Shown: piece after piece, positions 1 to 64,000 of the stretch
How positions within the stretch are numbered: position 1 is the stretch's first letter
Layout of the letters: each line of letters begins with the position of its first letter
Source: Halorubrum cibi
Lineage (GTDB): Archaea; Halobacteriota; Halobacteria; Halobacteriales; Haloferacaceae
Assembly: GCF_900182635.1 (NCBI RefSeq)
Contig: NZ_FXTD01000001.1
Span: forward strand, 434,001-498,000
Length of the DNA stretch: 64,000 nt
Direction of reading: 5' to 3'
Position numbers and translations under genes: made by a program
Notes under the pieces: generated by a model
Database searches by the model: none
What the model saw: only the letters and a program-made list of their open reading frames with translations
What the model was told of the DNA's origin: nothing

Positions 1-477
1 AAAGACGAGGATCAACAGCAGGCCGAGCCAGAAGTTCGGGATCGAGACGCCGGACAGCGCCAACACGCGACTCGCGAGGTCGCCGATCTCTCCCTTGTTC
101 ACCGCCGCGTAGATCCCCGTCGGGATCGCGATCGCGACCGCGAAGACCCAGCCGAAGAGCCCCAAGACGAGGGTTTCCGGGACACGCCGCCACACGACGG
201 CCGAGACCGCCCGTCCCGTCCGGATCTCCCGGCCGAAATCGCCGACGAGCACGTTCGAGAGCCACTCGAGGTACTGCCGCCACACCGGCCCCGAGAGCCC
301 CCACCGCTCGCGGAGCCGCGCCTCCTCGGCGGCGCTCACGTCCGGGTTCAACGCGACCACCTGCGAGACGGGGTCTCCGGGCGTCAGGTGGAACAGTCCG
401 AAGGTGACCGCCGACACGCCGAACAGGACCGGGACCACGGCGAGCCCGCGCCGGAGAACGAACCGTCTGAGACTCAT
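1..477 (-). CDS. ABC transporter permease, DppB/OppB type (partial)
   Basis: Inner permease of a peptide/nickel-type (DppB) ABC importer; it would form the membrane channel with a second permease and ATPases. The window edge removes the C-terminal part; about 159 residues remain. The start MSLRRFVLRRGLAVVPVLF is typical of DppB: a basic tip, a first transmembrane helix, then a periplasmic-type loop containing LTPGDP and the conserved LRERWGLSGPVWRQY segment. A second helix (ETLVLGLFGWVFAVAIAIP) and the start of the EAA-side region follow. It begins 16 nt after the stop of the solute-binding protein gene, so the two are one operon. The substrate cannot be read from sequence. Confidence 0.93.
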   Translation of the reverse strand, partial: MSLRRFVLRRGLAVVPVLFGVSAVTFGLFHLTPGDPVSQVVALNPDVSAAEEARLRERWGLSGPVWRQYLEWLSNVLVGDFGREIRTGRAVSAVVWRRVPETLVLGLFGWVFAVAIAIPTGIYAAVNKGEIGDLASRVLALSGVSIPNFWLGLLLILVF

Positions 478-493
478 CGAACTGGCTCCGCGG

Positions 494-2479
494 TCACGAC
501 GACTCGCCGTACTCGGCGGCCATCTCCTCGAGCAACTCCTCCGCGCGGTCGACGTCGTACTCGTTCAGCGGTCGAATCGCCTCCTCGAGCGCGTCGTAAT
601 CGGTCGTCCCCGCCCCGCGAGCGATCCGCGGGATCGGCGTCCAAGCGGGTTCCGCCCAGCCGTTCAACACGTTGTCCACGATCCGTTGACGGGGGATCAG
701 GTGATTGACCGCCTCCCGGAGCCGGGGGTCGTCCCACGGCTCGACGTTCACCGGATACTGGAGGTAGTCGTACCCTCCGGCCTCGACGACGTGAACGAGG
801 AACCCCTCGGCGTCGTCGAAGTCCGCGAGCGTCCCGCTCGCGACGTCGTACGTGAGATCTATCTCGCCGCTCCGGAGCGCACCCGCCCGCGTCGCGTCGT
901 CGGGGACGACCTCCACTTCCACGCCGTCGACGACGGGGCCGTCCGGGAACGCGTCGGGGCCGTCGAACCACTCGAACGCCGCCTCGACGCCCCGCGATCC
1001 GACCCAGTAGTCGTCGAACCTCGCGACCTCGAGGTACTCCTCGTCGACGAACTCGCCGAACTCGTACGGGCCGGTTCCGATCGGCGTGACCCCCTCGCGA
1101 GGGTCGATCCCGCCCTTCTCGACGGCGGCGATCTGGTCCGAGCTGAGGACGTAGATCCCCGGCAGTTCACGCTCCGCCTCGGCGTCGGGGACCTGCGCGT
1201 ACACGTCGACGACGTACTCGTCGACCGCGACCGCGGCGAGCACGGAGTCGAACGTCTGCGGGGCGGTCGCCGAGTTCTCGTAGTACTCGTAGCTCGCGAC
1301 GACGTCCTCGGCGGTCAGCTCGCTCCCGTCGTGGAACTCGACGCCCTCCCGGAGCTCGTAGCGGAACCGCATCCCGTACGTCCCGTCCGCGGCCGCTTCG
1401 CGGGCGTCCTCGGGGAGCAGAACGCGAACCTCGTCGGCGGTCGCGGGGTCGTCTTCGGGGTGACGAACGATCACCTGTTCGTCGACGTCGACCGCGCCCT
1501 CCGCCGTGGTCCCCGCGGTCCGCATGTACTCCTCGTAGGCCGTGCGGTCGACGTTCCGAACGTCGCGAAGCTCGTAGCGCTCGGCGAGCCACGGGTAGAC
1601 GTTTCCCTCGGCGTCGTTGACGACGAGCCCCTCGAAGAGGAGGTTCTGGAGCATCGTCGACGTCGTGTCGCTGCTGTGGGGCGGATCGAACGAGTTCGGG
1701 TTCGTCGAGACCGCACCCGTGAGCGTCCCGCCCTCGACGAGGTCCGCGAGGTCCGAATCGCCGGCCCGGCGATCCCGGTTGATCCAAACGACCTGCTCGT
1801 CCTGTGGCGCGTACAGGGCGTAGCCGAACAGTCCCTCCTGGAACGGCCACATCCCGAACCCGTGGACGTCCGCGTTCGACACGGCGGTCTCCACGCCGAA
1901 GTGGGTGAAGGAGGTGTACCGCTCGTCGGCGAGGGTCCGCCAGATCTCGTCGTACGTCTCCGCGCGGAACTGCGGGTCCTCGACGACCTCGATCCCGTAC
2001 CGGGCGGAGTCGAGAAGCTCGTCGAGTTCGGGGTCGGCGATCCCCGTCAGATTACAACACGCGCCGACGTTCGCCGAGTTGTGGATCACGTTACAGAAGC
2101 TGTGCGGGTTGAACGTGCCGGAGAGGCCGATGGCGGGGAGGTAACCGTTTCCCTGATACTCCGGGTTGATCACCCGATCGAGGTACGCGTTCCACTCGTA
2201 GGTCTCCACCTCCGTCTCGAAGTACCCGGTCTGCTGGAGGGACTCCGCGATGAGTTCGACCATCCGGATGCGCTCGTCCGTCCCGCCGGTCTCGAGACGC
2301 ACGGAGAGGGGAAAGAGGCCGCCGTCATCCGGATCGGAGCCGGCGGACCCCGAGGGTTCGGTGGCCCCCAGACCACCGCACCCGGCGAACCCGGCGGTCC
2401 CCGCGGCCCCGATCGTCGCGAGGAGGTTCCGCCGGTCGAGACGCCGACTCTCGTCGGCGGCTTCGTGTCGATTTGCCAT
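494..2479 (-). CDS. ABC transporter solute-binding lipoprotein, family 5
   Basis: Extracytoplasmic receptor (SBP_bac_5, DppA/OppA-like) of the importer encoded downstream, 661 residues. The N-terminus has twin arginines at residues 16-17, a short hydrophobic stretch and a lipobox-like AGFAGC with Cys34, so Tat export and lipid anchoring are likely. Family hallmarks include FRYELREGVEFHDGSELTAEDV, IGTGPYEF and WDDPRLREAVNHLIPR. At 661 residues it is longer than the usual 500-550; the N-terminal half carries an extra region before the core. The ATG at 2479 is preferred over upstream in-frame starts because a TATA box lies 22-31 nt before it and the encoded signal sequence begins here. Upstream lies a 3 x 20 nt repeat array. 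Confidence 0.93.
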   Translation of the reverse strand: MANRHEAADESRRLDRRNLLATIGAAGTAGFAGCGGLGATEPSGSAGSDPDDGGLFPLSVRLETGGTDERIRMVELIAESLQQTGYFETEVETYEWNAYLDRVINPEYQGNGYLPAIGLSGTFNPHSFCNVIHNSANVGACCNLTGIADPELDELLDSARYGIEVVEDPQFRAETYDEIWRTLADERYTSFTHFGVETAVSNADVHGFGMWPFQEGLFGYALYAPQDEQVVWINRDRRAGDSDLADLVEGGTLTGAVSTNPNSFDPPHSSDTTSTMLQNLLFEGLVVNDAEGNVYPWLAERYELRDVRNVDRTAYEEYMRTAGTTAEGAVDVDEQVIVRHPEDDPATADEVRVLLPEDAREAAADGTYGMRFRYELREGVEFHDGSELTAEDVVASYEYYENSATAPQTFDSVLAAVAVDEYVVDVYAQVPDAEAERELPGIYVLSSDQIAAVEKGGIDPREGVTPIGTGPYEFGEFVDEEYLEVARFDDYWVGSRGVEAAFEWFDGPDAFPDGPVVDGVEVEVVPDDATRAGALRSGEIDLTYDVASGTLADFDDAEGFLVHVVEAGGYDYLQYPVNVEPWDDPRLREAVNHLIPRQRIVDNVLNGWAEPAWTPIPRIARGAGTTDYDALEEAIRPLNEYDVDRAEELLEEMAAEYGESS

Positions 2480-2500
2480 GCCGTGAAAAATTCCCCGCCG

Positions 2501-2510
2501 GTATAATATG
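2501..2510 (-). promoter_or_regulatory. TATA box of the solute-binding protein operon
   Basis: CATATTATAC on the minus strand, 22-31 nt before the ATG at 2479. The spacing predicts a leaderless or near-leaderless transcript. Confidence 0.7.
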
Positions 2511-2541
2511 TTACGGAGGGGTATCCGTTCGCCGACTGCTC

Positions 2542-2601
2542 GTTCCCGGCGAAACGACACCGCTTCCGGCGAGATGACACGGCTTCCAGCAAGATGACAC
2601 G
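2542..2601. repeat. three tandem 20-nt repeats upstream of the SBP promoter
   Basis: Three consecutive imperfect 20-mers at 2542-2561, 2562-2581 and 2582-2601. The last two read GCTTCCGGCGAGATGACACG and GCTTCCAGCAAGATGACACG; the first is more diverged. They end about 30 nt upstream of the TATA box of the solute-binding protein gene and lie between it and the stop of the DICT gene. A 20-nt period is about two helical turns, so all copies face the same side of the DNA. An activator-binding array is inferred, not shown. Confidence 0.7.
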
Positions 2602-2625
2602 TCCGTGCTGCGGATCGCCGTCCGC

Positions 2626-3423
2626 TCAGACCCGGTCGGCGATGTAGCGGTCGATCCGGTCCACGAGTTCGGGCCGGAACGTCCAGAATCCGTCCCAGAC
2701 GTTCGGTTCGTCCTCGAGCGCGACGAGCGCGGCGTGATCCCCGTTTCCGCCGTTCGGTCCGTTCCGGGCGTCGGCTCCATCCGGCGGCGTGAAGACCACG
2801 AACCACGATCGGCGGTAGGGGTACGACGAACCCGTGTGGACCGTCACCGGAAGCGTCTCCGCGGAGTCGGCGTCGTCCACGCCGTAGACGTGGACGTCGA
2901 CGCCGCTTCGCGCGACCGACTCGTACACCTCGTAGGTTCCCCGCTCGTCCCTGAGCCGCGAGAGCCGCTGGAACGACGCCCGCAGCGTCCCGCCGCCCGT
3001 CTCGTTCGCGATCCGTTCTATCACCCGCGAGATGACGATCAAGAGCAGCTTCTCCTTGTTGGATTCGGGGTACCCCCGTACCCTAAACGGCACCTCGTCG
3101 AGCCCGCGGAGCACGTCGGGGAGGTCGACCTCGCCGAGGCCGATCGCGCCCGTCCGGTAGAGGTCGGAGTTGATGAGAAGCACCGACTCCAACAGCTCGT
3201 CGAGCGTCGAGTGGGCGAGCACCTCGCCGTCCTCGACCAGCGCGACCACGTCCGCGTCGCCGTCGGGGACCTCCGCGTCGCGTATCGACACGGGCTGCCC
3301 CTCGAGCAGCGAGTCGAGCAGCCCTCTGACCGGATCCGGCGACGACCGGTTGAGCACGACGAGGGACCGATCGGGGGCTTCGATCTCCTCGAAGAACGCG
3401 CGCAAGGAGTCCGGGTCCATCAT
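2626..3423 (-). CDS. DICT-domain sensory protein
   Basis: 265-residue soluble protein resembling the haloarchaeal DICT-domain proteins (a domain otherwise found linked to diguanylate cyclases and two-component proteins). It starts MMDPDSLRAFFEEIEAPDRSL and has the VLNRSSPDPVRGLLDSLLEG segment typical of these stand-alone forms, followed by an alpha/beta domain including VDVHVYGVDDAD and a C-terminal WFVVFTPPDG...ALVALE strand pair. No kinase, DNA-binding or transmembrane part is visible. It is co-oriented with the ABC genes and ends 25 nt before the 20-nt repeat array; whether it regulates the transporter is unknown. Family assignment is from recalled similarity. Confidence 0.65.
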   Translation of the reverse strand: MMDPDSLRAFFEEIEAPDRSLVVLNRSSPDPVRGLLDSLLEGQPVSIRDAEVPDGDADVVALVEDGEVLAHSTLDELLESVLLINSDLYRTGAIGLGEVDLPDVLRGLDEVPFRVRGYPESNKEKLLLIVISRVIERIANETGGGTLRASFQRLSRLRDERGTYEVYESVARSGVDVHVYGVDDADSAETLPVTVHTGSSYPYRRSWFVVFTPPDGADARNGPNGGNGDHAALVALEDEPNVWDGFWTFRPELVDRIDRYIADRV

Positions 3424-3725
3424 GAATCTCTCCCGGTTCGATCCGGGCGAGCCTCACCTATAGTGTTTGTCCACGGGGAAAACTCCGCAAATCGGACGGA
3501 TCCGTCATCGGACACGTGTCTTTTCGTGTGCTACGATACTTTCTGGGATCGCAAGACTGTGCGGCGTTTGACGTTCTCGGTTCTTCTGCTGTACTTTCCG
3601 AACTCTACACCGAGGGACAGAAGGAACAGTCCACCTCGATGACGTGGTTCACGGCCGACGACCACCGGTGCCAAATCCACCGAATCCTTCCCCCATATCT
3701 CGCCGTATCGAGGGGTTTTCGTCAC
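3424..3725. other. 302-nt intergenic region, no convincing gene
   Basis: Lower GC than its surroundings. A 64-codon open frame on the minus strand (3531-3725) begins exactly after the toxin stop codon, but it has no recognisable domain and poor haloarchaeal codon character, so I do not call it. The region would hold the promoter of the DICT gene. Confidence 0.5.
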
Positions 3726-4010
3726 TCAGTCGTCGTCAGCGGTGTACGCGCCGCCACGACGTTTGATACGTGCGACGACGAGCCGTCGGTCGTCCTGCCT
3801 GAAGCTCACGGAGAGCCGGAACTCCCCGATGCGTATCTTTTTGTACGGGCTGTTCTGGAGCGGCTCGCCGTAATCCGGCGGGTCGCGCCACGGCGAGGAG
3901 ACGATCTCATCGAGCTTGTCGAGTATCCGGTCTTGGTCGGCGGGGGAGAGTCCGTCGAGGTCGTCTTCGGCCGTCGAGGAGAGTTCCCAGGTCCACCCGC
4001 CCTCACTCAT
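3726..4010 (-). CDS. RelE/ParE-family toxin
   Basis: 94-residue protein of normal length for the RelE/ParE superfamily, which act as ribosome-dependent mRNA nucleases (RelE) or gyrase inhibitors (ParE). The order LDGLSPADQDRILDKLDEIV, then PYKKIRIGEFRLSVSFRQ, then LVVARIKRRGGAY matches the helical hairpin followed by beta strands with the family R-I-G-x-x-R-x-x-x motif. It overlaps the 3' end of the antitoxin gene by 8 nt in the usual antitoxin-first order. The catalytic type cannot be decided from sequence. Confidence 0.88.
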   Translation of the reverse strand: MSEGGWTWELSSTAEDDLDGLSPADQDRILDKLDEIVSSPWRDPPDYGEPLQNSPYKKIRIGEFRLSVSFRQDDRRLVVARIKRRGGAYTADDD

Positions 4011-4284
4011 CCGTGCCGAACCGTTCGCGGGCTTCCTCGGCGCTCGTCGTTCGTCCCTCGCGGATGTCCTCCTCGGCTTCGAGCAGGGCGACGAGTTCGT
4101 CGCGGTCGAACGTCGGGAACTCGACGGCGTCCCGAAGCGTGTACCGGATGAACTCGCTCCGACTGTTGAACCCGCGTCCCTGCCACGTATCGTCTATCTG
4201 TTCGAGGAACGACTCGGTGAGTTTGAAATTCACCGTGGCGATGTCGTCCCCGCCGTCGTCGTCGTTCGTGGCTGCTTCAGACAT
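4003..4284 (-). CDS. ribbon-helix-helix antitoxin
   Basis: 93-residue acidic protein. IATVNFKLTESFLEQID is a ribbon strand plus helix, and RSEFIRYTLRDAV is the second helix of a CopG/Arc-type DNA-binding fold; the C-terminal tail (VALLEAEEDIREGRTTSAEEARERFG) would bind the toxin. Start chosen at MSEAATNDDD, directly before the fold; an upstream in-frame start adds a basic non-conserved stretch. Such antitoxins normally repress their own promoter, here the AT-rich 4285-4400 segment. The module lies just beyond the 3' end of tRNA-Thr. Confidence 0.88.
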   Translation of the reverse strand: MSEAATNDDDGGDDIATVNFKLTESFLEQIDDTWQGRGFNSRSEFIRYTLRDAVEFPTFDRDELVALLEAEEDIREGRTTSAEEARERFGTDE

Positions 4285-4641
4285 ATAGACGTAATACGCT
4301 GGTCTTACCGATAGTCGTTTCGGCGGAACATCACTCACCGCGTAACCGACGTGGATAGCCGCATCGAGGGGCATTTCTATCACGTTCCTGACTACGGTTC
4401 ATCGTCCGTCCTGTGAGTGTGGATTAACGAAATCAGGGGTGTCGCTTGAGGGGACGCGCCTCCGGTCGATCTCGGGGCAATACCGGCGCTGTCCGTGAAT
4501 TAATTTGTGAGTACTGACAATTCACCGAATCGCATTACGGCGAGGAGTTCCCTGTTTAGCGAGAGAAGCGAATCTTGAACGGGTTTCGTTCAAGCGATCG
4601 TAGTCAGAAAAGTGTGCGTACAAAGAGTGTACAGTAGAAAG
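4285..4641. other. 357-nt AT-richer intergenic region with a strong hairpin
   Basis: No gene seen. It contains a perfect 8-bp hairpin at 4574-4594 (arms CTTGAACG / CGTTCAAG, loop GGTTT) about 50 nt beyond the 3' end of tRNA-Thr, which could be a terminator or processing structure. I looked for a second copy of the tRNA-Thr 3' end here and found none. Confidence 0.5.
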
Positions 4642-4713
4642 AGCCTAGGCCGGGATTTGAACCCGGGGTCTCGTCCTTACCAAGGACGCGCTTTACCGCT
4701 AAGCTACCCAGGC
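4642..4713 (-). tRNA. tRNA-Thr (GGT)
   Basis: Full cloverleaf on the minus strand: acceptor GCCTGGG pairs with CCTAGGC, and the T-arm contains GGTTCAAATCC. The anticodon loop TTGGTAA gives anticodon GGT (Thr), and the discriminator is T, as in archaeal tRNA-Thr. No intron and no encoded CCA; the CCA-adding enzyme is encoded at 18.7 kb. Confidence 0.97.
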
Positions 4714-4786
4714 GCGCAATACGTCGTTGACCGGAACCGACTTTAGGGGTTTCGATCCACACCGTCCGTGTCGTCTGATTCCACGC

Positions 4787-5452
4787 CTACCGGTCGGTCG
4801 CGCTCACAGCCCGGTCGGAGATGTCGGCGATGCGGTCGGCGGTCGTCTCGGGCAGCGCCCGTCCCGGCGGCGGGAACTCCCGGTCGCAGTCGGCGGCGAG
4901 TTCGCGGGCGTACTCGAGCAGCTCCGCCGGCGGGTCGCCGCCGACCGCGGTGGTGCCCGCGACGACCGCGAGTTCGAGGGCGTCGACCTCGAGGTTCCGA
5001 TCGAGCGCCGCCGCCTCGGCGGGATCGACGCCCTCCGCCTCGCGTTCCGTCTGGTCGCGGCCGAACGCGCGCACGACCTCGACGGCCGCGGCCGCCGCGC
5101 CGGTGTGTGCGAGAAGCGAGAACCCGCGGGAGACGAGCACGTCCGCGGCCAGCACGTCCATGTCGGCGTCGATGTCGGACTCGCGGGTGGCGGCGGTCGC
5201 CCACGGCTCCTCGTGGGCGAGCCACCGCGTGAGCCGGAGCCCCTCGTAGATGAGTTGGACGCCCGCGGCCCGGTCGACGACTTCCTCGAGGTCGACCTCG
5301 GGGTCGAGCGCGCGGGCGGTGACGAGCGAGAGGACACCGGGAGTTACCGCGGCGTCGACGAGGCGGTCGTCGAGGGTCTCACGGAGGCGTTCGGGCTCGA
5401 CGTTCGCGAGCGCCTCGCGTGCGGCATCACGCGCCCGCGCGACATCGTCCAT
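4787..5452 (-). CDS. conserved haloarchaeal protein, all-alpha, function unknown
   Basis: 221-residue acidic, mostly helical protein without transmembrane segments or signal peptide. I recognise it as a haloarchaeal hypothetical family (probably DUF7114) but know no function. The N-terminal half (RDAAREALANVEPERLRETLDD, then VQLIYEGLRLTRWLAHEEPW) and DMDVLAADVLVSRGFSLLAHTG faintly recall the helical polyprenyl-synthetase fold, but no DDxxD motif is present, so prenyl transfer is not supported. It stands alone between tRNA-Thr (same strand) and tRNA-Gly (opposite strand). Confidence 0.8.
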   Translation of the reverse strand: MDDVARARDAAREALANVEPERLRETLDDRLVDAAVTPGVLSLVTARALDPEVDLEEVVDRAAGVQLIYEGLRLTRWLAHEEPWATAATRESDIDADMDVLAADVLVSRGFSLLAHTGAAAAAVEVVRAFGRDQTEREAEGVDPAEAAALDRNLEVDALELAVVAGTTAVGGDPPAELLEYARELAADCDREFPPPGRALPETTADRIADISDRAVSATDR

Positions 5453-5657
5453 TAGCGATCCGTTCGGCAGGCAAGGGCAAAGACCTTTGGAAACCGCCCA
5501 CGCGACGGCGACGGTCCTGACCGCGACCCGTCCGATCGACGACCGTCACCGCGGCCCGTACCCCGATCGATCCGGGAGCGAACCGTCGGTGATCCGGGCG
5601 CCGTCCCGATGTGACAGATTTAAATATCCGTCCCGACCATCTCCCAATGCGAAGCAC

Positions 5658-5728
5658 GCACCGGTAGTGTAGTGGTATCACGCAACCTTGCCATGGTTGC
5701 AACCCGAGTTCAAATCTCGGCCGGTGCA
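5658..5728 (+). tRNA. tRNA-Gly (GCC)
   Basis: Acceptor GCACCGG pairs with CCGGTGC, discriminator A. Anticodon stem CAACC/GGTTG encloses loop TTGCCAT, anticodon GCC (Gly). The T-arm has GAGTTCAAATCTC. The last 23 nt are duplicated downstream at 5833-5855. Confidence 0.97.
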
Positions 5729-5855
5729 TTTCTCGAACGTAGTGAGAGAAATCACCGAGTGATTTGAACGCTATCAGTCGCGCGCAGCGAACTGGCGAGC
5801 GAAGCGAGCCGTGAGCGAGCACGTCTGATTCTGAGTTCAAATCTCGGCCGGTGCA
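5706..5855 (+). repeat. duplicated tRNA-Gly 3' end flanking a hairpin array
   Basis: The 23 nt ending the tRNA (5706-5728) recur exactly at 5833-5855. The 104 nt between hold three hairpins: 5729-5751 (TTTCTC/GAGAAA outer stem, GA/GA internal loop, 2-bp inner stem, GTA loop), 5751-5763 (ATCAC/GTGAT, loop CGA) and 5794-5810 (GGC/GCC, GA/GA, GC/GC, loop GAA). The duplication looks like an attachment-site pair left by integration at the tRNA 3' end. No integrase gene is nearby. Confidence 0.75.
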
Positions 5856-5995
5856 CTCCCTTCGATCAGATGTTTCGTTGACTGACATCGACGACCGAGT
5901 ACGGGGCGTCTCGCGGCCGTGTCCGCGCCGTTTCGGCGGCGTATGTTTCCGGAAAACGGACGGCTTAACCGTGAGAGTACACTCCGATCGGGTAT

Positions 5996-7174
5996 ATGGT
6001 CGAACTTCTTCTCGTCGTCGGCTTGGCGGTCACGGTGTTCGTCGGATACAACGTCGGCGGCTCGACGACGGGGCCGGCGTTCGGGCCCGCGGTCGGTGCC
6101 GGCGTCCTCTCGAAGGTCGGGGCCGCCGCGCTGATGTCGGTGTTCTTCTTCATCGGCGCGGGAACGCTCGGGCGACGCGTGGTCGACACGCTGGGACGGG
6201 AACTCGTCACGCGCGGCGGCGTCTTCACCCTCGAGACGAGCATCGTCGTGCTGTTCTTCATCGGCGGCGCGCTCTTCGTCGGAAACTACTACGGCGTTCC
6301 GGCGTCGACGTCGATGACGGCCGTGGGCGCGATAGCCGGGCTCGGCGTCGCGACCGGTAGCCTCGACTGGAGCGTGATGGGCGAGATCGCGGTCTGGTGG
6401 ATCGTCGCGCCGATCATCGGCTTCTGGGTCTCGGGCGTCATCGGCCGCTACTTCTACCCGCGGATCAACCAGTGGGTGGCGATCGACACCACCGACGGAC
6501 CGCTGCTGGAGTACGAGCGATCGGGGGCCGTTCCGCGGCCGACGCTCGGCCCGAACACGACCCGCCGGGAGGTCGGCGGCGCGGTCGTCGTCGTCGCCAT
6601 CGGCTGTCTGATGGCGTTCTCCTCGGGGACTTCCAACATCGCGAACGCGATCGCGCCGCTCGTCGGTGCGGGAGTCGTCGACATGAACCCCATGATCCTC
6701 CTCGGGAGCGCGGCCGTGGCGGTCGGCGCGTTCACCATCGCGCGGCGCACCCTCGACACCCTCGGCAACGACATCACCGACCTCCCGCTCACCGCCGCGA
6801 TCGTCGTCGCGGTCGTCTCCTCGGGGATCGTCGTCGGCCTCTCGGCCATCGGGATCCCCGCCTCGTTCGTCATCATCGCGACGATGTCGATCGTCGGGCT
6901 CGGCTGGGGTCGCGCGACCCGGACGGCCACCGTCGGCCAGGGGATCCGCGGCGAGGCGGAGACCAACGTCTCCGTCGGCGCGCTGAAGGCCGACGAACCC
7001 GGCGACGAACCGGAGGGCATCGGCGAGGAGGACCCCGCGGACATCCCGGCGGCGGCGGACCTGTTCAACCCGTCGACGACCGCCCGGATCGTGGTGTTAC
7101 AGAACGTCGTCCCGCTGCTCTCGACGCTCGGCGCGCTCGTCGCGTTCGGGCTGTTGTTCCGGTTCGTTTGGTGA
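5996..7174 (+). CDS. PiT-family inorganic phosphate transporter
   Basis: 392-residue polytopic membrane protein (about 10 helices) of the PiT family, which moves phosphate (sometimes sulfate) with a cation. The family signature is duplicated: GYNVGGSTTGPAFGPAVGA at residues 17-35 and SSGTSNIANAIAPLVGAG at 209-226, separated by a hydrophilic loop around residues 160-190. The usual GANDxAN core is altered in the first repeat. A second acidic cytoplasmic loop occurs near residues 325-365. A TATA-like GGCTTAACC lies about 25 nt before the start. A paralogue is encoded at 12.6 kb; no DUF47 partner gene is seen. Confidence 0.9.
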   Translation: MVELLLVVGLAVTVFVGYNVGGSTTGPAFGPAVGAGVLSKVGAAALMSVFFFIGAGTLGRRVVDTLGRELVTRGGVFTLETSIVVLFFIGGALFVGNYYGVPASTSMTAVGAIAGLGVATGSLDWSVMGEIAVWWIVAPIIGFWVSGVIGRYFYPRINQWVAIDTTDGPLLEYERSGAVPRPTLGPNTTRREVGGAVVVVAIGCLMAFSSGTSNIANAIAPLVGAGVVDMNPMILLGSAAVAVGAFTIARRTLDTLGNDITDLPLTAAIVVAVVSSGIVVGLSAIGIPASFVIIATMSIVGLGWGRATRTATVGQGIRGEAETNVSVGALKADEPGDEPEGIGEEDPADIPAAADLFNPSTTARIVVLQNVVPLLSTLGALVAFGLLFRFVW

Positions 7175-7207
7175 GACGGGGATCCGGGTCGCGGCGAGTC
7201 GCCCCCC

Positions 7208-7816
7208 TTACCGCCCGAACCGACGCTGTCTGTCCTGGAAGTCGAGGACGGCCCGCAGGTAGTCCCGCCGCCGGAAGTCACGCCAGTTCACGTCGGTGAA
7301 GTAGAGTTCGGCGTACACCGACTGCCAGATGGCGAAGTCGGAGAGCCGCTCCGCGCCGGTTTTGATCACCAGATCGGGTTCCGTCGGGAACACGAGACGG
7401 TCCGTGACGGCCGCTTCGTCGATCTCCTCGGGGCGCAACTCGCCGGCGTCTACGTCGGTCGCGATGTCGCGGACCGCGGCGGCGAACTCGGCTTTCCCGC
7501 CGAGGCCGACGTTCATTCGGATCGGGGCGTCAACCGATTCGGTGTCGTCCGGTCCGCGGACCGACATCCGTCGCGGTGCGTCCAGGTCCCGAAGCTCTCG
7601 AACGAGCGAGGGGACCACCGCCTCGTCCAGCACGGAGACGGAGACGGTCACCCGCTCGGCCCCGTAGTCGAACGCCCAGCCGAGCGCCGCGGCGAGGGTG
7701 TCGAACGCGCCGTCGGCGAGCAGGTCGCGCTCGGTGATGACGATCGCGACGTGCTCCGGGGGTTCCCCCTCGTGGAGCCGGTGGCGAACGCCGAGGTACG
7801 CGTCGTAGAGACCCAC
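7208..7816 (-). CDS. cis-prenyltransferase (UppS)-like protein lacking the N-terminal motif
   Basis: 202-residue protein whose C-terminal two-thirds matches undecaprenyl diphosphate synthase: PDLVIKTGAERLSDFAIWQSVYAELYFTDVNW and IRMNVGLGGKAEF. Standard enzymes begin the fold with HxxxxMDGNGRWA, whose Asp binds the Mg-pyrophosphate; here the same position reads PEHVAIVITERDLLAD, so that Asp motif is absent. Start chosen at the GTG giving MGLYDAYLGVRHRLHEG; the longer upstream frame overlaps the divergent gene at 7892 and looks non-coding. It could be a non-catalytic or dimer-partner paralogue, analogous to NgBR-type subunits. Function is uncertain. Confidence 0.85.
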   Translation of the reverse strand: MGLYDAYLGVRHRLHEGEPPEHVAIVITERDLLADGAFDTLAAALGWAFDYGAERVTVSVSVLDEAVVPSLVRELRDLDAPRRMSVRGPDDTESVDAPIRMNVGLGGKAEFAAAVRDIATDVDAGELRPEEIDEAAVTDRLVFPTEPDLVIKTGAERLSDFAIWQSVYAELYFTDVNWRDFRRRDYLRAVLDFQDRQRRFGR

Positions 7817-7891
7817 GGTCGTCGATCGCCCCGCGGGGTGTAAAAGCTCGCGGACGAGGGGTTTAATCGACCGTCGCCCCAAGGGCGCGTG

Positions 7892-8437
7892 ATGATCGAC
7901 AGCTACCGGGGGGTGTTCGGCGCGGTCCCGTACGCGATCCGCAACACCGACTCGTGGACGATGCGGGTCTACGGGGTTATCGGCGCGCTGGCGACCGCGG
8001 CCATCGCGCTCGTCGTCACGCTCGCGCTCGTCGTCTGGATGGCCGAGACTGCCGGCGTCCCGAGCGGGACGTACCTGTTCACGCGCTCGTTGTACGTCGT
8101 TCTCGGCTTCGCCGCGGTCGCCCCGCTTTTGGCCCCGCTGCTCTTCGTCGCCCGCCGACACCGTCGGGAGCTCCCCGTCGCGGCCGGCTACGACCGGAAG
8201 CTGGCGTACGCGGGATTTCTCTTCTTGGCCTCGCTGTACCTCGGACTGATCGTCACCGCGCCAGCGGACCTGCGCGACCCGACCGAGTCCGTGCTGCTGT
8301 CGGCGCTGTACGCGCTCCCGCGACCGGTCGGGGCGCTGTTTCCCGTCCTCGCCGCCGCGGTCGTGTTCTGGACGCACTACCGGCTCCGGGGCGACGTCGA
8401 GGACGGCTCGAAACCCGGAAATGGCTCGGCGACCTAG
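7892..8437 (+). CDS. four-helix membrane protein, function unknown
   Basis: 181 residues with about four transmembrane helices (VIGALATAAIALVVTLALVVW; LYVVLGFAAVAPLLAPLLFV; LAYAGFLFLASLYLGLIV; PVGALFPVLAAAVVFWTHY) and short hydrophilic ends. No enzyme motif seen. It is divergent from the UppS-like gene (75 nt apart) and is followed after 8 nt by the DUF5812-type gene, so the last two are probably co-transcribed. A GTG one codon upstream (7889) is an alternative start. Confidence 0.8.
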   Translation: MIDSYRGVFGAVPYAIRNTDSWTMRVYGVIGALATAAIALVVTLALVVWMAETAGVPSGTYLFTRSLYVVLGFAAVAPLLAPLLFVARRHRRELPVAAGYDRKLAYAGFLFLASLYLGLIVTAPADLRDPTESVLLSALYALPRPVGALFPVLAAAVVFWTHYRLRGDVEDGSKPGNGSAT

Positions 8438-8445
8438 CACCGACG

Positions 8446-8916
8446 ATGACCGACGAAAAGGAGGGAACGTTCCTCGTCACCCACGTCGAGGAGGACTCCG
8501 CGGTGCTGAAGGACGCTCACGACGGGCAGGTCCACACGCTGAGCTCGAATCCGGGGCTGGCGGTCGACGACGCCGTCGAGGCGACCGTCGCGCCCGACCC
8601 GCCGATGGAGGTCACCTATCGGGTGATCGAACTCGAGGAGCGGCGGTCGCTCTCGCTCGAACGGAGCGAGGAACCGCCGACGGTTCACGAACGCGAACTC
8701 GCGACCGACCTCGGGACGGGGGAGTTGACCCGCGAGCCGCGCGCCGGCATCGGCGAGATCCACGTGCTGTCTCCGCCCGAGGACGCGACCGAGGAGGCGG
8801 CCGACGACGTGCTCTCGGACCGAGAGGGAACGCTCTCGCGGGCCGCGCGGCTCGGCGTGAACCGCGTCGAGGTCAGGGCGGAGCCCGGCGTACTCAGCGT
8901 TCGGTATCTGCCCTGA
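8446..8916 (+). CDS. DUF5812-type haloarchaeal protein
   Basis: 156-residue acidic soluble protein beginning MTDEKEGTFLVTHVEEDSAVLKDAHDGQVHTLSSNPG. The first about 70 residues look like a small beta-rich (OB/SH3-like) domain; the C-terminal part is helical and charged. It matches a haloarchaeal family I know as DUF5812; no function is established. It begins 8 nt after the membrane protein gene. Confidence 0.8.
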   Translation: MTDEKEGTFLVTHVEEDSAVLKDAHDGQVHTLSSNPGLAVDDAVEATVAPDPPMEVTYRVIELEERRSLSLERSEEPPTVHERELATDLGTGELTREPRAGIGEIHVLSPPEDATEEAADDVLSDREGTLSRAARLGVNRVEVRAEPGVLSVRYLP

Positions 8917-8998
8917 ACGCCCGATCGGTTCGCACTTCCGTTTTCGACGGACTCGAGAGATAAGAAGGCTTATTCGGGCTCACGGACGAACCCGTTTC

Positions 8999-9883
8999 AT
9001 GACAGCGATCGAGGTACCGGAGGTCGATTACACCGAGTACTCGAACCGGCAGCTCGTGCTCGTGCCACTGGCGGTGCTCGCGCTCGCGGTGCTCGTCATC
9101 GGCGGGTGGTACGCCGTCACGGGCGCGCCGGCGACCCTCGGGTTGGAGTTCACCGGCGGCGTGGAGCTCCGAGTCGCCGATGACGCGGGCGGAGACGTCG
9201 AGGAACGGATCGAAACCGCGTTCGACCGCGAACCCGACTCGATCCGCTCGATCCCCGCCGACGACGTGTACGTCGTGACCTTCCGCGCGGCCGCCGACGA
9301 CCCGGAGGGACTGGCGAGCGATCTGGAATCGCAGGCGGACGCGGCGGGGCTGTCGGTCGAGGCGATTGACCAGGTGTCGCCGAGCTTCGCGTCCGACACG
9401 GCGCGGACGACGATCTTCGGGCTCGCGCTCGCGTTCCTCGGAATGAGCGTGCTCGTCTTCGCGCTGTTCCGGACGTTCGTCCCCTCCATCGCGGTCGTCG
9501 CCTCCGCCTTCTCGGACCTCGTGATCCCCGTCGCCGCGATGAACCTCCTCGGCATCGAGATGACGCTCGGCATCGTCGCCGCCCTCCTCATGATCATCGG
9601 GTACAGCGTCGACTCGGACATCCTGTTGAACAACTCCGTGTTGCGCCGGACCGGCGAGTTCTACGAGTCGGTGAGCCGCGCGATGCGGACCGGGGTGACG
9701 ATGACAGTCACCTCCATCGCCGCGATGCTCGTGATGGCGATCGTCGCGACGGTCTTCGGCGTCGGCCTCCTGCGTGACATCGGGATCATCCTCGCGATCG
9801 GGCTCTGTGCGGACCTGATGAACACGTACCTGCTGAACGTGGCGCTGTTGCGCTGGTACAAGTTCGAGGGGGTGAAACGCTGA
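8999..9883 (+). CDS. secF: protein translocase subunit SecF
   Basis: 294 residues with the six-helix SecF topology: one N-terminal helix, a first extracytoplasmic domain containing the TLGLEFTGGVELRV signature, then five helices with TFVPSIAVVASAFSDLVIPVAAMNLL, MIIGYSVDSDILLNN and a C-terminal LLRDIGIILAIGLCADLMNTY region. It works with SecD at the Sec pore to drive late export or membrane insertion using the ion gradient. Gene order secF-secD is archaeal and opposite to bacteria. The ATG at 8999 follows an ATTCGG/TTATTC promoter-like stretch; the stop overlaps the SecD start by 1 nt. Confidence 0.97.
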   Translation: MTAIEVPEVDYTEYSNRQLVLVPLAVLALAVLVIGGWYAVTGAPATLGLEFTGGVELRVADDAGGDVEERIETAFDREPDSIRSIPADDVYVVTFRAAADDPEGLASDLESQADAAGLSVEAIDQVSPSFASDTARTTIFGLALAFLGMSVLVFALFRTFVPSIAVVASAFSDLVIPVAAMNLLGIEMTLGIVAALLMIIGYSVDSDILLNNSVLRRTGEFYESVSRAMRTGVTMTVTSIAAMLVMAIVATVFGVGLLRDIGIILAIGLCADLMNTYLLNVALLRWYKFEGVKR

Positions 9884-11508
9884 TGTTCGAGCCCATCAAG
9901 GAGAACTGGCGCGTGCTGCTCCTCGTCGTCGTCGTGCTCGGCGCGACGGTCGCGCTCTTCGCCCCGCAGTTCGCTCCCGAGACTGCGCCGGGCGAGTCCG
10001 CCGAGAACGCGACGCAGGGGATAACGAACCTCCAGTACGGCCTCGATCTGGCGGGCGGGACCCGCATCCGCGCGCCGCTCCTCGGCTACACCGCGACGGG
10101 CGTCGACTTCGCGGGCGAGACACCGACGCAGGTCGCGAGCGACGTCGCCGCCGAGCTGGAGGGCGTCTCGACCCGCGAGGTCGACGCGGTCCGCGACGAC
10201 GAGGGGACCGGCTCCGACGGGGCCGGTGCCGTGGAGGTCACCGACACGTCGGTGAGCGAGAGCGAGTTCCGCGCGGCGATGGACGCCTCGGGGTATGCCT
10301 ACGACACGATCCGAAGCGGCGTGACCCAGGAGACCCGCGACGCGGCGGTGGAGGTCATCCAGGGGAAGATCAACGAGGCGGGCCTCTCGGGCGGTAGCGT
10401 TCAGCAGGTCCAGTCGATCACCGGCGAGTACTTCATCCTCGTCGAGGTGCCCGGACAGGGCCGCCAGGACGTGATCGACCTCCTCGAGGAGCGCGGGACC
10501 GTCGAGATCGCCATCGCGTACCCCGACGCGGACGCGAGCGACGGCACCGCGAGAACCGACGGGATCCTCGCCCAGGACGACTTCGAGAACATCGGAACCG
10601 CGAGTAGGCGGGAGGCGGGGTCCGGCGCGTACGTACCGGTCTCGGTCGTCAACGAGGCCCCCGAGGGCCAGCGATCGCCGGCCGTCCAGTTCCAGGACGC
10701 GGTCGTCGAGTACGGCGTCGCGAGCGCTTCCGGCGGCGCGCGCTGTAACTACGACCTCGAGACGAACTCGCTCGGCGAGTCCAGCGACTCCTGTCTGTTG
10801 CTCGTCGTCGACGGTGAGGTCGTCAACGCGTTCGGGATGGACGACGGCCTCGCACGGAGCATGGCGAGCGGGGGCTGGGCCGACAGCGGGAACTTCCGGC
10901 TGACGACCACCTCCTTCGCCGACGCACAGACCATCTCGATCAACCTCCGGGCGGGCGCGCTTCCCGCCGAGCTGGACATCAGCGGGCAGGGGACCTCCTC
11001 GACGATCTCCGCGACGCAGGGGGAGAACTTCCGGCTCTACTCCGCGATCGCCGGGGTCTTCGCGGTGTTCGCGGTCGCGGGCGTGGTGTTCCTCCGCTAC
11101 CGCGAGCCGAAGGTGGCGCTTCCGATGATCGTCACCGCACTGGCCGAGGTGTACGCGCTGCTCGGGTTCGCCGCGCTCGTCGGCTACCCGCTGGAACTCG
11201 CGGTGATCGCCGGCTTCATCGCCGTGGTCGGGACGGGCGTCGACGACCTCGTGATCATCGCCGACGAGGTGATGAGCGAGGGCGAGGTCAACTCCCGGAC
11301 GGTGTTCGACTCGCGGTTCCGCCGGGCGTTCTGGGTGATCGGCGCGGCCGCGGCGACGACGATCGTCGCCATGTCGCCGCTGATGGTGTTGAGCCTCGGC
11401 GATCTCTCCGGGTTCGCGATCTTCACCATCCTCGGCGTGCTCATCGGCGTGTTGATCACGCGGCCCGCCTACGGCGACATCCTCCGGCGGCTGTTGACGG
11501 TCCGGTAG
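9883..11508 (+). CDS. secD: protein translocase subunit SecD
   Basis: 541 residues: an N-terminal helix, a long extracytoplasmic domain starting with the family LQYGLDLAGGTRIRAPLLG motif and including GKINEAGLSGGSVQ and ILVEVPGQG, then five helices from about residue 385 (LYSAIAGVFAVFAVAGVVFL) with AVVGTGVDDLVIIADEVM as the SecD-type D-x-x-x-x-x-x-E motif. Partner of SecF, translationally coupled by a 1-nt overlap. Length is normal for haloarchaeal SecD. Confidence 0.97.
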   Translation: MFEPIKENWRVLLLVVVVLGATVALFAPQFAPETAPGESAENATQGITNLQYGLDLAGGTRIRAPLLGYTATGVDFAGETPTQVASDVAAELEGVSTREVDAVRDDEGTGSDGAGAVEVTDTSVSESEFRAAMDASGYAYDTIRSGVTQETRDAAVEVIQGKINEAGLSGGSVQQVQSITGEYFILVEVPGQGRQDVIDLLEERGTVEIAIAYPDADASDGTARTDGILAQDDFENIGTASRREAGSGAYVPVSVVNEAPEGQRSPAVQFQDAVVEYGVASASGGARCNYDLETNSLGESSDSCLLLVVDGEVVNAFGMDDGLARSMASGGWADSGNFRLTTTSFADAQTISINLRAGALPAELDISGQGTSSTISATQGENFRLYSAIAGVFAVFAVAGVVFLRYREPKVALPMIVTALAEVYALLGFAALVGYPLELAVIAGFIAVVGTGVDDLVIIADEVMSEGEVNSRTVFDSRFRRAFWVIGAAAATTIVAMSPLMVLSLGDLSGFAIFTILGVLIGVLITRPAYGDILRRLLTVR

Positions 11509-11582
11509 CGATCCGTCGCCGGTTCGCTCACGCGGTCCGTCGACCCGCGACGCTTAACCGCCGCGCGCCGGAACCCGACGGC

Positions 11583-12092
11583 ATGCTCGTCGTCGTCTCG
11601 GACACCCACAGCACCGACGACCCGAAGCTCCGCGGTCGGACCCGCGAGGCGGTCGAAGCGGCCGAGGTCGTCGTCCACGCGGGCGACTTCTACCGCGAGC
11701 CCGTCCTCGACGCGTTCGAGCGGGCGAGTGACTCCCTCCGTGCCGTGTTCGGCAACAACGACGGAGCGGCGATCCGCGAGCGGCTCCCGGAGGTCCGCAC
11801 CGTCGAGTTCGGCGGCGTCCGCCTCGCGGTGACGCACAGACACCGAAGCGGCGACACCGGCCTCGTCATGCTCGCTCGCGGCCGCGACGCCGACGCCGTC
11901 GTCTGCGGACACAGCCACCGTCCGCGCTTCGACGACTCGCCCGCGGTCCCGATCCTGAACCCGGGGAGCCACGCGCAGCCGCGGGGGAACCGCCCGGCCC
12001 ACGCGGAACTCGAGCCGGCGGACGGCGGGCTCGACGGTCGGCTCGTCACGCCCGCCGGCGAGGTGTTCGAGCGGTTCCGGATCGAGACGTAG
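11583..12092 (+). CDS. YfcE/MJ0936-type metallophosphoesterase
   Basis: 169-residue calcineurin-like phosphoesterase. The dinuclear-metal motifs occur in order: SDTHS (residues 6-10), VVHAGDF, VFGNND, VTHRH and CGHSHRP. The final NPGSHAQPRGNRPAHAEL block is typical of the short YfcE group of phosphodiesterases. No signal peptide, so cytoplasmic. It stands 75 nt after secD in the same direction; the in vivo substrate is unknown. Confidence 0.92.
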   Translation: MLVVVSDTHSTDDPKLRGRTREAVEAAEVVVHAGDFYREPVLDAFERASDSLRAVFGNNDGAAIRERLPEVRTVEFGGVRLAVTHRHRSGDTGLVMLARGRDADAVVCGHSHRPRFDDSPAVPILNPGSHAQPRGNRPAHAELEPADGGLDGRLVTPAGEVFERFRIET

Positions 12093-12516
12093 CGTCGGTC
12101 GCGTTCGAGAGGAAGAGCGCACGCGTCCGTCCCGCGTCTCGACGGAGGGGGATCGGTCGGACGCGGCGGGGACGGACGGCCGCGACTCCCCGCTTCGGCC
12201 GGTCGGATCGGCGGTCGTCGGGGGAACGACCGTCGTCCCAGAGGCGTCGACCGCCCGGACGACGGGGGATCGTCCGGGCGGACGGAGGGCGGACGTGTGC
12301 CTCGATCGCGAAGCGATTCCCGGGTACCGAGGTCGATCGGTACTCGGCGGAGGGCCGAAGCGGGGGTCGCACTTCGGTATCGTCCCGGTATCGTATTATA
12401 GGTGTTCGAGGCACAAAGACGCGTTTTAGTGACGGTCCGGATCGACGGCCCGTTCGCCGCGTTCGACCGATCTTCGGGTCGAAACGCCTAACTCGGTGCC
12501 GACGGTTACTTGTCGT
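12093..12516. other. 424-nt intergenic region without supported gene
   Basis: GC-rich. Open frames here are arginine-rich (for example minus strand 12046-12414) and look like shadows. It includes a small ATCGC/GCGAT hairpin with a GAA loop near 12307-12319 and an AT-rich patch (TATTATAGG) near 12393 that could be a promoter. No RNA gene recognised. Confidence 0.5.
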
Positions 12517-12645
12517 ATGATATCGGTCGAGCCGCTGTTCGTGCTCGTTCTCGCCGGTCTGCTCGGGTTGTTCTTCTTCGGCTTCCTTCTCGTCCGGCGC
12601 ACCCTGATGGGGCTGCGTGAAGGCTACGAGGACGGGCAGCGATAG
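12517..12645 (+). CDS. 42-residue single-helix membrane microprotein
   Basis: Small gene ATG...TAG encoding MISVEPLFVLVLAGLLGL, then a phenylalanine-rich helix end and the charged tail RRTLMGLREGYEDGQR. One transmembrane helix followed by a positively charged tail. It ends 2 nt before the ATG of the second PiT transporter, so the pair must be co-transcribed. The tight linkage suggests an accessory or regulatory subunit of the transporter; that role is inference. Codon use (GTG, CTC, GCC, GGC) is coding-like. Confidence 0.75.
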   Translation: MISVEPLFVLVLAGLLGLFFFGFLLVRRTLMGLREGYEDGQR

Positions 12646-12647
12646 CG

Positions 12648-13826
12648 ATGGTCGTCGTCACGACTCTCACGCTCCTCGTCGCCGGCGTCGCGAGCCTCTT
12701 CATGGCGTGGTCGATCGGAGCCGGCTCCTCCGGATCGACCCCGTTCGCCCCGGCCGTCGGGGCCAACGCCATCTCGGTGATGCGAGCCGGCCTCGTCGTC
12801 GGCGTCCTCGGCCTCTTCGGCGCGATCCTCCAAGGAGCGAACGTCACCGAGGCGGTCGGCACCGAGCTGATCGGCGGGGTCACGCTCACCGCCACCGCGG
12901 CCATCGTCGCGCTCGTCACCGCCGCGATCCTCGTCGCGATCGGCGTCTTCGCGGGATACCCGATCGCGACCGCGTTTACCGTCACCGGCGCGGTCGTCGG
13001 CGTGGGCCTCGCGATGGGCGGCGACCCCGCGTGGCCGAAGTACACCGAGATCCTCACGCTGTGGGTACTCACCCCGTTCGTCGGCGGCGGGATCGCCTAC
13101 GGCGTCGCCCGGACCCTGATCGGCGACCGCCTCCCGGAGCGCGCGCTCACGGCGGCGCTGGCCGGCGTCGTCGGCGCGATCGTCGCCAACGTCGGGTTCG
13201 CGCTGCTCGGTCCCGACGGCGAGCAGGCGTCGATCGCCGAGGCGGTCTCCGTCGAACTCGGCGTCCCCGGCGGAGTCGGCGTCCTCGCCGCCACGGTCGC
13301 GATGGCCGCGCTCGTCGCGGCCGCGGTGTACGTCGACATCGGCCGGGACCGCGAGGGCGCACAGCGCCGCTTCCTGCTCGTGATGGGGGGGCTCGTGGCG
13401 TTCTCCGCCGGCGGGTCACAGGTCGGTCTCGCGATCGGGCCGCTCGTGCCGATCTTCTCCGAGGTGGGCGTGCCGCTGTGGGCGCTGCTGGTCGGCGGCG
13501 GCGTCGGCCTGCTCGCAGGGTCGTGGACCGGCGCGCCGCGGATGATCAAGGCGATCTCACAGGACTACGCCTCGATGGGGCCGCGGCGGTCGATCTCGGC
13601 GCTCATCCCGTCGTTCGCCATCGCGCAGACCGCGGTCGCGTTCGGAATCCCCGTCTCGTTCAACGAGATCATCGTCTCGGCGATCGTCGGCGCGGGATAC
13701 GCCGCGGGCGACGCCGGCGTGAGCCGGTCGAAGATGGGGTACACCGTGCTCGCGTGGGTCGCGTCGCTCGCCGGGTCGCTGGCGCTCGGGTTCGGCGTCT
13801 ACTCGGTCGTCCGGTTGGCGTTGTGA
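12648..13826 (+). CDS. PiT-family transporter, divergent signature
   Basis: 392-residue polytopic membrane protein, paralogue of the transporter at 6.0 kb. The repeat signatures read GAGSSGSTPFAPAVGANAIS near residues 24-43 and FSAGGSQVGLAIGPLVPIF near residues 250-268, so the canonical GANDxAN residues are strongly altered in both halves. TM segments and the internal two-fold repeat are intact. Anion transport, most likely phosphate, is inferred from the family; the altered motifs leave the substrate open. It is preceded by the 42-residue membrane microprotein. Confidence 0.85.
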   Translation: MVVVTTLTLLVAGVASLFMAWSIGAGSSGSTPFAPAVGANAISVMRAGLVVGVLGLFGAILQGANVTEAVGTELIGGVTLTATAAIVALVTAAILVAIGVFAGYPIATAFTVTGAVVGVGLAMGGDPAWPKYTEILTLWVLTPFVGGGIAYGVARTLIGDRLPERALTAALAGVVGAIVANVGFALLGPDGEQASIAEAVSVELGVPGGVGVLAATVAMAALVAAAVYVDIGRDREGAQRRFLLVMGGLVAFSAGGSQVGLAIGPLVPIFSEVGVPLWALLVGGGVGLLAGSWTGAPRMIKAISQDYASMGPRRSISALIPSFAIAQTAVAFGIPVSFNEIIVSAIVGAGYAAGDAGVSRSKMGYTVLAWVASLAGSLALGFGVYSVVRLAL

Positions 13827-13875
13827 TCGGTGGGGCGGGGCCTCCGATCGGCCGTCCGAAGCGGAAGGCGTGACT

Positions 13876-14190
13876 GCGGCGAACACCGTCAAAGCCCCAG
13901 CCGCTCGGCTATACTTGGTTGCTGTCGCGGCGAACACCGCCAAATCCCCAGCCGCGAGGACTCGCGCGGCTCGTTGCGCTCCTCGCTCAGTCGCTATCGC
14001 TCCTTCGCTGCGGTGCTTACTTCGCCGTGCTTCGTCCTCACGACTGCCCCTTTGAGTCCCACCCGACCGCACAGCCCCGCACCTCACGCCTCCCCAGCCT
14101 CGTCGACCGACCTTCGCTCCGCTCCGGCCGGTCGACTCCCTCGCGCGGACTCCTCGCACCCTTCGGGCGCTCGGAGGCGCGCGCCACCGC
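13876..14190. repeat. dispersed structured repeat, copy A
   Basis: First of three related intergenic elements (others at 24736 and 40036). Conserved blocks: GCGGCGAACACCG/CCCCAG near the 5' end, occurring twice here (13876 and 13927); CGACTGCCCCTTTGAGTCCC at 14041; GCACCTCACGCCTCCCCAG at 14079; GGAGGCGCGC...CCACCGC at the end. A GAGGAC/GTCCTC pair closes the first structured region. The last hairpin (14150-14176) has CTCC/GGAG, a TC/TC internal loop and GCACCC/GGGCGC around loop TTC. It lies between convergent genes, 14 nt from the stop of the gene at 14204. Confidence 0.85.
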
Positions 14191-14203
14191 GTCTTGTTAC
14201 CTC

Positions 14204-15355
14204 TCAGTCGCTCGGGTAGGTCGGCAGTCTCCCGGAGCGGGCGCTCCCCTCGACGAACGGGAGGTCGGTCCGGTTCGCGCTCGCTTCGGTGCCGTCGACG
14301 CGCACGGTGACCGACTCCGCGGCCGCGTCGAAGTCGACGAGCGCGAAGGCGATGGGTTCCTCGAGGGCGGGGCCGACGGCCGCGCGGGTCACCTCGCCGA
14401 CCGCCGCGTCGCCCTCAAAGACGGCCGCGCCGGGGTCCGGGAGGCGCTCCGTGACGGCGTCGGGGTCCGCGTCGCCGTCGATCCCGGAGAGATCGTCGAT
14501 CAGGCCGTCGAGGGCGAGCCCGACGAGCCGCCGACTGGGTCGACCCTGGTTCTCGACGCGGGAGACCACCTCCTGGCCGACGTAACACCCCTTCTCGAAG
14601 TCGAGAGCGTTGCGGATCCCGAGGACGTTCGGGACCGTCCCCTCGAGTTCGTGTTCGAAGAGGGGCGTACCGGCCTCCAAGCTGAGTGCGTCCCACGTCC
14701 GGTAGCCGAACGGGGCGGCGTTGAGCCCGCGGCTGAGGAGCGTGTCGAACACGTCGGGCGCGTCGGCGGCCGCACAGACGACCTCGTATCCCTCCTCGCC
14801 GAGCGGCGCGTCGGTCGCGATCACCGTGACGCCGGCGTCGACCATCGATCCCCGCACGAACGACAGCGGCTCCTCGGGGGCGCCCGGGCCGCCGAGCACC
14901 GAGGCGACCTTCTCGGTCGATTTGGGTCCGTGAACGCCGAACACGCCGAGATCCGCCGAGACGTCCTCGATATCGACGTCCTGAATGAACACCTTTCCAG
15001 ACCAGTCCTCGAGGACGGGCTCGGCGCGCTCGGGAGGGACGAAGACGAGCAGTCGCTCGTCGGCGTTGTAGACGTACATGTCCGTCTCGATCCCGCCCTG
15101 CGGGTCACACAGCAGCGCGTAGACGCCGTGTCCGTCCTCGACGGGGACGCGGTTGCTGACGGCGTTGTCGACGAACTCCACGCGGTCCTCGCCCGTGACC
15201 GAGAGCACGCCGTACCCCATCTCGATCGCGCCGACGACGTTCCGGACGGCCTTCCCGACGCGGGCGGGCTTGCCGTAGTGGTCGACCACCTCTCTGCCGC
15301 CGCGGTCGCGATAGCGCGCGCCGTGATCCTCGTGGGCGTCGGAGACGAGCGTCAT
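14204..15355 (-). CDS. GcvT/YgfZ-family folate-binding protein
   Basis: 383-residue member of the aminomethyltransferase fold family. It has the YgfZ signature KGCYVGQEVVSR near residue 240, after ALDFEKG, and a C-terminal beta-barrel-like domain. YgfZ-type proteins use tetrahydrofolate and support Fe-S cluster enzymes; GcvT proper is the T protein of glycine cleavage. The KGCYxGQE cysteine favours the YgfZ group, but haloarchaeal members are often labelled aminomethyltransferase and the activity is not fixed. No glycine-cleavage genes are adjacent. Start MTLVSDAHEDHGARYRDRGG; upstream in-frame codons look non-coding. Confidence 0.85.
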   Translation of the reverse strand: MTLVSDAHEDHGARYRDRGGREVVDHYGKPARVGKAVRNVVGAIEMGYGVLSVTGEDRVEFVDNAVSNRVPVEDGHGVYALLCDPQGGIETDMYVYNADERLLVFVPPERAEPVLEDWSGKVFIQDVDIEDVSADLGVFGVHGPKSTEKVASVLGGPGAPEEPLSFVRGSMVDAGVTVIATDAPLGEEGYEVVCAAADAPDVFDTLLSRGLNAAPFGYRTWDALSLEAGTPLFEHELEGTVPNVLGIRNALDFEKGCYVGQEVVSRVENQGRPSRRLVGLALDGLIDDLSGIDGDADPDAVTERLPDPGAAVFEGDAAVGEVTRAAVGPALEEPIAFALVDFDAAAESVTVRVDGTEASANRTDLPFVEGSARSGRLPTYPSD

Positions 15356-15437
15356 GGCTCCCTCCAATCGCGGCACGGCCAAAAGGTCGCGGTTCGCGGG
15401 TGCGGAGCCGTCGGACTCGAGGATCGCTCCCGACGGC

Positions 15438-15737
15438 TTACAGGCCGAGCCGCCTTCTGAGGGTCTCGAGGAGTCCGCCGGCCGGCTCCTCGTCGCCCGG
15501 ATCGGGGTCCGGGACGACCCGGTCGTGTGGATAGACGCGGACGCGCTCACCGCTCTCGACGGTGATGAGGGAGTCCTCCTTCAGCGCGGAGAGCGCGTCC
15601 TCGACCGCGTCGATGTCGGCGTCGACGGCCGCCCGGAGCTCCAACACCGTCATCCCCTCGTCGCCGCGGTCGACCAACGCGTCGAGCAGCGCGACCTGGA
15701 CGTCCGGCCGGTCGCGGTACTCCGACTTTGCGGCCAT
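15438..15737 (-). CDS. small winged-helix-like protein (DUF6432-type)
   Basis: 99 residues. VQVALLDALVDRGDEGMTVLELRAAVDADIDAVEDALSALKEDSLITVESG reads as a helix-turn-helix with wing, suggesting DNA binding, followed by YPHDRVVPDPDPGDEEPAGG and an amphipathic C-terminal helix LLETLRRRLGL. It resembles a haloarchaeal family I know as DUF6432. It is co-oriented with the YgfZ-like gene (82 nt apart). The regulatory role is inference. Confidence 0.75.
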   Translation of the reverse strand: MAAKSEYRDRPDVQVALLDALVDRGDEGMTVLELRAAVDADIDAVEDALSALKEDSLITVESGERVRVYPHDRVVPDPDPGDEEPAGGLLETLRRRLGL

Positions 15738-15812
15738 GTCCGGAACATGGACCGCGCGGGGTTTACCTCTACCGGCGGAACGGGACGAGACGGCTTGCCG
15801 GCGACGGTCGAT

Positions 15813-16334
15813 TCACCGGACGAGCCGCGAGCAGGTCCCACAGAGGTTCTCCTCTTTCACGTCGACCTCGCGGACCGTGGGCGAAAAGGACATCACGCAC
15901 TTGCTGTTGTCGCAGTGTTCCAGGCCCAGCGTGTGGCCGATCTCGTGGACGACTTCCTTGCGGACGCGGTCGGCGAACACGTCGATCGCGGGCTTCGTCG
16001 ACACGCCGCCGTCGGAGGAGGTTCTAAGCCGGTGTGTCGAGATGACGGAGCCGCTGCCGTTGAGGTACGCCAGCCCGAACACGTAGTTCCGCCGGCGGTA
16101 GTAGAGGTCGCGCGGGGTGATCCCGATGTTCTTCTCGCCGCTGCCGACGCGACCCACGACCTCGATGAGGTCCTCCGCGCGGTACTGTCCTCGGCCGCCG
16201 TCGTAGGCGGTCTCCGGGACCGCCTGGTCGTCGTGGACCGTCACGTCACAGTCGTACACCGACCGCAACACGGCGGAGGCCTCCCGCTTCACTCGCGGGG
16301 AAACCTCCCCAACGGGCACGATGTCCACGAGCAT
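15813..16334 (-). CDS. amzA: archaemetzincin
   Basis: 173-residue zinc peptidase of the archaemetzincin family (M54). The motif HEIGHTLGLEHCDNSKCVM gives the three zinc-binding His, the catalytic Glu and the first structural cysteines; ENLCGTC supplies the second cysteine pair for the structural zinc. The N-terminus MLVDIVPVGEVSPRVKREA is the family start and fixes the ATG at 16334 over an in-frame ATG nine codons upstream. Probably cytoplasmic. The natural substrate is unknown. Confidence 0.95.
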   Translation of the reverse strand: MLVDIVPVGEVSPRVKREASAVLRSVYDCDVTVHDDQAVPETAYDGGRGQYRAEDLIEVVGRVGSGEKNIGITPRDLYYRRRNYVFGLAYLNGSGSVISTHRLRTSSDGGVSTKPAIDVFADRVRKEVVHEIGHTLGLEHCDNSKCVMSFSPTVREVDVKEENLCGTCSRLVR

Positions 16335-16373
16335 GGAACGGCTTTTGACCGCCGCGGTCATAAACCCCCCGCC

Positions 16374-16868
16374 GTGACATCCCCCTCACGTCGTGCGCTC
16401 GTGACCGAACTCGACCGGTTCGACAGACTCCTCGAGGTCGGCTGCGGCGACCGCCTCGGCGTCGCGAGCGACCTCGCCGACCGCGGCCGCGACGTGGTCG
16501 CGATCGACGTCGCGGTCGACGACGATCCCGGCGGCGTGACGGACGAGCCGGCGGGCGAGAACCGGTCGGCGGACGAGGGTGAGGCCGCCGCCGACGGTTC
16601 GCTCCGCGTCCGCCGCGGCGACGTGGTCGCGCTCGCGGACGCGGCCGACCCCTCGTCGACGCTCGCGAGCGGGAACGCGGACGGGACCGGGATCGACGCG
16701 GTGTACGCTCGGCGCCTCCCGGCGGAGCTTCAACGCCCCACCGTCGATCTGGCGGCCCGCCTCGAGGCCGCCTGCCTGTTCACCACGCTCGGGTTCGAGG
16801 AGCCGATCGTCCCCGTGGAGCGCCGATCGATACCAGGAATGACGCTGTACGTCGCTCGTGACCGCTGA
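16374..16868 (+). CDS. UPF0146 family protein
   Basis: 164 residues with a Rossmann-like N-terminus ([28 protein letters not shown]) resembling a methyltransferase SAM-binding loop, and the family C-terminus [21 protein letters not shown]...[11 protein letters not shown]. An acidic insertion of about 30 residues (residues 45-75) separates the two. Start is GTG at 16374, divergent from archaemetzincin, whose ATG is 39 nt away. Function of UPF0146 is unknown. Confidence 0.85.
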
Positions 16869-16957
16869 TCCGCCCCCGTGCCGCGGATCGGACCCGCTTC
16901 CGTGGAACGAACCGCGGGAACCCGAACGTTCATTTCTCCGCCTGCCGGCGTACGGGT

Positions 16958-17827
16958 ATGCAGGTCGACGCTGTCGTACTCGATATCGACGGGGTGTTGG
17001 TCGACGTCGCGGACTCCTACCGCCGAGCGATCATCGAGTCGGTCGACCGCGTCTGCGGCAAGACGATCGACCGCGAGGCGATCCAGTCGTTCAAGGACGC
17101 CGGCGGCTTCAACAACGACTGGGAGCTGACGTACGCGGCCGCCCTGTTCGTGTTGGCCCGCCGCGAGGGGCTCCGGATGGACGTCGAGGCGTTCACCGAC
17201 CGGATCGCGGCCGACGAGGACGGCGGGGGCCTCGAGGCGGCCAAGCGCGTCGTCTCCGACCTCCCCAGCGTCGCGCAGGCGCGGGTCCGCGACCAGTGGG
17301 ACACCGACCGCCTCCACGACGTGTTCCAGGCGCTGTATCTCGGCGAGGAGCTGTACCGCGAACTCGAGGGAGGCGACCCGCCGGTGTCGGCGACGGGCTA
17401 CATCCACGACGAGCCGACTCTCGTCGAGCCGGCGACGATCGCGGACCTGACCGACCGCTTCGACGTCGGCGTGTTGACGGGACGGCCCGCCGCGGAGGCC
17501 GAGATCGCCTTAGAGCGCGTCGACCTCGACGTTCCCGAACGTCACCGATTCACGATGGACGACTGGGAGGAGGGGAAGCCGCACCCGCGGGCGCTCGTCG
17601 AACTCGCCGAGCGGTTCGACGCCGATCGGGTCGCGTTCGCGGGCGACACCCTCGACGACGTGCGGACCGCCCGGAACGCCGACCGTGAGGACGACTCGCG
17701 CGTCTACTATGCGATCGGCGTCCTGACGGGCGGACTGACCGGCGAGGCGGGGACGCGGGCGTTCACGGAGGACGGAGCCGATGCCGTTCTCGAGGACGTG
17801 AACGGACTGGTGGACCTGTTGGAATAG
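16958..17827 (+). CDS. HAD-superfamily phosphatase (TIGR01548 type)
   Basis: 289-residue HAD hydrolase. Motif I DIDGVLVD (residues 9-16) supplies the nucleophile Asp, motif II is [11 protein letters not shown], motif III Lys lies in [10 protein letters not shown], and motif IV is [13 protein letters not shown] helical cap lies between motifs I and II (residues 20-140). TIGR01548-type proteins are often found beside histidine-biosynthesis genes; hisH is in this window but 19 kb away, so the substrate is undetermined. Confidence 0.9.
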
Positions 17828-17865
17828 CGTCGCGATCGCGGCTCGCTACTCGTCGGCCGTGAGAA

Positions 17866-17940
17866 TGGGCCTTGCCGGATTCGAACCGGCGATCAACTCG
17901 TTATGAGCGAGTCGCTTTAACCGGACTAAGCTAAAGGCCC
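17866..17940 (-). tRNA. tRNA with CAT anticodon (Met or Ile2)
   Basis: Acceptor GGGCCTT pairs with AAGGCCC, discriminator A; anticodon stem ACTCG/CGAGT with loop CTCATAA, anticodon CAT. T-arm GCCGGTTCGAATCCGGC. The acceptor lacks initiator features, so it is elongator Met or the Ile2 tRNA whose C34 is converted to agmatidine. Sequence alone does not let me separate the two. Confidence 0.93.
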
Positions 17941-17982
17941 TGATCGACGGGTAGCTCTTGTTCGCCCTTTAGCCTACCGGGT

Positions 17983-18000
17983 TCTCCTCGATCGAGGAGA
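17983..18000. other. 18-bp perfect palindrome
   Basis: TCTCCTCGATCGAGGAGA is fully self-complementary. It lies 41 nt downstream of the nuclease gene stop and 43 nt beyond the CAT-anticodon tRNA gene boundary. Terminator hairpin or protein site; not decided. Confidence 0.6.
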
Positions 18001-18040
18001 GGACCGCATCGAAGAGATAGTCCTCGTACCAGTTGACGCG

Positions 18041-18442
18041 CTACGTGTTCCCGTTTCCGGCCGGTCTGTACCGGATCGTCATCTGCGTCTCACCGGCCTC
18101 CTCGATCGGAACCAAATACGTCTCCTCACGGGTCGGCGCGTAGACCGCGAAGTAATCTATCTTCCCGTCGTAGCCCTCCCGTTCGTATCCGGAACCCTTC
18201 GTTCGGACGCTCCGAGTCCGAAACCGCACCGCCCCGTCCGTGGTCGCCTCGAACGCCGTCTTCGCTTGGACACGGTAGAACGCACCGTCGATCTCGATCG
18301 CGAGGTCGTACGGCTCGTTGTCGTACGCCGGCGTGAGTACGGAAACGTCGCGGGCGATCAGTTCCGCTTTGACGATCGCCTCCGTCGCCTGTCCGCGCTT
18401 CTGCGGCTCTCCGAGTCGGTCGTACTGCTCGTAACGCGACAT
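18041..18442 (-). CDS. PD-(D/E)XK nuclease-like protein (group I intron-associated type)
   Basis: 133 residues. The core EAIVKAELIARDVSVLTPAYDNEPYDLAIEIDGAFYRVQAKTAF shows a helix with Glu, then D-x-x-[x]n-Q-x-K: the Asp in YDLAI and VQAKT match the split PD-(D/E)XK active site as in group I intron-associated homing endonucleases such as I-Ssp6803I. C-terminal strand KIDYFAVYAPTREETYLVPIEE is also typical. Here it stands alone between two tRNA genes, with no intron in either tRNA. It could be a domesticated or mobile nuclease. Its GC and codon use are slightly lower than its neighbours. Confidence 0.8.
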   Translation of the reverse strand: MSRYEQYDRLGEPQKRGQATEAIVKAELIARDVSVLTPAYDNEPYDLAIEIDGAFYRVQAKTAFEATTDGAVRFRTRSVRTKGSGYEREGYDGKIDYFAVYAPTREETYLVPIEEAGETQMTIRYRPAGNGNT

Positions 18443-18501
18443 ACGACGCTTCGGTCGTCATCGTACAAAACGCGTGTCACGATCGGAGACGCAAGAGGAA
18501 G

Positions 18502-18574
18502 CGCCGAAGCCAGGACTCGAACCTGGGACCGCCTCGTTAACAGCGAGGCGCTCTACCAACTGAGCTACTTCGGC
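18502..18574 (-). tRNA. tRNA-Asn (GTT)
   Basis: Acceptor GCCGAAG pairs with CTTCGGC, discriminator G. Anticodon stem CCTCG/CGAGG with loop CTGTTAA, anticodon GTT (Asn). D-arm AGCTCAGTTGGTAGAGC and T-arm CCAGGTTCGAGTCCTGG are regular. Confidence 0.97.
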
Positions 18575-18693
18575 TCGATTTCAGGTACTCGTGTGGTTTT
18601 GATAGGGCTTTCGTTTCCGCCCGACACGGGCCGGGAACCTCGTCCGCCCCTTACGACCGACACGCTTTCGGCCGGACCGCGAGAAGCCCGCGT

Positions 18694-20058
18694 ATGGCCG
18701 ACCTCGACGCGGTGCTGTCGCGCGTCCGCGAGCGCGTTCTTCCGGAGGCGGAGGAACGCGAGCGGCTGCGAACGGCGGCCGCCGACCTGACGGAGCGGAC
18801 TCGAGCGGCGATCGCGGACCTTCCGGTCGAGGCCGACGTGGTCCAGGTGGGATCGACCGCGCGCGGGACGTGGGTCTCCGGTGACCGCGACGTCGACCTC
18901 TTCGTGCGGTTTCCGGCTGACATCGACCGCGAGGAGCTCGAGGAGTACGGGCTCGCGGTGGGTCACGCGGTCCTACCGGACGGCCACGAGGAGTACGCCG
19001 AACATCCCTACGTGAAGGGCGTTCACGACGGCTTCGACGTCGACCTGGTTCCCTGTCACGACGTCGCGGAGGCGGGCGATCTGATCTCCGCGGTCGACCG
19101 CACGCCCTTCCACGACGCGTACCTCACGGAGCGGCTCGACGACGACCTCGCCGCCGACGTGGTCCTCACGAAGGCGTTTCTCAAGGGAATCGGCGCGTAC
19201 GGCAGCGACCTCCGGACCGAGGGCTTTTCGGGGTACCTCACCGAGTTGCTCGTCGCCGAGTTCGGCGGGTTCGTCCCGCTCGTCGAGTCGGCCCGGAGCT
19301 GGCACCCGCCGGTGGAGTTCGATCCCGAGGGGCACGCCGAACGGACCTTCGAGGACCCGCTCGTCGTCGTCGACCCGACGGACCCGACGCGCAACGTCGC
19401 GGCGGTGTTGTCGGCGGAGAACCTCGCGCGGTTCCAACACTACGCTCGAGACCTGCTCGCGAACCCTCGCGAAGGCCTGTTCGAACCTCGGGCGTTCGAT
19501 CCGCTCGACGCGGGCGAGGTCCGCGACCACCTCGACAGGCGCGAGACGACGCCGGTCGCCGTCGTCTTCGACGCCCCGAACCTCGTCGACGACCAGCTGT
19601 GGCCCCAGCTCCGGCGGTCGCTCGACGGGACCGTCCGTGGACTGAACGAGCGCGGGTTCGACCCGCTCCGTGCTCGGGCGATGGTCGGAGACGACGGGGA
19701 ACGGGCCGCCCTCTACGTCGAGGTCGAGACGGCGACTCGACCGGCGGTCGAACGCCACGAGGGGCCGCCGGTCGCCGTGCGGAAACACGCCGACCGCTTC
19801 TACGAATCGTACGCCGACGACGTCGATCCCGACACGTACGGACCGTTCATCGACGGGAACCGATACGTCGTCGAGCGCGAACGCGAATTCTCCGCGGTTC
19901 GCGGATACCTCGAGAGCGACGCGGCAGGCGACATCGCACTCGGCGCGCAGATCGAGCCGGCGTTCGCGGACCGCGACGTGCTCGTCGGCGACGCCGTGGC
20001 GACGCTCGCCGACCGGTTCGGAAGGGACCTCCGGGAGTTCTACGAGCCGCACCCGTGA
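18694..20058 (+). CDS. cca: archaeal (class I) CCA-adding tRNA nucleotidyltransferase
   Basis: 454 residues, normal for class I CCA enzymes, which complete tRNA 3' ends without a template. The nucleotidyltransferase motif is VQVGSTARGTWVSGDRDVDLFVRF (residues 50-73), giving GS plus the DxD metal ligands; the third carboxylate is in the VDLVPCH strand. Central and tail domains with VVFDAPNLVDDQLWPQL and RGYLESDAAGDIALG match the family. All four tRNAs seen in the window lack encoded CCA, so this enzyme is essential to them. Confidence 0.97.
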   Translation: MADLDAVLSRVRERVLPEAEERERLRTAAADLTERTRAAIADLPVEADVVQVGSTARGTWVSGDRDVDLFVRFPADIDREELEEYGLAVGHAVLPDGHEEYAEHPYVKGVHDGFDVDLVPCHDVAEAGDLISAVDRTPFHDAYLTERLDDDLAADVVLTKAFLKGIGAYGSDLRTEGFSGYLTELLVAEFGGFVPLVESARSWHPPVEFDPEGHAERTFEDPLVVVDPTDPTRNVAAVLSAENLARFQHYARDLLANPREGLFEPRAFDPLDAGEVRDHLDRRETTPVAVVFDAPNLVDDQLWPQLRRSLDGTVRGLNERGFDPLRARAMVGDDGERAALYVEVETATRPAVERHEGPPVAVRKHADRFYESYADDVDPDTYGPFIDGNRYVVEREREFSAVRGYLESDAAGDIALGAQIEPAFADRDVLVGDAVATLADRFGRDLREFYEPHP

Positions 20059-20110
20059 GGCCGGGCGAACCGGCCTGAGATCGGGTAGAACCGATCGAGT
20101 CGGCGGTGCG

Positions 20111-20150
20111 GTCGGATCGGGTTCAGTCGGATCGGGTTCGGTCGATTCAG
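20111..20150. repeat. 15-nt tandem repeat after cca
   Basis: GTCGGATCGGGTTCA at 20111 and GTCGGATCGGGTTCG at 20126, followed by a partial third unit running into the stop of the 20147 gene. Begins 53 nt after the cca stop. Confidence 0.6.
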
Positions 20151-20476
20151 GCGCGGCCGAGGACGCGAGTCAGGTAGTAGAGCCCGAGCAAGACGAGGAC
20201 GACCACGACGCCGACCGCCGAGAACAGCACGGCGACGCGGGGGAACGCCATCCAGAGCGCGATGTAAAACGAGAACCCGAACGCGAGGAGCACCGCGACC
20301 ACGACGCCGCGAGTGGGGTTCTGGACGGCCGCGACGAACACCCGCTGTGGCAACGAGAGGTCCGCGAAGTCCACGTCGGCGACGTCGCTCGGGGCGTCCG
20401 TTCCGCTCGGGTCGGTGACGCCGGATCCGCCGTCCTCCCTCGGCGATCCCGTCGATCCGTCGGCGTCGTCGTTCAC
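20147..20476 (-). CDS. small membrane protein with acidic N-terminus
   Basis: 109 residues from the GTG at 20476: a 45-residue acidic/glycine-rich segment, then LPQRVFVAAVQNPTRG and two transmembrane helices (VVVAVLLAFGFSFYIALWMAF and VAVLFSAVGVVVVLVLLGLYYL). Function unknown; similar two-helix proteins are common in haloarchaea. It is the last gene after the crcB pair on the same strand (49-nt gap). The start could also be a later GTG, since the acidic leader is low-complexity. Confidence 0.65.
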   Translation of the reverse strand: MNDDADGSTGSPREDGGSGVTDPSGTDAPSDVADVDFADLSLPQRVFVAAVQNPTRGVVVAVLLAFGFSFYIALWMAFPRVAVLFSAVGVVVVLVLLGLYYLTRVLGRA

Positions 20477-20525
20477 GTCGTCGCGTACGGTCTCGCCCGT
20501 CCTGTACCTGTCGCTCCGCCCGCGG

Positions 20526-20888
20526 TCACGTGATCGCGACGACGACCGCCGACCCGACGAGGACGGCGCCGATCGCGGCGAGCAGAACGCCGAATGCGAA
20601 TCCGATGGCGACGTTCCGATCGTCGCTTTCGGCCGTCGTGACCGCCTCGACCGCGAACGACGAGAACGTCGTGAACGCGCCACAGAACCCGACGCCGAGC
20701 GTCAGCGCGACGACGGAGTCGAAGGGTGCGGCGAGCACGGCTCCGAGCGCGAGGCTCCCGAGGGTGTTGACGGCGACGAGCGAGCGACGGCCCGAGATAG
20801 CGAGGCCGATCAGGTGTCGACACGTCGCGCCCGCCGCGCCGCCGAGGCCGACGGCGAGCGCTCCGACGAGCGGACCCGTCGCCGTCAC
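20526..20888 (-). CDS. crcB: fluoride channel subunit CrcB (second of pair)
   Basis: 120 residues with four transmembrane helices. Family motifs: GGAAGATCRHLIG, VNTLGSLALGAVL (the conserved Asn) and GFCGAFTTFSSFAVE (the TTFSS Na/F region). Fluc channels export fluoride as dual-topology dimers; archaea often use two adjacent paralogues that pair in opposite orientation. It overlaps the upstream crcB by 4 nt (ATGA), so the two are translationally coupled. Confidence 0.95.
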   Translation of the reverse strand: MTATGPLVGALAVGLGGAAGATCRHLIGLAISGRRSLVAVNTLGSLALGAVLAAPFDSVVALTLGVGFCGAFTTFSSFAVEAVTTAESDDRNVAIGFAFGVLLAAIGAVLVGSAVVVAIT

Positions 20889-21232
20889 CGTCGCCTCCCG
20901 ACGGCGAGCCCCGCCAGCGCGGCCGCGAACCCGAGACCGTAGCTCGCGGCGACATAGGCCGTCCCGCCCGTCGTACCGAGCGCGACCGCGTCGGTCGCGA
21001 ACGTGCTGTACGTCGTGAACGAGGAGATCACGCCGGTGCCGACGAGGAGTCGCGTCCGCGGACCGACCGCACGCGTGACGAGGAAGCCGAGCGCGAACGA
21101 GCCGACGACGTTCACGAGGAGCGTGCTGATCCCGGTCGCGTCGCCGACGGCGACGTCGACGCCGTACCGCGCCAGCGCGCCGACGAACCCGCCGAGCGCC
21201 ACGAGGCCGATCCCGGGAACCGTCCGTTCCAT
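20885..21232 (-). CDS. crcB: fluoride channel subunit CrcB (first of pair)
   Basis: 115 residues, four helices, with GGFVGALARYGVD, LLVNVVGSFALGFL and GVISSFTTYSTFATD. Partner of the downstream crcB. Start MERTVPGIG at 21232 chosen over a long arginine-rich extension. Only 40 nt separate it from the HerA-type ATPase stop, so no fluoride riboswitch fits directly upstream and none was recognised. Confidence 0.95.
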   Translation of the reverse strand: MERTVPGIGLVALGGFVGALARYGVDVAVGDATGISTLLVNVVGSFALGFLVTRAVGPRTRLLVGTGVISSFTTYSTFATDAVALGTTGGTAYVAASYGLGFAAALAGLAVGRRR

Positions 21233-21272
21233 GGCCGTTCCTCCGGACGGATCGTGTTGTGCGTTCCGATGC

Positions 21273-22421
21273 TCACCGGCCGCGGCTCCGTTCGGCTCGC
21301 GTCGGCTGCTCTGCTCGTTCCGTCGATCGCCCCGTTCGCGCCGCCTCCGTGTCGCTGGCGCGCGGATTCTCGCCGCCGTGTGGCGTTCGGCGCTCCCGCA
21401 CGCGGACCGCGTGGGCCGTCTCGCTCGCGTCGTCGACGACGAGCGCCTCGCCGACGCCGGTCGGCAGCCGGGCGGCGAGGTCGCCGGAGAGGTACGTCGC
21501 CTCCGCCGCCGCCAGCGCGTCCACGTCGGGTCCGGCCGTGAGCCGGTGTGCCACGAGGAGGTCGGACTGCGAGACGGCGACGGCAGGCAGCGCGCTCGGA
21601 CGCTGGGTCGCACAGACGATCGACACGCCCGGTGCGCGTCCCCGCGTCAGAAGCGTCCGGAGCGCCGGGTCGGCGACGCCGTCGAAGAAGGCGTGCGCCT
21701 CGTCGACGAGCAGCCAGGGGAGCCGGTCGACGGTCCCGTTCACTCGCGCGTCGTACAGGCCGCGGGCGACCGCTCGGACGACCGCCCCGGCGGCGGACTC
21801 GGGTACGCCCGACAGGTCGAGCACCGTCGGGTCGCCGCTCGCGGCGAAGGAAGTGACCGGCGGGGCTGCCGCGTCGAAGACGCCCCAGGACTCCGCCAGC
21901 CGGAGGTGGTTCCGAACCGCCCGGCGCGTCCGGTCGGGGGCGTCGGTCTCCGAGACGGCCCACCGGAGCGACTCGATCGACGGGGAATCGCCGTCGTTTC
22001 CCGCCGTTTCGACCGCGTCGGCGACGACCCGCCACAGCAGGCTTCCGGGGCCGTCCGTGGGGTCGAGTCCCACGAGGTCGGGCCAAACCGAGGCCGGAAC
22101 CTCGGCCGGTCGGATGACGGGCTCGACGACGCGTCCGCCGATCTCGGTCAGCCCGTCGAAGACGCCCATCGGGTCGACGACGACCGGAGCCACTCCGGTC
22201 GCGTCCGCGAGCTCCTCCGCGATGACGCCGAGCGTGTACGACTTCCCGGTGCCGCGCTTCCCGAAGACCACCGCCGCGTGCGGGGAGTCGGCGTCGATCC
22301 CGACGGCCGCTCCGTCGCTGCCGTCCCGCGCCAGAAAAGTGCCGAGACGGACCATCGCCGGCGGTCGGTCTTCCCCGTCACTCGCCCCGTCTCCGCCGTC
22401 ATCCCGTCCGAGAACGTTCAT
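21273..22421 (-). CDS. HerA/VirB4-type AAA ATPase with DUF87-like core
   Basis: 382 residues. Walker A is FGKRGTGKSYT (GKRGTGKS at 54-61) preceded by an AVGIDADSPHAAVV strand; Walker B is WLLVDEAHAFF (about 237-243); a sensor-like IVCATQRPSALP follows, as in HerA-type DNA translocases. The C-terminus (after about 340) is a basic tail rich in R, E and T. Unlike HerA it has no adjacent nurA nuclease or mre11/rad50. Start MNVLGRDDGG. Motor role in DNA or protein handling is inferred; substrate unknown. Confidence 0.88.
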   Translation of the reverse strand: MNVLGRDDGGDGASDGEDRPPAMVRLGTFLARDGSDGAAVGIDADSPHAAVVFGKRGTGKSYTLGVIAEELADATGVAPVVVDPMGVFDGLTEIGGRVVEPVIRPAEVPASVWPDLVGLDPTDGPGSLLWRVVADAVETAGNDGDSPSIESLRWAVSETDAPDRTRRAVRNHLRLAESWGVFDAAAPPVTSFAASGDPTVLDLSGVPESAAGAVVRAVARGLYDARVNGTVDRLPWLLVDEAHAFFDGVADPALRTLLTRGRAPGVSIVCATQRPSALPAVAVSQSDLLVAHRLTAGPDVDALAAAEATYLSGDLAARLPTGVGEALVVDDASETAHAVRVRERRTPHGGENPRASDTEAARTGRSTERAEQPTRAERSRGR

Positions 22422-22503
22422 GCGCGGGATCGTGCGGCATCGAATAAAAGCCGTCACGCGGCGGCGAGAGTGGGTGATCGCGTGGTTCCGACCCCGTCCG
22501 ATC

Positions 22504-22514
22504 GTTTATATACT
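22504..22514 (+). promoter_or_regulatory. TATA box of the 22535 gene
   Basis: GTTTATATACT, 21-31 nt before the ATG at 22535, implying a leaderless transcript. The divergent ATPase starts 113 nt away. Confidence 0.7.
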
Positions 22515-22534
22515 AATCCGCGGCCACCGGTCGT

Positions 22535-23017
22535 ATGCTCGACTCGAAGTCGGACACGTCGGACTCGAAGGCCCGTGTAGGATCGTTTCTCGACGACCGC
22601 CGCGCGATCGAGGGGCTGCCCGTCAGACTGGTGATCGCCCTCGTCGTCGGCGTCGCGAGCCTCAGCGTGATGATGGGGATGATCGGCGACATCGACGGGC
22701 TGTCGTCGACGGAGGTCGACGCGCAACCCCAGCCGGAGGTGACGACGCCGGGATCACAGACGCTCGACGTCGCCGTCGTCGACCCCGACGGCAACCGCGT
22801 CTCGGACGCGACGGTGATCGTCCGCGGCGGCTCGGCGCGACTGGACGGGCTCGCCACCGCGAAGTCCGGTCCGGACGGGATAGCCAGCGTCGACGTGTCG
22901 CCGAAGCTCGGAGCGAACCAGCTCGACGGGACGCTCTCGATCGACGTCAAACCGCCCGCGGGAAGCGATTTCGTCGACGAACGCGGCAACACCGAGGTGC
23001 TCGTCGTCGCCGAGTAG
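22535..23017 (+). CDS. membrane-anchored protein with carboxypeptidase-regulatory-like domain
   Basis: 160 residues. A charged N-terminus (SFLDDRRAIEGLPVR) precedes one hydrophobic helix (LVIALVVGVASLSVMMGMI) in a pattern like pilin/archaellin leader sequences, although no clear class III cleavage motif is seen. The outside part (residues 65-160) reads LDVAVVDPDGNRVSDATVIVRGG...LDGLATAKSGPDGIASVDVSP, a typical beta-sandwich of the carboxypeptidase-regulatory kind. Function unknown. It is divergent from the HerA-type ATPase. Confidence 0.8.
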   Translation: MLDSKSDTSDSKARVGSFLDDRRAIEGLPVRLVIALVVGVASLSVMMGMIGDIDGLSSTEVDAQPQPEVTTPGSQTLDVAVVDPDGNRVSDATVIVRGGSARLDGLATAKSGPDGIASVDVSPKLGANQLDGTLSIDVKPPAGSDFVDERGNTEVLVVAE

Positions 23018-23062
23018 ACCGACCGCCGCGGAGCGGGGGCGTATCCGTCGGTATCGCCGGGA

Positions 23063-23863
23063 TCAGGGCCGGTCGTCCCAATCGATCCACTCCTGCTCCC
23101 AGCCGGTTCTCGCGAAGTATCCCTGCTCGGCGAACTCGGCGTCCTCGCGGCGCGTCCGGTTCCGTTCGACGCCGGCCTGCTCGCCGTCGACGAGCATCGG
23201 ACGGAGCCGCGCGGGGCCCGCCTCCTCGACGGTTCGGAAGCCGTCGGGGGCGGGATCGTCGTCCCCGTCCGCGTCGCCGTCGGTACGGTCGGCACGATCG
23301 TCACGGTCGGCCGGCTCGACGGCGACGATCGTCTGATCGCCGGCTCCGCGCGGGTACACGATCCGCCCGTGGTCGTCGAGCTGCTCGCGGAGCGCTCGGG
23401 GCGGCGTCACGACGGCCGCCTCGACGAGGATCCGGTCGTACGGGGCGTACTCCGGAAGTCCCCCCGCACCGTCGCGGCGGTCGACGAGGACGGCACCGTA
23501 GCCGGCGTCCGCGAGGTTCGACCGGGCGAGGTGAACGGCACGTCGATCGATGTCGATCGCGTGAACGTGGCGCGCGCCGACGATCTCGGCGAGCGCGGCG
23601 CTCGTGTAGCCGATCCCGCCTCCGACGACGAGTACGTCGTCCTCCTCCTCGGCGTCCACCGCGGTAAGCATCCGCGCGACGGTCGCCGGCGCGAGCGCCC
23701 GCGTTCCGGCCTCCTCGCTCGCGTCGTTCGCGTACGGGGCGTCGTCCACGAACGCCTCGCGGGGGACCGTCTGGAGCGCCGACAGCACCGACGCGCCGAG
23801 GGGCTCGCCGAGCTGGTGTTCGAGCCCCTCGATCATGTCGACCCGAAGCGCCGATTCGTCCAT
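23063..23863 (-). CDS. protein-isoaspartate methyltransferase paralogue, divergent
   Basis: 266 residues of PCMT type: SVLSALQTVPREAFVDD at the N-terminus, then a SAM-binding domain DVLVVGGGIGYTSAALAEIVG and HVHAIDIDRRAV. The substrate loop that reads TISAPHM in the neighbouring enzyme is replaced by ALAPATV, and an acidic insertion (DRADRTDGDADGDDDPAPDG) lies near residue 190. SAM binding is likely; isoaspartyl repair activity is doubtful. It lies 73 nt downstream of the canonical pcm. Confidence 0.85.
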   Translation of the reverse strand: MDESALRVDMIEGLEHQLGEPLGASVLSALQTVPREAFVDDAPYANDASEEAGTRALAPATVARMLTAVDAEEEDDVLVVGGGIGYTSAALAEIVGARHVHAIDIDRRAVHLARSNLADAGYGAVLVDRRDGAGGLPEYAPYDRILVEAAVVTPPRALREQLDDHGRIVYPRGAGDQTIVAVEPADRDDRADRTDGDADGDDDPAPDGFRTVEEAGPARLRPMLVDGEQAGVERNRTRREDAEFAEQGYFARTGWEQEWIDWDDRP

Positions 23864-23936
23864 GTCCGCTCTCGGCGGTCCGCGGTCTAAAACCGCACGC
23901 TCCGCGCGGGGCGACCTGACGGGCGGGGTCCGCGAC

Positions 23937-24620
23937 TCACCGCATCGGAACGAATCGCACCGCGCCGTGGTCCTCGTGGTCGACGCCGCCGTCGTCACGG
24001 ACGGTCAGCCGGACGAGCCGCTGGCTCGTGCCGGAGCGGCCGCTGGCGACGCGCCCGAGAAGTCCGCCCGCGTCGCCGTCGGTCTCCACGGGCGCGACGA
24101 CGTGGCCGCCGGGCCGCGTCCGATCGACGATCTCCCGGGGAACGCCGCCCGGAGCGGCACAGGTGAGGTAGGCGGCGTCGAACGGGTCACACTCCGCGAA
24201 GGCGGTCCGTCCGTCTCCGGCCCGAACGGTCACGTCGTAGCCCAGCCGGTCCAGTCGCTCGCGGGCGGCGTCGGCGAGCTCCGAGACGTACTCGACGCTG
24301 TAGACGTTTCCGGGGCCGACGATCTCGGCGACGACCGCGGCGTGATAGCCACAGCCCGTGCCGACCTCGAACACCCGGTCCCCCGAGGAGACCTCGAGGA
24401 GGTCGACCATGACCGCCACCATGTGCGGCGCGCTTATCGTCTGGCCGTGGCCGATCGGCAGCGGTCGATCCGCGTACGCGTGCGATCGGTCCTTCTCCGG
24501 AACGAACTCGTGGCGGGGGACGGCGGCGATCGCCGACAGGGTCCGCTCGCTCGCGTCGGTCCGTCGCCGGAGGTGCTCGACGAGCCGTCGGCGCTCCGCG
24601 GCGTGATCGACGTCGCCCAT
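23937..24620 (-). CDS. pcm: protein-L-isoaspartate O-methyltransferase
   Basis: 227 residues, normal length. It has all family landmarks: AAVPRHEFVPEKDR, the substrate loop GHGQTISAPHMVA, SAM motif I VFEVGTGCGYHAAVVAE, motif II VYSVEYVSELADAARERL and motif III FDAAYLTCAAPGGVP. It repairs isoaspartyl residues formed by protein ageing, using SAM, in the cytoplasm. Start MGDVDHAAERRRL at 24620. Copy B of the structured repeat lies just upstream. Confidence 0.96.
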   Translation of the reverse strand: MGDVDHAAERRRLVEHLRRRTDASERTLSAIAAVPRHEFVPEKDRSHAYADRPLPIGHGQTISAPHMVAVMVDLLEVSSGDRVFEVGTGCGYHAAVVAEIVGPGNVYSVEYVSELADAARERLDRLGYDVTVRAGDGRTAFAECDPFDAAYLTCAAPGGVPREIVDRTRPGGHVVAPVETDGDAGGLLGRVASGRSGTSQRLVRLTVRDDGGVDHEDHGAVRFVPMR

Positions 24621-24735
24621 GCTACGAAGTATCACTCCCCTCGTGGAGAACCTATCGGCGTGAAGGGGGTTCGATCGGACCGTTTCGGAGCGTTCCGGAC
24701 CCGTTCGACGAGGGGGTGATCCGGTACGTCGGGCG

Positions 24736-25017
24736 TGCTTGTAGGACGGGTGTTTCGTAAGTGATCGAGGTGAGAAGAAGGGAACAGTTGCTGGGGCGGT
24801 GAACACCGCCAAAGCCCCAGTCGCGAGGCGCTTCGCGCCTCTGGCAGCCGGCGGCGGAGCCGCCGGCGACTGCCCCTTTGAGTCCCACCCCGCCCCGCAC
24901 AGCACCGCGACCGCACCTCACGCCTCTCCAGCCTCGCTGCTCGCGCTTTCCAAGCGCTCGCAGCGTCCCTCGCGTTCCGGTCGCGGGCCGGCGGCCCGCT
25001 CCCGGGCGCGCCACCGC
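24736..25017. repeat. dispersed structured repeat, copy B
   Basis: Shares a 5' block GGTGTTTCGTAAGTGATCGA and the following GGGAACAGTTGCTGGGGCGG with copy C. Then a perfect nested hairpin (CTGGGGC/GCCCCAG around GGCGGTG/CACCGCC), a GAGGCGC/GCGCCTC hairpin, a GCCGGCGGC/GCCGCCGGC hairpin, CGACTGCCCCTTTGAGTCCC at 24867, CACCTCACGCCTC, and two terminal hairpins at 24937-24963 and 24977-25005, each with a TC/TC internal loop. It ends GCGCGCCACCGC. It lies between hsp20 (3' side) and pcm (upstream side), both minus strand. Confidence 0.88.
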
Positions 25018-25118
25018 AGACGATCAGTCACTTCTTCGCCCTGTACTGAGCGATACACCGGATCGTTCGGCGGGGTCCGGACGCCGTTCCGTGCCACCCG
25101 CCGTTCGCGGACGGGTCG

Positions 25119-25559
25119 CTATTCGACGTCGATCCGGTGACCGTCCTCGCGGTCGTCCCGCCTACTTGGCAGGGTGACGGTGAGGACGCCGTTCCGGTAC
25201 GTCGCCTCCGCATCCTGCGCTTCCACGCCGGCCGGGAGATCGATCGTCCGGGTCACCGACTCGTGACGCCGCTCGCGACGGAGGTACCGGTGCCCACCCT
25301 CGCCGTCTCCCATCTCGTCGTCTCCCGTCTCCCGCTCCGCATCGCGCTCGGCGCGGATCGTGAGTCGATCGTCGTCGACGCGGACGTCGATGTCCTCGCG
25401 GTCGTATCCGGGCAGGTCCGCCATCACGACGATCTCGTCGTCGTATTCGGCCACGTCGACGTCGGCGGTCCGGAGGCCGCGGCCCCCGCTCAGTCCCTCG
25501 CCGAAGGGGCTTCGTCCGAAGAACTGCTCTATCTCCTCGAAGGGGTTGGATCCGTTCAT
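25119..25559 (-). CDS. Hsp20/alpha-crystallin small heat-shock protein
   Basis: 146 residues. A short N-terminal arm MNGSNPFEEIEQFFGRSPFG precedes an alpha-crystallin domain from about residue 33 (DVDVAEYDDEIVVMADLPGYDREDIDVRVDDDRLTI), with the loop insert ETGDDEMGDGEGGHRYLRRERR and the final strand ATYRNGVLTVTLP. It holds unfolding proteins in an ATP-independent way. A TATA-like TTTAATATC lies 33-41 nt before the ATG. A second hsp20 lies 110 nt upstream on the same strand. Confidence 0.93.
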   Translation of the reverse strand: MNGSNPFEEIEQFFGRSPFGEGLSGGRGLRTADVDVAEYDDEIVVMADLPGYDREDIDVRVDDDRLTIRAERDAERETGDDEMGDGEGGHRYLRRERRHESVTRTIDLPAGVEAQDAEATYRNGVLTVTLPSRRDDREDGHRIDVE

Positions 25560-25669
25560 GACTGTTCGTCCCTATAGAGGCTCGCTGAGATATTAAACTG
25601 AGATAGACGGTTGCTAACTTCCGCCGTGCCACGCGGCGATCCCGATCGAACCCGGCCGGAGTCCCGCGA

Positions 25670-26128
25670 TCAGTTCACGTCGATCCGATGGCCGCTCCCG
25701 CCGTCGGCGGACCGCTTCGGCAGCGTGACCGTCAACACGCCGGCGTCGTACGCGGCGCTCGCCGCGTCCGGCTCGACCGCTGCCGGCAACGGGACCCGCC
25801 GGGAGACCGACCCGTGACGTCGCTCGCGGAGGTGGTAGCGTTCCCCGTCGACCGGGTCGTCCGGATCGTTCGCGCTGCTCGCGTCGCCCGCGTCGCCGCT
25901 CGGCGTCGCCCCCACGGTGAGCGTCTCGTCTCTGAGTTCCACGCTGATCTCCTCCTCGTCGAACCCCGGCAGATCGGCGAGCACGGTCACCGCCTCCTCG
26001 CCGTCGATCACGTCGACGTCGACGCTCGAGTCGGTCGGCACGTCGAGGCCCGAGCCGATCTTCTCGAGTTCGCGGTCCATGCGCTCGAACAGCTCCTCGA
26101 TCTCGCGGAGGGGATCGCGTCGGGTCAT
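25670..26128 (-). CDS. Hsp20/alpha-crystallin small heat-shock protein (second)
   Basis: 152 residues. N-terminal helix RDPLREIEELFERMDRELEKI, alpha-crystallin domain from SSVDVDVIDGEEAVTVLADLPGFDEEEISVELRDETLTV to DAGVLTVTLPKRS, with a long acidic loop near residues 80-98. Paralogue of the gene at 25119; both end with HRIDV. Probably forms mixed oligomers or responds to different stresses; that is inference. Start MTRRDPLREIEEL fixed by the helical N-terminus. Confidence 0.93.
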   Translation of the reverse strand: MTRRDPLREIEELFERMDRELEKIGSGLDVPTDSSVDVDVIDGEEAVTVLADLPGFDEEEISVELRDETLTVGATPSGDAGDASSANDPDDPVDGERYHLRERRHGSVSRRVPLPAAVEPDAASAAYDAGVLTVTLPKRSADGGSGHRIDVN

Positions 26129-26202
26129 ACGGGTCAGGATTCGATCCGGATCGACTTGAACGTGTGGGCGGCCGGGGGAGGGAGGAACCCGACCCGTCGC
26201 TC

Positions 26203-27714
26203 TCAGAGGAACGGCCGCCAGTAGTACGGGCTGACGAACCCCTCGATGAGCGCGGCGACCGCGAGGAAGACGCCGATCCCGACGGTCACCCAGAACGCGT
26301 TCTCGACGGCGTCCGCGAACCCGACGCGGCTCAGCCGGCCCCGAAACGCGCGCCAGGCGACGACGCCCAGCCGGACACCGAGCGCGCCCGAGACGACGAT
26401 CGCCGGGATCTCGAAGATTCCGTGCGGGACCACGAACGCGACGAGCGCGGGGAGATTCTCCTCCAGCGCGGCGACCGCACCGAGCGCGATCCCGTTGAAC
26501 GCGATCGACGAGAGCGCCGGGAGGACGAGCGCGACGCCGCCGAACGCCGTGGCGATCGTCACCGTCCAGTTGTTCCCGAAGAACTGGAGGGCCGCGGCCG
26601 GCGGGAGGTGTCCGACGAGCCGCGCCTCGATCGAGGTAGGGACGGTCCCGACGAACGGCTCGGCCAGCGTCCAGCCCGCGACGCCGCCCGCGACGCCGAC
26701 GGCGGCGACGAGGAGGTGGGTGCCGGGCGTCCGCCGGGCGAACGCGAGCGTCTCGCTCACGCCGCGGCGGACCCCGCCGGTGACCTGCGCGCGGACGCCC
26801 GCCTCCGGCGGGTCGACGGGGTCGACCGCGCCCCGGTGGTCGCCGTAGAGGACGGTCTTGAGGAGGTCCAACGCCGGCGCGGCGACGACCGCGCTGGCGA
26901 GCGCGACGACCGCGCCGCCGCCGAGGAACGCCAGCGCGGACGCGGCCGAGGAGATCGCGACGACGACGCCGACGGCGACGACGAGGTAGGCGATGGCGTC
27001 GACCGGGTTCGCGCGGACGAACCCGCCCGCCCCCTCGACCGCCTCGACCACGCCCGCGTCGTCGACGACGATCGCCGCGGGGGCGAACGCGAAGACGATC
27101 CGCACGAGGAGCAGCCCGATCCCACCGAGAACGAACGCGACGAGCCCGACGAGCGCGCCGACCAGCGGCCCGCCGGCGACCGACGCGACGCCCACGGCGA
27201 CCCCCGCGAGCAGGATCACGCCGAGCCACAACAGCGTCTCCGCGACGTAGAGGCCGAGGAACGTGAGCCAGCGGCCGCGGACGCCGGCGATCCCCGCGGT
27301 CAGCCCCCGTTCTCCCCGCAGCCGGGCGATCACGGCGCTCATCTGGCCCGCGGAGACGGCCGAATACGCGAGGACCGCGAGGAGGACGGCGACGATGCTC
27401 CCGACGGCGACGAGCGCGACCGCGGTCGGCGAGACGAGCGGCTCGAGGGCGGGCGCGATCTCCTCGGCCCAGCGCTGGACCGCCTCCGGGTCCTCCACGT
27501 CCGGCGGCGTCAGGTCGGTTCCCGCGAGCGCGTCGCCGGCGGCGGCGAGCCGTCCGGTGAGTTCGGCGTGGAGGTACGCGCCCGCGAGCGCGACGAGGAG
27601 GGCGGTGCGGGCGATCACGGGGACGGCCGTCCCGAGGAAGTAGAACGGGAGCAGGTCCGCCGGTCGCCGTCGGAGGGTCGAAACGGTGGCCGTGACGGCC
27701 GTCGACAGGTCCAT
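26203..27714 (-). CDS. polytopic membrane protein with C-terminal SpoIIM domain
   Basis: 503 residues, about 11-12 transmembrane helices. The first about 300 residues form a haloarchaeal membrane domain (DLSTAVTATVSTLRRRPADLLPF...AYSAVSAGQMSAVIARL); the last about 180 match the SpoIIM/DUF95 family with FGNNWTVTIATAFGG, LSSIAFNGIALG and the conserved FVVPHGIFEIPAIVVSGALG. SpoIIM is part of a peptidoglycan hydrolase complex in sporulating bacteria, which archaea lack; the archaeal role is unknown, with membrane remodelling or permease functions suggested by family. Length is consistent with a fusion. Confidence 0.88.
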   Translation of the reverse strand: MDLSTAVTATVSTLRRRPADLLPFYFLGTAVPVIARTALLVALAGAYLHAELTGRLAAAGDALAGTDLTPPDVEDPEAVQRWAEEIAPALEPLVSPTAVALVAVGSIVAVLLAVLAYSAVSAGQMSAVIARLRGERGLTAGIAGVRGRWLTFLGLYVAETLLWLGVILLAGVAVGVASVAGGPLVGALVGLVAFVLGGIGLLLVRIVFAFAPAAIVVDDAGVVEAVEGAGGFVRANPVDAIAYLVVAVGVVVAISSAASALAFLGGGAVVALASAVVAAPALDLLKTVLYGDHRGAVDPVDPPEAGVRAQVTGGVRRGVSETLAFARRTPGTHLLVAAVGVAGGVAGWTLAEPFVGTVPTSIEARLVGHLPPAAALQFFGNNWTVTIATAFGGVALVLPALSSIAFNGIALGAVAALEENLPALVAFVVPHGIFEIPAIVVSGALGVRLGVVAWRAFRGRLSRVGFADAVENAFWVTVGIGVFLAVAALIEGFVSPYYWRPFL

Positions 27715-27762
27715 ACCTCCGGGTTCGGCCGTGTGACACTTAAGAGCGTATGCCGTCGTTCC

Positions 27763-28389
27763 TCACTTGTCGGGGTACTTCGGCTCCCGGCGCTCGGCCC
27801 GCTCGGTCGCGCGCTCGATCACCTCCCGGACGGTGTCGTCTCCCTCGCTCGCCCGGTAGACGTCGCCGTGGCCGGGGTACATCGCCTCGACCGTGTCGGG
27901 GAGGCGCTCGAGGAGGTCGTGGAGGCTCTCGATCAGGCGCTCGCGCGACTGCCCCGCCATGTCGGTCCGGCCGAAGGAGCCGTCGTCGAACGCGCCGTCG
28001 TTGTAGACGACGACGTCGCCGGTGTAGACGCGTTCCTCGCCCACGAGCGAGACGTGGTCGTCGGCGTGACCGGGCGTCTCCACCACCGTACACGGCTCGC
28101 TCCCGACGAGCACCTCGTCGCCGTCGCGCAGCGCCACGTCCCGGCGCGGGTGGTCGGCGGCCGCCAGCAGCCGGGGCTCGAACCGGTCGAGAACCGCGTC
28201 GAGCTCGCCCACGTGGTCGTGGTGCTGGTGGGTGAGCACGACGCGGTCCAGGTCGTCGACGTGCTCGGCGACGACGTCCGCGACCCCCGGCATCGTCCCG
28301 GCGTCGACGAGGGTGGTCGCCTCGCCGGGGATCAGGTACGCGTTACAGGTGAACTCCTCGGCGTCGGCGGTGACGGTGATGGGCTCCAT
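27763..28389 (-). CDS. metallo-beta-lactamase-fold hydrolase
   Basis: 208 residues. Zinc motifs: TLVDAGT, HQHHDHVGE (residues 60-68), TPGHADDHV and GDVVVYND, ending with PGHGDV. This is the glyoxalase II-like subgroup with a single compact MBL domain. Cytoplasmic; substrate unknown (thioester or small ester most likely by family). Start MEPITVTADAEEF. It is 48 nt from the SpoIIM-domain gene on the same strand. Confidence 0.9.
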   Translation of the reverse strand: MEPITVTADAEEFTCNAYLIPGEATTLVDAGTMPGVADVVAEHVDDLDRVVLTHQHHDHVGELDAVLDRFEPRLLAAADHPRRDVALRDGDEVLVGSEPCTVVETPGHADDHVSLVGEERVYTGDVVVYNDGAFDDGSFGRTDMAGQSRERLIESLHDLLERLPDTVEAMYPGHGDVYRASEGDDTVREVIERATERAERREPKYPDK

Positions 28390-28483
28390 ACACGCCCTAC
28401 CCGTCCCGCCGGACAAAAACGTGTGCGACGGCGGCGCGGTCGCGAGCCGACGACGAAACCGCCCGACTACTGATCCGCCACGG

Positions 28484-28493
28484 GATTTATACG
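28484..28493 (+). promoter_or_regulatory. TATA box of the 28520 gene
   Basis: GATTTATACG, 27-36 nt before the ATG at 28520. Confidence 0.6.
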
Positions 28494-28519
28494 CTACGGT
28501 CCACTACTCACGGGTACAC

Positions 28520-28702
28520 ATGGGCTTCGGAAGCTACGACGAATCCGAACAGGAGAACCAGGACCTGGATGCGGACTTCGACGACGACGACGGCGTCCGA
28601 GCGGCCCAGGAAACCCACGACGGGTCCGTCGAGTACGAGCCCGGCGCGTCGAACGACGAACTGCTCGACCGGCTCAAGGAGATCAAATCCGAGGAGACGT
28701 GA
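28520..28702 (+). CDS. small acidic protein, DUF5786 type
   Basis: 60 residues: MGFGSYDESEQENQDLDADFDDDDG, a linker, then the amphipathic SNDELLDRLKEIKSEET. A very acidic protein conserved in haloarchaea under the DUF5786 name; disordered N-terminus and a C-terminal helix are likely. No function known. It is followed after 25 nt by the DUF99 gene on the same strand. Confidence 0.88.
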   Translation: MGFGSYDESEQENQDLDADFDDDDGVRAAQETHDGSVEYEPGASNDELLDRLKEIKSEET

Positions 28703-28727
28703 CGTATCGTGAGACGTTCTCGGACCC

Positions 28728-29342
28728 GTGAGTGAGCCGCCGAGCCGCACCCTCGGCGTCGCCTTCTCCGACGGCGACCGCGTGAGCCGCGTCGCCGGCG
28801 CGATTCTCAGAGCCGACGGCGCCCTCGACGGGTTGGCCTACGGCGCATGTACCGTCGGCGGCACCGACGCCACCGACGCGGTCGTCGATCTCGCGACCGA
28901 CCTCGATCGGGCGGACGTTCGCCACGTCTGCGTCGCCGGCGTCGCGCCCGCGTGGTTCAACCTCCTCGACCTGCGGCGGATCCGCGAGGAGCTCGACCGC
29001 CCCGTCTCCGCGGTGAGCTACGAGGCGAGTACCGGCCTCGAACCCGCGCTCCGCGAGGCGTTCGGCGGCGGCGACAGCGACAGCGACGGCAACGTCGACG
29101 ACGACCTCGCCGAGCGGCTGGCCGTCTACCGGTCGCTGCCGCCCCGCCGCCGGGTCGTACTCGAGGGATCGAACCCGGCGGACCCGCTCTTCGTTCGCGC
29201 GGTCGGCGTCGCGGACGACCGCGCGGCCGCGATCGTGCGGTCGCTCGTCCGCGAGGGGTTCCGCCGGCCAGAGCCGCTCCGGGTCGCGTCGATCGCGGCG
29301 AGCGCCCACCGGGAGGCGGTTCCGGACACCTCCTTACCCTGA
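28728..29342 (+). CDS. DUF99 (UPF0215) family protein
   Basis: 204 residues starting at GTG (MSEPPSRTLGVAFSDG). Family segments: GVAFSDGD, LDGLAYGACTVGGTDAT, VCVAGVAPAWFNLLDL and RPVSAVSYEAS. DUF99 proteins fold like endonuclease V relatives but lack a demonstrated activity. An acidic GGGDSDSDGNVDDD insertion lies near residue 112. Its stop overlaps the 3' end of the convergent molybdopterin oxidoreductase gene by 9 nt. Confidence 0.9.
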   Translation: MSEPPSRTLGVAFSDGDRVSRVAGAILRADGALDGLAYGACTVGGTDATDAVVDLATDLDRADVRHVCVAGVAPAWFNLLDLRRIREELDRPVSAVSYEASTGLEPALREAFGGGDSDSDGNVDDDLAERLAVYRSLPPRRRVVLEGSNPADPLFVRAVGVADDRAAAIVRSLVREGFRRPEPLRVASIAASAHREAVPDTSLP

Positions 29343-30989
29343 GTTCGGCGCGACCTCGACGGTCTCGCGGTGCCACCCCGTCGACCCCCCCGGCCGGGGC
29401 CCCGTCCGCTCCTCGGTCTGGACCGTCCCGTCGCGCCGCACCGCGCGGACGACGACGTCGAACGCGGTTTCGTCGGGCGCGTCGAACGCGTACCGCCAGC
29501 GCCGCCACGCGTGGGGGGCGACCTGCGGCTCCAGCTCCCCCCCGTTCCACGTCTCCCCGCCGTCGACGCTGACCTCGACGCTCGCCAGCTCCTCGAGACC
29601 GGTCTCCAACCCGCCGAAGGCGACCCCGCCGACGACGACCCGGTCGCCGTCGCGGACGCCGGTCCGAACGTACGACATCGTGTTCGCGACCGCCTCCTCG
29701 TCCCAGCCGCGCTCCTCCCAGTAGGCCTCGTGGTCGACGCCGGAGACCTCGATCCGCTCTATCCACTTCGTCATCTTCATCCCGTATCGCCCGGGGACGA
29801 GCAATCGCGCCGGGAACCCGTGTTCGGTCTCCAGCGTCCGGTCGCCCATCCCGTAGGCGATCAGAATGTCGTCGCGCTCGACGATCTCCATCGGGATCGC
29901 CTCGCTGTAGCCGTCGGCGGCGTACGTGACCACGTCGACCGCGCCCTCGGCCGGCCCCGCCGCCGCGACGAGGTCGGACAGTTGGACCCCCGTCCAGTGG
30001 GCCGTCCCGATCAGGTCGCCGCCCACCTCGTTGGAGATACACACCATGGTCGTCGTCTGCTCGAGGCTCTCCTCGTGGCCCACCAGGTCGTCGTACGCGA
30101 GCGAGTACGGCTCCGCGACCGCGCCGTCGACGTCCAGACTCCACGCCCCGGGATCGATCACCGGCGGGTTCACGTTGACGTCGACGACGTAGTGGTCCGA
30201 CGGCGACGTGACTGTGGGTGGCATCCCGCCGAAGTCGAACGCGGGGTCCCCGCTCGGCGGCGACACCGACCGCTCGAGCGACTCGCCGACCCGCTCGCTC
30301 TCCTCCGGACCGCCGAGGCGACCGAACAGGAACCGGAGCCCCGCGAGCGGGACGCTCCCCGCGACCGCGAGGCCGCCGACGCGCCGGAGGAATCCCCGCC
30401 GACCACGCAGCCGGTCGGTCCCTCGGACCCGACGGGCGACGAGCGCGGGCGGCGCGACGGCGACGGCGACGGCGACCCCGAGCGCGAGGGAGACCCCCGC
30501 GCCGACGGCGAGAAACAGCGGGAGGGTCGCGGCGACGCCGACCGCCGCGACCGCGGTGCCGGTCCGTGAGCGGAGCGCGTTCGGGATCGACCGGTTCCCC
30601 GTCCGCTCGCCCGCTCGTCGTCCCGCCCGATCGGCCGCGACGGGGAGGAGGACCCCGCCGGCGGCGGCCGCGACGACGACGCCGGCGACCAGGGCGGCGA
30701 CGAGCGTCGGCGTCGCGTAGAAGCCGAGCAGGTCGATCGCGAGCGTCGACAGCCAGCCGGGCGAGAGCGCGATCGCCCGTTCGGCGACGGGCTCGATCCC
30801 GAACCCGCCGACGAGGGGCGCGGCCGCGAACAGCCCGGCGACCCACGCCGCGCCGACGACGCCCCCGCCCAGCGCCCGACGGAGGGCCGTCTCGCGGTCC
30901 ACCGCGTCGGGTTCGGTGGAGTCGCTCCCGTTCCTGCCTCCGCCTCCGTTCCCGCCTCCGCCTCCGTTTCGATCGGCGGCGGCGTTCAT
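29334..30989 (-). CDS. membrane-anchored molybdopterin oxidoreductase (sulfite oxidase family)
   Basis: 551 residues. The first about 200 hold a glycine/asparagine-rich tip and five or more transmembrane helices; the rest is a sulfite-oxidase-type Mo-cofactor domain with VVDVNVNPPVIDP, the molybdenum ligand Cys in TTMVCISNEVGGDLIGTAHWTGV, HGFPARLLVPGRYGMKMTKWI, and the dimerisation domain VEVSVDGGETW. The fold suggests an extracytoplasmic sulfite/sulfoxide-type oxidoreductase tethered to its own membrane domain. The electron partner is unknown. The N-terminal membrane domain is an uncommon arrangement within the family. Confidence 0.9.
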   Translation of the reverse strand: MNAAADRNGGGGGNGGGGRNGSDSTEPDAVDRETALRRALGGGVVGAAWVAGLFAAAPLVGGFGIEPVAERAIALSPGWLSTLAIDLLGFYATPTLVAALVAGVVVAAAAGGVLLPVAADRAGRRAGERTGNRSIPNALRSRTGTAVAAVGVAATLPLFLAVGAGVSLALGVAVAVAVAPPALVARRVRGTDRLRGRRGFLRRVGGLAVAGSVPLAGLRFLFGRLGGPEESERVGESLERSVSPPSGDPAFDFGGMPPTVTSPSDHYVVDVNVNPPVIDPGAWSLDVDGAVAEPYSLAYDDLVGHEESLEQTTTMVCISNEVGGDLIGTAHWTGVQLSDLVAAAGPAEGAVDVVTYAADGYSEAIPMEIVERDDILIAYGMGDRTLETEHGFPARLLVPGRYGMKMTKWIERIEVSGVDHEAYWEERGWDEEAVANTMSYVRTGVRDGDRVVVGGVAFGGLETGLEELASVEVSVDGGETWNGGELEPQVAPHAWRRWRYAFDAPDETAFDVVVRAVRRDGTVQTEERTGPRPGGSTGWHRETVEVAPNSG

Positions 30990-31139
30990 CCGTCACCGGC
31001 GGCGGTCCCGCGTCGTTCGCCCGCCGTCGCTCCGTAGTGTGCGTGTCGCGTTCGGTGCATCTACTCTCAGTTGGGCTGTTAACATATAACGTGTCGGGTC
31101 GGGGGCGGCTATTTGTTCCCCGCGGCCCACCGCCCCGCC

Positions 31140-32573
31140 ATGGGCGACGTCACCTTCCGCGACCGCGATCGGATCGAACGCACCCCCGCCCACGGCGTCG
31201 CGCTGGACTGTCTCGCCGCGGGGATCGAGGCGGCGCTCCCGGCGAACGTCGTCGCCGACGCAGTCTCGGTGGTGGACGGAACGCTCCGGATCGCGGCGGT
31301 CGACGGCGAGACGGGCGGGTACGACCTCGATGCGTACGAAACGGTTCGGATCGTCGGGGCCGGCAAGGCGGCCGACGGGATGGCGGCGGCGTTGTCCGAC
31401 CGACTGAGGCCGGCTCTCGGCGGTCGGTTCGCCGGCGGGACGGTGATCGCGGACGAACCGGAGCGACCGGGGGGAGCGGACGGGCCGGAGGCGGATCGGT
31501 CGTTCGAGGTCCTCGCCGGCGATCACCCCCTCCCGACCGAGCGCGGCGTCGCGAACGCCCGGCGCGTCGTCGACGCCGCGGCGGCGGCCGGCCCGGACGA
31601 CCTCGTGATCGCGGTCGTCACGGGCGGCGCGAGCGCGCTCCTCGCCGCCCCGGCTGACCCGATCGGCGTCGACGACCTCCGCGATCTCACCGACGCCCTG
31701 CTCGCCTGCGGAGCGTCGATCGACGAGATCAACGCGGTCAGGAAACACTGCTCGGCGGTCAAGGGCGGGCGACTCGCCCGGACGGCGGCCCCCGCGACGG
31801 TCGTCACGCTCGCCGTGAGCGACGTGGTGGGCGACGATCCGGCCGTGATCGGTAGCGGCCCGACCGTCCCCGACTCCTCGACGTACGAGGACGCGCTCGC
31901 GACGGTCGAGCGATACGGCCTCGAATTCCCCGCCGCCGTCCGCGATCACCTCCGCGCGGGGGCCGCCGGCGAGCGCCCCGAGACGCCGGAGGCCGACGAT
32001 CCGGCCTTCGAGCGCGCCCGGACGTTCGTCGTCGGCAACGCTCGGACCGCCCTCGACGCCGCCGCGACCGCCGCCGGCGACCGAGGGTACGAGGGGGTCG
32101 TCGTCGCGGACGACGTCGTCGGCGAGGCGCGCGACGCCGGTCGGGAACACGCCGAACTCGCCCAAAGGTGCGCCGCCGACGGGACGCCGACCTCCCCGCC
32201 CGCGGTGTTGCTCACGGGCGGGGAGACGACCGTGACGCTCTCCCGCGGCGGCCCGGGTGACGGGGACGGTGACGCCGTCGACCCCGGCTCCGGCGGACCG
32301 AACGCCGAGCTCGTCGCGAGCGCGGGGATCGAACTCGACCGCGAGGGCGCGGTCGTCGCGAGCGTCGACACCGACGGGATCGACGGGGCGAGCGACGCCG
32401 CTGGCGGGGTCGTCGACGCCGCGACCCTCTCGGCTCCCGCCGCCAGGGACGCGCTCGATCGGCACGACGTGGCCCCGCTGTTGGACGAGGCCGACGCCCT
32501 GCTCCGGACCGGCCCGACGGGGACGAACGTCAACGACCTCCGGGCGGTTGTCGTGACGGACGAGGTCGAGTGA
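31140..32573 (+). CDS. glycerate 2-kinase (MOFRL family)
   Basis: 477 residues of the glycerate kinase type 2/GckA-TtuD family, which make 2-phosphoglycerate from glycerate and ATP. Motifs: VRIVGAGKAADGMA, LAGDHPLPTERGV, VVTGGASALLAAP, EINAVRKHCSAVKGGRLA, GDDPAVIGSGPTVPD, and the MOFRL tail LLTGGETTV...GGPNAELV...SVDTDGIDGASDAAGG. Start MGDVTFRDRDRIERTPAHG at 31140; ACATATAAC at 31082-31090 is a likely TATA box with a leader of about 30 nt. It stands alone between the oxidoreductase and the glycosylase. Confidence 0.93.
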   Translation: MGDVTFRDRDRIERTPAHGVALDCLAAGIEAALPANVVADAVSVVDGTLRIAAVDGETGGYDLDAYETVRIVGAGKAADGMAAALSDRLRPALGGRFAGGTVIADEPERPGGADGPEADRSFEVLAGDHPLPTERGVANARRVVDAAAAAGPDDLVIAVVTGGASALLAAPADPIGVDDLRDLTDALLACGASIDEINAVRKHCSAVKGGRLARTAAPATVVTLAVSDVVGDDPAVIGSGPTVPDSSTYEDALATVERYGLEFPAAVRDHLRAGAAGERPETPEADDPAFERARTFVVGNARTALDAAATAAGDRGYEGVVVADDVVGEARDAGREHAELAQRCAADGTPTSPPAVLLTGGETTVTLSRGGPGDGDGDAVDPGSGGPNAELVASAGIELDREGAVVASVDTDGIDGASDAAGGVVDAATLSAPAARDALDRHDVAPLLDEADALLRTGPTGTNVNDLRAVVVTDEVE

Positions 32574-32583
32574 GACCGTCCGA

Positions 32584-32592
32584 ACTTATACC
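32584..32592 (+). promoter_or_regulatory. TATA box of the uracil-DNA glycosylase gene
   Basis: ACTTATACC, 23-31 nt before the ATG at 32615; it lies only 11 nt after the glycerate kinase stop, so the glycosylase has its own promoter. Confidence 0.65.
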
Positions 32593-32614
32593 GCCGGCTC
32601 CCGCAGTCCGTGAC

Positions 32615-33289
32615 ATGAGCGAGGACGGAGCGGAGGCCGACGCGGTCGGAGGCGGTGCGGTCGGTGACGCCCCCGGAGACGGCGCGCTCGACTCGAATCT
32701 GTGCGTGGGTTCCTGTGAGCGGTGCCCGGCGCTGGTCGAGTCGCGGAGCCGGATCGTCGAGGGCGTCGGCCCGACGGACGCCGACCTGCTGTTCGTCGGC
32801 GAGGGTCCCGGAGCCACCGAGGACGAGGAGGGCGAGCCGTTCGTGGGCCGATCGGGCGACGTGCTCGACGAGGCGTTGCGGGACGCGGGGCTCGCGCGGG
32901 CCGACGTGCGGATCACGAACTGCGTGCGGTGTCGCCCCCCGGAGAATCGCGACCCGACGACGGAGGAGCTCGCGAACTGTCGCGGCCACCTCGAGGCGGA
33001 GATCGTCGGGCTCGACCCGGAACTGATCGTGACGCTGGGCAAGGTCCCGAGCGAACACCTCCTCGACCGGTCGGTTCGGATCACGGCCGAGTCGGGCGAC
33101 GTCGTCGACGCGCGGATCGGGGGCGAGTCACGGCGGGTCCTGCTGTCGGTCCACCCCGCGGCGACCCTCTACGACCGGAGCCAGCGCGACGGCTTCCTCG
33201 AGACGATCGCCCGAGCCGGCGAGTTGAGCGGGGTCGCCGCGGGCGGAGATGGCGGATCGGGGGGACAGTCGCGGCTCGGCGAGTTCTGA
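32615..33289 (+). CDS. type-4 (Fe-S) uracil-DNA glycosylase
   Basis: 224 residues. It removes uracil from DNA to start base-excision repair. Fe-S cysteines: LCVGSCERCPAL, and NCVRCRPPENRDPT...ANCRGHL. Active-site motif I is GEGPGATEDEEGEPFVGRSG, motif II SVHPAATLYD. An acidic 45-residue N-terminal extension (EDGAEADAVGGG...) precedes the fold. Cytoplasmic. Confidence 0.95.
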   Translation: MSEDGAEADAVGGGAVGDAPGDGALDSNLCVGSCERCPALVESRSRIVEGVGPTDADLLFVGEGPGATEDEEGEPFVGRSGDVLDEALRDAGLARADVRITNCVRCRPPENRDPTTEELANCRGHLEAEIVGLDPELIVTLGKVPSEHLLDRSVRITAESGDVVDARIGGESRRVLLSVHPAATLYDRSQRDGFLETIARAGELSGVAAGGDGGSGGQSRLGEF

Positions 33290-33324
33290 GACGGACCCAT
33301 CTGGGTCGGCACGCCCGCTCGATT

Positions 33325-33378
33325 CGTTCGGTCCGGAACCACCGTTCGGTCCGGAATTTCCGTTCGACCCGTTCGATC
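33325..33378. repeat. three imperfect 18-nt tandem repeats
   Basis: Units at 33325-33342, 33343-33360 and 33361-33378, the first two sharing CGTTCGGTCCGGAA. They start 36 nt after the glycosylase stop. No gene here. Confidence 0.6.
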
Positions 33379-33472
33379 TCCGGACGCGTGAGGGCGTGAG
33401 TACCGTTTTCAGGGGATGTCTCCCTAGTGAACATAGAAAACGATTAGTCCCGCCAGTTTGATTCCCCGGTGT

Positions 33473-34528
33473 ATGTCCGACAACAGGTGGTCGGCGAACC
33501 GGCGGACGTTTGTTAAAACGGCGGGGGCGGGCGGCGTCGTCGGCCTCGCCGGGTGTACCGGCGGCGGCGGGTCCGGAGACGACGGGAGTTCCGGCGACGG
33601 ATCGAGCTCTGACGGGGGAACCGCGGGCGACACGGAGTCCACGCCCACGGCGCAGTTCATCCTGAACCCGGCGGAGGCGGACGTCGCGATCGAAGAGCAG
33701 TACCAGCCGATGTTCGAGTACCTCGAGTCCGAGGTCGACGTCGAGATAGAGCCGGACCGCGCGGAGAGCTACACCGCGACCCTCCAGGCGATGCGCAACG
33801 ACCAGGGCGAGATCGCGGACATCTCGCCGTCCGCGGTCATCGCGGGCGAGGACATCCTGGACATCGTCGGCATTCGGATCGCCTACGGCGCGGCCCAGTA
33901 CTTCTCGACGACTACGACGACGCCGGACAGCGGCATCGATTCCCTGACCGACCTCGAGGGCGAGCTGATCTACATGGGCGACATCCTCTCGGTGTCGGGC
34001 ACGCTCGTCCCGCTCACCGTGTTACAGGACGCGGGCCTCGACATCGGGAACGCGCCCGACGGCGACGCGGAGGACTTCGACGCGGAGTACTCGGATCACA
34101 CGACCGCCCGCGAGCAGATGGTTCAACGCGAGGACGTGATGGCGGCGACCACCGGCGCGTTCTCGTCCGCGCCGTACGTTCCCCAGGAACAGTTCGAGGA
34201 GATGTCCCAGGACTTCGTCGACATCTCCGCGGAGTACGAGGGCGCGGGCGACGAGATAGAGTCGTCGGGCACCGAGCTTCAGCTGCTTGCGGTCTCCGAC
34301 CCGATCCCGCGCGCGCCGCTCGTGACGCGGTCCAACTGGGACGACCCCGTGAAGGGCGAACTCGAGGAGGCCATCCTGAACGTCTCCGAGGACGACCTCA
34401 GCCACGGCGAGGACTACGACGGAGAGCCGCTCTGGTTCACCGGCGTCCAGGACGGGACCATCGAGGACTACGAGATGATCCGAACCGTGCTCGACGAGCT
34501 GGGGCTCGAGTTCCAGGACCTCGCGTAA
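33473..34528 (+). CDS. phnD: phosphonate/phosphate ABC solute-binding lipoprotein (PhnD-like)
   Basis: 351 residues. Tat-like RRTFVKTAGAGGVVGLAGC with Cys28 as lipid anchor, then a glycine/serine/aspartate linker (residues 30-55). The binding domain has the family features EEQYQPMFEYLESEVDVEIEP, RNDQGEIADISPSAVIAG and GELIYMGDILSVSGTLVPLTVLQDAGLD. It is first in the phnD-phnC-phnE order. PhnD-type proteins take phosphonate, phosphite or phosphate, and sequence does not decide between them. Start MSDNRWSANRRTF chosen; a longer frame adds only six residues. Confidence 0.9.
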   Translation: MSDNRWSANRRTFVKTAGAGGVVGLAGCTGGGGSGDDGSSGDGSSSDGGTAGDTESTPTAQFILNPAEADVAIEEQYQPMFEYLESEVDVEIEPDRAESYTATLQAMRNDQGEIADISPSAVIAGEDILDIVGIRIAYGAAQYFSTTTTTPDSGIDSLTDLEGELIYMGDILSVSGTLVPLTVLQDAGLDIGNAPDGDAEDFDAEYSDHTTAREQMVQREDVMAATTGAFSSAPYVPQEQFEEMSQDFVDISAEYEGAGDEIESSGTELQLLAVSDPIPRAPLVTRSNWDDPVKGELEEAILNVSEDDLSHGEDYDGEPLWFTGVQDGTIEDYEMIRTVLDELGLEFQDLA

Positions 34529-34550
34529 CGACCCTCTCCATTCACTCCTC

Positions 34551-35372
34551 ATGAGTCGCATCACAGTCGACGGACTCACGAAGCGGTTCGGCGAGACGGT
34601 CGCGCTCGACGACGTCTCCTTCGAGATTCCGCAAGGCGAGTTCGTCATCGTTCTCGGCGTCTCCGGGTCGGGTAAGTCGACCCTGCTCAGGTGTATGAAC
34701 GCCCTCGAGACGCCGACCGAGGGCGAGATACGGATCGACGAGACGCCGGTCACGAGTCCCCGTGACGACGTCGCGATGATCTTCCAACAGCACAACATCA
34801 TCGGCCAGATGAGCGCGTACTCGAACGCGCTCACCGGGTCGCTCAACCGGAACACGTTCATCGACTCGCTGTTCCAGCGACAGGACGAGTCGGACAAACT
34901 CCAGGCGTTGGAGGCGCTCGACACGGTCGGACTCTTGGATCAGGCCCAACAGAGCGCCCAGCGGATGTCCGGCGGTCAACAACAGCGCGTCGGGATCGCC
35001 CGCGCGCTGGTACAGGATCCGACGATCCTACTCGCCGACGAGCCGGTCGCGAGCCTCGACCCGGGCTCCTCCCAGCAGGTGATGGGGTATCTCCGAACCG
35101 CCGCACGCGATCGCGACCTCTCGGCGGTCATCAGCCTCCACCAGGTGAACCTCGCGCGGAAGTTCGGCGAGCGGTTCATCGGACTGCGCGACGGGCAGAA
35201 GGTGTTCGACGGCTACCGCGACGAGTTCGACATGGACGTGATAGACGAAATCTACGGCGACATCGACACGGAGGGCATGTTCGCTCCCGACGAGGAGACG
35301 GACGCGGACGCCGGCGGGGCGGACGCGGCGACCGCGGCGTCGGGCGGCTCCTCGAGCGGGGTGACGAGATGA
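34551..35372 (+). CDS. phnC: phosphonate/phosphate ABC transporter ATP-binding protein
   Basis: 273 residues. Walker A GVSGSGKST, Q-loop in IFQQHNII, signature MSGGQQQRVGIARAL, Walker B ILLADEPVASLDP and H-loop VISLHQVNLA. The inserted QQHNIIGQMSAYSNALTGSL is typical of PhnC. The C-terminus ends in an acidic/glycine tail (residues 245-273). It follows phnD after 22 nt and overlaps phnE by 4 nt. Confidence 0.95.
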   Translation: MSRITVDGLTKRFGETVALDDVSFEIPQGEFVIVLGVSGSGKSTLLRCMNALETPTEGEIRIDETPVTSPRDDVAMIFQQHNIIGQMSAYSNALTGSLNRNTFIDSLFQRQDESDKLQALEALDTVGLLDQAQQSAQRMSGGQQQRVGIARALVQDPTILLADEPVASLDPGSSQQVMGYLRTAARDRDLSAVISLHQVNLARKFGERFIGLRDGQKVFDGYRDEFDMDVIDEIYGDIDTEGMFAPDEETDADAGGADAATAASGGSSSGVTR

Positions 35373-36337
35373 GCTACGGCGACCGCGTCCGCGACCGCTA
35401 CGAGGAGATCGTCCTCGCGCGGCGGGTCCGCGCGCTCGTCTTCGTCGTCGGGATCGCCGCGCTCGCCGGCGTGTTCTACTACGCGCTGATCTCGGTCGGC
35501 TTCTTCGCGGCGAACATCCCGGAGTACGTCCCGAACTTCCTCAACGCCTTACGCGACTTCTTCCCGTTCCTCGCGCCCTCGTTCCCCTTCATCGACCCGA
35601 GCGGCTTTCTCGACTACTGGGCGTTCATCCAGGAGCGGAACCTGATCTGGGGCGGGTTCGGCGGCGACATCCCGCTGTTCGGCGAGGCGGGGATCACGCT
35701 CGCGATGGGCTTCGCCGGCACCGTGATGGGATTCCCGCTCGCGCTGCTGTTCGGGATCTTAGGCTCCGGCCGCGTCACCCCCTTCCCGTTCAACTTCATC
35801 TTCCGCGGGATCATGTCCTCCATCCGGGCCATCCCGGCGCTCGTGTGGGGGCTCATCTACATCCCGCTCGGCGGGATCGGACCGGTCACCGCGACGCTCG
35901 CGATCGCCACCGACACGATCGGGAACCTCGGCCGGCTGTTCACGGACGAACTCGAGGAGATCGAGGACGGCCCGATCGAGGCGATGGAGACGACCGGCGC
36001 GAACAAGCCGCAGACGATCACCTTCGGCATGCTCTCGCAGGTGACCACGCCGTTCATCGCGTGGACGCTGTACATCTTCGAGATCAACGTCCGGATCGCG
36101 GTCTCGCTCGGGATCATCGGCGGCGGCGGGCTCGGCAACGTGCTCTCCGTCCAGCAGGGGCTGTTCGCGTTCACCAACATGATGGCGACGATCCTCGTCA
36201 TCCTCGTGTTGATCATCTCCGTGGAGATCTTCTCTCAGCGGATCCGGTCCGCGCTCCGCGAGGGCGACGAGGCGCAGGGGATCGTGGCGCTGCTACTGGG
36301 CTTCCCCCAGCGGATGGCCGAGGCCGCGCTGAAGTGA
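35369..36337 (+). CDS. phnE: phosphonate/phosphate ABC transporter permease
   Basis: 322 residues with about six transmembrane helices. EAA-loop region reads IEDGPIEAMETTGANKPQTITFGMLSQV, matching PhnE; VTATLAIATDTIGNLGRLFTDELEE precedes it and SLGIIGGGGLGNVL follows. It forms a homodimeric channel powered by PhnC. ATGA overlap with phnC shows translational coupling. The last gene of the operon; a 15-nt tandem repeat array follows its stop. Confidence 0.93.
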   Translation: MSYGDRVRDRYEEIVLARRVRALVFVVGIAALAGVFYYALISVGFFAANIPEYVPNFLNALRDFFPFLAPSFPFIDPSGFLDYWAFIQERNLIWGGFGGDIPLFGEAGITLAMGFAGTVMGFPLALLFGILGSGRVTPFPFNFIFRGIMSSIRAIPALVWGLIYIPLGGIGPVTATLAIATDTIGNLGRLFTDELEEIEDGPIEAMETTGANKPQTITFGMLSQVTTPFIAWTLYIFEINVRIAVSLGIIGGGGLGNVLSVQQGLFAFTNMMATILVILVLIISVEIFSQRIRSALREGDEAQGIVALLLGFPQRMAEAALK

Positions 36338-36352
36338 CCGGGCGGCTCCCGG

Positions 36353-36412
36353 CGATTCGGAGTCGGCCGGTTCGGACCTGACCGGTTCGCACCCGGCCGA
36401 TTCGGACCCGAT
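36353..36412. repeat. four 15-nt tandem repeats after phnE
   Basis: Units at 36353, 36368, 36383 and 36398 share the frame CGRTTCGGACCNGRC (for example CGGTTCGGACCTGAC). They begin 16 nt after the phnE stop and end 75 nt before hisH. Confidence 0.7.
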
Positions 36413-36486
36413 CCCTTCGGTGACGGACGGCCGAACGCGGCTGCCCCAAGGGAAACCGACTTTTCCGTCCCCCTCCCAGAGGTGGT

Positions 36487-37146
36487 ATGAGCACCTTCGA
36501 ACCGCCCGCGGAGACGCTGGCGGACGTCGTCTTGGTCGACTACGGGCTCGGCAACCTGCGCTCGGCCACCCGCGGACTGGAGCGCGCGGGCGCGTCGGTC
36601 GAGATCACGGACGATCCCGAGGCGTTCGCCGCCGCCGACGGCGTCGTCCTCCCCGGCGTCGGCGCGTTCCGCGAGGGGATGGAGAACGCCGGGCCGCTGC
36701 GGGAGGCGCTGACCGACCACGCCGAGGCCGGCCGGCCGCTCTTCGGGATCTGTCTCGGGATGCAGATGCTCCTCACCTCGAGCGAGGAGGCCGACCACGA
36801 GGGCGAAGGCGAGGTGACCGGCCTCGATCTGGTGCCTGGTACCAACGTCCGGTTCGACGTCGACCGCAAGGTGCCCCACATGGGATGGAACGAGCTGTCG
36901 GTCGAGCGCGACCACCCGATCGTTGAGGGAGTCGACGGCGAGTACGCCTACTTCGTCCACTCCTACTACGCCGAGCCGGACGATCCCGACGCCGTCGTCG
37001 CGACCGCCGACTACGGCGTCGACTTCCCGGCGGTCGTCGCCAACGAGGCGGGCAACGTCTTCGGCACGCAGTTCCACCCCGAAAAGAGCGGGGAGACGGG
37101 GCTCCGGATCTTACGGAACTTCGTCGAGTACTGCGCCGAGCGGTAG
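36487..37146 (+). CDS. hisH: imidazole glycerol phosphate synthase subunit HisH
   Basis: 219 residues. Class I glutamine amidotransferase that supplies ammonia to HisF in histidine synthesis. Catalytic Cys89 in FGICLGMQM, and His in GTQFHPEKSG near residue 198 with its Glu. Conserved VDYGLGNLRSATRGLERAG, LPGVGAF and VPHMGWNEL are all present. hisF and other his genes are not in the window, so the pathway is dispersed, as usual in haloarchaea. Confidence 0.96.
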   Translation: MSTFEPPAETLADVVLVDYGLGNLRSATRGLERAGASVEITDDPEAFAAADGVVLPGVGAFREGMENAGPLREALTDHAEAGRPLFGICLGMQMLLTSSEEADHEGEGEVTGLDLVPGTNVRFDVDRKVPHMGWNELSVERDHPIVEGVDGEYAYFVHSYYAEPDDPDAVVATADYGVDFPAVVANEAGNVFGTQFHPEKSGETGLRILRNFVEYCAER

Positions 37147-37156
37147 GGTCGTACTC

Positions 37157-38170
37157 TTATAACCCCTCGTAGGGGCTCGCCTTCGCGTCCGTGAGCCGGT
37201 CGACCTGCTCGTCGGAGAGGTCGATATTCGCGGCCGCCAGGTTCTCCTCGAGCTGGTCGACGGTACGCGCGCCCACGATCGGGGCGGTGACGCCGTCGCG
37301 GTGGGCGAGCCACGCGAGCGCGACCTGCGCGGGCGAGGCGTCGACCTCCGCCGCGACCGCGTCGAGCTCGTCGTGGACGTCGAAGTTCTCCTCGGTGAGG
37401 TAGGCGTCTCGGAACCGGCTCGAGGACGCGACCTTCGACTCCTCGGGCAGGTCCTCCTCGCGGTCGTACTTACCGGTGAGAAAGCCCTGCCCGAGCGGGC
37501 TCCACGGGCAGACGGCCAGGTCCCGCTGGCGGGCGAACTCGAGGTAGTCGCCCTCGATCTCGCGGTCGACGAGGTTGTACCGCGGCTGGAGCACGGTGAA
37601 CGGCTCCCATCCCTCGGCGCGGGCGATCTCGTTCGCGCGGGCGACCTTCCAGGCGTTGGGTCGGTGCGTCGACGCGCCGAGGTAGTGGACCTTCCCGGAC
37701 TCGACGAACCCGTTCAGCGTCTTCATGGTCTCGCGGGCGTCGGTCGCGTCGTCCCAGCGGTGGATGTAGAGCACGTCGACGTAGTCGGTGCCGAGCCGGT
37801 CGAGCAGCGCGTCGAGCCGGTGTCGGAGGTTCTTTCGGTTCGTTCCGCGGCTGTTGGGGTCGCCGTCGCGGGTCTGCCAGTAGATCTTCGAGGCGATCGT
37901 GTAGCGCTCGCGGTCGCGCCCGTCGAGCCAGTCGCCGATCCACTCCTCGCAGGTGCCGCCGCCGTACACGTCGGCGGTGTCGACGTAGCGCCCGCCGGCG
38001 TCGGCGTACGCGTCGAGCAGCTCGTGGGCGCGCTCCTCGCCGATCTCGATCTCGCCCGCCTCGTTCTCCTTGCCGAACCGCCAGGTGCCGAACTGGAGCT
38101 CGCTGGTGTACAGGCCGGTGCCGTCGAGTTTCACGAACTCGAGGTCGATCTCGTCGAGTGGTGTCGCCAT
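37157..38170 (-). CDS. aldo/keto reductase
   Basis: 337 residues, (beta/alpha)8 NADPH-dependent reductase. Catalytic tetrad visible: DTADVYGGG (Asp, Tyr), IASKIYWQ (Lys) and YVDVLYIHRWDD (His). Cofactor region is ICPWSPLGQG-like (AVCPWSPLGQGFLTGKY) and the C-terminal ASPAQVALAWLAHRDGVTAPIVGARTVDQLEENLAA. Three in-frame ATGs (38176, 38173, 38170) follow AAGGAG; 38170 gives the best 6-nt spacing. Substrate unknown. Convergent with hisH, stops 10 nt apart. Confidence 0.93.
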   Translation of the reverse strand: MATPLDEIDLEFVKLDGTGLYTSELQFGTWRFGKENEAGEIEIGEERAHELLDAYADAGGRYVDTADVYGGGTCEEWIGDWLDGRDRERYTIASKIYWQTRDGDPNSRGTNRKNLRHRLDALLDRLGTDYVDVLYIHRWDDATDARETMKTLNGFVESGKVHYLGASTHRPNAWKVARANEIARAEGWEPFTVLQPRYNLVDREIEGDYLEFARQRDLAVCPWSPLGQGFLTGKYDREEDLPEESKVASSSRFRDAYLTEENFDVHDELDAVAAEVDASPAQVALAWLAHRDGVTAPIVGARTVDQLEENLAAANIDLSDEQVDRLTDAKASPYEGL

Positions 38171-38289
38171 CATCATCTCCTTCGGACCCTCAGGGCAAAA
38201 ACGTCGAGAAAGCGGAAGGGGAGCGGTGTCGTGGTGATCGGCAGGGTGGCAGAGTGGCGGGTCGGTAGCGTGGTGCTTCCGACCGCGGA

Positions 38290-39315
38290 CTACAGCAGCC
38301 CGGACAGCACCGTGTTGAAGCTCACGCCGACGACGACGCCGATCGTGACGACCGTGGTCGCGTAGATGACGAGCAGCCGGCGCTCGAACAGCTTGTTCAA
38401 CAGGATCAGGTTCGGGACGCTGATCCCCGCGCCGCCGATGACGAACGCGATCACGGTCCCGATCGGGATACCCGCCTCCGTCAGCGAGTGGGCTATCGGG
38501 AGCATGCCGCTCAGGCTCACGTAGATCGGCGCGCCGGCGAGCGCCGCGAGCGGGGTCGCGAGCGGGTTGCCCGGGCCCGCCACCCGCTGGAGGGTCTCCG
38601 CGGGGACCGCGCCGTGGATCAACGCGCCGATGGTGATCCCCAGCAGGAGGTACGGGAGCGTGTCGCGGAAGAACGTGAGCGCGCCGCGGCCAGCCGCCGA
38701 GACCCGGTCGGTGTGGGTTCGGGCCGTCGCGGTCGCGTCGCGCTCGCAACACCCGTCCGTCACCGGCGTCGGGTCGGGTTCACAGCAGCCGCCGGTCGCG
38801 GCCGTGCCGCCAGTCGGCGTCCCACCGTCGGTCGCCACCTGCCGTCCGCCGGTCGTGATCCGGACGTCCTTGACGTAGCGATCGAGGTCCAGCGCGCCGA
38901 CGACCAGTCCGCCGACGATCGCACAGGTGAGCGCCGCGACGACGTACGCAGCCGTCACCGCGGGGCCGAACAAGCCGAGGAGCAACACGACCGCGATCCA
39001 GTTGACGATCGGCGAGGCGAGCAGGAACGAGAAGGACATCCCGATCGGCGCGCCCGCGCTCAACAGTCCCGCCAGGACCGGGACGGTCGAACACGAACAG
39101 AAGGGCGTCACCGCCCCCAGCCCCGCCGCGAGGACGTTCCCGCTGCCGTGATTCCGCGATCGAAGCAGGGATTCGACCCGCTCGGGCGGGAGGTACTCCT
39201 GGGCGAGCCCGACGAGGAAGGAGGCCCCCAGAAACAGCGGCGCGAGGACCACCGCGAGGTGGACGAAGTACTCCCAGGAGTCGGCGAGCGCCGCTTCAGT
39301 GCCCGGCGGGATCAC
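38290..39315 (-). CDS. DUF318/SO_0444-type permease with Cys-pair loop
   Basis: 341 residues, eight or more transmembrane helices in two similar halves. The family motif PFCSCSTVPV lies at residues 71-80. A cytoplasmic or extracytoplasmic loop between the halves carries two vicinal cysteine pairs at 177-178 and 189-190 (GGCCEPDP and DGCCERD). Families related to this export organoarsenicals (ArsP) or Cu/Zn (SO_0444); with an ArsR partner, export of a thiophilic metal or metalloid is inferred. GTG start overlaps the ArsR gene by 4 nt. Confidence 0.88.
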   Translation of the reverse strand: MIPPGTEAALADSWEYFVHLAVVLAPLFLGASFLVGLAQEYLPPERVESLLRSRNHGSGNVLAAGLGAVTPFCSCSTVPVLAGLLSAGAPIGMSFSFLLASPIVNWIAVVLLLGLFGPAVTAAYVVAALTCAIVGGLVVGALDLDRYVKDVRITTGGRQVATDGGTPTGGTAATGGCCEPDPTPVTDGCCERDATATARTHTDRVSAAGRGALTFFRDTLPYLLLGITIGALIHGAVPAETLQRVAGPGNPLATPLAALAGAPIYVSLSGMLPIAHSLTEAGIPIGTVIAFVIGGAGISVPNLILLNKLFERRLLVIYATTVVTIGVVVGVSFNTVLSGLL

Positions 39316-39776
39316 GACTCCCCTCCCAACGCCGCGGCCAGGTCGATCAGTTGGAGGCTCGCGGTGTCGGCGATGCGGTAGTGGGTCCACTTCCCGTCCT
39401 TCCGCGTGCGGACGATCCCCGCGTCACGGAGCTTCCGGAGGTGGGTGGCCACCGTCGACTGCGGCGCGTCAAGGACGGCCTCCAGGTCGCAGGCGCAGAG
39501 CTCGCCGTCCCGGAGCGCGTGGACGACCGCGAGCCGCTTCTCGTTCGCGAGCGCCTTGAACACCGCCTCCTCGCTCGCGACCGCCTCCGGGTCGGGTCGG
39601 CGATCGTCGATGACCGACCCCGCACAGCAGGCCCTCCCGCTCCCCTCCTCGAGCCGCCCGAGCGTCGCGGTCGTCGATCCGGTTCCGTCGTCGATCCCGT
39701 CTTCGGTTCCGTCGCGTTTGCCGTTGGTCTGATTGGACATGTTCGATGAGTCTTCTCGTTTCGTTCGGTCGCTCAC
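39312..39776 (-). CDS. arsR: ArsR-family metal(loid)-responsive repressor
   Basis: 154 residues from the GTG at 39776. Winged helix from about residue 66: VFKALANEKRLAVVHALRDGELCACDLEAVLDAPQSTVATHLRKLRDAGIVRTRKDGKWTHYRI is divided by the classic ELCxCDL metal-sensing motif (Cys94, Cys96). The disordered N-terminal 60 residues hold another cysteine pair (Cys50-Cys51, GRACCAG). The GTG overlaps the stop of the upstream 34-residue Cys peptide by 4 nt; a shorter start at 39740 is possible. Likely represses this operon when metal-free. Confidence 0.9.
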   Translation of the reverse strand: MSDRTKREDSSNMSNQTNGKRDGTEDGIDDGTGSTTATLGRLEEGSGRACCAGSVIDDRRPDPEAVASEEAVFKALANEKRLAVVHALRDGELCACDLEAVLDAPQSTVATHLRKLRDAGIVRTRKDGKWTHYRIADTASLQLIDLAAALGGES

Positions 39777-39877
39777 GCTCCCTCCTCGCCGCTTTCCGGG
39801 TCTATCTCCTCGATACACACGTCACAGCAGTCGTCTTCTTTCTCACCGCCGCCGAACAGCCGATCTAGCATCGACAT
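39773..39877 (-). CDS. 34-residue cysteine-rich peptide, first gene of the arsR operon
   Basis: Translates as MSMLDRLFGGGEKEDDCCDV, then CIEEIDPESGEEGA. One amphipathic start followed by a CC-x-x-C metal-binding-like motif in an acidic context. A TATA box lies 18-29 nt before the ATG, and the stop overlaps the ArsR GTG by 4 nt, so it is the leader gene of the operon. The cysteine pattern echoes the vicinal pairs in ArsR and in the permease, suggesting a small metal carrier or sensor. No relative recalled; function inferred. Confidence 0.72.
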   Translation of the reverse strand: MSMLDRLFGGGEKEDDCCDVCIEEIDPESGEEGA

Positions 39878-39894
39878 ACATATTGAGAAAACCC

Positions 39895-39906
39895 GATTTA
39901 ACTTTA
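39895..39906 (-). promoter_or_regulatory. TATA box of the Cys-peptide/arsR/permease operon
   Basis: TAAAGTTAAATC on the minus strand, 18-29 nt before the ATG at 39877; no separate operator recognised. Confidence 0.6.
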
Positions 39907-40035
39907 GTGTTGCGGTCGTTTCGATTCGATGTGGGACTCGCTAGCCGTCCCCTTCACGACCGTTCGAACCCAATGGTTTCGCTGAGATCCTGTTTTTAAG
40001 ATGATCTTCATGTGAAACGGCTGGTCGATGAAAGA

Positions 40036-40420
40036 TGCTTGTGGTACGGGTGTTTCGTAAGTGATCGAGGTGAGAAGAAGGGAACAGTTGCTGGGGCGGT
40101 GAACTCGACTGGGAAGAATACCGCCAAAGCCCCAGTCGCGAGGACTCGTGCGACTCGCTGTGCTCCTCAGTCGCTCACTCCGTTCGCTCCTTTCGGTGCT
40201 TGCTTCGTCGGACTTCGCCCTCGCGACAGCGAGGCGCTCCGTGCCTCTGGCAGCCGGCGGATCCGCCGCCGGCGACTGCCCCTTTGAATCCCCCCTGAAC
40301 CGTACCACAACCGCACCTCACGCCTCCCCAGCCTCGCGGCTCGCGGTTTCACCGCTCGCCGCGTCCCTCGCGGACTCCTCGTGGCCGCGTCCACGCGGCC
40401 ACTCGGAGGCGCGCCACCGC
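40036..40420. repeat. dispersed structured repeat, copy C
   Basis: Longest copy. Its first about 65 nt match copy B nearly exactly (TGTTTCGTAAGTGATCGAGG, AACAGTTGCTGGGGCGGTG). A 16-nt insertion splits the first hairpin loop. A perfect GTCGCGAGG/CCTCGCGAC stem (from about 40133 and 40219) closes a region shared with copy A. Then GAGGCGC/GTGCCTC, a GCCGGCGG/CCGCCGGC hairpin, CGACTGCCCCTTTGAATCCC at 40273, CACCTCACGCCTCCCCAG, and two hairpins with TC/TC internal loops at 40337-40361 and 40375-40408. It lies between the metal operon and the thioesterase gene, both minus strand. Confidence 0.88.
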
Positions 40421-40555
40421 ACCGCGGATCGCTTGTTCCTTCGTCTGTATCGACCGCGGATGGGTCGATGTCCGTCCGTTGACGAGGATCCAATCGAGCC
40501 AGACCGACATCAAAGACATCGACTATTCTCGATGAACGTCTCCAGCCGTCGACGA

Positions 40556-41002
40556 CTACTCCTCGTCGGGCTCCGCCGCGAGCGCGTCGTCGCGCAGTTC
40601 CCGGCATCGCTCGCCGTCGACGGTGAGTTCGGGGACGGGCGTCGGCGACCCGTCCGCGTCGACGGCGACGAAGACGAAGTACGAGTCCGTCGTCAGCTCA
40701 CGCTCGCCGGTCCGGGGCGACTCGCGGAACGCCCGGAGCCGGACGCGCACGCTCGTCCGGCCGGCGGCGTACACGTACGACTCGATCACGCAGGTGTCCC
40801 CCTGCGGGATCGGTCGCTTGAAGTCGAGCTCGCTGATCTTCGCGGTGACGCACGTCTCGCCGGCGTGGCGCATCGCCGACATCGCGCCGATCTCGTCCAT
40901 CCACTTGACGACGTTGCCCCCGTGGGCCGACGCGTAGTTGTTGGTGTGGGTCGGCTGGACGCGCTGGCGGTTCTCGATGTAGGTGTCGCTGACGCTCGGC
41001 AT
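40556..41002 (-). CDS. acyl-CoA thioesterase (hotdog fold, YciA/BACH type)
   Basis: 148 residues. MPSVSDTYIENRQRVQPTHTNNYASAHGGNVVKWMDEIGAMSAMRHAG is the characteristic hotdog start with N-x-x-G-x-x-H/D and the catalytic-side Asp in WMDEIG; VTAKISELDFKRPIPQGD and SYVYAAGRTSVRVRLRAF complete the strand order. It hydrolyses acyl-CoA, and could serve membrane-lipid or fatty-acid turnover. The C-terminal 20 residues are acidic. It is followed by the large FAD/Fe-S dehydrogenase upstream on the same strand (87 nt). Confidence 0.92.
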   Translation of the reverse strand: MPSVSDTYIENRQRVQPTHTNNYASAHGGNVVKWMDEIGAMSAMRHAGETCVTAKISELDFKRPIPQGDTCVIESYVYAAGRTSVRVRLRAFRESPRTGERELTTDSYFVFVAVDADGSPTPVPELTVDGERCRELRDDALAAEPDEE

Positions 41003-41052
41003 ACCGCGAGGAGGGTCGGGGCATGGAAAGCGTCGTCGCCGGTGAGACGCCT

Positions 41053-41124
41053 CTCAGTCGTCGCCGGCGGCGGTCGAGTCCGTCGATCCTCAGTCGTCGG
41101 CGGCGGCGGTCGCATCCGTCGATC
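41053..41124. repeat. 36-nt tandem duplication spanning the dehydrogenase stop codon
   Basis: Copy at 41053-41088 and copy at 41089-41124 differ at 3 of 36 positions. The stop codon of the 41090 gene sits in the second; the first retains an in-frame stop of the same kind. Translation reads GSTDATAAADD in one and a near copy in the other. Confidence 0.75.
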
Positions 41125-44100
41125 CCCCGTCCGCCGGATCGACCAGCGCCTCCGCGATCTTCTCGATCGGGTGGGGTGGGGTCTCGGCGGCTCCGTCGCG
41201 GTCGCCGAGTTGCGAGCGACAGGACGCCCCCGGCGCGGTCGCCGTCTCGCCCGGACTCTCGTCGACCTGATCGAACAGGATCCGGCCGATGGCCTTCGAG
41301 AGGTCGTAGTGTTCCGACTCGTAGCCGAACGACCCCGCCATGCCGCAACACGAGGAGTCCAGCGGGTCGACCGCGTAGCCCGCGCGCCGGAGCACGCCTA
41401 CCGCGTGGTGGTCCTTGTCCGTCGCCTTCTGGTTACAGTGGCCGTGGTAGGCCAGCGACTCCTCGGGCGCGTCGAACGCCAGTCGCTCGTCGACCCGGCC
41501 GGCGTCGAGGTACTCCGAGACGCCATAGGCGGCCGCCGAGACCGCCCGCACGTCCTCGCCGTCGAGGAGGTCCAGGTACTCGTCTTGGAACATCACGGCG
41601 TCGGAGGGCTCGACGAAGAGGACGGACTCTCCCTCCCGAACGCGAGAGGAGAGGGCCGCGACGTTCGCCGCCGCGCGCTCGCGAGCCACGTCGAGGAAGC
41701 CGGTCGAGAAGGCCGCGCGACCCGACGGTGCGAGGTCATCGGGAACCTCCACGCGGACCCCCGCGGCTTCCAATACCGCGACGGCCGCCTTCCCGGCCGC
41801 CGGATAGCTGTAGTTCGTGTACGTGTCGGGAAAGAGCACGACGGTGTCCTCGGCGTCCGCGGGTGCGACGGTCGAGCCGCCCCGTGACGCGAACCACTCC
41901 TCGAAGCTCTCGGAGCGGAACGTCGGTAGCTCGCGGTCGGGCGCGATCCCCGCCACTGCGTCCATCACCCTGCGAGCGCCGGGCAGCTTCGCCGCCGCGT
42001 TCGACACCGGCGCGAGCGCGCTCCCGACCGCCGAGAGGCGATCGATGTCGCGAAAGAGCCGCTCGCGGAGCCCCGACCCCTCCTCCTCGTGGTGTTCGTG
42101 TTTCACCTCCGCCTTGAGCTTCGCGAGGTCGACGCCGGTCGGACAGTCGCTCTTGCACCCCTTACACCCCACACAGAGGTCGAGCACCTCCTCCTGGAAG
42201 CGGTCGGAGTGGATCTCCCCCTCGTCGAGGTCGCCGCTGATGGCGGCGCGAAGCATGTTGGCGCGCCCCCGCGTCGTCTGGATCTCCTCGCCGGAGGCCC
42301 GGTAGGTCGGACACATCACGCCCGAGTCGGTCTCGCGGCAGGTGCCACAGCCGTTACACAGTTCCACGAGGTGCGAGAAGCCGCCCTCGTCGTCGAAATC
42401 GAGCGTCGTCCGTGGCTCGATCGACTGGTAGGCCGGCCCGTACCGGAGGTGTTCGCGCATGTCCGTGTCGGCGGCGGTGTCGGGGTAGCCGCGCTCGGCG
42501 GCCGTGTCGCCGTCGACGTAGACGACCTTGCCGGGGTTCAGCCGCCACTCCGGATCGAACGCCGATTTGAGCTCCTGGAACGCGCCCCAGAGCGCCTCGC
42601 CGTACATCTTCGGGTTGAACTCGGTGCGCGCGAGGCCGTCGCCGTGCTCGCCCGAGAACGCGCCGTGGTGCTCCAAGACGAGGTCGGTGACGTCCTCCGA
42701 GATGGAGTGCATCTTCTCGATCCCCTCCTCCTCCTTCAGAGAGAGGATGGGCCGGATGTGGAGGGTGCCGCTGCCGGCGTGTGCGAAGTACGCCGCCGAC
42801 GTGTCGTGGGCCTCGAGCACCGCCTCGAACTCGCCGACGTACTCGGCGAGCTCCTCCGGCGGTACCGACGCGTCCTCGATGAACGGGTACGGCTTCGGGT
42901 CGCCCTCCATGCCCATCAGAAGCGGGATGGCCGCCTTCCGGAGGTTCCAGAGGTCCGCCTGGTCCTCCTCCGTGTACGCCTCGAGGACGTCGAAGGCGTC
43001 GCCCGCCTCGACGAAGTGGTCGTTCGCGTCGGCGACCGCCCCCTCGAAGTCGTCGACCAGCTCGTCGTCCCACTCCAGCATCAGCGCCGCCGCGGCGCGG
43101 TCGGGGATCGGCTCGGCGTACTCCGCGAACTGCGGGGAGCCCGCCGCGAGCCCGAACACCTCGTCGTCCATCAGCTCGACCGCGCTCACCGGGAACTCGA
43201 GGGCCTCCGGGACCGCCCGCATCGCCGCCGGAAGCGAGTCGAAACAGTACAGCGCCAGCGCCGTCTCCTCGGGCCGGGTGACGAGCGACACCTCCGCCTC
43301 GACGACGACCCCGAGCGTGCCCTCCGCGCCGACGAACAGCTTCGAGAGGTTGATGACCGTTTCCCCGTCGTCGTTCTCGTAGACGACCTTGTGGAGGTTG
43401 TACCCCGACACCGATCGCTTGAGCGTCGGATACCGCTTCTCGATCTCCGCCTCGTTCCCCTCGACGAGTTCGCGGACCGTCTCGTACAGCGCCGCCTCCC
43501 GCTCGCCGCCCTCCTCGCCCGCGACGATCGACTCGTACTCCGGCGAGTCGAGGACGACCTCGCGGGCGTGGATCAGGGAGCCGTCCGCGAGCACGACGCG
43601 CAGCTCCTCAGTGTAGGCGTCGGTGATCCCGTACCGGACCGAGTGCGCGCCGGTGGAGTTGTTGCCGATCCCGCCGCCGACCGTCGCCCGCGCCGAGGAG
43701 GCCGGGTCGGGCGCGAACTTCAGCCCGTCCTCGGCGAGCCGGTCGTCGAGGTCGTCCTGGACGACTCCCGGCTCGACCACCGCCCGGCGTTCCTCCGGGC
43801 GGACGTCCAGTATCCCGTCCATGTGCCGCGAGAAGTCCAACACGACGCAGCCCGGTCCGACGGTCTGTCCCGCGAGCGAGGACCCCGCCCCGCGCGGGAG
43901 CACGGGCACGTCGTGGTCGGCGGCGACCCGCATCGTCTCCCGGACGTCCGCGACCGATCGCGGGAAGACGACGCCCGCCGGCCGCGCCGAGTAGATGCTT
44001 CCGTCCGTCGCGTACAGCACCTGCGCGTACTCGTCGAACTCGACCCCGCCCTCGACGCGCTCGCGGAGGGCAGACGCGAGCGCCCGGTAGGCGGGCACGT

Positions 44101-44179
44101 CCGGCCTGTCGTGCCCGAGCGCGGCCGCCGACGGGTCGCCCCCCGCCGGCTCGCTCCCCGATGTGGGGTCTGTTGCCAT
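41090..44179 (-). CDS. FAD-linked and Fe-S D-2-hydroxyacid dehydrogenase (GlcD/YdiJ type)
   Basis: 1029 residues, cytoplasmic or membrane-peripheral. N-terminal FAD_binding_4 domain with VLPRGAGSSLAGQ (about 92-105) and TVGGGIGNNSTGAHSVRYG; an FAD-oxidase C-terminal domain to about 580 with HAGSGTLHIRPI; then a 4Fe-4S pair CNGCGTCRETDSGVMCP (about 606) and CVGCKGCKSDCPTGVD (about 665); then a CCG domain with HGHCNQKA (about 913) and SCCGMAGSFG (about 940). The fusion resembles bacterial YdiJ-type D-2-hydroxyglutarate/D-lactate dehydrogenases. The 3' end is duplicated over the stop. Confidence 0.92.
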   Translation of the reverse strand: MATDPTSGSEPAGGDPSAAALGHDRPDVPAYRALASALRERVEGGVEFDEYAQVLYATDGSIYSARPAGVVFPRSVADVRETMRVAADHDVPVLPRGAGSSLAGQTVGPGCVVLDFSRHMDGILDVRPEERRAVVEPGVVQDDLDDRLAEDGLKFAPDPASSARATVGGGIGNNSTGAHSVRYGITDAYTEELRVVLADGSLIHAREVVLDSPEYESIVAGEEGGEREAALYETVRELVEGNEAEIEKRYPTLKRSVSGYNLHKVVYENDDGETVINLSKLFVGAEGTLGVVVEAEVSLVTRPEETALALYCFDSLPAAMRAVPEALEFPVSAVELMDDEVFGLAAGSPQFAEYAEPIPDRAAAALMLEWDDELVDDFEGAVADANDHFVEAGDAFDVLEAYTEEDQADLWNLRKAAIPLLMGMEGDPKPYPFIEDASVPPEELAEYVGEFEAVLEAHDTSAAYFAHAGSGTLHIRPILSLKEEEGIEKMHSISEDVTDLVLEHHGAFSGEHGDGLARTEFNPKMYGEALWGAFQELKSAFDPEWRLNPGKVVYVDGDTAAERGYPDTAADTDMREHLRYGPAYQSIEPRTTLDFDDEGGFSHLVELCNGCGTCRETDSGVMCPTYRASGEEIQTTRGRANMLRAAISGDLDEGEIHSDRFQEEVLDLCVGCKGCKSDCPTGVDLAKLKAEVKHEHHEEEGSGLRERLFRDIDRLSAVGSALAPVSNAAAKLPGARRVMDAVAGIAPDRELPTFRSESFEEWFASRGGSTVAPADAEDTVVLFPDTYTNYSYPAAGKAAVAVLEAAGVRVEVPDDLAPSGRAAFSTGFLDVARERAAANVAALSSRVREGESVLFVEPSDAVMFQDEYLDLLDGEDVRAVSAAAYGVSEYLDAGRVDERLAFDAPEESLAYHGHCNQKATDKDHHAVGVLRRAGYAVDPLDSSCCGMAGSFGYESEHYDLSKAIGRILFDQVDESPGETATAPGASCRSQLGDRDGAAETPPHPIEKIAEALVDPADGGSTDATAAADD

Positions 44180-44202
44180 ACCGTAACAGGGCGTCGACCG
44201 TC

Positions 44203-44225
44203 GAATAAATCCATCGTTAACGATG
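44203..44225 (-). promoter_or_regulatory. TATA box and 14-bp palindrome upstream of the dehydrogenase
   Basis: GGATTTATTC on the minus strand lies 24-33 nt before the ATG at 44179. Abutting it upstream is the perfect palindrome CATCGTTAACGATG (44212-44225), a candidate repressor or activator site overlapping the BRE position. Confidence 0.6.
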
Positions 44226-44245
44226 ATGACGTATCCTCCGGTCCG

Positions 44246-45172
44246 TCAGTCGCGCCCGACCGGGATCCCGGAGTAGCCGCAGCCGTCACACGAGAGCGTC
44301 TCTCGCGCGCCGAACGCGTACGCCGACAGCGGGGTTCCACAGCGCGGACAGGGATCACCGCCGGAGCGGGGCGGGGCGTACCCGACGTCCGCGACGACGA
44401 TCCGGACGGCGATCTCGCCCTCGGCCGACTCGTCGACCGCGCCGCCCCAGATCACGTTCGCGTCCGTCCCGACCCGCTCGCGGACCGCCGCGATGGCGTC
44501 GGTCGCGGCGGCGATGCTGGTCTCCGGGTCGACGACCACGTCGACGAGGACGGCGCTCGCACCCGCCGGATCGATCCCTGCCGGCAGTCGCCCGAACGCG
44601 GCGTCGACCGCGACCGCGGGCGCGTCGTCCACGTCCCCGCGCTGCGCGACGGTTCCGGTTCCCACCGCGGCGACGCCGGTCGAGAGGGCCGTCCGGGCGT
44701 CGGCCAGGTCGAGGTTGACGAACCCGGGGCGTTGTACCGCCTCGAGGAACGTCCGGATCGCCGCCGCCGGCCCACCGTCCCCCGCGATCAGCGTCGCGTC
44801 GGTCCGTCGGCGCACCGCCGCCAGCGACTCCGGGTCGACCCCCGCCGGCGCGACCGCGACGACGAACGCGTCGAGGTCGGCGAGGCCGGCGAGCGCGTCG
44901 AGGACGCGGTCCGTCTCGAGCGGCGGATCCGCGGCGACCAGCACGGCGGCGACGCCGGCGGCGTCGTCGGGCGCGGAACCGACGGTGTTGCCGCCGGCGT
45001 CGTCGCCCTCGCCCGGATCGGCGTCCCGCCCGGCGACGAGTTCGCGAACCGTCGTGACGCGCGCGCCGGGAAACGCCCCGTTCGGGACGGCGGCGTCGCC
45101 GCCGACCCCGCAGACGACCACGGAGCCGTCGAGCGCGTCGGCCCGCCGCCTGAGGTCCTCGCTCGAGACCAT
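44246..45172 (-). CDS. degenerate FtsZ-like protein with C-terminal zinc ribbon
   Basis: 308 residues. Residues 18-30 (VVVCGVGGDAAVP) resemble the start of FtsZ; residues 148-166 (RPGFVNLDLADARTALSTG) match the FtsZ PGLINxDFADVK region; residues 200-262 (GASAVLVDVVV...DANVIWGGAVDESAEGEIAVRIVV) match its C-terminal domain. The GGGTGTG tubulin signature is missing. Residues 275-301 (CPRCGTPL...LSCDGCGYSG) form a zinc ribbon. It is divergent from pilB-pilC. GTP binding or polymerisation is unlikely; a scaffold role is inference. An upstream ATG at 45241 adds a basic, rare-codon segment I judge non-coding. Confidence 0.72.
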   Translation of the reverse strand: MVSSEDLRRRADALDGSVVVCGVGGDAAVPNGAFPGARVTTVRELVAGRDADPGEGDDAGGNTVGSAPDDAAGVAAVLVAADPPLETDRVLDALAGLADLDAFVVAVAPAGVDPESLAAVRRRTDATLIAGDGGPAAAIRTFLEAVQRPGFVNLDLADARTALSTGVAAVGTGTVAQRGDVDDAPAVAVDAAFGRLPAGIDPAGASAVLVDVVVDPETSIAAATDAIAAVRERVGTDANVIWGGAVDESAEGEIAVRIVVADVGYAPPRSGGDPCPRCGTPLSAYAFGARETLSCDGCGYSGIPVGRD

Positions 45173-45284
45173 CCACCGCGCCGGTTTCGCCCCCGACGAC
45201 AAACCTCTTGGCACTCGAGACGCCCTCGGCTCGGCCGCCATCCACGTTTCAGCATCCCGAAATTAAATGTCAAGAAAAGATAAT

Positions 45285-45294
45285 AGTTATATCG
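45285..45294 (+). promoter_or_regulatory. TATA box of pilB
   Basis: AGTTATATCG, about 40 nt before the GTG at 45333, giving a short leader. An upstream ATG (45267) lies before the TATA box and so cannot be in the transcript from it. Confidence 0.55.
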
Positions 45295-45332
45295 GATCGC
45301 CGGACTCCGGTCGGACAGACGAGCGCAGAGAC

Positions 45333-47747
45333 GTGACGAGTCCAACCCTGCGGATCGGCGGCGGCTCCGGCGGCGACGACGCCTCGGTTCCGGCGCCGGT
45401 CCCGCCCGACGACCCCGAAGCCTGGTACGCCCCGGACGTCCGCGCGCAGTACGAGTCCGCGCCCGGCGTCGTCGCGACGATCCGCGAGCGCGACGGCGGT
45501 CGGTTCGGCTACGACGTCCGCGAACCGCCCCTCGCGCCGGCCGACGAGCGAGCCCTCGACCGGATCAGAGAGCACTTCTCCGCGGTTCGCGGCCGCCGGC
45601 CGCTCACTCGCGCCGGCGCTATCGAGCGGGCGGAGGCGGGCTTCGAGCCGAAGTACGAGCGGGTGCTCGACCGGCTGATCTCGACGACTGCGGCCGCCCG
45701 CCGACGGATCGGCTACCACGCGCTGTGTGAGATCCGGCTCTTCGGCGACCTCACGCCCGTCGCGCTCGACGGTCGGATCGCGGTCGCGGACGTCGGCGAC
45801 GACCGCGAGCTCATCGTCCACACCGACGCGTTCGCCCCGCTCGAGACGGGCGTCGACGCCGATGCCGAGTACGTCGAGCGTGTCGCCGGCGAGCGGCTCG
45901 CGCGGTACGCCGTCGAGTTCGCCGGCTTCGCCGTCGACGTGGTGATCTACCGCGAGCGGCTGCTCGGCTCCGACGCCTTCGAGACCAAGTACGCCGCGCT
46001 CGAGCCCGACCTGCTCCCCGGCGACGAGGCGCTGATCCGCGACTGCGAGCGCCGGATCTGGGAGACGCCCGTCGATCGGCTGATCGACGACCGGACCGCG
46101 TTCGTCGCCGAACACGCCCGCCGGTACCTCTCGCGTCGGCTCGCCGGCGGGTCCTCGCCACGGGGGTGGGTCGCGACCGCCCGGGAACGCGCTCGGAGCG
46201 CCCTCGCCGATCGGGGCCTGGTCGCTCCGAGCGTCGATCCGACCTACGCCGACGACCGGCTCGAGGACCTCGTGTACTACGTGCTCCGCGACTTCGTCGG
46301 CGAGGGCGTTCTCACCGTTCCGATCCGCGATCCGCACCTGGAGGACGTCGAGGCCAACCGCGTCGGCGAGCGCGTGAAGGTCGTTCCCCGACCCGCGGTA
46401 CTGTCGAGCGCGCTGGACGGCGCCGTCGACGACTCGGAGGCCGACGCCGTGGCGGACGGTTCGGCGAGCGCCCGAGACGGGATCGACCCGCTCGCGGGCG
46501 GCGGTCGGATCCCGACGAACCTCGCGTTCACCGACGAGTCGCGGTTCGTGGACGTCGTGACGCGGCTCGCGGCCCGCGACGGCGTGGAGTTGAACGCCTC
46601 CACGCCCTCGGCGAAGGTCAACCTCGACGTCGCCGGCGTCTCGGAGACGGTCCGGTGTGCGGTCGCGCTGCCGGTCATCTCCGCGGACGGCCCGCACGTC
46701 TCGATCCGGAAGCAGGCGCCCGACCCGCTCACGCCGGTCGATCTGATCGCCCGGAACGCGCTCTCGACGGAGCTCGTCACCCTGTTGTGGCTGTTGTACG
46801 AACACCGCGGTGTCGTCCTCTTCGCGGGGCCGACGGGGGCGGGCAAGACGACCCTGATGAACGCCCACATGCCCTTCATCCCCTTCGACGACCGGCCGAT
46901 CTCCATCGACGAGGGGTCCCGCGAGGTGCGGCTCCCTCACGAGACCGGCGTGGCGCTCACAACTCGCGACCACGAGAACGACTACAAGGCCGTGAGCATG
47001 GCGACGCTGATGACGGAGGCCAACTACCTCAATCCCGACGTCGAGGTGATAGCCGAGATCAACACGCCCGCCAGCTTCGAGACGTTCGCCGAGACGGTCA
47101 ACACGGGCCACGGCGTCGTCGGCACCACCCACGCCGCCGACGTGGAGACGCTCGTCAACCGCGCGATCGAGCGCGGGCTCCCGCCGTATCTGCTCCGAGA
47201 GATCGACCTCGTCGTCTTCCCGCGACAGGTCGGCGGCGACCGCTACGTCGCACAGGCGGTCGAGCCGCTCTCGCCCGCCGAGTACGACGCGCTCGACCCG
47301 GCCGCGACGGAGAGCCGGACGGGCGATCCGAAACACGGCGGAGCCGGCCTCGTCGAGCGCGACGACACGACCGTCCACTACAACACCGTCGCGTGGCGCG
47401 ACCCCGCGGGCGGCTTCCGGATGGACGGTGCGCCGACGGCGGACGCCGCGACGTCGTACGCCGACGACCGTCGTCGGCTCCACGCGCTCGCGCGGCTCGC
47501 CGAGCGGACCGACCGCGACCTCGACGCGGTCGAGTCGGAGTTCGCCGCCAAACACCGCTACGTCGAGTACCTCGTTCGGGACGGCCTCGACGACTTCGAC
47601 GAGCTGTTCGAGTTCCTCGCCGACCTCCGGGCCGACGAGGCCGCGACCGTCGAGCGCGCCGCGCGCTCGCTGCGGCGCGAAGCGGGCGGAGACGGACGTT
47701 CCGATGACGATCGCTCTGGAGGCTCCCGGTCCAGGGGCGCGCCGTGA
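45333..47747 (+). CDS. pilB: type IV pilus/secretion ATPase PilB-like
   Basis: 804 residues from the GTG at 45333. The N-terminal 300 residues are a haloarchaeal pilus-ATPase domain (APDVRAQYESAPGVVATIRER, LYEHRGVVL downstream). The GspE/VirB11 core has Walker A FAGPTGAGKTT (about 497-505), Asp box ISIDEGSREVRL, His box ATLMTEANYLNPD and Walker B EVIAEIN. C-terminal extension is acidic/arginine-rich. It powers assembly of type IV-like pili. A 45267 ATG start (826 residues) would add AT-rich, rare-codon leader over the promoter. The stop overlaps pilC by 4 nt (GTGA). Confidence 0.93.
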   Translation: MTSPTLRIGGGSGGDDASVPAPVPPDDPEAWYAPDVRAQYESAPGVVATIRERDGGRFGYDVREPPLAPADERALDRIREHFSAVRGRRPLTRAGAIERAEAGFEPKYERVLDRLISTTAAARRRIGYHALCEIRLFGDLTPVALDGRIAVADVGDDRELIVHTDAFAPLETGVDADAEYVERVAGERLARYAVEFAGFAVDVVIYRERLLGSDAFETKYAALEPDLLPGDEALIRDCERRIWETPVDRLIDDRTAFVAEHARRYLSRRLAGGSSPRGWVATARERARSALADRGLVAPSVDPTYADDRLEDLVYYVLRDFVGEGVLTVPIRDPHLEDVEANRVGERVKVVPRPAVLSSALDGAVDDSEADAVADGSASARDGIDPLAGGGRIPTNLAFTDESRFVDVVTRLAARDGVELNASTPSAKVNLDVAGVSETVRCAVALPVISADGPHVSIRKQAPDPLTPVDLIARNALSTELVTLLWLLYEHRGVVLFAGPTGAGKTTLMNAHMPFIPFDDRPISIDEGSREVRLPHETGVALTTRDHENDYKAVSMATLMTEANYLNPDVEVIAEINTPASFETFAETVNTGHGVVGTTHAADVETLVNRAIERGLPPYLLREIDLVVFPRQVGGDRYVAQAVEPLSPAEYDALDPAATESRTGDPKHGGAGLVERDDTTVHYNTVAWRDPAGGFRMDGAPTADAATSYADDRRRLHALARLAERTDRDLDAVESEFAAKHRYVEYLVRDGLDDFDELFEFLADLRADEAATVERAARSLRREAGGDGRSDDDRSGGSRSRGAP

Positions 47748-49711
47748 GCGGCGGCACGCGGACGTCGGTTCGCGGGGCCGAACCCTCCCTCGGCGACGCC
47801 CGATCCGCCGGGATCGACCGGCTCGTCCACGCGCTGTTCGCTCGCCACGCCGACGACCGCCGCCACGACGTCGACAGGCAGCGCTACCGCGGAGCGGACC
47901 CGTCGACCGACTTCGAGACGTACCTCGCGCGAACGTACGCGCTCTCGTGGATCGCGTGTCTCGCGACGGTTCTTCCGACGTTTCTCGTCGCGTTCGCGGT
48001 CGCTCCCGACGTCTCGGTCGCGCTCGCGTCCGGTCTCGGCGCGCGCGTGTCGCTCGCCGTTCCCGTCGTTCCACCCACTGCGCTCGCGGTCTGTCTATCG
48101 GCCGCCGCGGGACTTCTGGTCAAGCGGGCGACGGTCCGCGCCGGGGGGCTCTATCTCCGGTGGCTGGTGTCCGCGCGTCGGACGCGGATCGAGCGGACGC
48201 TCCCCGGCGCGGTCAGGTACCTCGACGCGCTCTCCTCGGGGAGCGACGACGCCCGCACCCTGATCGCGAAGGTCGCCGAGAACGACGCCTACGGCGGCGC
48301 GGCCGTGTCGTTCCGGAAGGCGCTCAACGCGGCGCGGCTCACGGGGAGCCTCGACGCCGGACTCCGCCGCGTCGCCCGCGACACGCCCTCGCGGGATCTC
48401 CTCGCCCCGTTCCTGCTCAAGTTTCGCCAGCACGTCTCGGCCGGCGACGAGGCGCTCGCGGAGTTCCTCCGGACCGAGAGCCGCCTGCTCGCGCACCGGC
48501 AGGAACACGCCCGGACCCGGGCGCGGCGGTACCTGAAACCGATCGCGGAGCTGTTCGTGCTCGTGCTCGTGTTGCCGGCGCTGCTCGTCGTCGCCGTCAC
48601 GGTGACGAGCGTGTTCGCGCCCGACCTCTCGCGGCTGGTCGACACGCCGGTCGGGACCGTCTCGCCGCGCGCGGTCGCCGTCTACGCCTCCGTCGGGTTC
48701 CTGCTCGCGGTCGGGCTCGTCGGCATCGCCGCCACCGGCGCGCTCCGACCCGTCGACTCCCGCACGAGTTATCGACGCCCGAGGGGCGTCCGCGGGACGC
48801 TCGCGTCCGCGCCGTCGAACCCTGCGAGCGCGTCGGCCGTCGCGACCGTCCCCGCGGCGGTCGCGGCCGGCTGGCTCGCGTACGCGGGGTACCCGCTCGT
48901 GAACGTCTCGCTCCTGGCGTACGTCGCGTTCGCGCTCCCCGTCGGGCTCGTCGCCGCCCGTCGCGGCCGGATCGACGACGCGAAGGACCGCCGGGTCGCC
49001 GACTTCGTCTACGCGGTCTCCACGCACGCCTCCGTCGGCCGCCCGTTCCCCGAGGCGGTCGCGACCGCGGCCCGCGAGACGGATCTCGGGGTGTTGCGCG
49101 ACGACGTCGCCGACCTCGCGTTCAACCTCTCTCTTACGACCACCGGAGACGGCGGGGCGGCCGACGGCGACGCTCTCGGCGCGAGTGGCTCCGGGATCGA
49201 CGCGCCGACCGCCGGCAGCGACGTGCGCGCCGCGGCCCTCGACCGCTTCGTCGCCCGCGTCGGGACGCCGCTCGCCGCCCGGACCGTCGGGCTGGTCGCC
49301 GGGGCGTTGAACGCCGGGAGCACCGTCGACGAGGTGTTCGAGACGCTCCAAGTCGAGGTCGACCGGCTGACCCACGAGAAGCGGGCGCTCCGCGGCGCGA
49401 TGCGCCGCTACGTCGTGGTCGGCTGGGTCGCGGCGCTGTCGGTCGCCGGCGCGGTCGCCGCGATCAACGCGGGGGTGATGGAGACGGACCGCCTGCTCGC
49501 GCTCGCGGCCGCGCTCGACGCGCCCTTCGATCCCGAACTGGTCCATCCCGAACTCGAACGGTTCCGCCTCTACGTGGTCGCGCAGGCGACGATGCTCGCG
49601 TCGGGGTGGTTCGCGGGAGCCGCCGCGCGCGGCAGGTACGGGGCACTCCTCCACTCCGGCGTGCTCGTGGCGGCCTGTTACGTCGGGTTCGTCGCGATCG
49701 GACAGATCTGA
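47744..49711 (+). CDS. pilC: type IV pilus membrane platform protein PilC-like (TadC/GspF family)
   Basis: 655 residues with two T2SSF domains. Domain 1 (about 130-270) has LPGAVRYLDALSSGSDDARTLI and KALNAARLTGSLDAGLRRVARDTPSRDLL; domain 2 (about 400-600) has RVADFVYAVSTHASVGRPFPEAV and LVAGALNAGSTVDEVFETLQVEV. At least eight transmembrane helices. The partner of pilB. No pilin gene with a class III signal follows in the window, so the pilin must be elsewhere. Confidence 0.92.
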   Translation: MSGGTRTSVRGAEPSLGDARSAGIDRLVHALFARHADDRRHDVDRQRYRGADPSTDFETYLARTYALSWIACLATVLPTFLVAFAVAPDVSVALASGLGARVSLAVPVVPPTALAVCLSAAAGLLVKRATVRAGGLYLRWLVSARRTRIERTLPGAVRYLDALSSGSDDARTLIAKVAENDAYGGAAVSFRKALNAARLTGSLDAGLRRVARDTPSRDLLAPFLLKFRQHVSAGDEALAEFLRTESRLLAHRQEHARTRARRYLKPIAELFVLVLVLPALLVVAVTVTSVFAPDLSRLVDTPVGTVSPRAVAVYASVGFLLAVGLVGIAATGALRPVDSRTSYRRPRGVRGTLASAPSNPASASAVATVPAAVAAGWLAYAGYPLVNVSLLAYVAFALPVGLVAARRGRIDDAKDRRVADFVYAVSTHASVGRPFPEAVATAARETDLGVLRDDVADLAFNLSLTTTGDGGAADGDALGASGSGIDAPTAGSDVRAAALDRFVARVGTPLAARTVGLVAGALNAGSTVDEVFETLQVEVDRLTHEKRALRGAMRRYVVVGWVAALSVAGAVAAINAGVMETDRLLALAAALDAPFDPELVHPELERFRLYVVAQATMLASGWFAGAAARGRYGALLHSGVLVAACYVGFVAIGQI

Positions 49712-49753
49712 GCGGCTCGATGACTCCGGCGGGAGGCGCCGGCGGGTCCGCGT

Positions 49754-50206
49754 TCAGGGCTCCATCGACCGCTCGATCCGCGTCGTGAACCGTTCCGGAT
49801 CGAGCCGGTAGAACGCGAACGCCACCTCGCTCGTGGGCTCGCCGAAGACGTCGACGATCGGTATCCTGCCGGTTCGCTCCAGCCCCTCGATGGTCTCGGC
49901 AGACACGGACTCGTCCGTCGTCGACACCAGCCGGCCGCTCGCCGCGACGCTCCGCCACCGGCCGTCGCGCTCGCCGTACGTCACGAACGTCGCCGCGCGG
50001 TCGTCGAGGTCGCCTTTCGCCCGATCCGGGCCCACCGAGAGCCGGAAGTAGAGGACGGACTCGACCGGGTCGTATCCGTACGAGACCGGGACGCTGTGGG
50101 GCGGTTCGCCCTCGGGCGTCGCGAGCGAGATGACGCCGGTCCCGGACCGCCCGAGGAACTCGTCGCGCTCGTCGTCGTCCATGCGGACCGTGTCGATGTC
50201 GCTCAT
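49754..50206 (-). CDS. pyridoxamine 5'-phosphate oxidase-like flavin-binding protein
   Basis: 150 residues with a split beta-barrel: RDEFLGRSGTGVISLATPEGEPPHSVPVSYGYDP, then SVLYFRLSVGPDRAKGDLDDRAATFVTYGERDGRWRSVAASGRL. Such proteins bind FMN, F420 or heme; the cofactor cannot be decided here. Start MSDIDTVRMDDDERDEF. Its stop is 43 nt from the pilC stop (convergent). Confidence 0.88.
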   Translation of the reverse strand: MSDIDTVRMDDDERDEFLGRSGTGVISLATPEGEPPHSVPVSYGYDPVESVLYFRLSVGPDRAKGDLDDRAATFVTYGERDGRWRSVAASGRLVSTTDESVSAETIEGLERTGRIPIVDVFGEPTSEVAFAFYRLDPERFTTRIERSMEP

Positions 50207-50282
50207 ACCCCCGATTACGGTGTCCGTCACCATATAGCTCCGTTACGATCCGACTAGCTCCGTTGCGGTCGCCCCGACCGCA

Positions 50283-50308
50283 ACCTATATTGTTCAAAAG
50301 ACACAATA
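50283..50308 (+). promoter_or_regulatory. TATA box and TATTGT-ACAATA inverted repeat of the thioredoxin gene
   Basis: ACCTATATT at 50283-50291 is 25-33 nt before the ATG. The perfect inverted repeat TATTGT-N9-ACAATA (50288-50308) overlaps it and would let a dimeric regulator block or replace TFB/TBP. Confidence 0.6.
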
Positions 50309-50315
50309 TCGGCCC

Positions 50316-50828
50316 ATGAGTGAAGCCGACCGAGAGGGCGCGGACGAGGCGGGAACCGAGCGGGAGGGATCCCGATCGAGCGAACGCGAACGGATCCGCG
50401 AGCGAAAACGCGAGGAACTGCGCGCGCGCCTCGAAGGCGCGTCGAACGACGGATCCGACGCCGGCGGCGGTGACGAGCGTGGCGGAGCGGACGACGAAAC
50501 CGAAACGCCGACCGAGCCGGTCGAGGTCGAGAGCGCGGAGGAGTTCCAGCGGCTCGTCGCCGACCACGACGTCGTGCTCGTGGACTGTTACGCCGACTGG
50601 TGTGGTCCGTGTCAGATGATGGAGCCGACCGTGGAGTCGCTCGCGGCGGAGACGGACGCGGTCGTCGCGAAGGTCGACGTCGACGGCCTCCCCGGACTGG
50701 CCCAGCAGCTCGGCGCTCGGGGCGTGCCGACGTTCATCGTGTACGCGAACGGCGAGCCGGTCGACCGGTTCGTCGGCGCACAGGACCGCGCCGCGCTCGA
50801 GACGGCGATCGCGAGCGGCGCGGCCTGA
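50316..50828 (+). CDS. thioredoxin with charged N-terminal extension
   Basis: 170 residues. The C-terminal 100 residues are a classical thioredoxin: DCYADWCGPCQMMEPTVESLA (CGPC at 96-99), VDVDGLPGLAQQLGARGVPTFIVYANGE with the cis-Pro, and FVGAQDR. The first 70 residues are a coiled-coil-like arginine/glutamate helix (SERERIRERKREELRARLEG) and an acidic linker, a layout common in haloarchaeal thioredoxins. Cytoplasmic disulfide reductase by family. Confidence 0.93.
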   Translation: MSEADREGADEAGTEREGSRSSERERIRERKREELRARLEGASNDGSDAGGGDERGGADDETETPTEPVEVESAEEFQRLVADHDVVLVDCYADWCGPCQMMEPTVESLAAETDAVVAKVDVDGLPGLAQQLGARGVPTFIVYANGEPVDRFVGAQDRAALETAIASGAA

Positions 50829-50948
50829 CCGTTCGCGGTCCCCCGCTAGCCACCCACGACGCCCGGCTCAACGGATCGCAGTCCTCCGATTATCCGATCT
50901 GGGATCTCGCCGCGATCGTTTATGTGCGATCGGGGCCGGAGCCGATCC

Positions 50949-52601
50949 ATGACCGCTTCAGGGGAGTACGGACGGAGAGAGTTCGGGCAGGGCGGATTGA
51001 ACGACCGGTTGAACGTCGAGGAGCTGGTCGGGGAGATCGGCCTCGACGACGACGAGATCGAGTGGCGAAAGGAGTTCCTCGGCTTCGACGAGGAGGACGT
51101 GCGTCGTCTCGAGCGGTACGAGGAGGCGTTCGCGGCGAACGCGGACCGGGTCGCCGAGGACTTCTACGAGAACCTCACGGGCCACCAGCAGACCGTCGAC
51201 GTCATCGGCCGCTCCGAGAAGGGGATCGAGCAGCTCAAGCGAACCCAGTCGGCGTACCTCGTGACGCTCGCGAACGGCGAGTACGGCGCCGACTACTTCG
51301 CGGACCGGGCGCGGATCGGCAAGATCCACGACCTGTTGGAGATGCCGATGAAACACTACCTCGGCCAGTACGGCGTCTACTACGACCTGATCCTGCCGAT
51401 CGTCGGCGACCGCCTCGTCGACTCGCTCACGGAGCGGCTGACCGGCGCGGCCACGGACGGTGGGCTGGCGGTCGCCGAGGAGGGACCGAGCGACTCGACG
51501 GCGACGCCGGCCGGAGACGCCCGGGACGACCGCGGCGGCCCCGGCGAGGGGGACGTCGAGGAGATCGTCCGTGCGGAGGTCGACGACGCCATCGAGGACG
51601 TCCTCTCGATCCTGCGGATCGTCAACCTCGACATGCAGGTCGTCACGGACACGTACATCCACTCGTACAGCCGGGAGATCGAGGCGGAGGCTCGACGGAA
51701 CGAGCGGCTGATGACCGAGGTCCACGAGGAGCTTCGCGACCCGATCGAGGACCTACAGACGTCGGCCACGGACGTCGCCGACAGCGCGGGCACCATTCGC
51801 GACGCCTCCGGGGAACAGTCCGACCGGATCCGCGAGATCGCCGCGGAGGTGGGGAACCTCTCCGCGACCGTCGAGGAGGTCGCCTCCACGGCCGACCAGG
51901 TCGAACGCGCGAGCGACCGCGCGGAGACGCTCGCGGAGAACGGTCGCGACGCCGCGGACGACGCCGCGGAGGTCATGGACGACATCGGCGAGGCGGTCGA
52001 CGGGGCCGCCGACGACGTGACGGCGCTTCAAGAGCGCGTCGGCGAGATCGACGAGTTCGTCGACGCCATCAACGGGATCGCGGAGCAGACGAACCTGCTC
52101 GCGCTCAACGCCTCCATCGAGGCCGCCCGCGCCGGCGATGCCGGCTCCGGATTCGGCGTCGTCGCCGACGAGATCAAGTCGCTCGCCGAGGAGTCCAAGC
52201 GGCACGCCGGCGACATCGAGGAGATGGTCGCCGGGATCCGATCGGACACGGAGGAGACCGTCGAGAGCCTGACGGCGGCGAACGAGCGGGTCTCCCGCGG
52301 GGTCGACCGCGTCGAGGACGCGATGGCGGACCTGACCGACATCGCCGAGGCGGTCTCGGAGACCGCCGCGGGGATCCGCGAGGTGTCCGACGTCACCGAC
52401 GACCAGGCGGCGGCCGCGGAGGAGATCGCGGCCACGGTCGACGAGGTCGTCGAGCGGTCGGCCCGCGTCACCGACGAGATCGGTGAACTGGCGGCCGCCA
52501 ACGAGCGACAGGCGCGGATGGTCGAGGAGGTCGAGACCGCCGTGACCCGGCTCTCGACCGAACGGCCCGCCGCGGCCGCCGACCGGACGGACCCGGCCTG
52601 A
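50949..52601 (+). CDS. hemAT: globin-coupled aerotaxis transducer, HemAT-like
   Basis: 550 residues. N-terminal globin-sensor domain (residues 20-170) with the proximal-His helix RIGKIHDLLEMPMKHYLGQYGVYYD, His about 126. A linker with an acidic/glycine insertion (about 170-205) leads to a signalling domain: a long coiled coil with the conserved tip EQTNLLALNASIEAARAGDAGSGFGVVADEIKSLAEES (about 379-415), which binds CheA/CheW. No transmembrane segments, so soluble. It probably steers cells by O2. A TTTATGTG TATA-like box lies about 25-32 nt before the ATG. Confidence 0.94.
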   Translation: MTASGEYGRREFGQGGLNDRLNVEELVGEIGLDDDEIEWRKEFLGFDEEDVRRLERYEEAFAANADRVAEDFYENLTGHQQTVDVIGRSEKGIEQLKRTQSAYLVTLANGEYGADYFADRARIGKIHDLLEMPMKHYLGQYGVYYDLILPIVGDRLVDSLTERLTGAATDGGLAVAEEGPSDSTATPAGDARDDRGGPGEGDVEEIVRAEVDDAIEDVLSILRIVNLDMQVVTDTYIHSYSREIEAEARRNERLMTEVHEELRDPIEDLQTSATDVADSAGTIRDASGEQSDRIREIAAEVGNLSATVEEVASTADQVERASDRAETLAENGRDAADDAAEVMDDIGEAVDGAADDVTALQERVGEIDEFVDAINGIAEQTNLLALNASIEAARAGDAGSGFGVVADEIKSLAEESKRHAGDIEEMVAGIRSDTEETVESLTAANERVSRGVDRVEDAMADLTDIAEAVSETAAGIREVSDVTDDQAAAAEEIAATVDEVVERSARVTDEIGELAAANERQARMVEEVETAVTRLSTERPAAAADRTDPA

Positions 52602-52626
52602 GAGCGGATCTCCGACGCGCCCGATC

Positions 52627-53793
52627 TCACTCGACGTGATCGAACGCGACGGCGAGGTCGTCGGCTCCGAAGAAGACGAACCGGTACCGTCCGGCGTCGA
52701 GGTCCGGACACACGCGGAGGTCGTCGTTCGGATGTTCGGCCACGAGGCCCGCCTCGTCCATCGAGAACGACCACTCGACCGTCGCTCCCGGTCGGATCGA
52801 GACGAGTTCGTCGGTGTACTCGAACCGGCCGTCGTCGCTCCCACGCACGTCCGTCCACCCCGTCTCGGTCTCGACCTCGAGGACGTACTTCGCGCGGTTG
52901 CCGACGCCGATCGGCCGCGCCGAGACGTTCGTCATCTCGATCCGGAACGCGTCGCCGCGCTCGAATCGGAGCGCCCCGTCCGGGTCGCTCGATCCGGCCG
53001 AGCCGCCGTCGTCGTACTCGGGATCCACGACCCGGAGTTCGAGTCCCGACTCCCCGTCGACGCCGCCACCGGAGCCCCAGTTCACCTCCCCCTCGTAGGC
53101 CGCGGGATGTCGCTCGAACCCCTCGTCCGGACACGAGAGCGCGGACGGGACGCTCGGTGGATCGCCGTCGGGTCGCACGAAGCCGTCGAGCGACGCCGGG
53201 TCGCGGACGCCGTCGGTCCCGGTCAACTCGGCGCGGTTCCCCCAGCCGTCGGTTATCCCGACCCGGATCGACTCCGGAAGGGGATCGGCCGTGACACGGA
53301 GGAACGCGCCGGAGTACGTGATCGCCTGCCCGCACGCGACGTCCCCGTCGTCGGCGTCGACCACGGTCGCCTCCGCGGTCAGCGTCCCGTCCTCGATGGC
53401 GACGTCCGCGAACTCGACGACGCGTTCACACGTGCTCCGGCCGACGGACTCGACGTAGGCGAGGACCGATTCGTCGAAGTCGATCTCCTCCACGAAGCCG
53501 ACCGTCTCCGGACGGGCTTCCCCGAGGAGCCACTCGGGACCGCTCCGGTCGTCGAACAGGGTACAAAAGCCCGGTCGTTCCGTTCGTCGCCACGCCGGCC
53601 CCGAGAGCGCCCCGCCGACCTGGTGGATCGCGATCTCCGGGTCCGGGTCGCTTCCGTCGGTTCCGTCGTCCGCGTCGTCGTCGTCGGATCCGGAACCGGG
53701 CTCGCCGAGACAGCCCGCGATCCCGGCGATCCCGATCGCCCCGGCGACGGCTCCGATGCCGCGAAGCGTCGACCGTCGGCTGATCCGTCTCAT
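52627..53793 (-). CDS. Tat-type lipoprotein of unknown function with Ig-like C-terminal domain
   Basis: 388 residues. Signal: SRRSTLRGIGAVAGAIGIAGIAGC with Cys28, then an acidic linker (SDDDDADDGTDGSDPDPE). A first domain (about 60-240) with several Cys (FCTLFDD, STCERVVEF, VACGQAIT) and a C-terminal domain (about 255-388) reading LRFERGDAFRIEMTNVSARPIGVGNRAKYVLEVETETGWTDV, like the bacterial immunoglobulin-like domain. No catalytic motif found. Convergent with hemAT. Confidence 0.82.
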   Translation of the reverse strand: MRRISRRSTLRGIGAVAGAIGIAGIAGCLGEPGSGSDDDDADDGTDGSDPDPEIAIHQVGGALSGPAWRRTERPGFCTLFDDRSGPEWLLGEARPETVGFVEEIDFDESVLAYVESVGRSTCERVVEFADVAIEDGTLTAEATVVDADDGDVACGQAITYSGAFLRVTADPLPESIRVGITDGWGNRAELTGTDGVRDPASLDGFVRPDGDPPSVPSALSCPDEGFERHPAAYEGEVNWGSGGGVDGESGLELRVVDPEYDDGGSAGSSDPDGALRFERGDAFRIEMTNVSARPIGVGNRAKYVLEVETETGWTDVRGSDDGRFEYTDELVSIRPGATVEWSFSMDEAGLVAEHPNDDLRVCPDLDAGRYRFVFFGADDLAVAFDHVE

Positions 53794-53871
53794 GCCCGAG
53801 GCTACGCCGGTCCCGGATAAGGGCTTCGTGGAGGCACAAACGACTCTCTGTGCTATCCCGTCGGCGTCGGG

Positions 53872-54969
53872 CTAAGGTCGGCCGAACACCCGATCCAGTT
53901 CCGCCCGCTCGACGCCGGCGGCCAGTCCGAGCGCCAGCCCGACGCGGGCCTTCGCGGCCGGGAGGTCGTCGGCAAAGACGACGCCGTGGTCCCCGAGCGT
54001 GACCGCCCCGCCCGGCGTGCCGTACACCGGTTCGGTCGGGCCGGCGGGTCGCCCGGCGACCACCACGGGGACCTCCTCGACGGCCTCCGCGACGGCGTCG
54101 CCGATCGCGGCCGTGGCGTTCCCGAGGCCGGTGCCCTCGATCACGATCCCGCCCACGTCGGCCGCGAGGGCGCGCTCGATCCCCGCCGCAGTGGCTCCCG
54201 TCCCCGAATGGATCACGGGGACCTCGGGAACGCGGTCGGCCGCCGCGACCGGATCCGACGGGTCGATCGGCCCCTCCGGCCCGCAGAGGGGGTCGATCGC
54301 GACGCGTCGTCGCGGCTCCCGGACGATCTCGGACGCCGCGCGGGTGAACGTCGCGACCGGCGCGGTCGCCGGCGAGGTCATCGTCGAGAGCGCGTTGCTG
54401 TGGGACTTCACGACGTCGCGGCCGGCGTGTAGCTCGTCGTCGAACCCGACGTGGACGCCGTCCGCGAACCGGTCGTCAGCCGCCGCCCGCACCGCGAGCG
54501 TCAGGTTCGCCGGCACGTCGCTCGAGGGCTCGTCGAGGCGACGCTGTGCGCCCGTCACCACGACCGGTGCGGGCAGGTCCGTCAGCACGTCGAGCGCGTA
54601 GGCGGTGTCCGAGAGCGTGTCGGTGCCGTGGGTGACGACGACCCCGTCCGCGCCCTCCTCGATCGCCTCCCGGGCCGCGGCCGCGGTCGCGAACACGTCC
54701 CGCCAGCGCACGTCGAACCCCGGCTGTGAACACGCTTCGCGGGCCGACACCGTCGCGTACCGCTCGACGCCCGGAACCGCCTCGACGAGGTCGGCTCCCG
54801 TCTTCGCCGGCGCGGCGCCGTCGTCTCCCGGCTCCGACGCGATCGTCCCGCCGCAGGCGACGACGCACACGTGCGGTCGGTCCCCCTCTTCGCGCTCGTT
54901 CTCCCCGACCTCGCACTCGTTCTCTCCGGCCCCGCGCTCGCTCTCCACTTCGACCTCGTCGCGTGTCAT
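53872..54969 (-). CDS. L-asparaginase (type I/II)
   Basis: 365 residues. N-terminal nucleophile region VCVVACGGTIASEPGDD, second catalytic motif GVVVTHGTDTLSDTAYAL, and the C-terminal ATAAGIERALAADVGGIVIEGTGLGNAT dimer region. It hydrolyses asparagine to aspartate and ammonia. An acidic N-terminal extension of 25 residues (EVESERGAGENECEVGENE) repeats a GENE-like unit and is of unclear meaning. Start MTRDEVEVE at 54969. Cytoplasmic, as no signal is visible. Confidence 0.93.
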   Translation of the reverse strand: MTRDEVEVESERGAGENECEVGENEREEGDRPHVCVVACGGTIASEPGDDGAAPAKTGADLVEAVPGVERYATVSAREACSQPGFDVRWRDVFATAAAAREAIEEGADGVVVTHGTDTLSDTAYALDVLTDLPAPVVVTGAQRRLDEPSSDVPANLTLAVRAAADDRFADGVHVGFDDELHAGRDVVKSHSNALSTMTSPATAPVATFTRAASEIVREPRRRVAIDPLCGPEGPIDPSDPVAAADRVPEVPVIHSGTGATAAGIERALAADVGGIVIEGTGLGNATAAIGDAVAEAVEEVPVVVAGRPAGPTEPVYGTPGGAVTLGDHGVVFADDLPAAKARVGLALGLAAGVERAELDRVFGRP

Positions 54970-55284
54970 GGCCGACGGTGGCCGCGGCAGGGGTAAATCG
55001 CTTCGCCCCTCGGCAGCCGAGTTCCGATCCGGCGTCGGCGGTCGGCTCCGCTCCCCGCTCGACGGGCGGACCTCGATCCGTCCTCGAGGGCCTCGGTTCG
55101 ACTCGGATCGCCCGGGAGTTGGTATCGGCACGTCAGCTATTGAAAAAATATCCAGAGGGCGTTCTAAACTTTTTAGGAGTCTCTGAGGCAGTTTTAAAAC
55201 GTCGCGAAACCCGATACAAGGTGTGAATTACGCCGAACCCTCGGCGGGCTATATGTGGGTACCGCCCCTCGTCCCAGTCGTCAG
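54970..55284. other. 315-nt divergent intergenic region
   Basis: Between asparaginase (minus) and the 55285 gene (plus). A GC-rich half next to asparaginase, then an AT-rich 100 nt (55130-55225) containing runs such as GAAAAAATATCC and CTTTTTAGG, and a TATA-like GCTATATGT at 55249-55257 serving the plus-strand gene. No gene seen. Confidence 0.5.
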
Positions 55285-55626
55285 ATGTCCACCCGTGTCC
55301 CCCTCAACCGACTCGCCTTCGACCTCCCGCTCGCGGACCGGATGGTTCACGCGGTCCGCGCCGTCGCGTTCTGGGTCGCGATCGTCCTCCCGATCGGCTA
55401 CCCGTTCCTGCTTTCCGCGGGACTCGACGGGACGAACGGTCTGTACTTCGTTGGGCTGCTGGCCGCGAACGCGGTCGCGCTCAAGATCGGCCACGACTAC
55501 GACCCCGGCTCGTCCGACGCCCGCGGCGTGACGGACCGTCCCGATCGCGGCGACGCTCCGAGCGCGTCGGACACGCGTCGGCGCGCCACCGACGCCCGGA
55601 GACGATCCGACGACGTCGACGCCTGA
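55285..55626 (+). CDS. small two-helix membrane protein
   Basis: 113 residues: N-terminal amphipathic RLAFDLPLADRMVHAVRAV, helices FWVAIVLPIGYPFLLSAGL and LYFVGLLAANAVALKIG, then a hydrophilic arginine/aspartate tail with repeated RRxTD-like units (DTRRRATDARRRSDD). No known domain. Start MSTRVPLN preferred because the longer frame begins before the likely transcription start. Confidence 0.72.
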   Translation: MSTRVPLNRLAFDLPLADRMVHAVRAVAFWVAIVLPIGYPFLLSAGLDGTNGLYFVGLLAANAVALKIGHDYDPGSSDARGVTDRPDRGDAPSASDTRRRATDARRRSDDVDA

Positions 55627-55794
55627 TCCGGGACCGACCGGACCCGATCGCGACCCGACCGGCGACGCCGCCCTCCCGTCGTCCGCCCTCAGTCGACTCT
55701 TTCCGCCCTCCGTCTCCCACCCGCGATCGGCTCCCGATCGGCTCTCGGTCGGCATCTCGAAGCGCTTACCCACCCGCCGACCCGAGCGTGTGCC

Positions 55795-57471
55795 ATGACC
55801 GACGCGACGCGGGTCGAGTGGCGCGAGTGGGGCCGCGAGGCGTTCGCCGAGGCCGACGAGCGGGACCGACCGGTGCTCCTCTCGCTTTCGGCCACCTGGT
55901 GTGAGGGCTGTCACGAGATGGACGCGACCACCTACGCCGAGCCGCGGGTCGCCGCCAACGTGAACGAGTGGTTCGTCCCGGTCCGGGTCGACGTCGACCG
56001 CCGCCCGCGCGTCCGCGAGCGGTACAACATGGGCGGGTTCCCGACGACCGCCTTCCTCACGCCCGACGGCGAGCTGCTCACCGGCGCGGGCTACCTCGGC
56101 GTCGACGGGATGCGCCAGGTGCTCGAGTCCGTCCACCGGATGTGGGACGACGAGGGCCGCGAGGCCGGCCGGATCCCGCGCGCGCTGAACGGCGACCGGC
56201 CGCCGGCCGGCGAGCTCTCCGAGGCGGTCGAGAGCCACCTCGCCGGCCAGCTCGAGAACAAGTACGACGCGGAGTACGCCGGCTGGGGAACCGACGCGAA
56301 GTTCCCGCTCCCCCGCACCGTCGAGTTCGCGCTGAAGCGCGACCGCGACCGCGCGCTCCGCACCCTCGACGCGGTCCGCGACCACCTCGCCGACGAGGTC
56401 GACGGCGGCTTCTTCCGGTTCGCCGGCGAGCGCGACTGGAGCGACGTGGCCTACGAGAAGCCGGCGGACGCGAACGCGGCGGTGACGCGGGCGTTCGCCA
56501 ACGCGTACCTCTACACCGGCGAGGAGGTCTACCGCGAGCCCGCCGCGGCGGCCGTCGAGTTCCTCACCGACGACCTCTGGACCGGCTACGGCGTCGGCGG
56601 GAGCCTCGGACCGGGGCTCGGCCGAGCCTACTACGCCGCGCCCGCCGAGGAGCGGGCGGAGCTCGACTCGCCCCGACGCGACCTCACCGTCCTCGCCGGC
56701 GCGAACGCGCTCGCGGCCGACGCGCTGTTGGCGTTCGCGGCGTACACCGACGACGATCGGTCCCGCGAGTACGCCGAACGGGTCCTCGACGGGCTCGAGC
56801 GCGACCTGGTCGACCCCGACTCCGGCGTCGTGACCCACTACCGACCGGCGGGAGGTGACGACGGGGCCGGCGACGACGCCCCGGAGGACCTCCTCGAGGA
56901 CGTCTCGCGCGTCGTGGGAGCGTACGTCCGCGCCGCGGGCGTGCTCGGAGAGGGAGCCGACGTCGCCCGCGCGGTCGCCGACCGAGCGATCGAGGAACTC
57001 CACGTCGACGGCTCGTTCGTGGACGGACCGCGTTCGGGTGCCGGGCTGCTCGATCGCCCCTTCAGACCGCTCGACGGCAACGTGGAACTGGCGTCCGCGC
57101 TCGTCGACCTCGCGGCGCTCACCGGTGAGGACCGCTACCGAGAGGTCGCCCGCGAGACCGCCGAGTCGTTCGCGGGCGCGACCGACCGGCTCGGAGTTCA
57201 AGTGGCGGGGTACGGCAGTCTCGTCGGGCGGCTGCTCCGCGGGACGACCGTCATCGCCGTCGGCACCGAGCCCCGAAGCGACCTACACCGGGCGGCCTGG
57301 CGGGTCGCCGACCACGAGAAGGTCGTCGTCCCGAACGCCCACCGCGAGGACGCGCCCGCGCCGCGAACCGTTCCCGAGGGATCGGCCGTCGTGATCGCCA
57401 GCGACGACGTCTCCGCCCCCGCGACAACGCCGGACGAGTTGATGGCCCGCGTCGCCGAGACGGTCGAGTGA
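55795..57471 (+). CDS. DUF255/YyaL-type thioredoxin-fold protein
   Basis: 558 residues. The N-terminal 150 residues are a thioredoxin-like DUF255 domain with SATWCEGCHEMDATTY (CEGC near 36-39), RVDVDRRPRVRERYNMGGFPTTAFLTPDG (cis-Pro). The rest is a six-hairpin glycosidase-like toroid (LPRTVEFALKRDRDRALR...GGFFRFAGERDWSDVAYEKPADANA). YyaL homologues are widespread; a redox or sugar-related role is suggested by domains but none is established. The catalytic carboxylates of true glycosidases are not obvious. Confidence 0.92.
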   Translation: MTDATRVEWREWGREAFAEADERDRPVLLSLSATWCEGCHEMDATTYAEPRVAANVNEWFVPVRVDVDRRPRVRERYNMGGFPTTAFLTPDGELLTGAGYLGVDGMRQVLESVHRMWDDEGREAGRIPRALNGDRPPAGELSEAVESHLAGQLENKYDAEYAGWGTDAKFPLPRTVEFALKRDRDRALRTLDAVRDHLADEVDGGFFRFAGERDWSDVAYEKPADANAAVTRAFANAYLYTGEEVYREPAAAAVEFLTDDLWTGYGVGGSLGPGLGRAYYAAPAEERAELDSPRRDLTVLAGANALAADALLAFAAYTDDDRSREYAERVLDGLERDLVDPDSGVVTHYRPAGGDDGAGDDAPEDLLEDVSRVVGAYVRAAGVLGEGADVARAVADRAIEELHVDGSFVDGPRSGAGLLDRPFRPLDGNVELASALVDLAALTGEDRYREVARETAESFAGATDRLGVQVAGYGSLVGRLLRGTTVIAVGTEPRSDLHRAAWRVADHEKVVVPNAHREDAPAPRTVPEGSAVVIASDDVSAPATTPDELMARVAETVE

Positions 57472-57577
57472 TCCCGCTCAACGGCCGTCTCCGAGGTCTC
57501 GTACGAGTACCGGTCCGCCCGCTTCCGTGCCATCCGTGGCGGCTCAGTCCTCCAGAACGCCCGTAAACGTCCGACGC

Positions 57578-57586
57578 GTTTATACC
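57578..57586 (+). promoter_or_regulatory. TATA box of the TrmB-type gene
   Basis: GTTTATACC, 22-30 nt before the ATG at 57608; leaderless transcript expected. Confidence 0.65.
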
Positions 57587-57607
57587 GATACCGCGACATC
57601 GTGGGAT

Positions 57608-58414
57608 ATGACATCCCTTCGTGACCTCGGTCTCTCCGAGTACGAGGCCCGTGCGTACCGCGCCCTGCTGCGGACCGGACCGACGACGGCGAAGGACCTC
57701 TCGCGGGCCAGCGAGGTTCCGATGGGCCGGATATACGACGTCCTCAACAGCCTCGAGAGTCACGACCTCGTCCGAAGTCAGGCGGCGAGCCGCCCGAAGA
57801 AGTACGTCGGCGTCGAGCCGGACGCCGCGCTCGACCGGCTGCTCGAGGAGAAACAGCGTGAACTCGAGGCGAAGGCCGAACAGTACGCGTCGGTCGTCGA
57901 GGAGCTGTCGAGTGAACTCGACGCGACCGACCCCGTCGACGGAGAGTTCTGGACGGCCGCCGTCGGCGCGGAGGACGCCACGGACCTCCTGTTGGAGCGG
58001 ATCGCGGCGGCCGAGCGACGGATGGTCGTCGTCGCCGGCGCGCCCGCGACCGGCTTCGACCTCGGCACGGTCGGCGAGCGGGTGACCGCGGAGCTGGAGG
58101 CGGCACTCGACCGCGGCGTCGAGATCCGGGTGTTGCTCTCGCCGGAGACGGTCGACGCGCTCCCGCGGAACGTCGGCCGCCGGTACACCGCCGAGCTCGC
58201 CGATAACGAGGGGTTCTCGGTCCGGACGACGCCGGGCGTCGACGGGACGTTCAACGTCTTCGACGGGCTCGAGGTGTGTATCGAGGTACCACACCCGCTC
58301 TCGGGTGAGGAGCCCTTCGCGATGATCGACATCAAGGACGCCGAGTTCGCCGCCAGCGTCAGCGAGGAGTTCGAGCCGCGGTGGGCGGAGGCGGAGTCGC
58401 TCTCCTTCGGGTAG
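57608..58414 (+). CDS. TrmB-family transcriptional regulator
   Basis: 268 residues. Winged helix LRDLGLSEYEARAYRALLRTGPTTAKDLSRASEVPMGRIYDVLNSLESHDLVRSQ (residues 3-57), then the linker coiled coil LDRLLEEKQRELEAKAEQYASVVEELSSEL and a C-terminal phospholipase D-like ligand domain (about 105-268) with AERRMVVVAGAPATGFD and VEIRVLLSPETVDALP. TrmB proteins sense sugars; ligand unknown here. The first 57 residues fix the start. Confidence 0.92.
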   Translation: MTSLRDLGLSEYEARAYRALLRTGPTTAKDLSRASEVPMGRIYDVLNSLESHDLVRSQAASRPKKYVGVEPDAALDRLLEEKQRELEAKAEQYASVVEELSSELDATDPVDGEFWTAAVGAEDATDLLLERIAAAERRMVVVAGAPATGFDLGTVGERVTAELEAALDRGVEIRVLLSPETVDALPRNVGRRYTAELADNEGFSVRTTPGVDGTFNVFDGLEVCIEVPHPLSGEEPFAMIDIKDAEFAASVSEEFEPRWAEAESLSFG

Positions 58415-58430
58415 TCCCCCGAAAACGGCC

Positions 58431-58676
58431 TCAGCGGTCGGAGGTATCGCGGTCGACGAGCGGGGAGTCGGCGTTGGCACACTCGGGTCGGCCGCACACG
58501 CCCGCGTCCTCGCCCGCGCGCTCGACGCCCGGGGAGAGCGACTCTATCCGCCAGTCGACGACGTGGCCCGTGTCGGCCTCGTGGTCCGCGAGCGTCTCCC
58601 TCGCCGACCGGAGCCGGTCGTGTGTCGCCTCGAAGCGACAGTCCGTACAGCGGACGACGACGCGCGTTCGGTCCAT
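58431..58676 (-). CDS. small haloarchaeal zinc-finger-like protein
   Basis: 81 residues: VVVRCTDCRFEATHDRLRSARETLADHEADTGHVVDW is a C-x-x-C...H-x-x-x-x-x-H zinc-finger-like unit, followed by a C-terminal VCGRPECANAD with a further cysteine pair. Similar to unannotated haloarchaeal zinc-finger proteins. Convergent with the TrmB gene (stops 17 nt apart). Start MDRTRVVVRCTDC at 58676. Confidence 0.75.
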   Translation of the reverse strand: MDRTRVVVRCTDCRFEATHDRLRSARETLADHEADTGHVVDWRIESLSPGVERAGEDAGVCGRPECANADSPLVDRDTSDR

Positions 58677-58755
58677 ATCGAATCGAGGGAAGAGACGGGC
58701 AAAACCGCTCCGATCGCGGGATCGGCGCGGGTCGCCCCGACCCGTCGGACCGTTT

Positions 58756-58826
58756 GCGTTCGTCCGCTTCAGTTCGTCCGCGTTCGTCCGCTTCAGTTCG
58801 TCCGCGTTCGTCCGCGTCAGTCCGTC
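58756..58826. repeat. three 24-nt tandem repeats ending in the cbaE-like gene
   Basis: Exact copies at 58756-58779 and 58780-58803 contain GCGTTCGTCCGCTTCAGTTC; a third, imperfect copy at 58804-58826 overlaps the stop codon and last codons of the 58817 gene. Confidence 0.75.
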
Positions 58827-59026
58827 TCGTCGGCTTCGGTCCGCCAGCCGCCGGTGAGTATCACTACCCAGACCGCCGCCCCGGCGAGAACGAACACCCC
58901 GGCCAGGTACGGGACGATCGGGAGGCTGAGTCCGAGGGCGTCGAGCACCGTCCGGAGCTCGTAGACGATGACGCCGACGATAGCGAGGCCGACGAGCAGT
59001 CCGCCGCGGGTGACGTCGACGCTCAT
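58817..59026 (-). CDS. cbaE: small two-helix subunit of ba3-type oxidase (CbaE-like)
   Basis: 69 residues: MSVDVTRGGLLVGLAIVGVIVYELRTVLDALGLSLPIVPYLAGVFVLAGAAVWVVIL forms two transmembrane helices with a short tail. It overlaps the subunit I stop by 4 nt, so it is the last gene of the operon. The position matches cbaE in the ba3 cluster of Natronomonas pharaonis; the assignment rests on order and topology. Confidence 0.72.
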   Translation of the reverse strand: MSVDVTRGGLLVGLAIVGVIVYELRTVLDALGLSLPIVPYLAGVFVLAGAAVWVVILTGGWRTEADETD

Positions 59027-60843
59027 GCGACCACCCCGGACGCGGCGACGTCGAGGAGGCGGGAGCCGACGAACGCGAGCGCGTCGACGAGCGACCACGC
59101 CGCGGGGACGGCGACCTCGGCGAGTGCGCCAACCGCGGCGTCGATCCACACCGGATACGTCCCGACGCCGGGACCGAGCAGCCCGCCGTCGCTGATGATC
59201 GCCGCGAGCGGAAGCGCGTACGCGAGCACGACGAGGGTGACGGCGATCCCGACCCAGATCCGGAGATCGTCGAGCACTTCCGGGGCGTCGTCGGGGCCGG
59301 AGAGCGCGGGACGAAGCGTCTCCGCGAGTCCGGAGACGCGGGGGTTCCCCATCGTGAGCACGAGGTTTCCGATGAACAGGACGGTAGAGAGGAACAACAG
59401 CGTCCCGCCGATCGCGATCTGGACGTTCAGCTCCTCGAACCCGCCGAACGCGACCGGGTAGTCGAAGCCGGAGTACTCCGGCTCGGCGGTCCGTCGGGGG
59501 ACGCCGAGCAACCCTTGAGCGTGCATCGCGTTCGACATGAGCGCCATCCCGATGAACCAGAGGACGACCTGAAACAGCCCGATCTGGCTGCTGTAGATCG
59601 GCTTGTTGGTGATCTGCGGCCAGAGCCAGTAGGTCGCCGCCATGAACGTGAGCGCGACCGCGGTCCCGACGGTGAGGTGGAAGTGGCCGGGCACCCAGAT
59701 CGTGTTGTGGATCATGTAGTTGATGTTCATCCCGGCGTTGACCATCCCGGAGAATCCGCCGGCTGCGAACATCAGCCCCGCGAGCATCATCCCGGTGAAC
59801 GCGGGGTCACGCCAGGGGAGCGACCGGAGCCACCCGAAGATCCCGGTGCCGCCGCGCTGGCGAGCACCGTACTCGACGCTGGCGACGACGGTGAACGCCG
59901 TGAGCAGGCTCGGCAACAGCAGGAACATCGTGTTCGTCATCGAGATGAACTTGAAGCCTTCGGCGATGCCGGGGTCGAGGTACTGGTGGTGGATGCCGAC
60001 CGGCGTCGACAACAGCAGGAACAACACGAAGACGACCCGCGCGAGGGGGTCGCTGAACAGCCGACCGCCGGCGATCGACGGCAGCACCGTGTACCACAGG
60101 AGGTACGCGGGCATCAGCCAGAAGTAGACGACGGGGTGACCGAAGAACCAGAACAGCGTCCGGGTGAGCGTCGGGTTCACCGACTCGATCAGCCCGAGCG
60201 ACCACGGCAACAGGAATATCAGCACCGACGCCGCGACCGCCGAGGAGGCGATGTACCACATGATCATCGTGGTCAACACCATGAACGTCTGGAGCGGGAT
60301 CCGCTCTCCGGGGTTCTCCTCGCGCCACGCGAGCCACGTGCGGAACCAGTCCGCGCCGGCCAGCCAGCTCCCGACGATGAACACGGCGAGTCCCGTATAA
60401 AAGAGCGGGTGCGCCTGAAGCGGCGCGTAGAAGGTGAAGAGCACGTCCGCGCTCATGTCGATCGAGTCGACGAAGCCGGCGAGAACGGAGATCCCGGTCA
60501 TCGTCATCCCGCCGGCCATCAGCGCGTACCACGTCCAGGTTATCCTGATGTCCACGAGGGGTCGATCGAGGCTGCGGACGACCGCCCACGTGAACAGCCC
60601 CACGAGGAAGAACGTCGTGAAACTGAGCGCTAAGAACACGCCGTGAGCGGTGAGGGAGGTGTAGTAGTCCGTCGAGGAGATGAGCCCGCGGAAGATCCCG
60701 GTCCGGTGGAGCGTCTGGATGATCCCGAAGACCGCCCCCAACGTGAGCGCGAGGAAGGCCCCAAGAAGCGACGATCGAACGACCTTCGCCTCCGCCGGGA
60801 ACTCGTCGTAGAACGTCTTCTCGGCCTCGAGCGCGTCGCTCAT
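59023..60843 (-). CDS. cbaA: cytochrome ba3-type terminal oxidase subunit I
   Basis: 606 residues, 12-14 transmembrane helices. Heme/copper ligands: His67 (SLTAHGVFL), CuB site His236 in FGHPVVYFWLMP with Tyr240 next to it, His285-286 (IHHQYLD), heme a3 His387 and heme b His389 (VPGHFHLTVG). The residue after HP is V, not E, so the K-channel-only B-type (ba3) is indicated. It reduces O2 with electrons from a blue-copper or cytochrome partner. Overlaps subunit II by 4 nt. Confidence 0.95.
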   Translation of the reverse strand: MSDALEAEKTFYDEFPAEAKVVRSSLLGAFLALTLGAVFGIIQTLHRTGIFRGLISSTDYYTSLTAHGVFLALSFTTFFLVGLFTWAVVRSLDRPLVDIRITWTWYALMAGGMTMTGISVLAGFVDSIDMSADVLFTFYAPLQAHPLFYTGLAVFIVGSWLAGADWFRTWLAWREENPGERIPLQTFMVLTTMIMWYIASSAVAASVLIFLLPWSLGLIESVNPTLTRTLFWFFGHPVVYFWLMPAYLLWYTVLPSIAGGRLFSDPLARVVFVLFLLLSTPVGIHHQYLDPGIAEGFKFISMTNTMFLLLPSLLTAFTVVASVEYGARQRGGTGIFGWLRSLPWRDPAFTGMMLAGLMFAAGGFSGMVNAGMNINYMIHNTIWVPGHFHLTVGTAVALTFMAATYWLWPQITNKPIYSSQIGLFQVVLWFIGMALMSNAMHAQGLLGVPRRTAEPEYSGFDYPVAFGGFEELNVQIAIGGTLLFLSTVLFIGNLVLTMGNPRVSGLAETLRPALSGPDDAPEVLDDLRIWVGIAVTLVVLAYALPLAAIISDGGLLGPGVGTYPVWIDAAVGALAEVAVPAAWSLVDALAFVGSRLLDVAASGVVA

Positions 60844-61352
60844 GCGCTTTCACCTCCGTTCGTCTCCTCGAACTCCTCCTCGGGCACGACGTGGAGTTTC
60901 CCCTCCATGGCGTGGTGACCGGCCCCGCAGTACTCGTTACACAGGATGCCGTACTCCTGGGGCTCACCCACCTCGACGGTGAGCTCCGAGACCTCGCCGG
61001 GAACGACCATCGTGTTCGCGTTCGTCCCGACCACCTCGAAGCCATGGATCACGTCGCGGGAGGTGACCTGGAAGGTCACCGTGCTGTTCTCCGGCACCAC
61101 GATCGGGTCGGGTTGGAATCCGAACTGGAACGCGACGACGTACGCCTCGTAGTGGTTCTCGCCGACCTGCTCGACGCGCGGCTCGGTGAACCGCTCGTCC
61201 TCGTCGAGGGCGTTCGCGTCGATCTGTGGTTCGCTGTCGGCGACCATCGCCACCCCCGGCCCGACCGCCCCGTACGTCACGGACCCGAGGAGCAACAGGA
61301 TCAGGAGGATGGAGCACGCGAGCCAGATCTTCTCGTAGGCGTGGATGTGCAT
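60840..61352 (-). CDS. cbaB: cytochrome ba3-type oxidase subunit II (CuA)
   Basis: 170 residues. One N-terminal membrane helix (IWLACSILLILLLLGSVTYG) and a cupredoxin domain with the CuA ligands: His in DVIHGFEV (about 103) and CNEYCGAGHHAMEGK (about 138-152), giving two Cys, His and Met. This is the short, single-helix subunit II of ba3-type enzymes. Donor of electrons to subunit I. ATGA overlap with cbaA. Confidence 0.95.
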   Translation of the reverse strand: MHIHAYEKIWLACSILLILLLLGSVTYGAVGPGVAMVADSEPQIDANALDEDERFTEPRVEQVGENHYEAYVVAFQFGFQPDPIVVPENSTVTFQVTSRDVIHGFEVVGTNANTMVVPGEVSELTVEVGEPQEYGILCNEYCGAGHHAMEGKLHVVPEEEFEETNGGESA

Positions 61353-61358
61353 CCGTGA

Positions 61359-61532
61359 TCACCCCACCACGACCAGGTCACGGCCGAGGAACTCGACGTA
61401 GTAGATGAACACCCAGGCGATCACGAGGATCGCGAAGTACACCGCGATGAGCGCGAGCGTGCCGACGGGATCGAACTCCTCGTCGCCGCCCGCGTCGTCC
61501 GCCGGCGCGTCCGCCGTTTCGGTTCGGCTCAT
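61359..61532 (-). CDS. cbaD: small single-helix subunit of ba3-type oxidase (CbaD-like)
   Basis: 57 residues: MSRTETADAPADDAGGDEEFDPVGTLALIAVYFAILVIAWVFIYYVEFLGRDLVVVG. One transmembrane helix after an acidic tip, matching the subunit IIa-like CbaD. It is the first gene of the operon, 6 nt upstream of cbaB. A TATA box lies 21-33 nt before its ATG. Confidence 0.8.
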   Translation of the reverse strand: MSRTETADAPADDAGGDEEFDPVGTLALIAVYFAILVIAWVFIYYVEFLGRDLVVVG

Positions 61533-61552
61533 GGGTTCGCTTACGGGCAGCC

Positions 61553-61565
61553 AACTATATAATAT
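61553..61565 (-). promoter_or_regulatory. TATA box of the ba3 oxidase operon
   Basis: ATATTATATAGTT on the minus strand, 21-33 nt before the ATG at 61532. The divergent plus-strand gene has its own TCTATATGG at 61599-61607, 23-31 nt before its ATG at 61630. Confidence 0.72.
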
Positions 61566-61629
61566 CCACCCGTTCCCGTGGTATGAAAATCCGCTTGGTC
61601 TATATGGTGACGGCCGCACACGTGTTCGT

Positions 61630-61842
61630 ATGGACTTCTCGCTCCAGCACGCGGTCTTCCTGGTGCTCGGCGGCGTGCTCCCGGCCGCGGCCTACATAGC
61701 CTCGCGCGCGGAGTACGTCGTCGCCGTCACGTTCCTCAACGTGGTGCTCATCTGGGCGAGCCTTCGGGTCGCCACCGGCGGTAGCCTCCGTCCCGGCGGC
61801 GACGACGACAGGCTCGAGCCGAGCGACATCGAGGACGCGTAG
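61630..61842 (+). CDS. small two-helix membrane protein beside ba3 oxidase
   Basis: 70 residues: MDFSLQHAVFLVLGGVLPAAAYIAS and EYVVAVTFLNVVLIWASLRVA helices, then the acidic tail GGDDDRLEPSDIEDA. It is 57 nt before the copper-type P-ATPase, probably one transcript. In bacteria the ccoN-type oxidase clusters encode small assembly proteins (CcoS) beside the copper ATPase CcoI; an analogous role here is inference. Confidence 0.75.
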   Translation: MDFSLQHAVFLVLGGVLPAAAYIASRAEYVVAVTFLNVVLIWASLRVATGGSLRPGGDDDRLEPSDIEDA

Positions 61843-61899
61843 GCGGTCGAAACCCTCGCGACCCCGTCCGGATGCCACCGGCGGATCAAGCCACCACCA

Positions 61900-64000
61900 A
61901 TGCCGAACTGTACCCTCTGTGAGCTGCCGACGGGATCCGACCCGCACACCGACCCGGCCGTCGAGGGCGAGTACTGCTGTCGGGGGTGTCTCGCGGTGGC
62001 GCGCTCGCTCGAGGACGTGGAGGACCTCGAAGACCTCGAGGCGCGGGCCCCGGACGCGGAACCTTCTGACTCCTTCGACGGCGAGACGGCCTTCCTCCAC
62101 GTCGACGGCATGCACTGTGCGACCTGCGAGTCGTTCCTCGAGTTGACCGCCGCCGAGCGCGAGGGGGTCGCGGCCGCTGAGGCGAGCTACGCCACCGACA
62201 CCATCCGCGTCGAGTACGACCCCGACCGGGTGACCGCCGACGACCTGCCCGATGCGCTCTCGGTCGCCGGCTACACCGCGAGCGACCGCGCCGACCCCGA
62301 GCCCGCGGGCGACGACGTCGACGTGGTGCGGTTCCTGATCGGCGGCGGCTTCTTCGGGATGATGGCGATGCTGTGGTACGTCCTCTTTTTATACCCGACC
62401 TACTTCGGCTACGACCCGCTCCTGGATCTCGGCGGCGTGAGCGGGCTCTACCTCTTCACGCAGATCTGGCTTTTCACCTCGATCGTGCTCTTTTACACCG
62501 GCTACCCGATCCTCCGCGGGGCGTACGTGAGCCTGCGAGCTGGCCGACCGAACATGGATCTGTTGGTGTCGCTGGCGGCGGTCAGCTCCTACGCCTACAG
62601 CACCCTCGCGATGCTGCTCGGCCGGACCGACCTCTACTTCGACGTGACGATCGCCGTGATCCTCGTCGTCACCGCGGGAAACCAGTACGAGTCGCGGATC
62701 AAGTCGCGCGCGACGGGGATGCTCTCGGAGCTGACGACCGCGGCCGAGAGCGAGGTCCGACGGGAGTCGGGCGAGACCGTCCCGATCGACGCGGTCGAAC
62801 CGGGCGACAGGCTGCTCGTGCGCCCCGGCGAGCGCGTCCCGTTCGACGGAAGCGTCGCCGAGGGGACCGCCGCCGTCGACGAGGCGCTCGTGACCGGCGA
62901 GTCGCTCCCGGCGACGAAACGCCCCGGCGACGCGGTCCGCGGGGGGACCGTGGTCACGGACTCCCCGCTCGTGCTCGAGGTGGGCGAGGACGCGACGAGC
63001 ACGCTCGACACCCTCGTGCGCCTGCTGTGGGACATCCAGAGCTCGCGGTCGGGGATCCAGCGGCTCGTCGACCGGCTCGCGACCGTGTTCGTCCCGCTCG
63101 TGGTCGCGGTCGCGGTCGTGGCCGGCGCGGGGACCCTGGCGTTCGGCGGCGCACCGACCGAGGCGGCGCTCGTCGCGCTCACCGTCCTCATCGTCTCGTG
63201 CCCGTGCGCGCTCGGACTCGCGACCCCGCTCGCGATCGCCGCCGGGATCCGCGACGCCGCCCGTCGCGGGATCGTGATCGTCTCCGACGCCGTCTTCGAG
63301 GCCGGAGCCGAGATCGACGCGGTCGTGCTCGACAAGACCGGCACGCTCACCGACGGCGAGATGCGGCTGCTCGAGACGGTTCTCGACGATGACTCGGGAT
63401 CGTCCATTTTCGACTCCACCGCCACTTCCGACGCCGATCTCGACGTGGACCCCGACGCTGACCTCGACGTGGACCCCGACGCCGACGCGAACGCCGACCG
63501 GGTCCTCCGGCGGGCGGCCGCGCTCGAACGCGCCTCCGCACACCCGATCGCCGAGGCGATCGTCGACGCGGCCGCGACGGATCGAGACTCGACCGACCGG
63601 TCGGATCCCGCGTCCCCCGCGGCCGTCGCCGACGGCGGAACCGAGCCCGCGACCGGAACGGGACACCCGAACGGATCCGATCCCTCGGACGGATCGGTCG
63701 GCCCCGCCGACTCCGCCGATTCCGTCGGCGTCGACGGCGTCGACGTCGGCGACGTCGAGGTCACCGACCGCGGCGTCGCAGGGACGATCGACGGCGACCG
63801 CGTCGTCGTCGGCCACCGCTCGCTGTTCGCGAACCGCGGGTGGGCGCTCCCCGGTCGCCTCGACGAGGCCGGCGAGCGCGCGACCGCGGACGGGAACGTC
63901 CCCGTCTTCGTCGGCTGGGACGGGCGCGTTCGCGGGGTTCTCGTCGTCGGCGACGCGGTCCGCCAGGGGTGGGAGGCGGTCGTGACCGACCTCGCCGATC
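61900..64000 (+). CDS. copper-type heavy-metal P-type ATPase (partial)
   Basis: P1B-ATPase, open to the window edge at about 700 residues. N-terminus: a Cys cluster CTLC (residues 4-7) and YCCRGC (25-30), then an HMA domain with GMHCATCES (about 70-77). Membrane part with eight helices, actuator motif VTGESLPATK, ion site SCPCALGLATPLA (about 431-443), phosphorylation site DKTGTLTDGE (about 476), and SAHPIAEA (about 546). Two acidic insertions lie in the nucleotide-binding domain. CPC and the ba3 oxidase neighbours suggest copper delivery to the oxidase (CcoI-like) or Cu export. Confidence 0.93.
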   Translation, partial: MPNCTLCELPTGSDPHTDPAVEGEYCCRGCLAVARSLEDVEDLEDLEARAPDAEPSDSFDGETAFLHVDGMHCATCESFLELTAAEREGVAAAEASYATDTIRVEYDPDRVTADDLPDALSVAGYTASDRADPEPAGDDVDVVRFLIGGGFFGMMAMLWYVLFLYPTYFGYDPLLDLGGVSGLYLFTQIWLFTSIVLFYTGYPILRGAYVSLRAGRPNMDLLVSLAAVSSYAYSTLAMLLGRTDLYFDVTIAVILVVTAGNQYESRIKSRATGMLSELTTAAESEVRRESGETVPIDAVEPGDRLLVRPGERVPFDGSVAEGTAAVDEALVTGESLPATKRPGDAVRGGTVVTDSPLVLEVGEDATSTLDTLVRLLWDIQSSRSGIQRLVDRLATVFVPLVVAVAVVAGAGTLAFGGAPTEAALVALTVLIVSCPCALGLATPLAIAAGIRDAARRGIVIVSDAVFEAGAEIDAVVLDKTGTLTDGEMRLLETVLDDDSGSSIFDSTATSDADLDVDPDADLDVDPDADANADRVLRRAAALERASAHPIAEAIVDAAATDRDSTDRSDPASPAAVADGGTEPATGTGHPNGSDPSDGSVGPADSADSVGVDGVDVGDVEVTDRGVAGTIDGDRVVVGHRSLFANRGWALPGRLDEAGERATADGNVPVFVGWDGRVRGVLVVGDAVRQGWEAVVTDLAD

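Follow-up and report, generated by a model that had tools for sequence, protein, structure and literature searches.

REP-like repeats have been described mainly in bacteria, where they come with a dedicated transposase, and roles at gene borders have been proposed for them. The family of intergenic hairpin repeats analysed here resembles the bacterial REP, BIME and REPIN elements in being high-copy, extragenic, palindromic and chromosomal, in occurring as single copies and inverted pairs, and in its patchy distribution among related species. In contrast to REP units of 20-40 bp, the haloarchaeal element is about 150-700 bp long and contains several hairpins. It also differs in its near-invariant 3x3 same-base internal loop, in the reshuffling of its hairpins between copies, and in the lack of a RAYT-type Y1 (RAYT/TnpA_REP) transposase in its own genome. 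In addition, neither GTAG nor CGTC, the REP tag at the hairpin foot (PMC3733652), was present in the A-block or B-block consensus. Since the element lacks the REP features that were tested (transposase, tag and size), we do not assign it to that family. Among the natures originally proposed for it, REP-like fits best, but without the defining features of transposase, tag and unit size. We consider it about evenly balanced whether this haloarchaeal chromosomal, intergenic, non-coding hairpin family works like the bacterial REP/BIME/REPIN elements.

The Class I and Class II intergenic repeats of halovirus HF2 (PMC8707807) are likewise haloarchaeal and intergenic, but they are AT-rich promoters of the virus, of 58 and 29 bp. 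No matching description was found in Rfam or in the open-access literature, subscription journals lying mostly outside the search, and the family is apparently undescribed so far. A near-invariant core across most genera of an archaeal class, in up to 186 copies and without the usual transposase in the studied genome, offers a natural experiment on what keeps a nucleic-acid shape without its sequence, and on archaeal gene conversion.

The window, the whole stretch of 64,000 nucleotides from Halorubrum cibi that was analysed, contains three copies, at 13876-14190 (copy A), 24736-25017 (copy B) and 40036-40420 (copy C), each of them confirmed. The original prediction of a dispersed, highly structured repeat that is neither a usual IS nor a usual MITE is supported, and its count of three in 64 kb holds and understates the abundance, these being the window's only copies among about 60 in the genome. 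Copy B used as a BLAST query matched 73 pieces in its own 3.18 Mb genome, and the 18-nt core CGACTGCCCCTTTGAGTC was found there at 62 places with at most 3 mismatches, compared with 3 places for the reversed control. The first ~65 nt are common to copies B and C, as noted before. The statement that transposase and terminal inverted repeat are missing holds for single copies; in other families the hairpins are found singly or in inverted pairs arranged tail to tail, whose outer ends are GAACAGCCAGAAAGCCCC and whose spacer is ~25 nt. The false ORFs attributed to the repeat were also seen, the frames at 13830-14219 and 13919-15460 running through copy A. The element should be masked in annotation because such spurious ORFs arise from it.

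Copy B belongs to the long class. On the plus strand, its 5' region (24737-24797) contains the TATA-like TGCTTGTAG, followed by ACGGGTGTTTCGTAAGTGATCGAGGTGAGAAGAAGGGAACAGTTGCTGGGGC. The A-block GGTGAACACCGCCAAAGCCCC (24798-24818) supplies the 5' strand of the P0 stem, CAAAG (24810-24814), and an internal-loop C tract (24815-24817). The hypervariable hairpin 1 (24819-24871) has a compact form, in which a two-hairpin module stands in place of the large hairpin; an AGTCGC/GCGACT stem surrounds the module, which reads GAGGCGC-TTC-GCGCCTC, TGGCAG and CCGGCGGC-GGA-GCCGCCGG, in this order. The B-block GCCCCTTTGAGTCCCACCC (24872-24890) carries the opposite loop C tract, the P0 3' strand CTTTG (24876-24880) and then CCCnCCC. 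These are followed, also on the plus strand, by the C-block GCACCTCACGCCTCTCCAGCCTCG (24913-24936), hairpin 2 (24936-24964; GCTGC-TC-GCGCTT-TCC-AAGCGC-TC-GCAGC, with a TC/TC internal loop that is GA/GA on the other strand), the CCCTCGCG link with hairpin 3 (24967-25005; CCGG-TC-GCGGGCC-GGC-GGCCCGC-TC-CCGG) and the D-block GGCGCGCCACCGC (25005-25017). Copy B reaches beyond 25017, to about 25049, with the 3' tail GATCAGTCACTTCTTCGCCCTGTACTGA (25022-25049), which is common to other long copies as GATCGCTCGTTGCTTCGTCTGTACTGA.

Copy A, also on the plus strand, is of the short class, without the TATA-like 5' part. It has tandem A-blocks at 13889 and 13940, a large hairpin 1 extending to 14040, a B-block from 14041, a C-block from 14079, hairpins 2 and 3, and a D-block ending at 14190. 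For copy C, a plus-strand copy of the long class, the 5' part (40036-40100) is followed by an A-block near 40124, a large hairpin 1 with an inserted two-hairpin module, a B-block from 40273, a C-block from 40313, hairpins 2 and 3, and a D-block ending at 40420. Copy C and the copy at C4:192.7 kb are near-identical over two long stretches.

In general, a full Halorubrum copy consists, in this order on the plus strand, of an optional 5' region with the TATA-like GCTTATAG and ACGGGTGTTTCG, the A-block GGTGAACACCnCCAAAGCCCC, hairpin 1 (median length ~95 nt), the B-block, the C-block GCACCTCACGCCTCCCCAGCCTCG, hairpin 2, the link, hairpin 3, the D-block and, in long copies, the tail. The 5' part of the long class is present in 30/59 copies of the own genome, i.e., about half, and the A-blocks are sometimes tandem, 51 or 57 nt apart. 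The B-block is near-invariant across 253 copies, and its class-wide form is GCCCCTTTSAGTCCCACC. The sequence GGTGGGACTGAAAG resembles haloarchaeal CRISPR repeat ends; this likeness was set aside, as in Halorubrum that base is altered along with the one it pairs with.

The core hairpin comprises an SAAAG/CTTTS stem, the near-invariant internal loop of three same bases on each side (CCC/CCC; GGG/GGG when read on the opposite strand), and then a hypervariable stem. In the P0 stem, CAAAG pairs with CTTTG in Halorubrum, whereas other genera have the compensatory combination of GAAAG and CTTTC. Among 50 distinct stems, drawn from three groups, 96.3% of the cells pair. In this set, the A-block partner was picked by complementarity where several were available, and only stems with at least 9 of 12 compatible pairs were included, which favours pairing somewhat. 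The covariation check that had been proposed gave, for the same stems, a value of 0.722, far above both controls (shuffles, 0.168 +/- 0.014; slid structures, 0.07-0.12), and both sides were changed at 12 of the 13 P1 stem pairs. In agreement with this filtered result, the Watson-Crick complementarity of the unfiltered 253 copies decreased from 0.84-0.93 to 0.50-0.67 once the arms were re-paired between copies.

The loop, by comparison with the stem, hardly varies. Both loop C tracts and CCCnCCC are kept together in 238/253 copies, and across the 50 rows the G positions that face each other in the loop vary little or not at all. Halorubrum copies carry the two further hairpins, 2 and 3, with a fixed TC/TC (GA/GA) internal loop: TC/TC accounts for 92 of the 104 2x2 internal loops in these hairpins of the own copies, giving a tandem G.A/A.G mismatch on the other strand. 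GNA triloops, counted on either strand, make up 79/107, compared with 13/171 in the window background. As a rule, tandem G.A pairs are unusually stable, and so are GNA triloops. The variation of the inter-block hairpins among copies, rightly noted before, is the key property of the family, and the folded shape, rather than the stem sequence, appears to be what persists.

The G-rich (minus) strand had the lower folding energy in 54/54 copies. Folding energy was nevertheless dropped as proof of the functional strand, since dinucleotide shuffles of copy B gave the same strand difference; relative to these shuffles, the z-score of copy B was -2.74 for the plus strand and -1.12 for the minus strand. 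The energy gap between the strands is largely compositional and thus settles no functional strand. The wobble states of 167 distinct stems favoured the minus strand (123 vs 31), but mainly at three stem positions, so that the p-value overstates this asymmetry. The tandem G.A loops favour the same strand. The minus strand is the more likely functional one.

With respect to neighbouring genes, none of 101 Halorubrum copies and none in a sample from other genera lay within a gene, in accordance with the intergenic location originally described. The Halorubrum copies were enriched between convergent genes (46/108, compared with 116/586 other adjacent pairs; OR 3.0, p = 1.5e-6), the single gene calls being liable to error because a codon-usage script trained within the analysis made them. 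Copy A itself sits between the convergent genes at 12648-13826 (+) and 14204-15355 (-). The Halorubrum copies showed no strand preference relative to genes; in other genera, single copies favoured one orientation, with 30 tandem minus-minus cases vs 8 (p = 0.0005, two samples pooled). The replication role once suggested is not borne out by position: in G168, a genome of one contig that carries 186 copies, those on the forward strand are distributed uniformly (Kolmogorov-Smirnov p = 0.66).

A doubtful alternative is that long-class copies are transcription units, in which the TATA-like sequence would lie 5' of a structured RNA of several hundred nt, followed in some copies by a T-run 3' module, the short copies being UTR elements of adjoining genes. 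In favour of this, half of the copies in the own genome share a conserved TATA-like 5' region, the covariation is strong, some 3' extensions contain the T-run module GGCTTTTTCCCTCCAGGTTTTTCG, and in other genera one element strand is predominantly co-oriented with its neighbours (tandem 30 vs 8); T stretches end transcription in Haloferax (PMC7237163). However, the promoter-like part is missing from the other half of the own copies, and the putative promoter would drive the C-rich strand, whereas the tandem G.A loops and the wobble alleles (123 vs 31, mainly at three positions) favour the other. The copy number, moreover, ranges from 0 or 1 to more than 100 among related species. Membership in a known structured RNA family, one form of the original RNA proposal, is unsupported: searches of Rfam 15, at the gathering thresholds and at E <= 1, yielded nothing credible over the element, and hence no Rfam relative.

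When the conserved blocks were searched across haloarchaeal genomes, as had been suggested, the general motif was found in 275/391 Halobacteria genomes and 65/86 genera, with 1 hit for the reversed-pattern control. The family is class-wide and not confined to this genome. In the family-level search, 94/170 genomes contained the motif, nearly all Halorubrum genomes were positive, and the maximum was 186 copies. For the exact 24-nt motif, every record among the matches listed was Halorubrum, Hrr. saccharovorum being one of the carriers. The copy number is uneven among related species, from 0 to 56 in one genus (label g58) and from 1 to 108 in another (g76). The exact motif was absent from the viral contigs searched, and copy B as a query found nothing in the phage collection. 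Plasmid copies were rare, being found on one Halorubrum plasmid and a few other haloarchaeal megaplasmids, in a collection with at least nine Halorubrum plasmid records, the six listed amounting to about 1.8 Mb.

These distributions bear on the possibility, quite unlikely in our estimate, that the element is a non-autonomous transposon (a MITE or an IS200/IS605-derived PATE) mobilised by a host transposase. Like MITEs and archaeal PATEs, it is non-coding, dispersed and hairpin-rich, and it has amplified in particular lineages; the inverted pairs of other families have matching outer ends. One site was gained: at site B, five sister species carry the element, namely that of the own genome and four relatives whose flanks are 89-90% identical, and the core motif was not seen at the 25 other Halorubrum loci fetched. 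Unlike MITEs and PATEs, single copies have no terminal inverted repeat, and the sole filled/empty comparison gave no clear target duplication, although the whole intergenic region differs there. Most of the sites examined in two related species were common to both. The element is nearly absent from Halorubrum plasmids, a usual place for transposons to concentrate, and was not found in the virus and phage collections. No Y1 transposase (PF01797) able to mobilise it as a PATE was found in the own genome, although control genomes responded to the same search, and no reverse transcriptase (PF00078), as a retron-like element would have, was found there either. Both enzymes were accordingly rejected as movers.

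To return to the family as REP-like, the comparison of the own genome with a related one (G019) covered 18 orthologous sites in detail, with flank segments 80-100% identical (median about 94%). The identity of the orthologous hairpins averaged 0.64, 0.66 and 0.61, compared with 0.86, 0.93 and 0.92 for the best non-allelic copy of the own genome, a best-of-many choice that favours the non-allelic side somewhat and leaves the gap large. In 17/18, 14/15 and 14/15 cases (45 of 48 comparisons), the ortholog was less similar than the non-allelic copy. Orthologous sites mostly agreed in being of the long or the short class, and near-identical own copies changed suddenly at the hairpin borders. In addition, between 4 and 6 of the 253 copies had an inverted hairpin 1 loop. 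These results indicate that hairpins swap between loci far faster than the flanking genes diverge.

Hairpin replacement and the rare inverted loops can be explained by non-allelic exchange together with template switching between the arms. Arm homogenisation and spacer inversion arise by template switching between inverted repeats (PMC8604942), and the element shares both with quasipalindrome template-switch hotspots (PMC8604942, PMC7202029). It differs from the hotspots in that mismatched loops are fixed in place and that the donors include non-allelic copies. Template switching would erase mismatches, so the retention of the GGG/GGG and GA/GA loops suggests selection.

The same exchange enters into a distinctly improbable alternative, based on the predicted structure, that the element is a hairpin-quadruplex recombination site. 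In this case, the GGG/GGG loop and the adjacent GGGNGGG tail would form a three-tetrad quadruplex in the potassium-rich cytoplasm, and folding within or between copies would start the hairpin exchange. The four G tracts (GGGNGGG, GGG, GGG), whose spacer letter varies, persist together in 238/253 copies; the G positions facing each other in the loop hardly change, and the non-allelic exchange is real. Duplexes that contain contiguous guanines associate via quadruplexes when potassium is present (PMC3655031). In such synapsable DNA, as in the element, G tracts face G tracts inside a duplex; the element differs in being natural, with only three mismatches and a putative quadruplex. However, the quadruplex is deduced from structure, the C tracts could equally well be a protein site, and the P0 stem has to coexist with the quadruplex. 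The broader form, in which a class-wide, potassium-stabilised element would pair its own copies and drive continuous exchange of hairpin cassettes, is just as improbable; if true, archaea would have a system whose evolution is at once concerted and diversifying.

If the element instead works like a REP, its arms would diversify via non-allelic gene conversion and template switching between hairpin arms, and selection would keep the mismatched loops and the flanking blocks, presumably because the folded single strand is recognised. New sites would arise seldom, lineage by lineage. The sites are stable over short divergence, and replacement hairpins match versions elsewhere in the same genome. 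Considering the gene-border positions, a structural or protein-binding site acting on the transcription boundary, mRNA end or supercoil is a likely candidate role. Conversely, no protein partner was found and the own genome has no Y1 transposase; quasipalindrome correction alone, without selection, could yield the arm complementarity, and only the kept mismatches oppose this. The clade-dependent orientation to genes also fits one simple function poorly.

Several minor observations were also made. The three closest copy pairs (L073, L079 and L039/L077), 844-977 bp apart, each bracket one gene, with both A sides toward the gene. By eye, these genes are presumably QueD-like, Tsr3-like and a conserved haloarchaeal protein; they appear ordinary and were dropped as an autonomous partner. 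A tRNA gene adjoins one copy (L061:94-164). Inverted hairpin 1 loops were seen in L078 (C2:324494), L094, L159 and L192. In one copy of the related genome G019 (L260), the whole core hairpin was lost via a deletion between C tracts, AAAGCCCCA^CCCCGC. Some long copies (L055, L058, L066 and L071) have a longer 3' extension past the D-block, GAGCATCCGCGAGCGAAGCGAGCGGTTCACCGACGGAGCC..GGCTTTTTCCCTCCAGGTTTTTCG..AAAAAGGTGG, with T runs, flanked by CTGTACTGA-like sequence.

The two-hairpin module of ~50 nt is inserted at different blocks in several copies. It reads AGCGAGGCGC-loop-GCGCCTCTGGCAGCCGGC-loop-GCCGGCGAC, with variants, and occupies several fixed positions within the repeats, in one orientation or the other (L033, L045, L064, L070 and L085; also at 24825-24866 and inside 40230-40272 of the window). 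Possibly, this module is a small element of its own. In or beside hairpin 1 of unrelated families, a second module of two hairpins was observed, CGAGAGAGCGAAGCTCTCTCG-TCATCA-CGAAAGGCGC..GCGCCTTTCGAACGAC (L301, L213 and L217, all from other genera).
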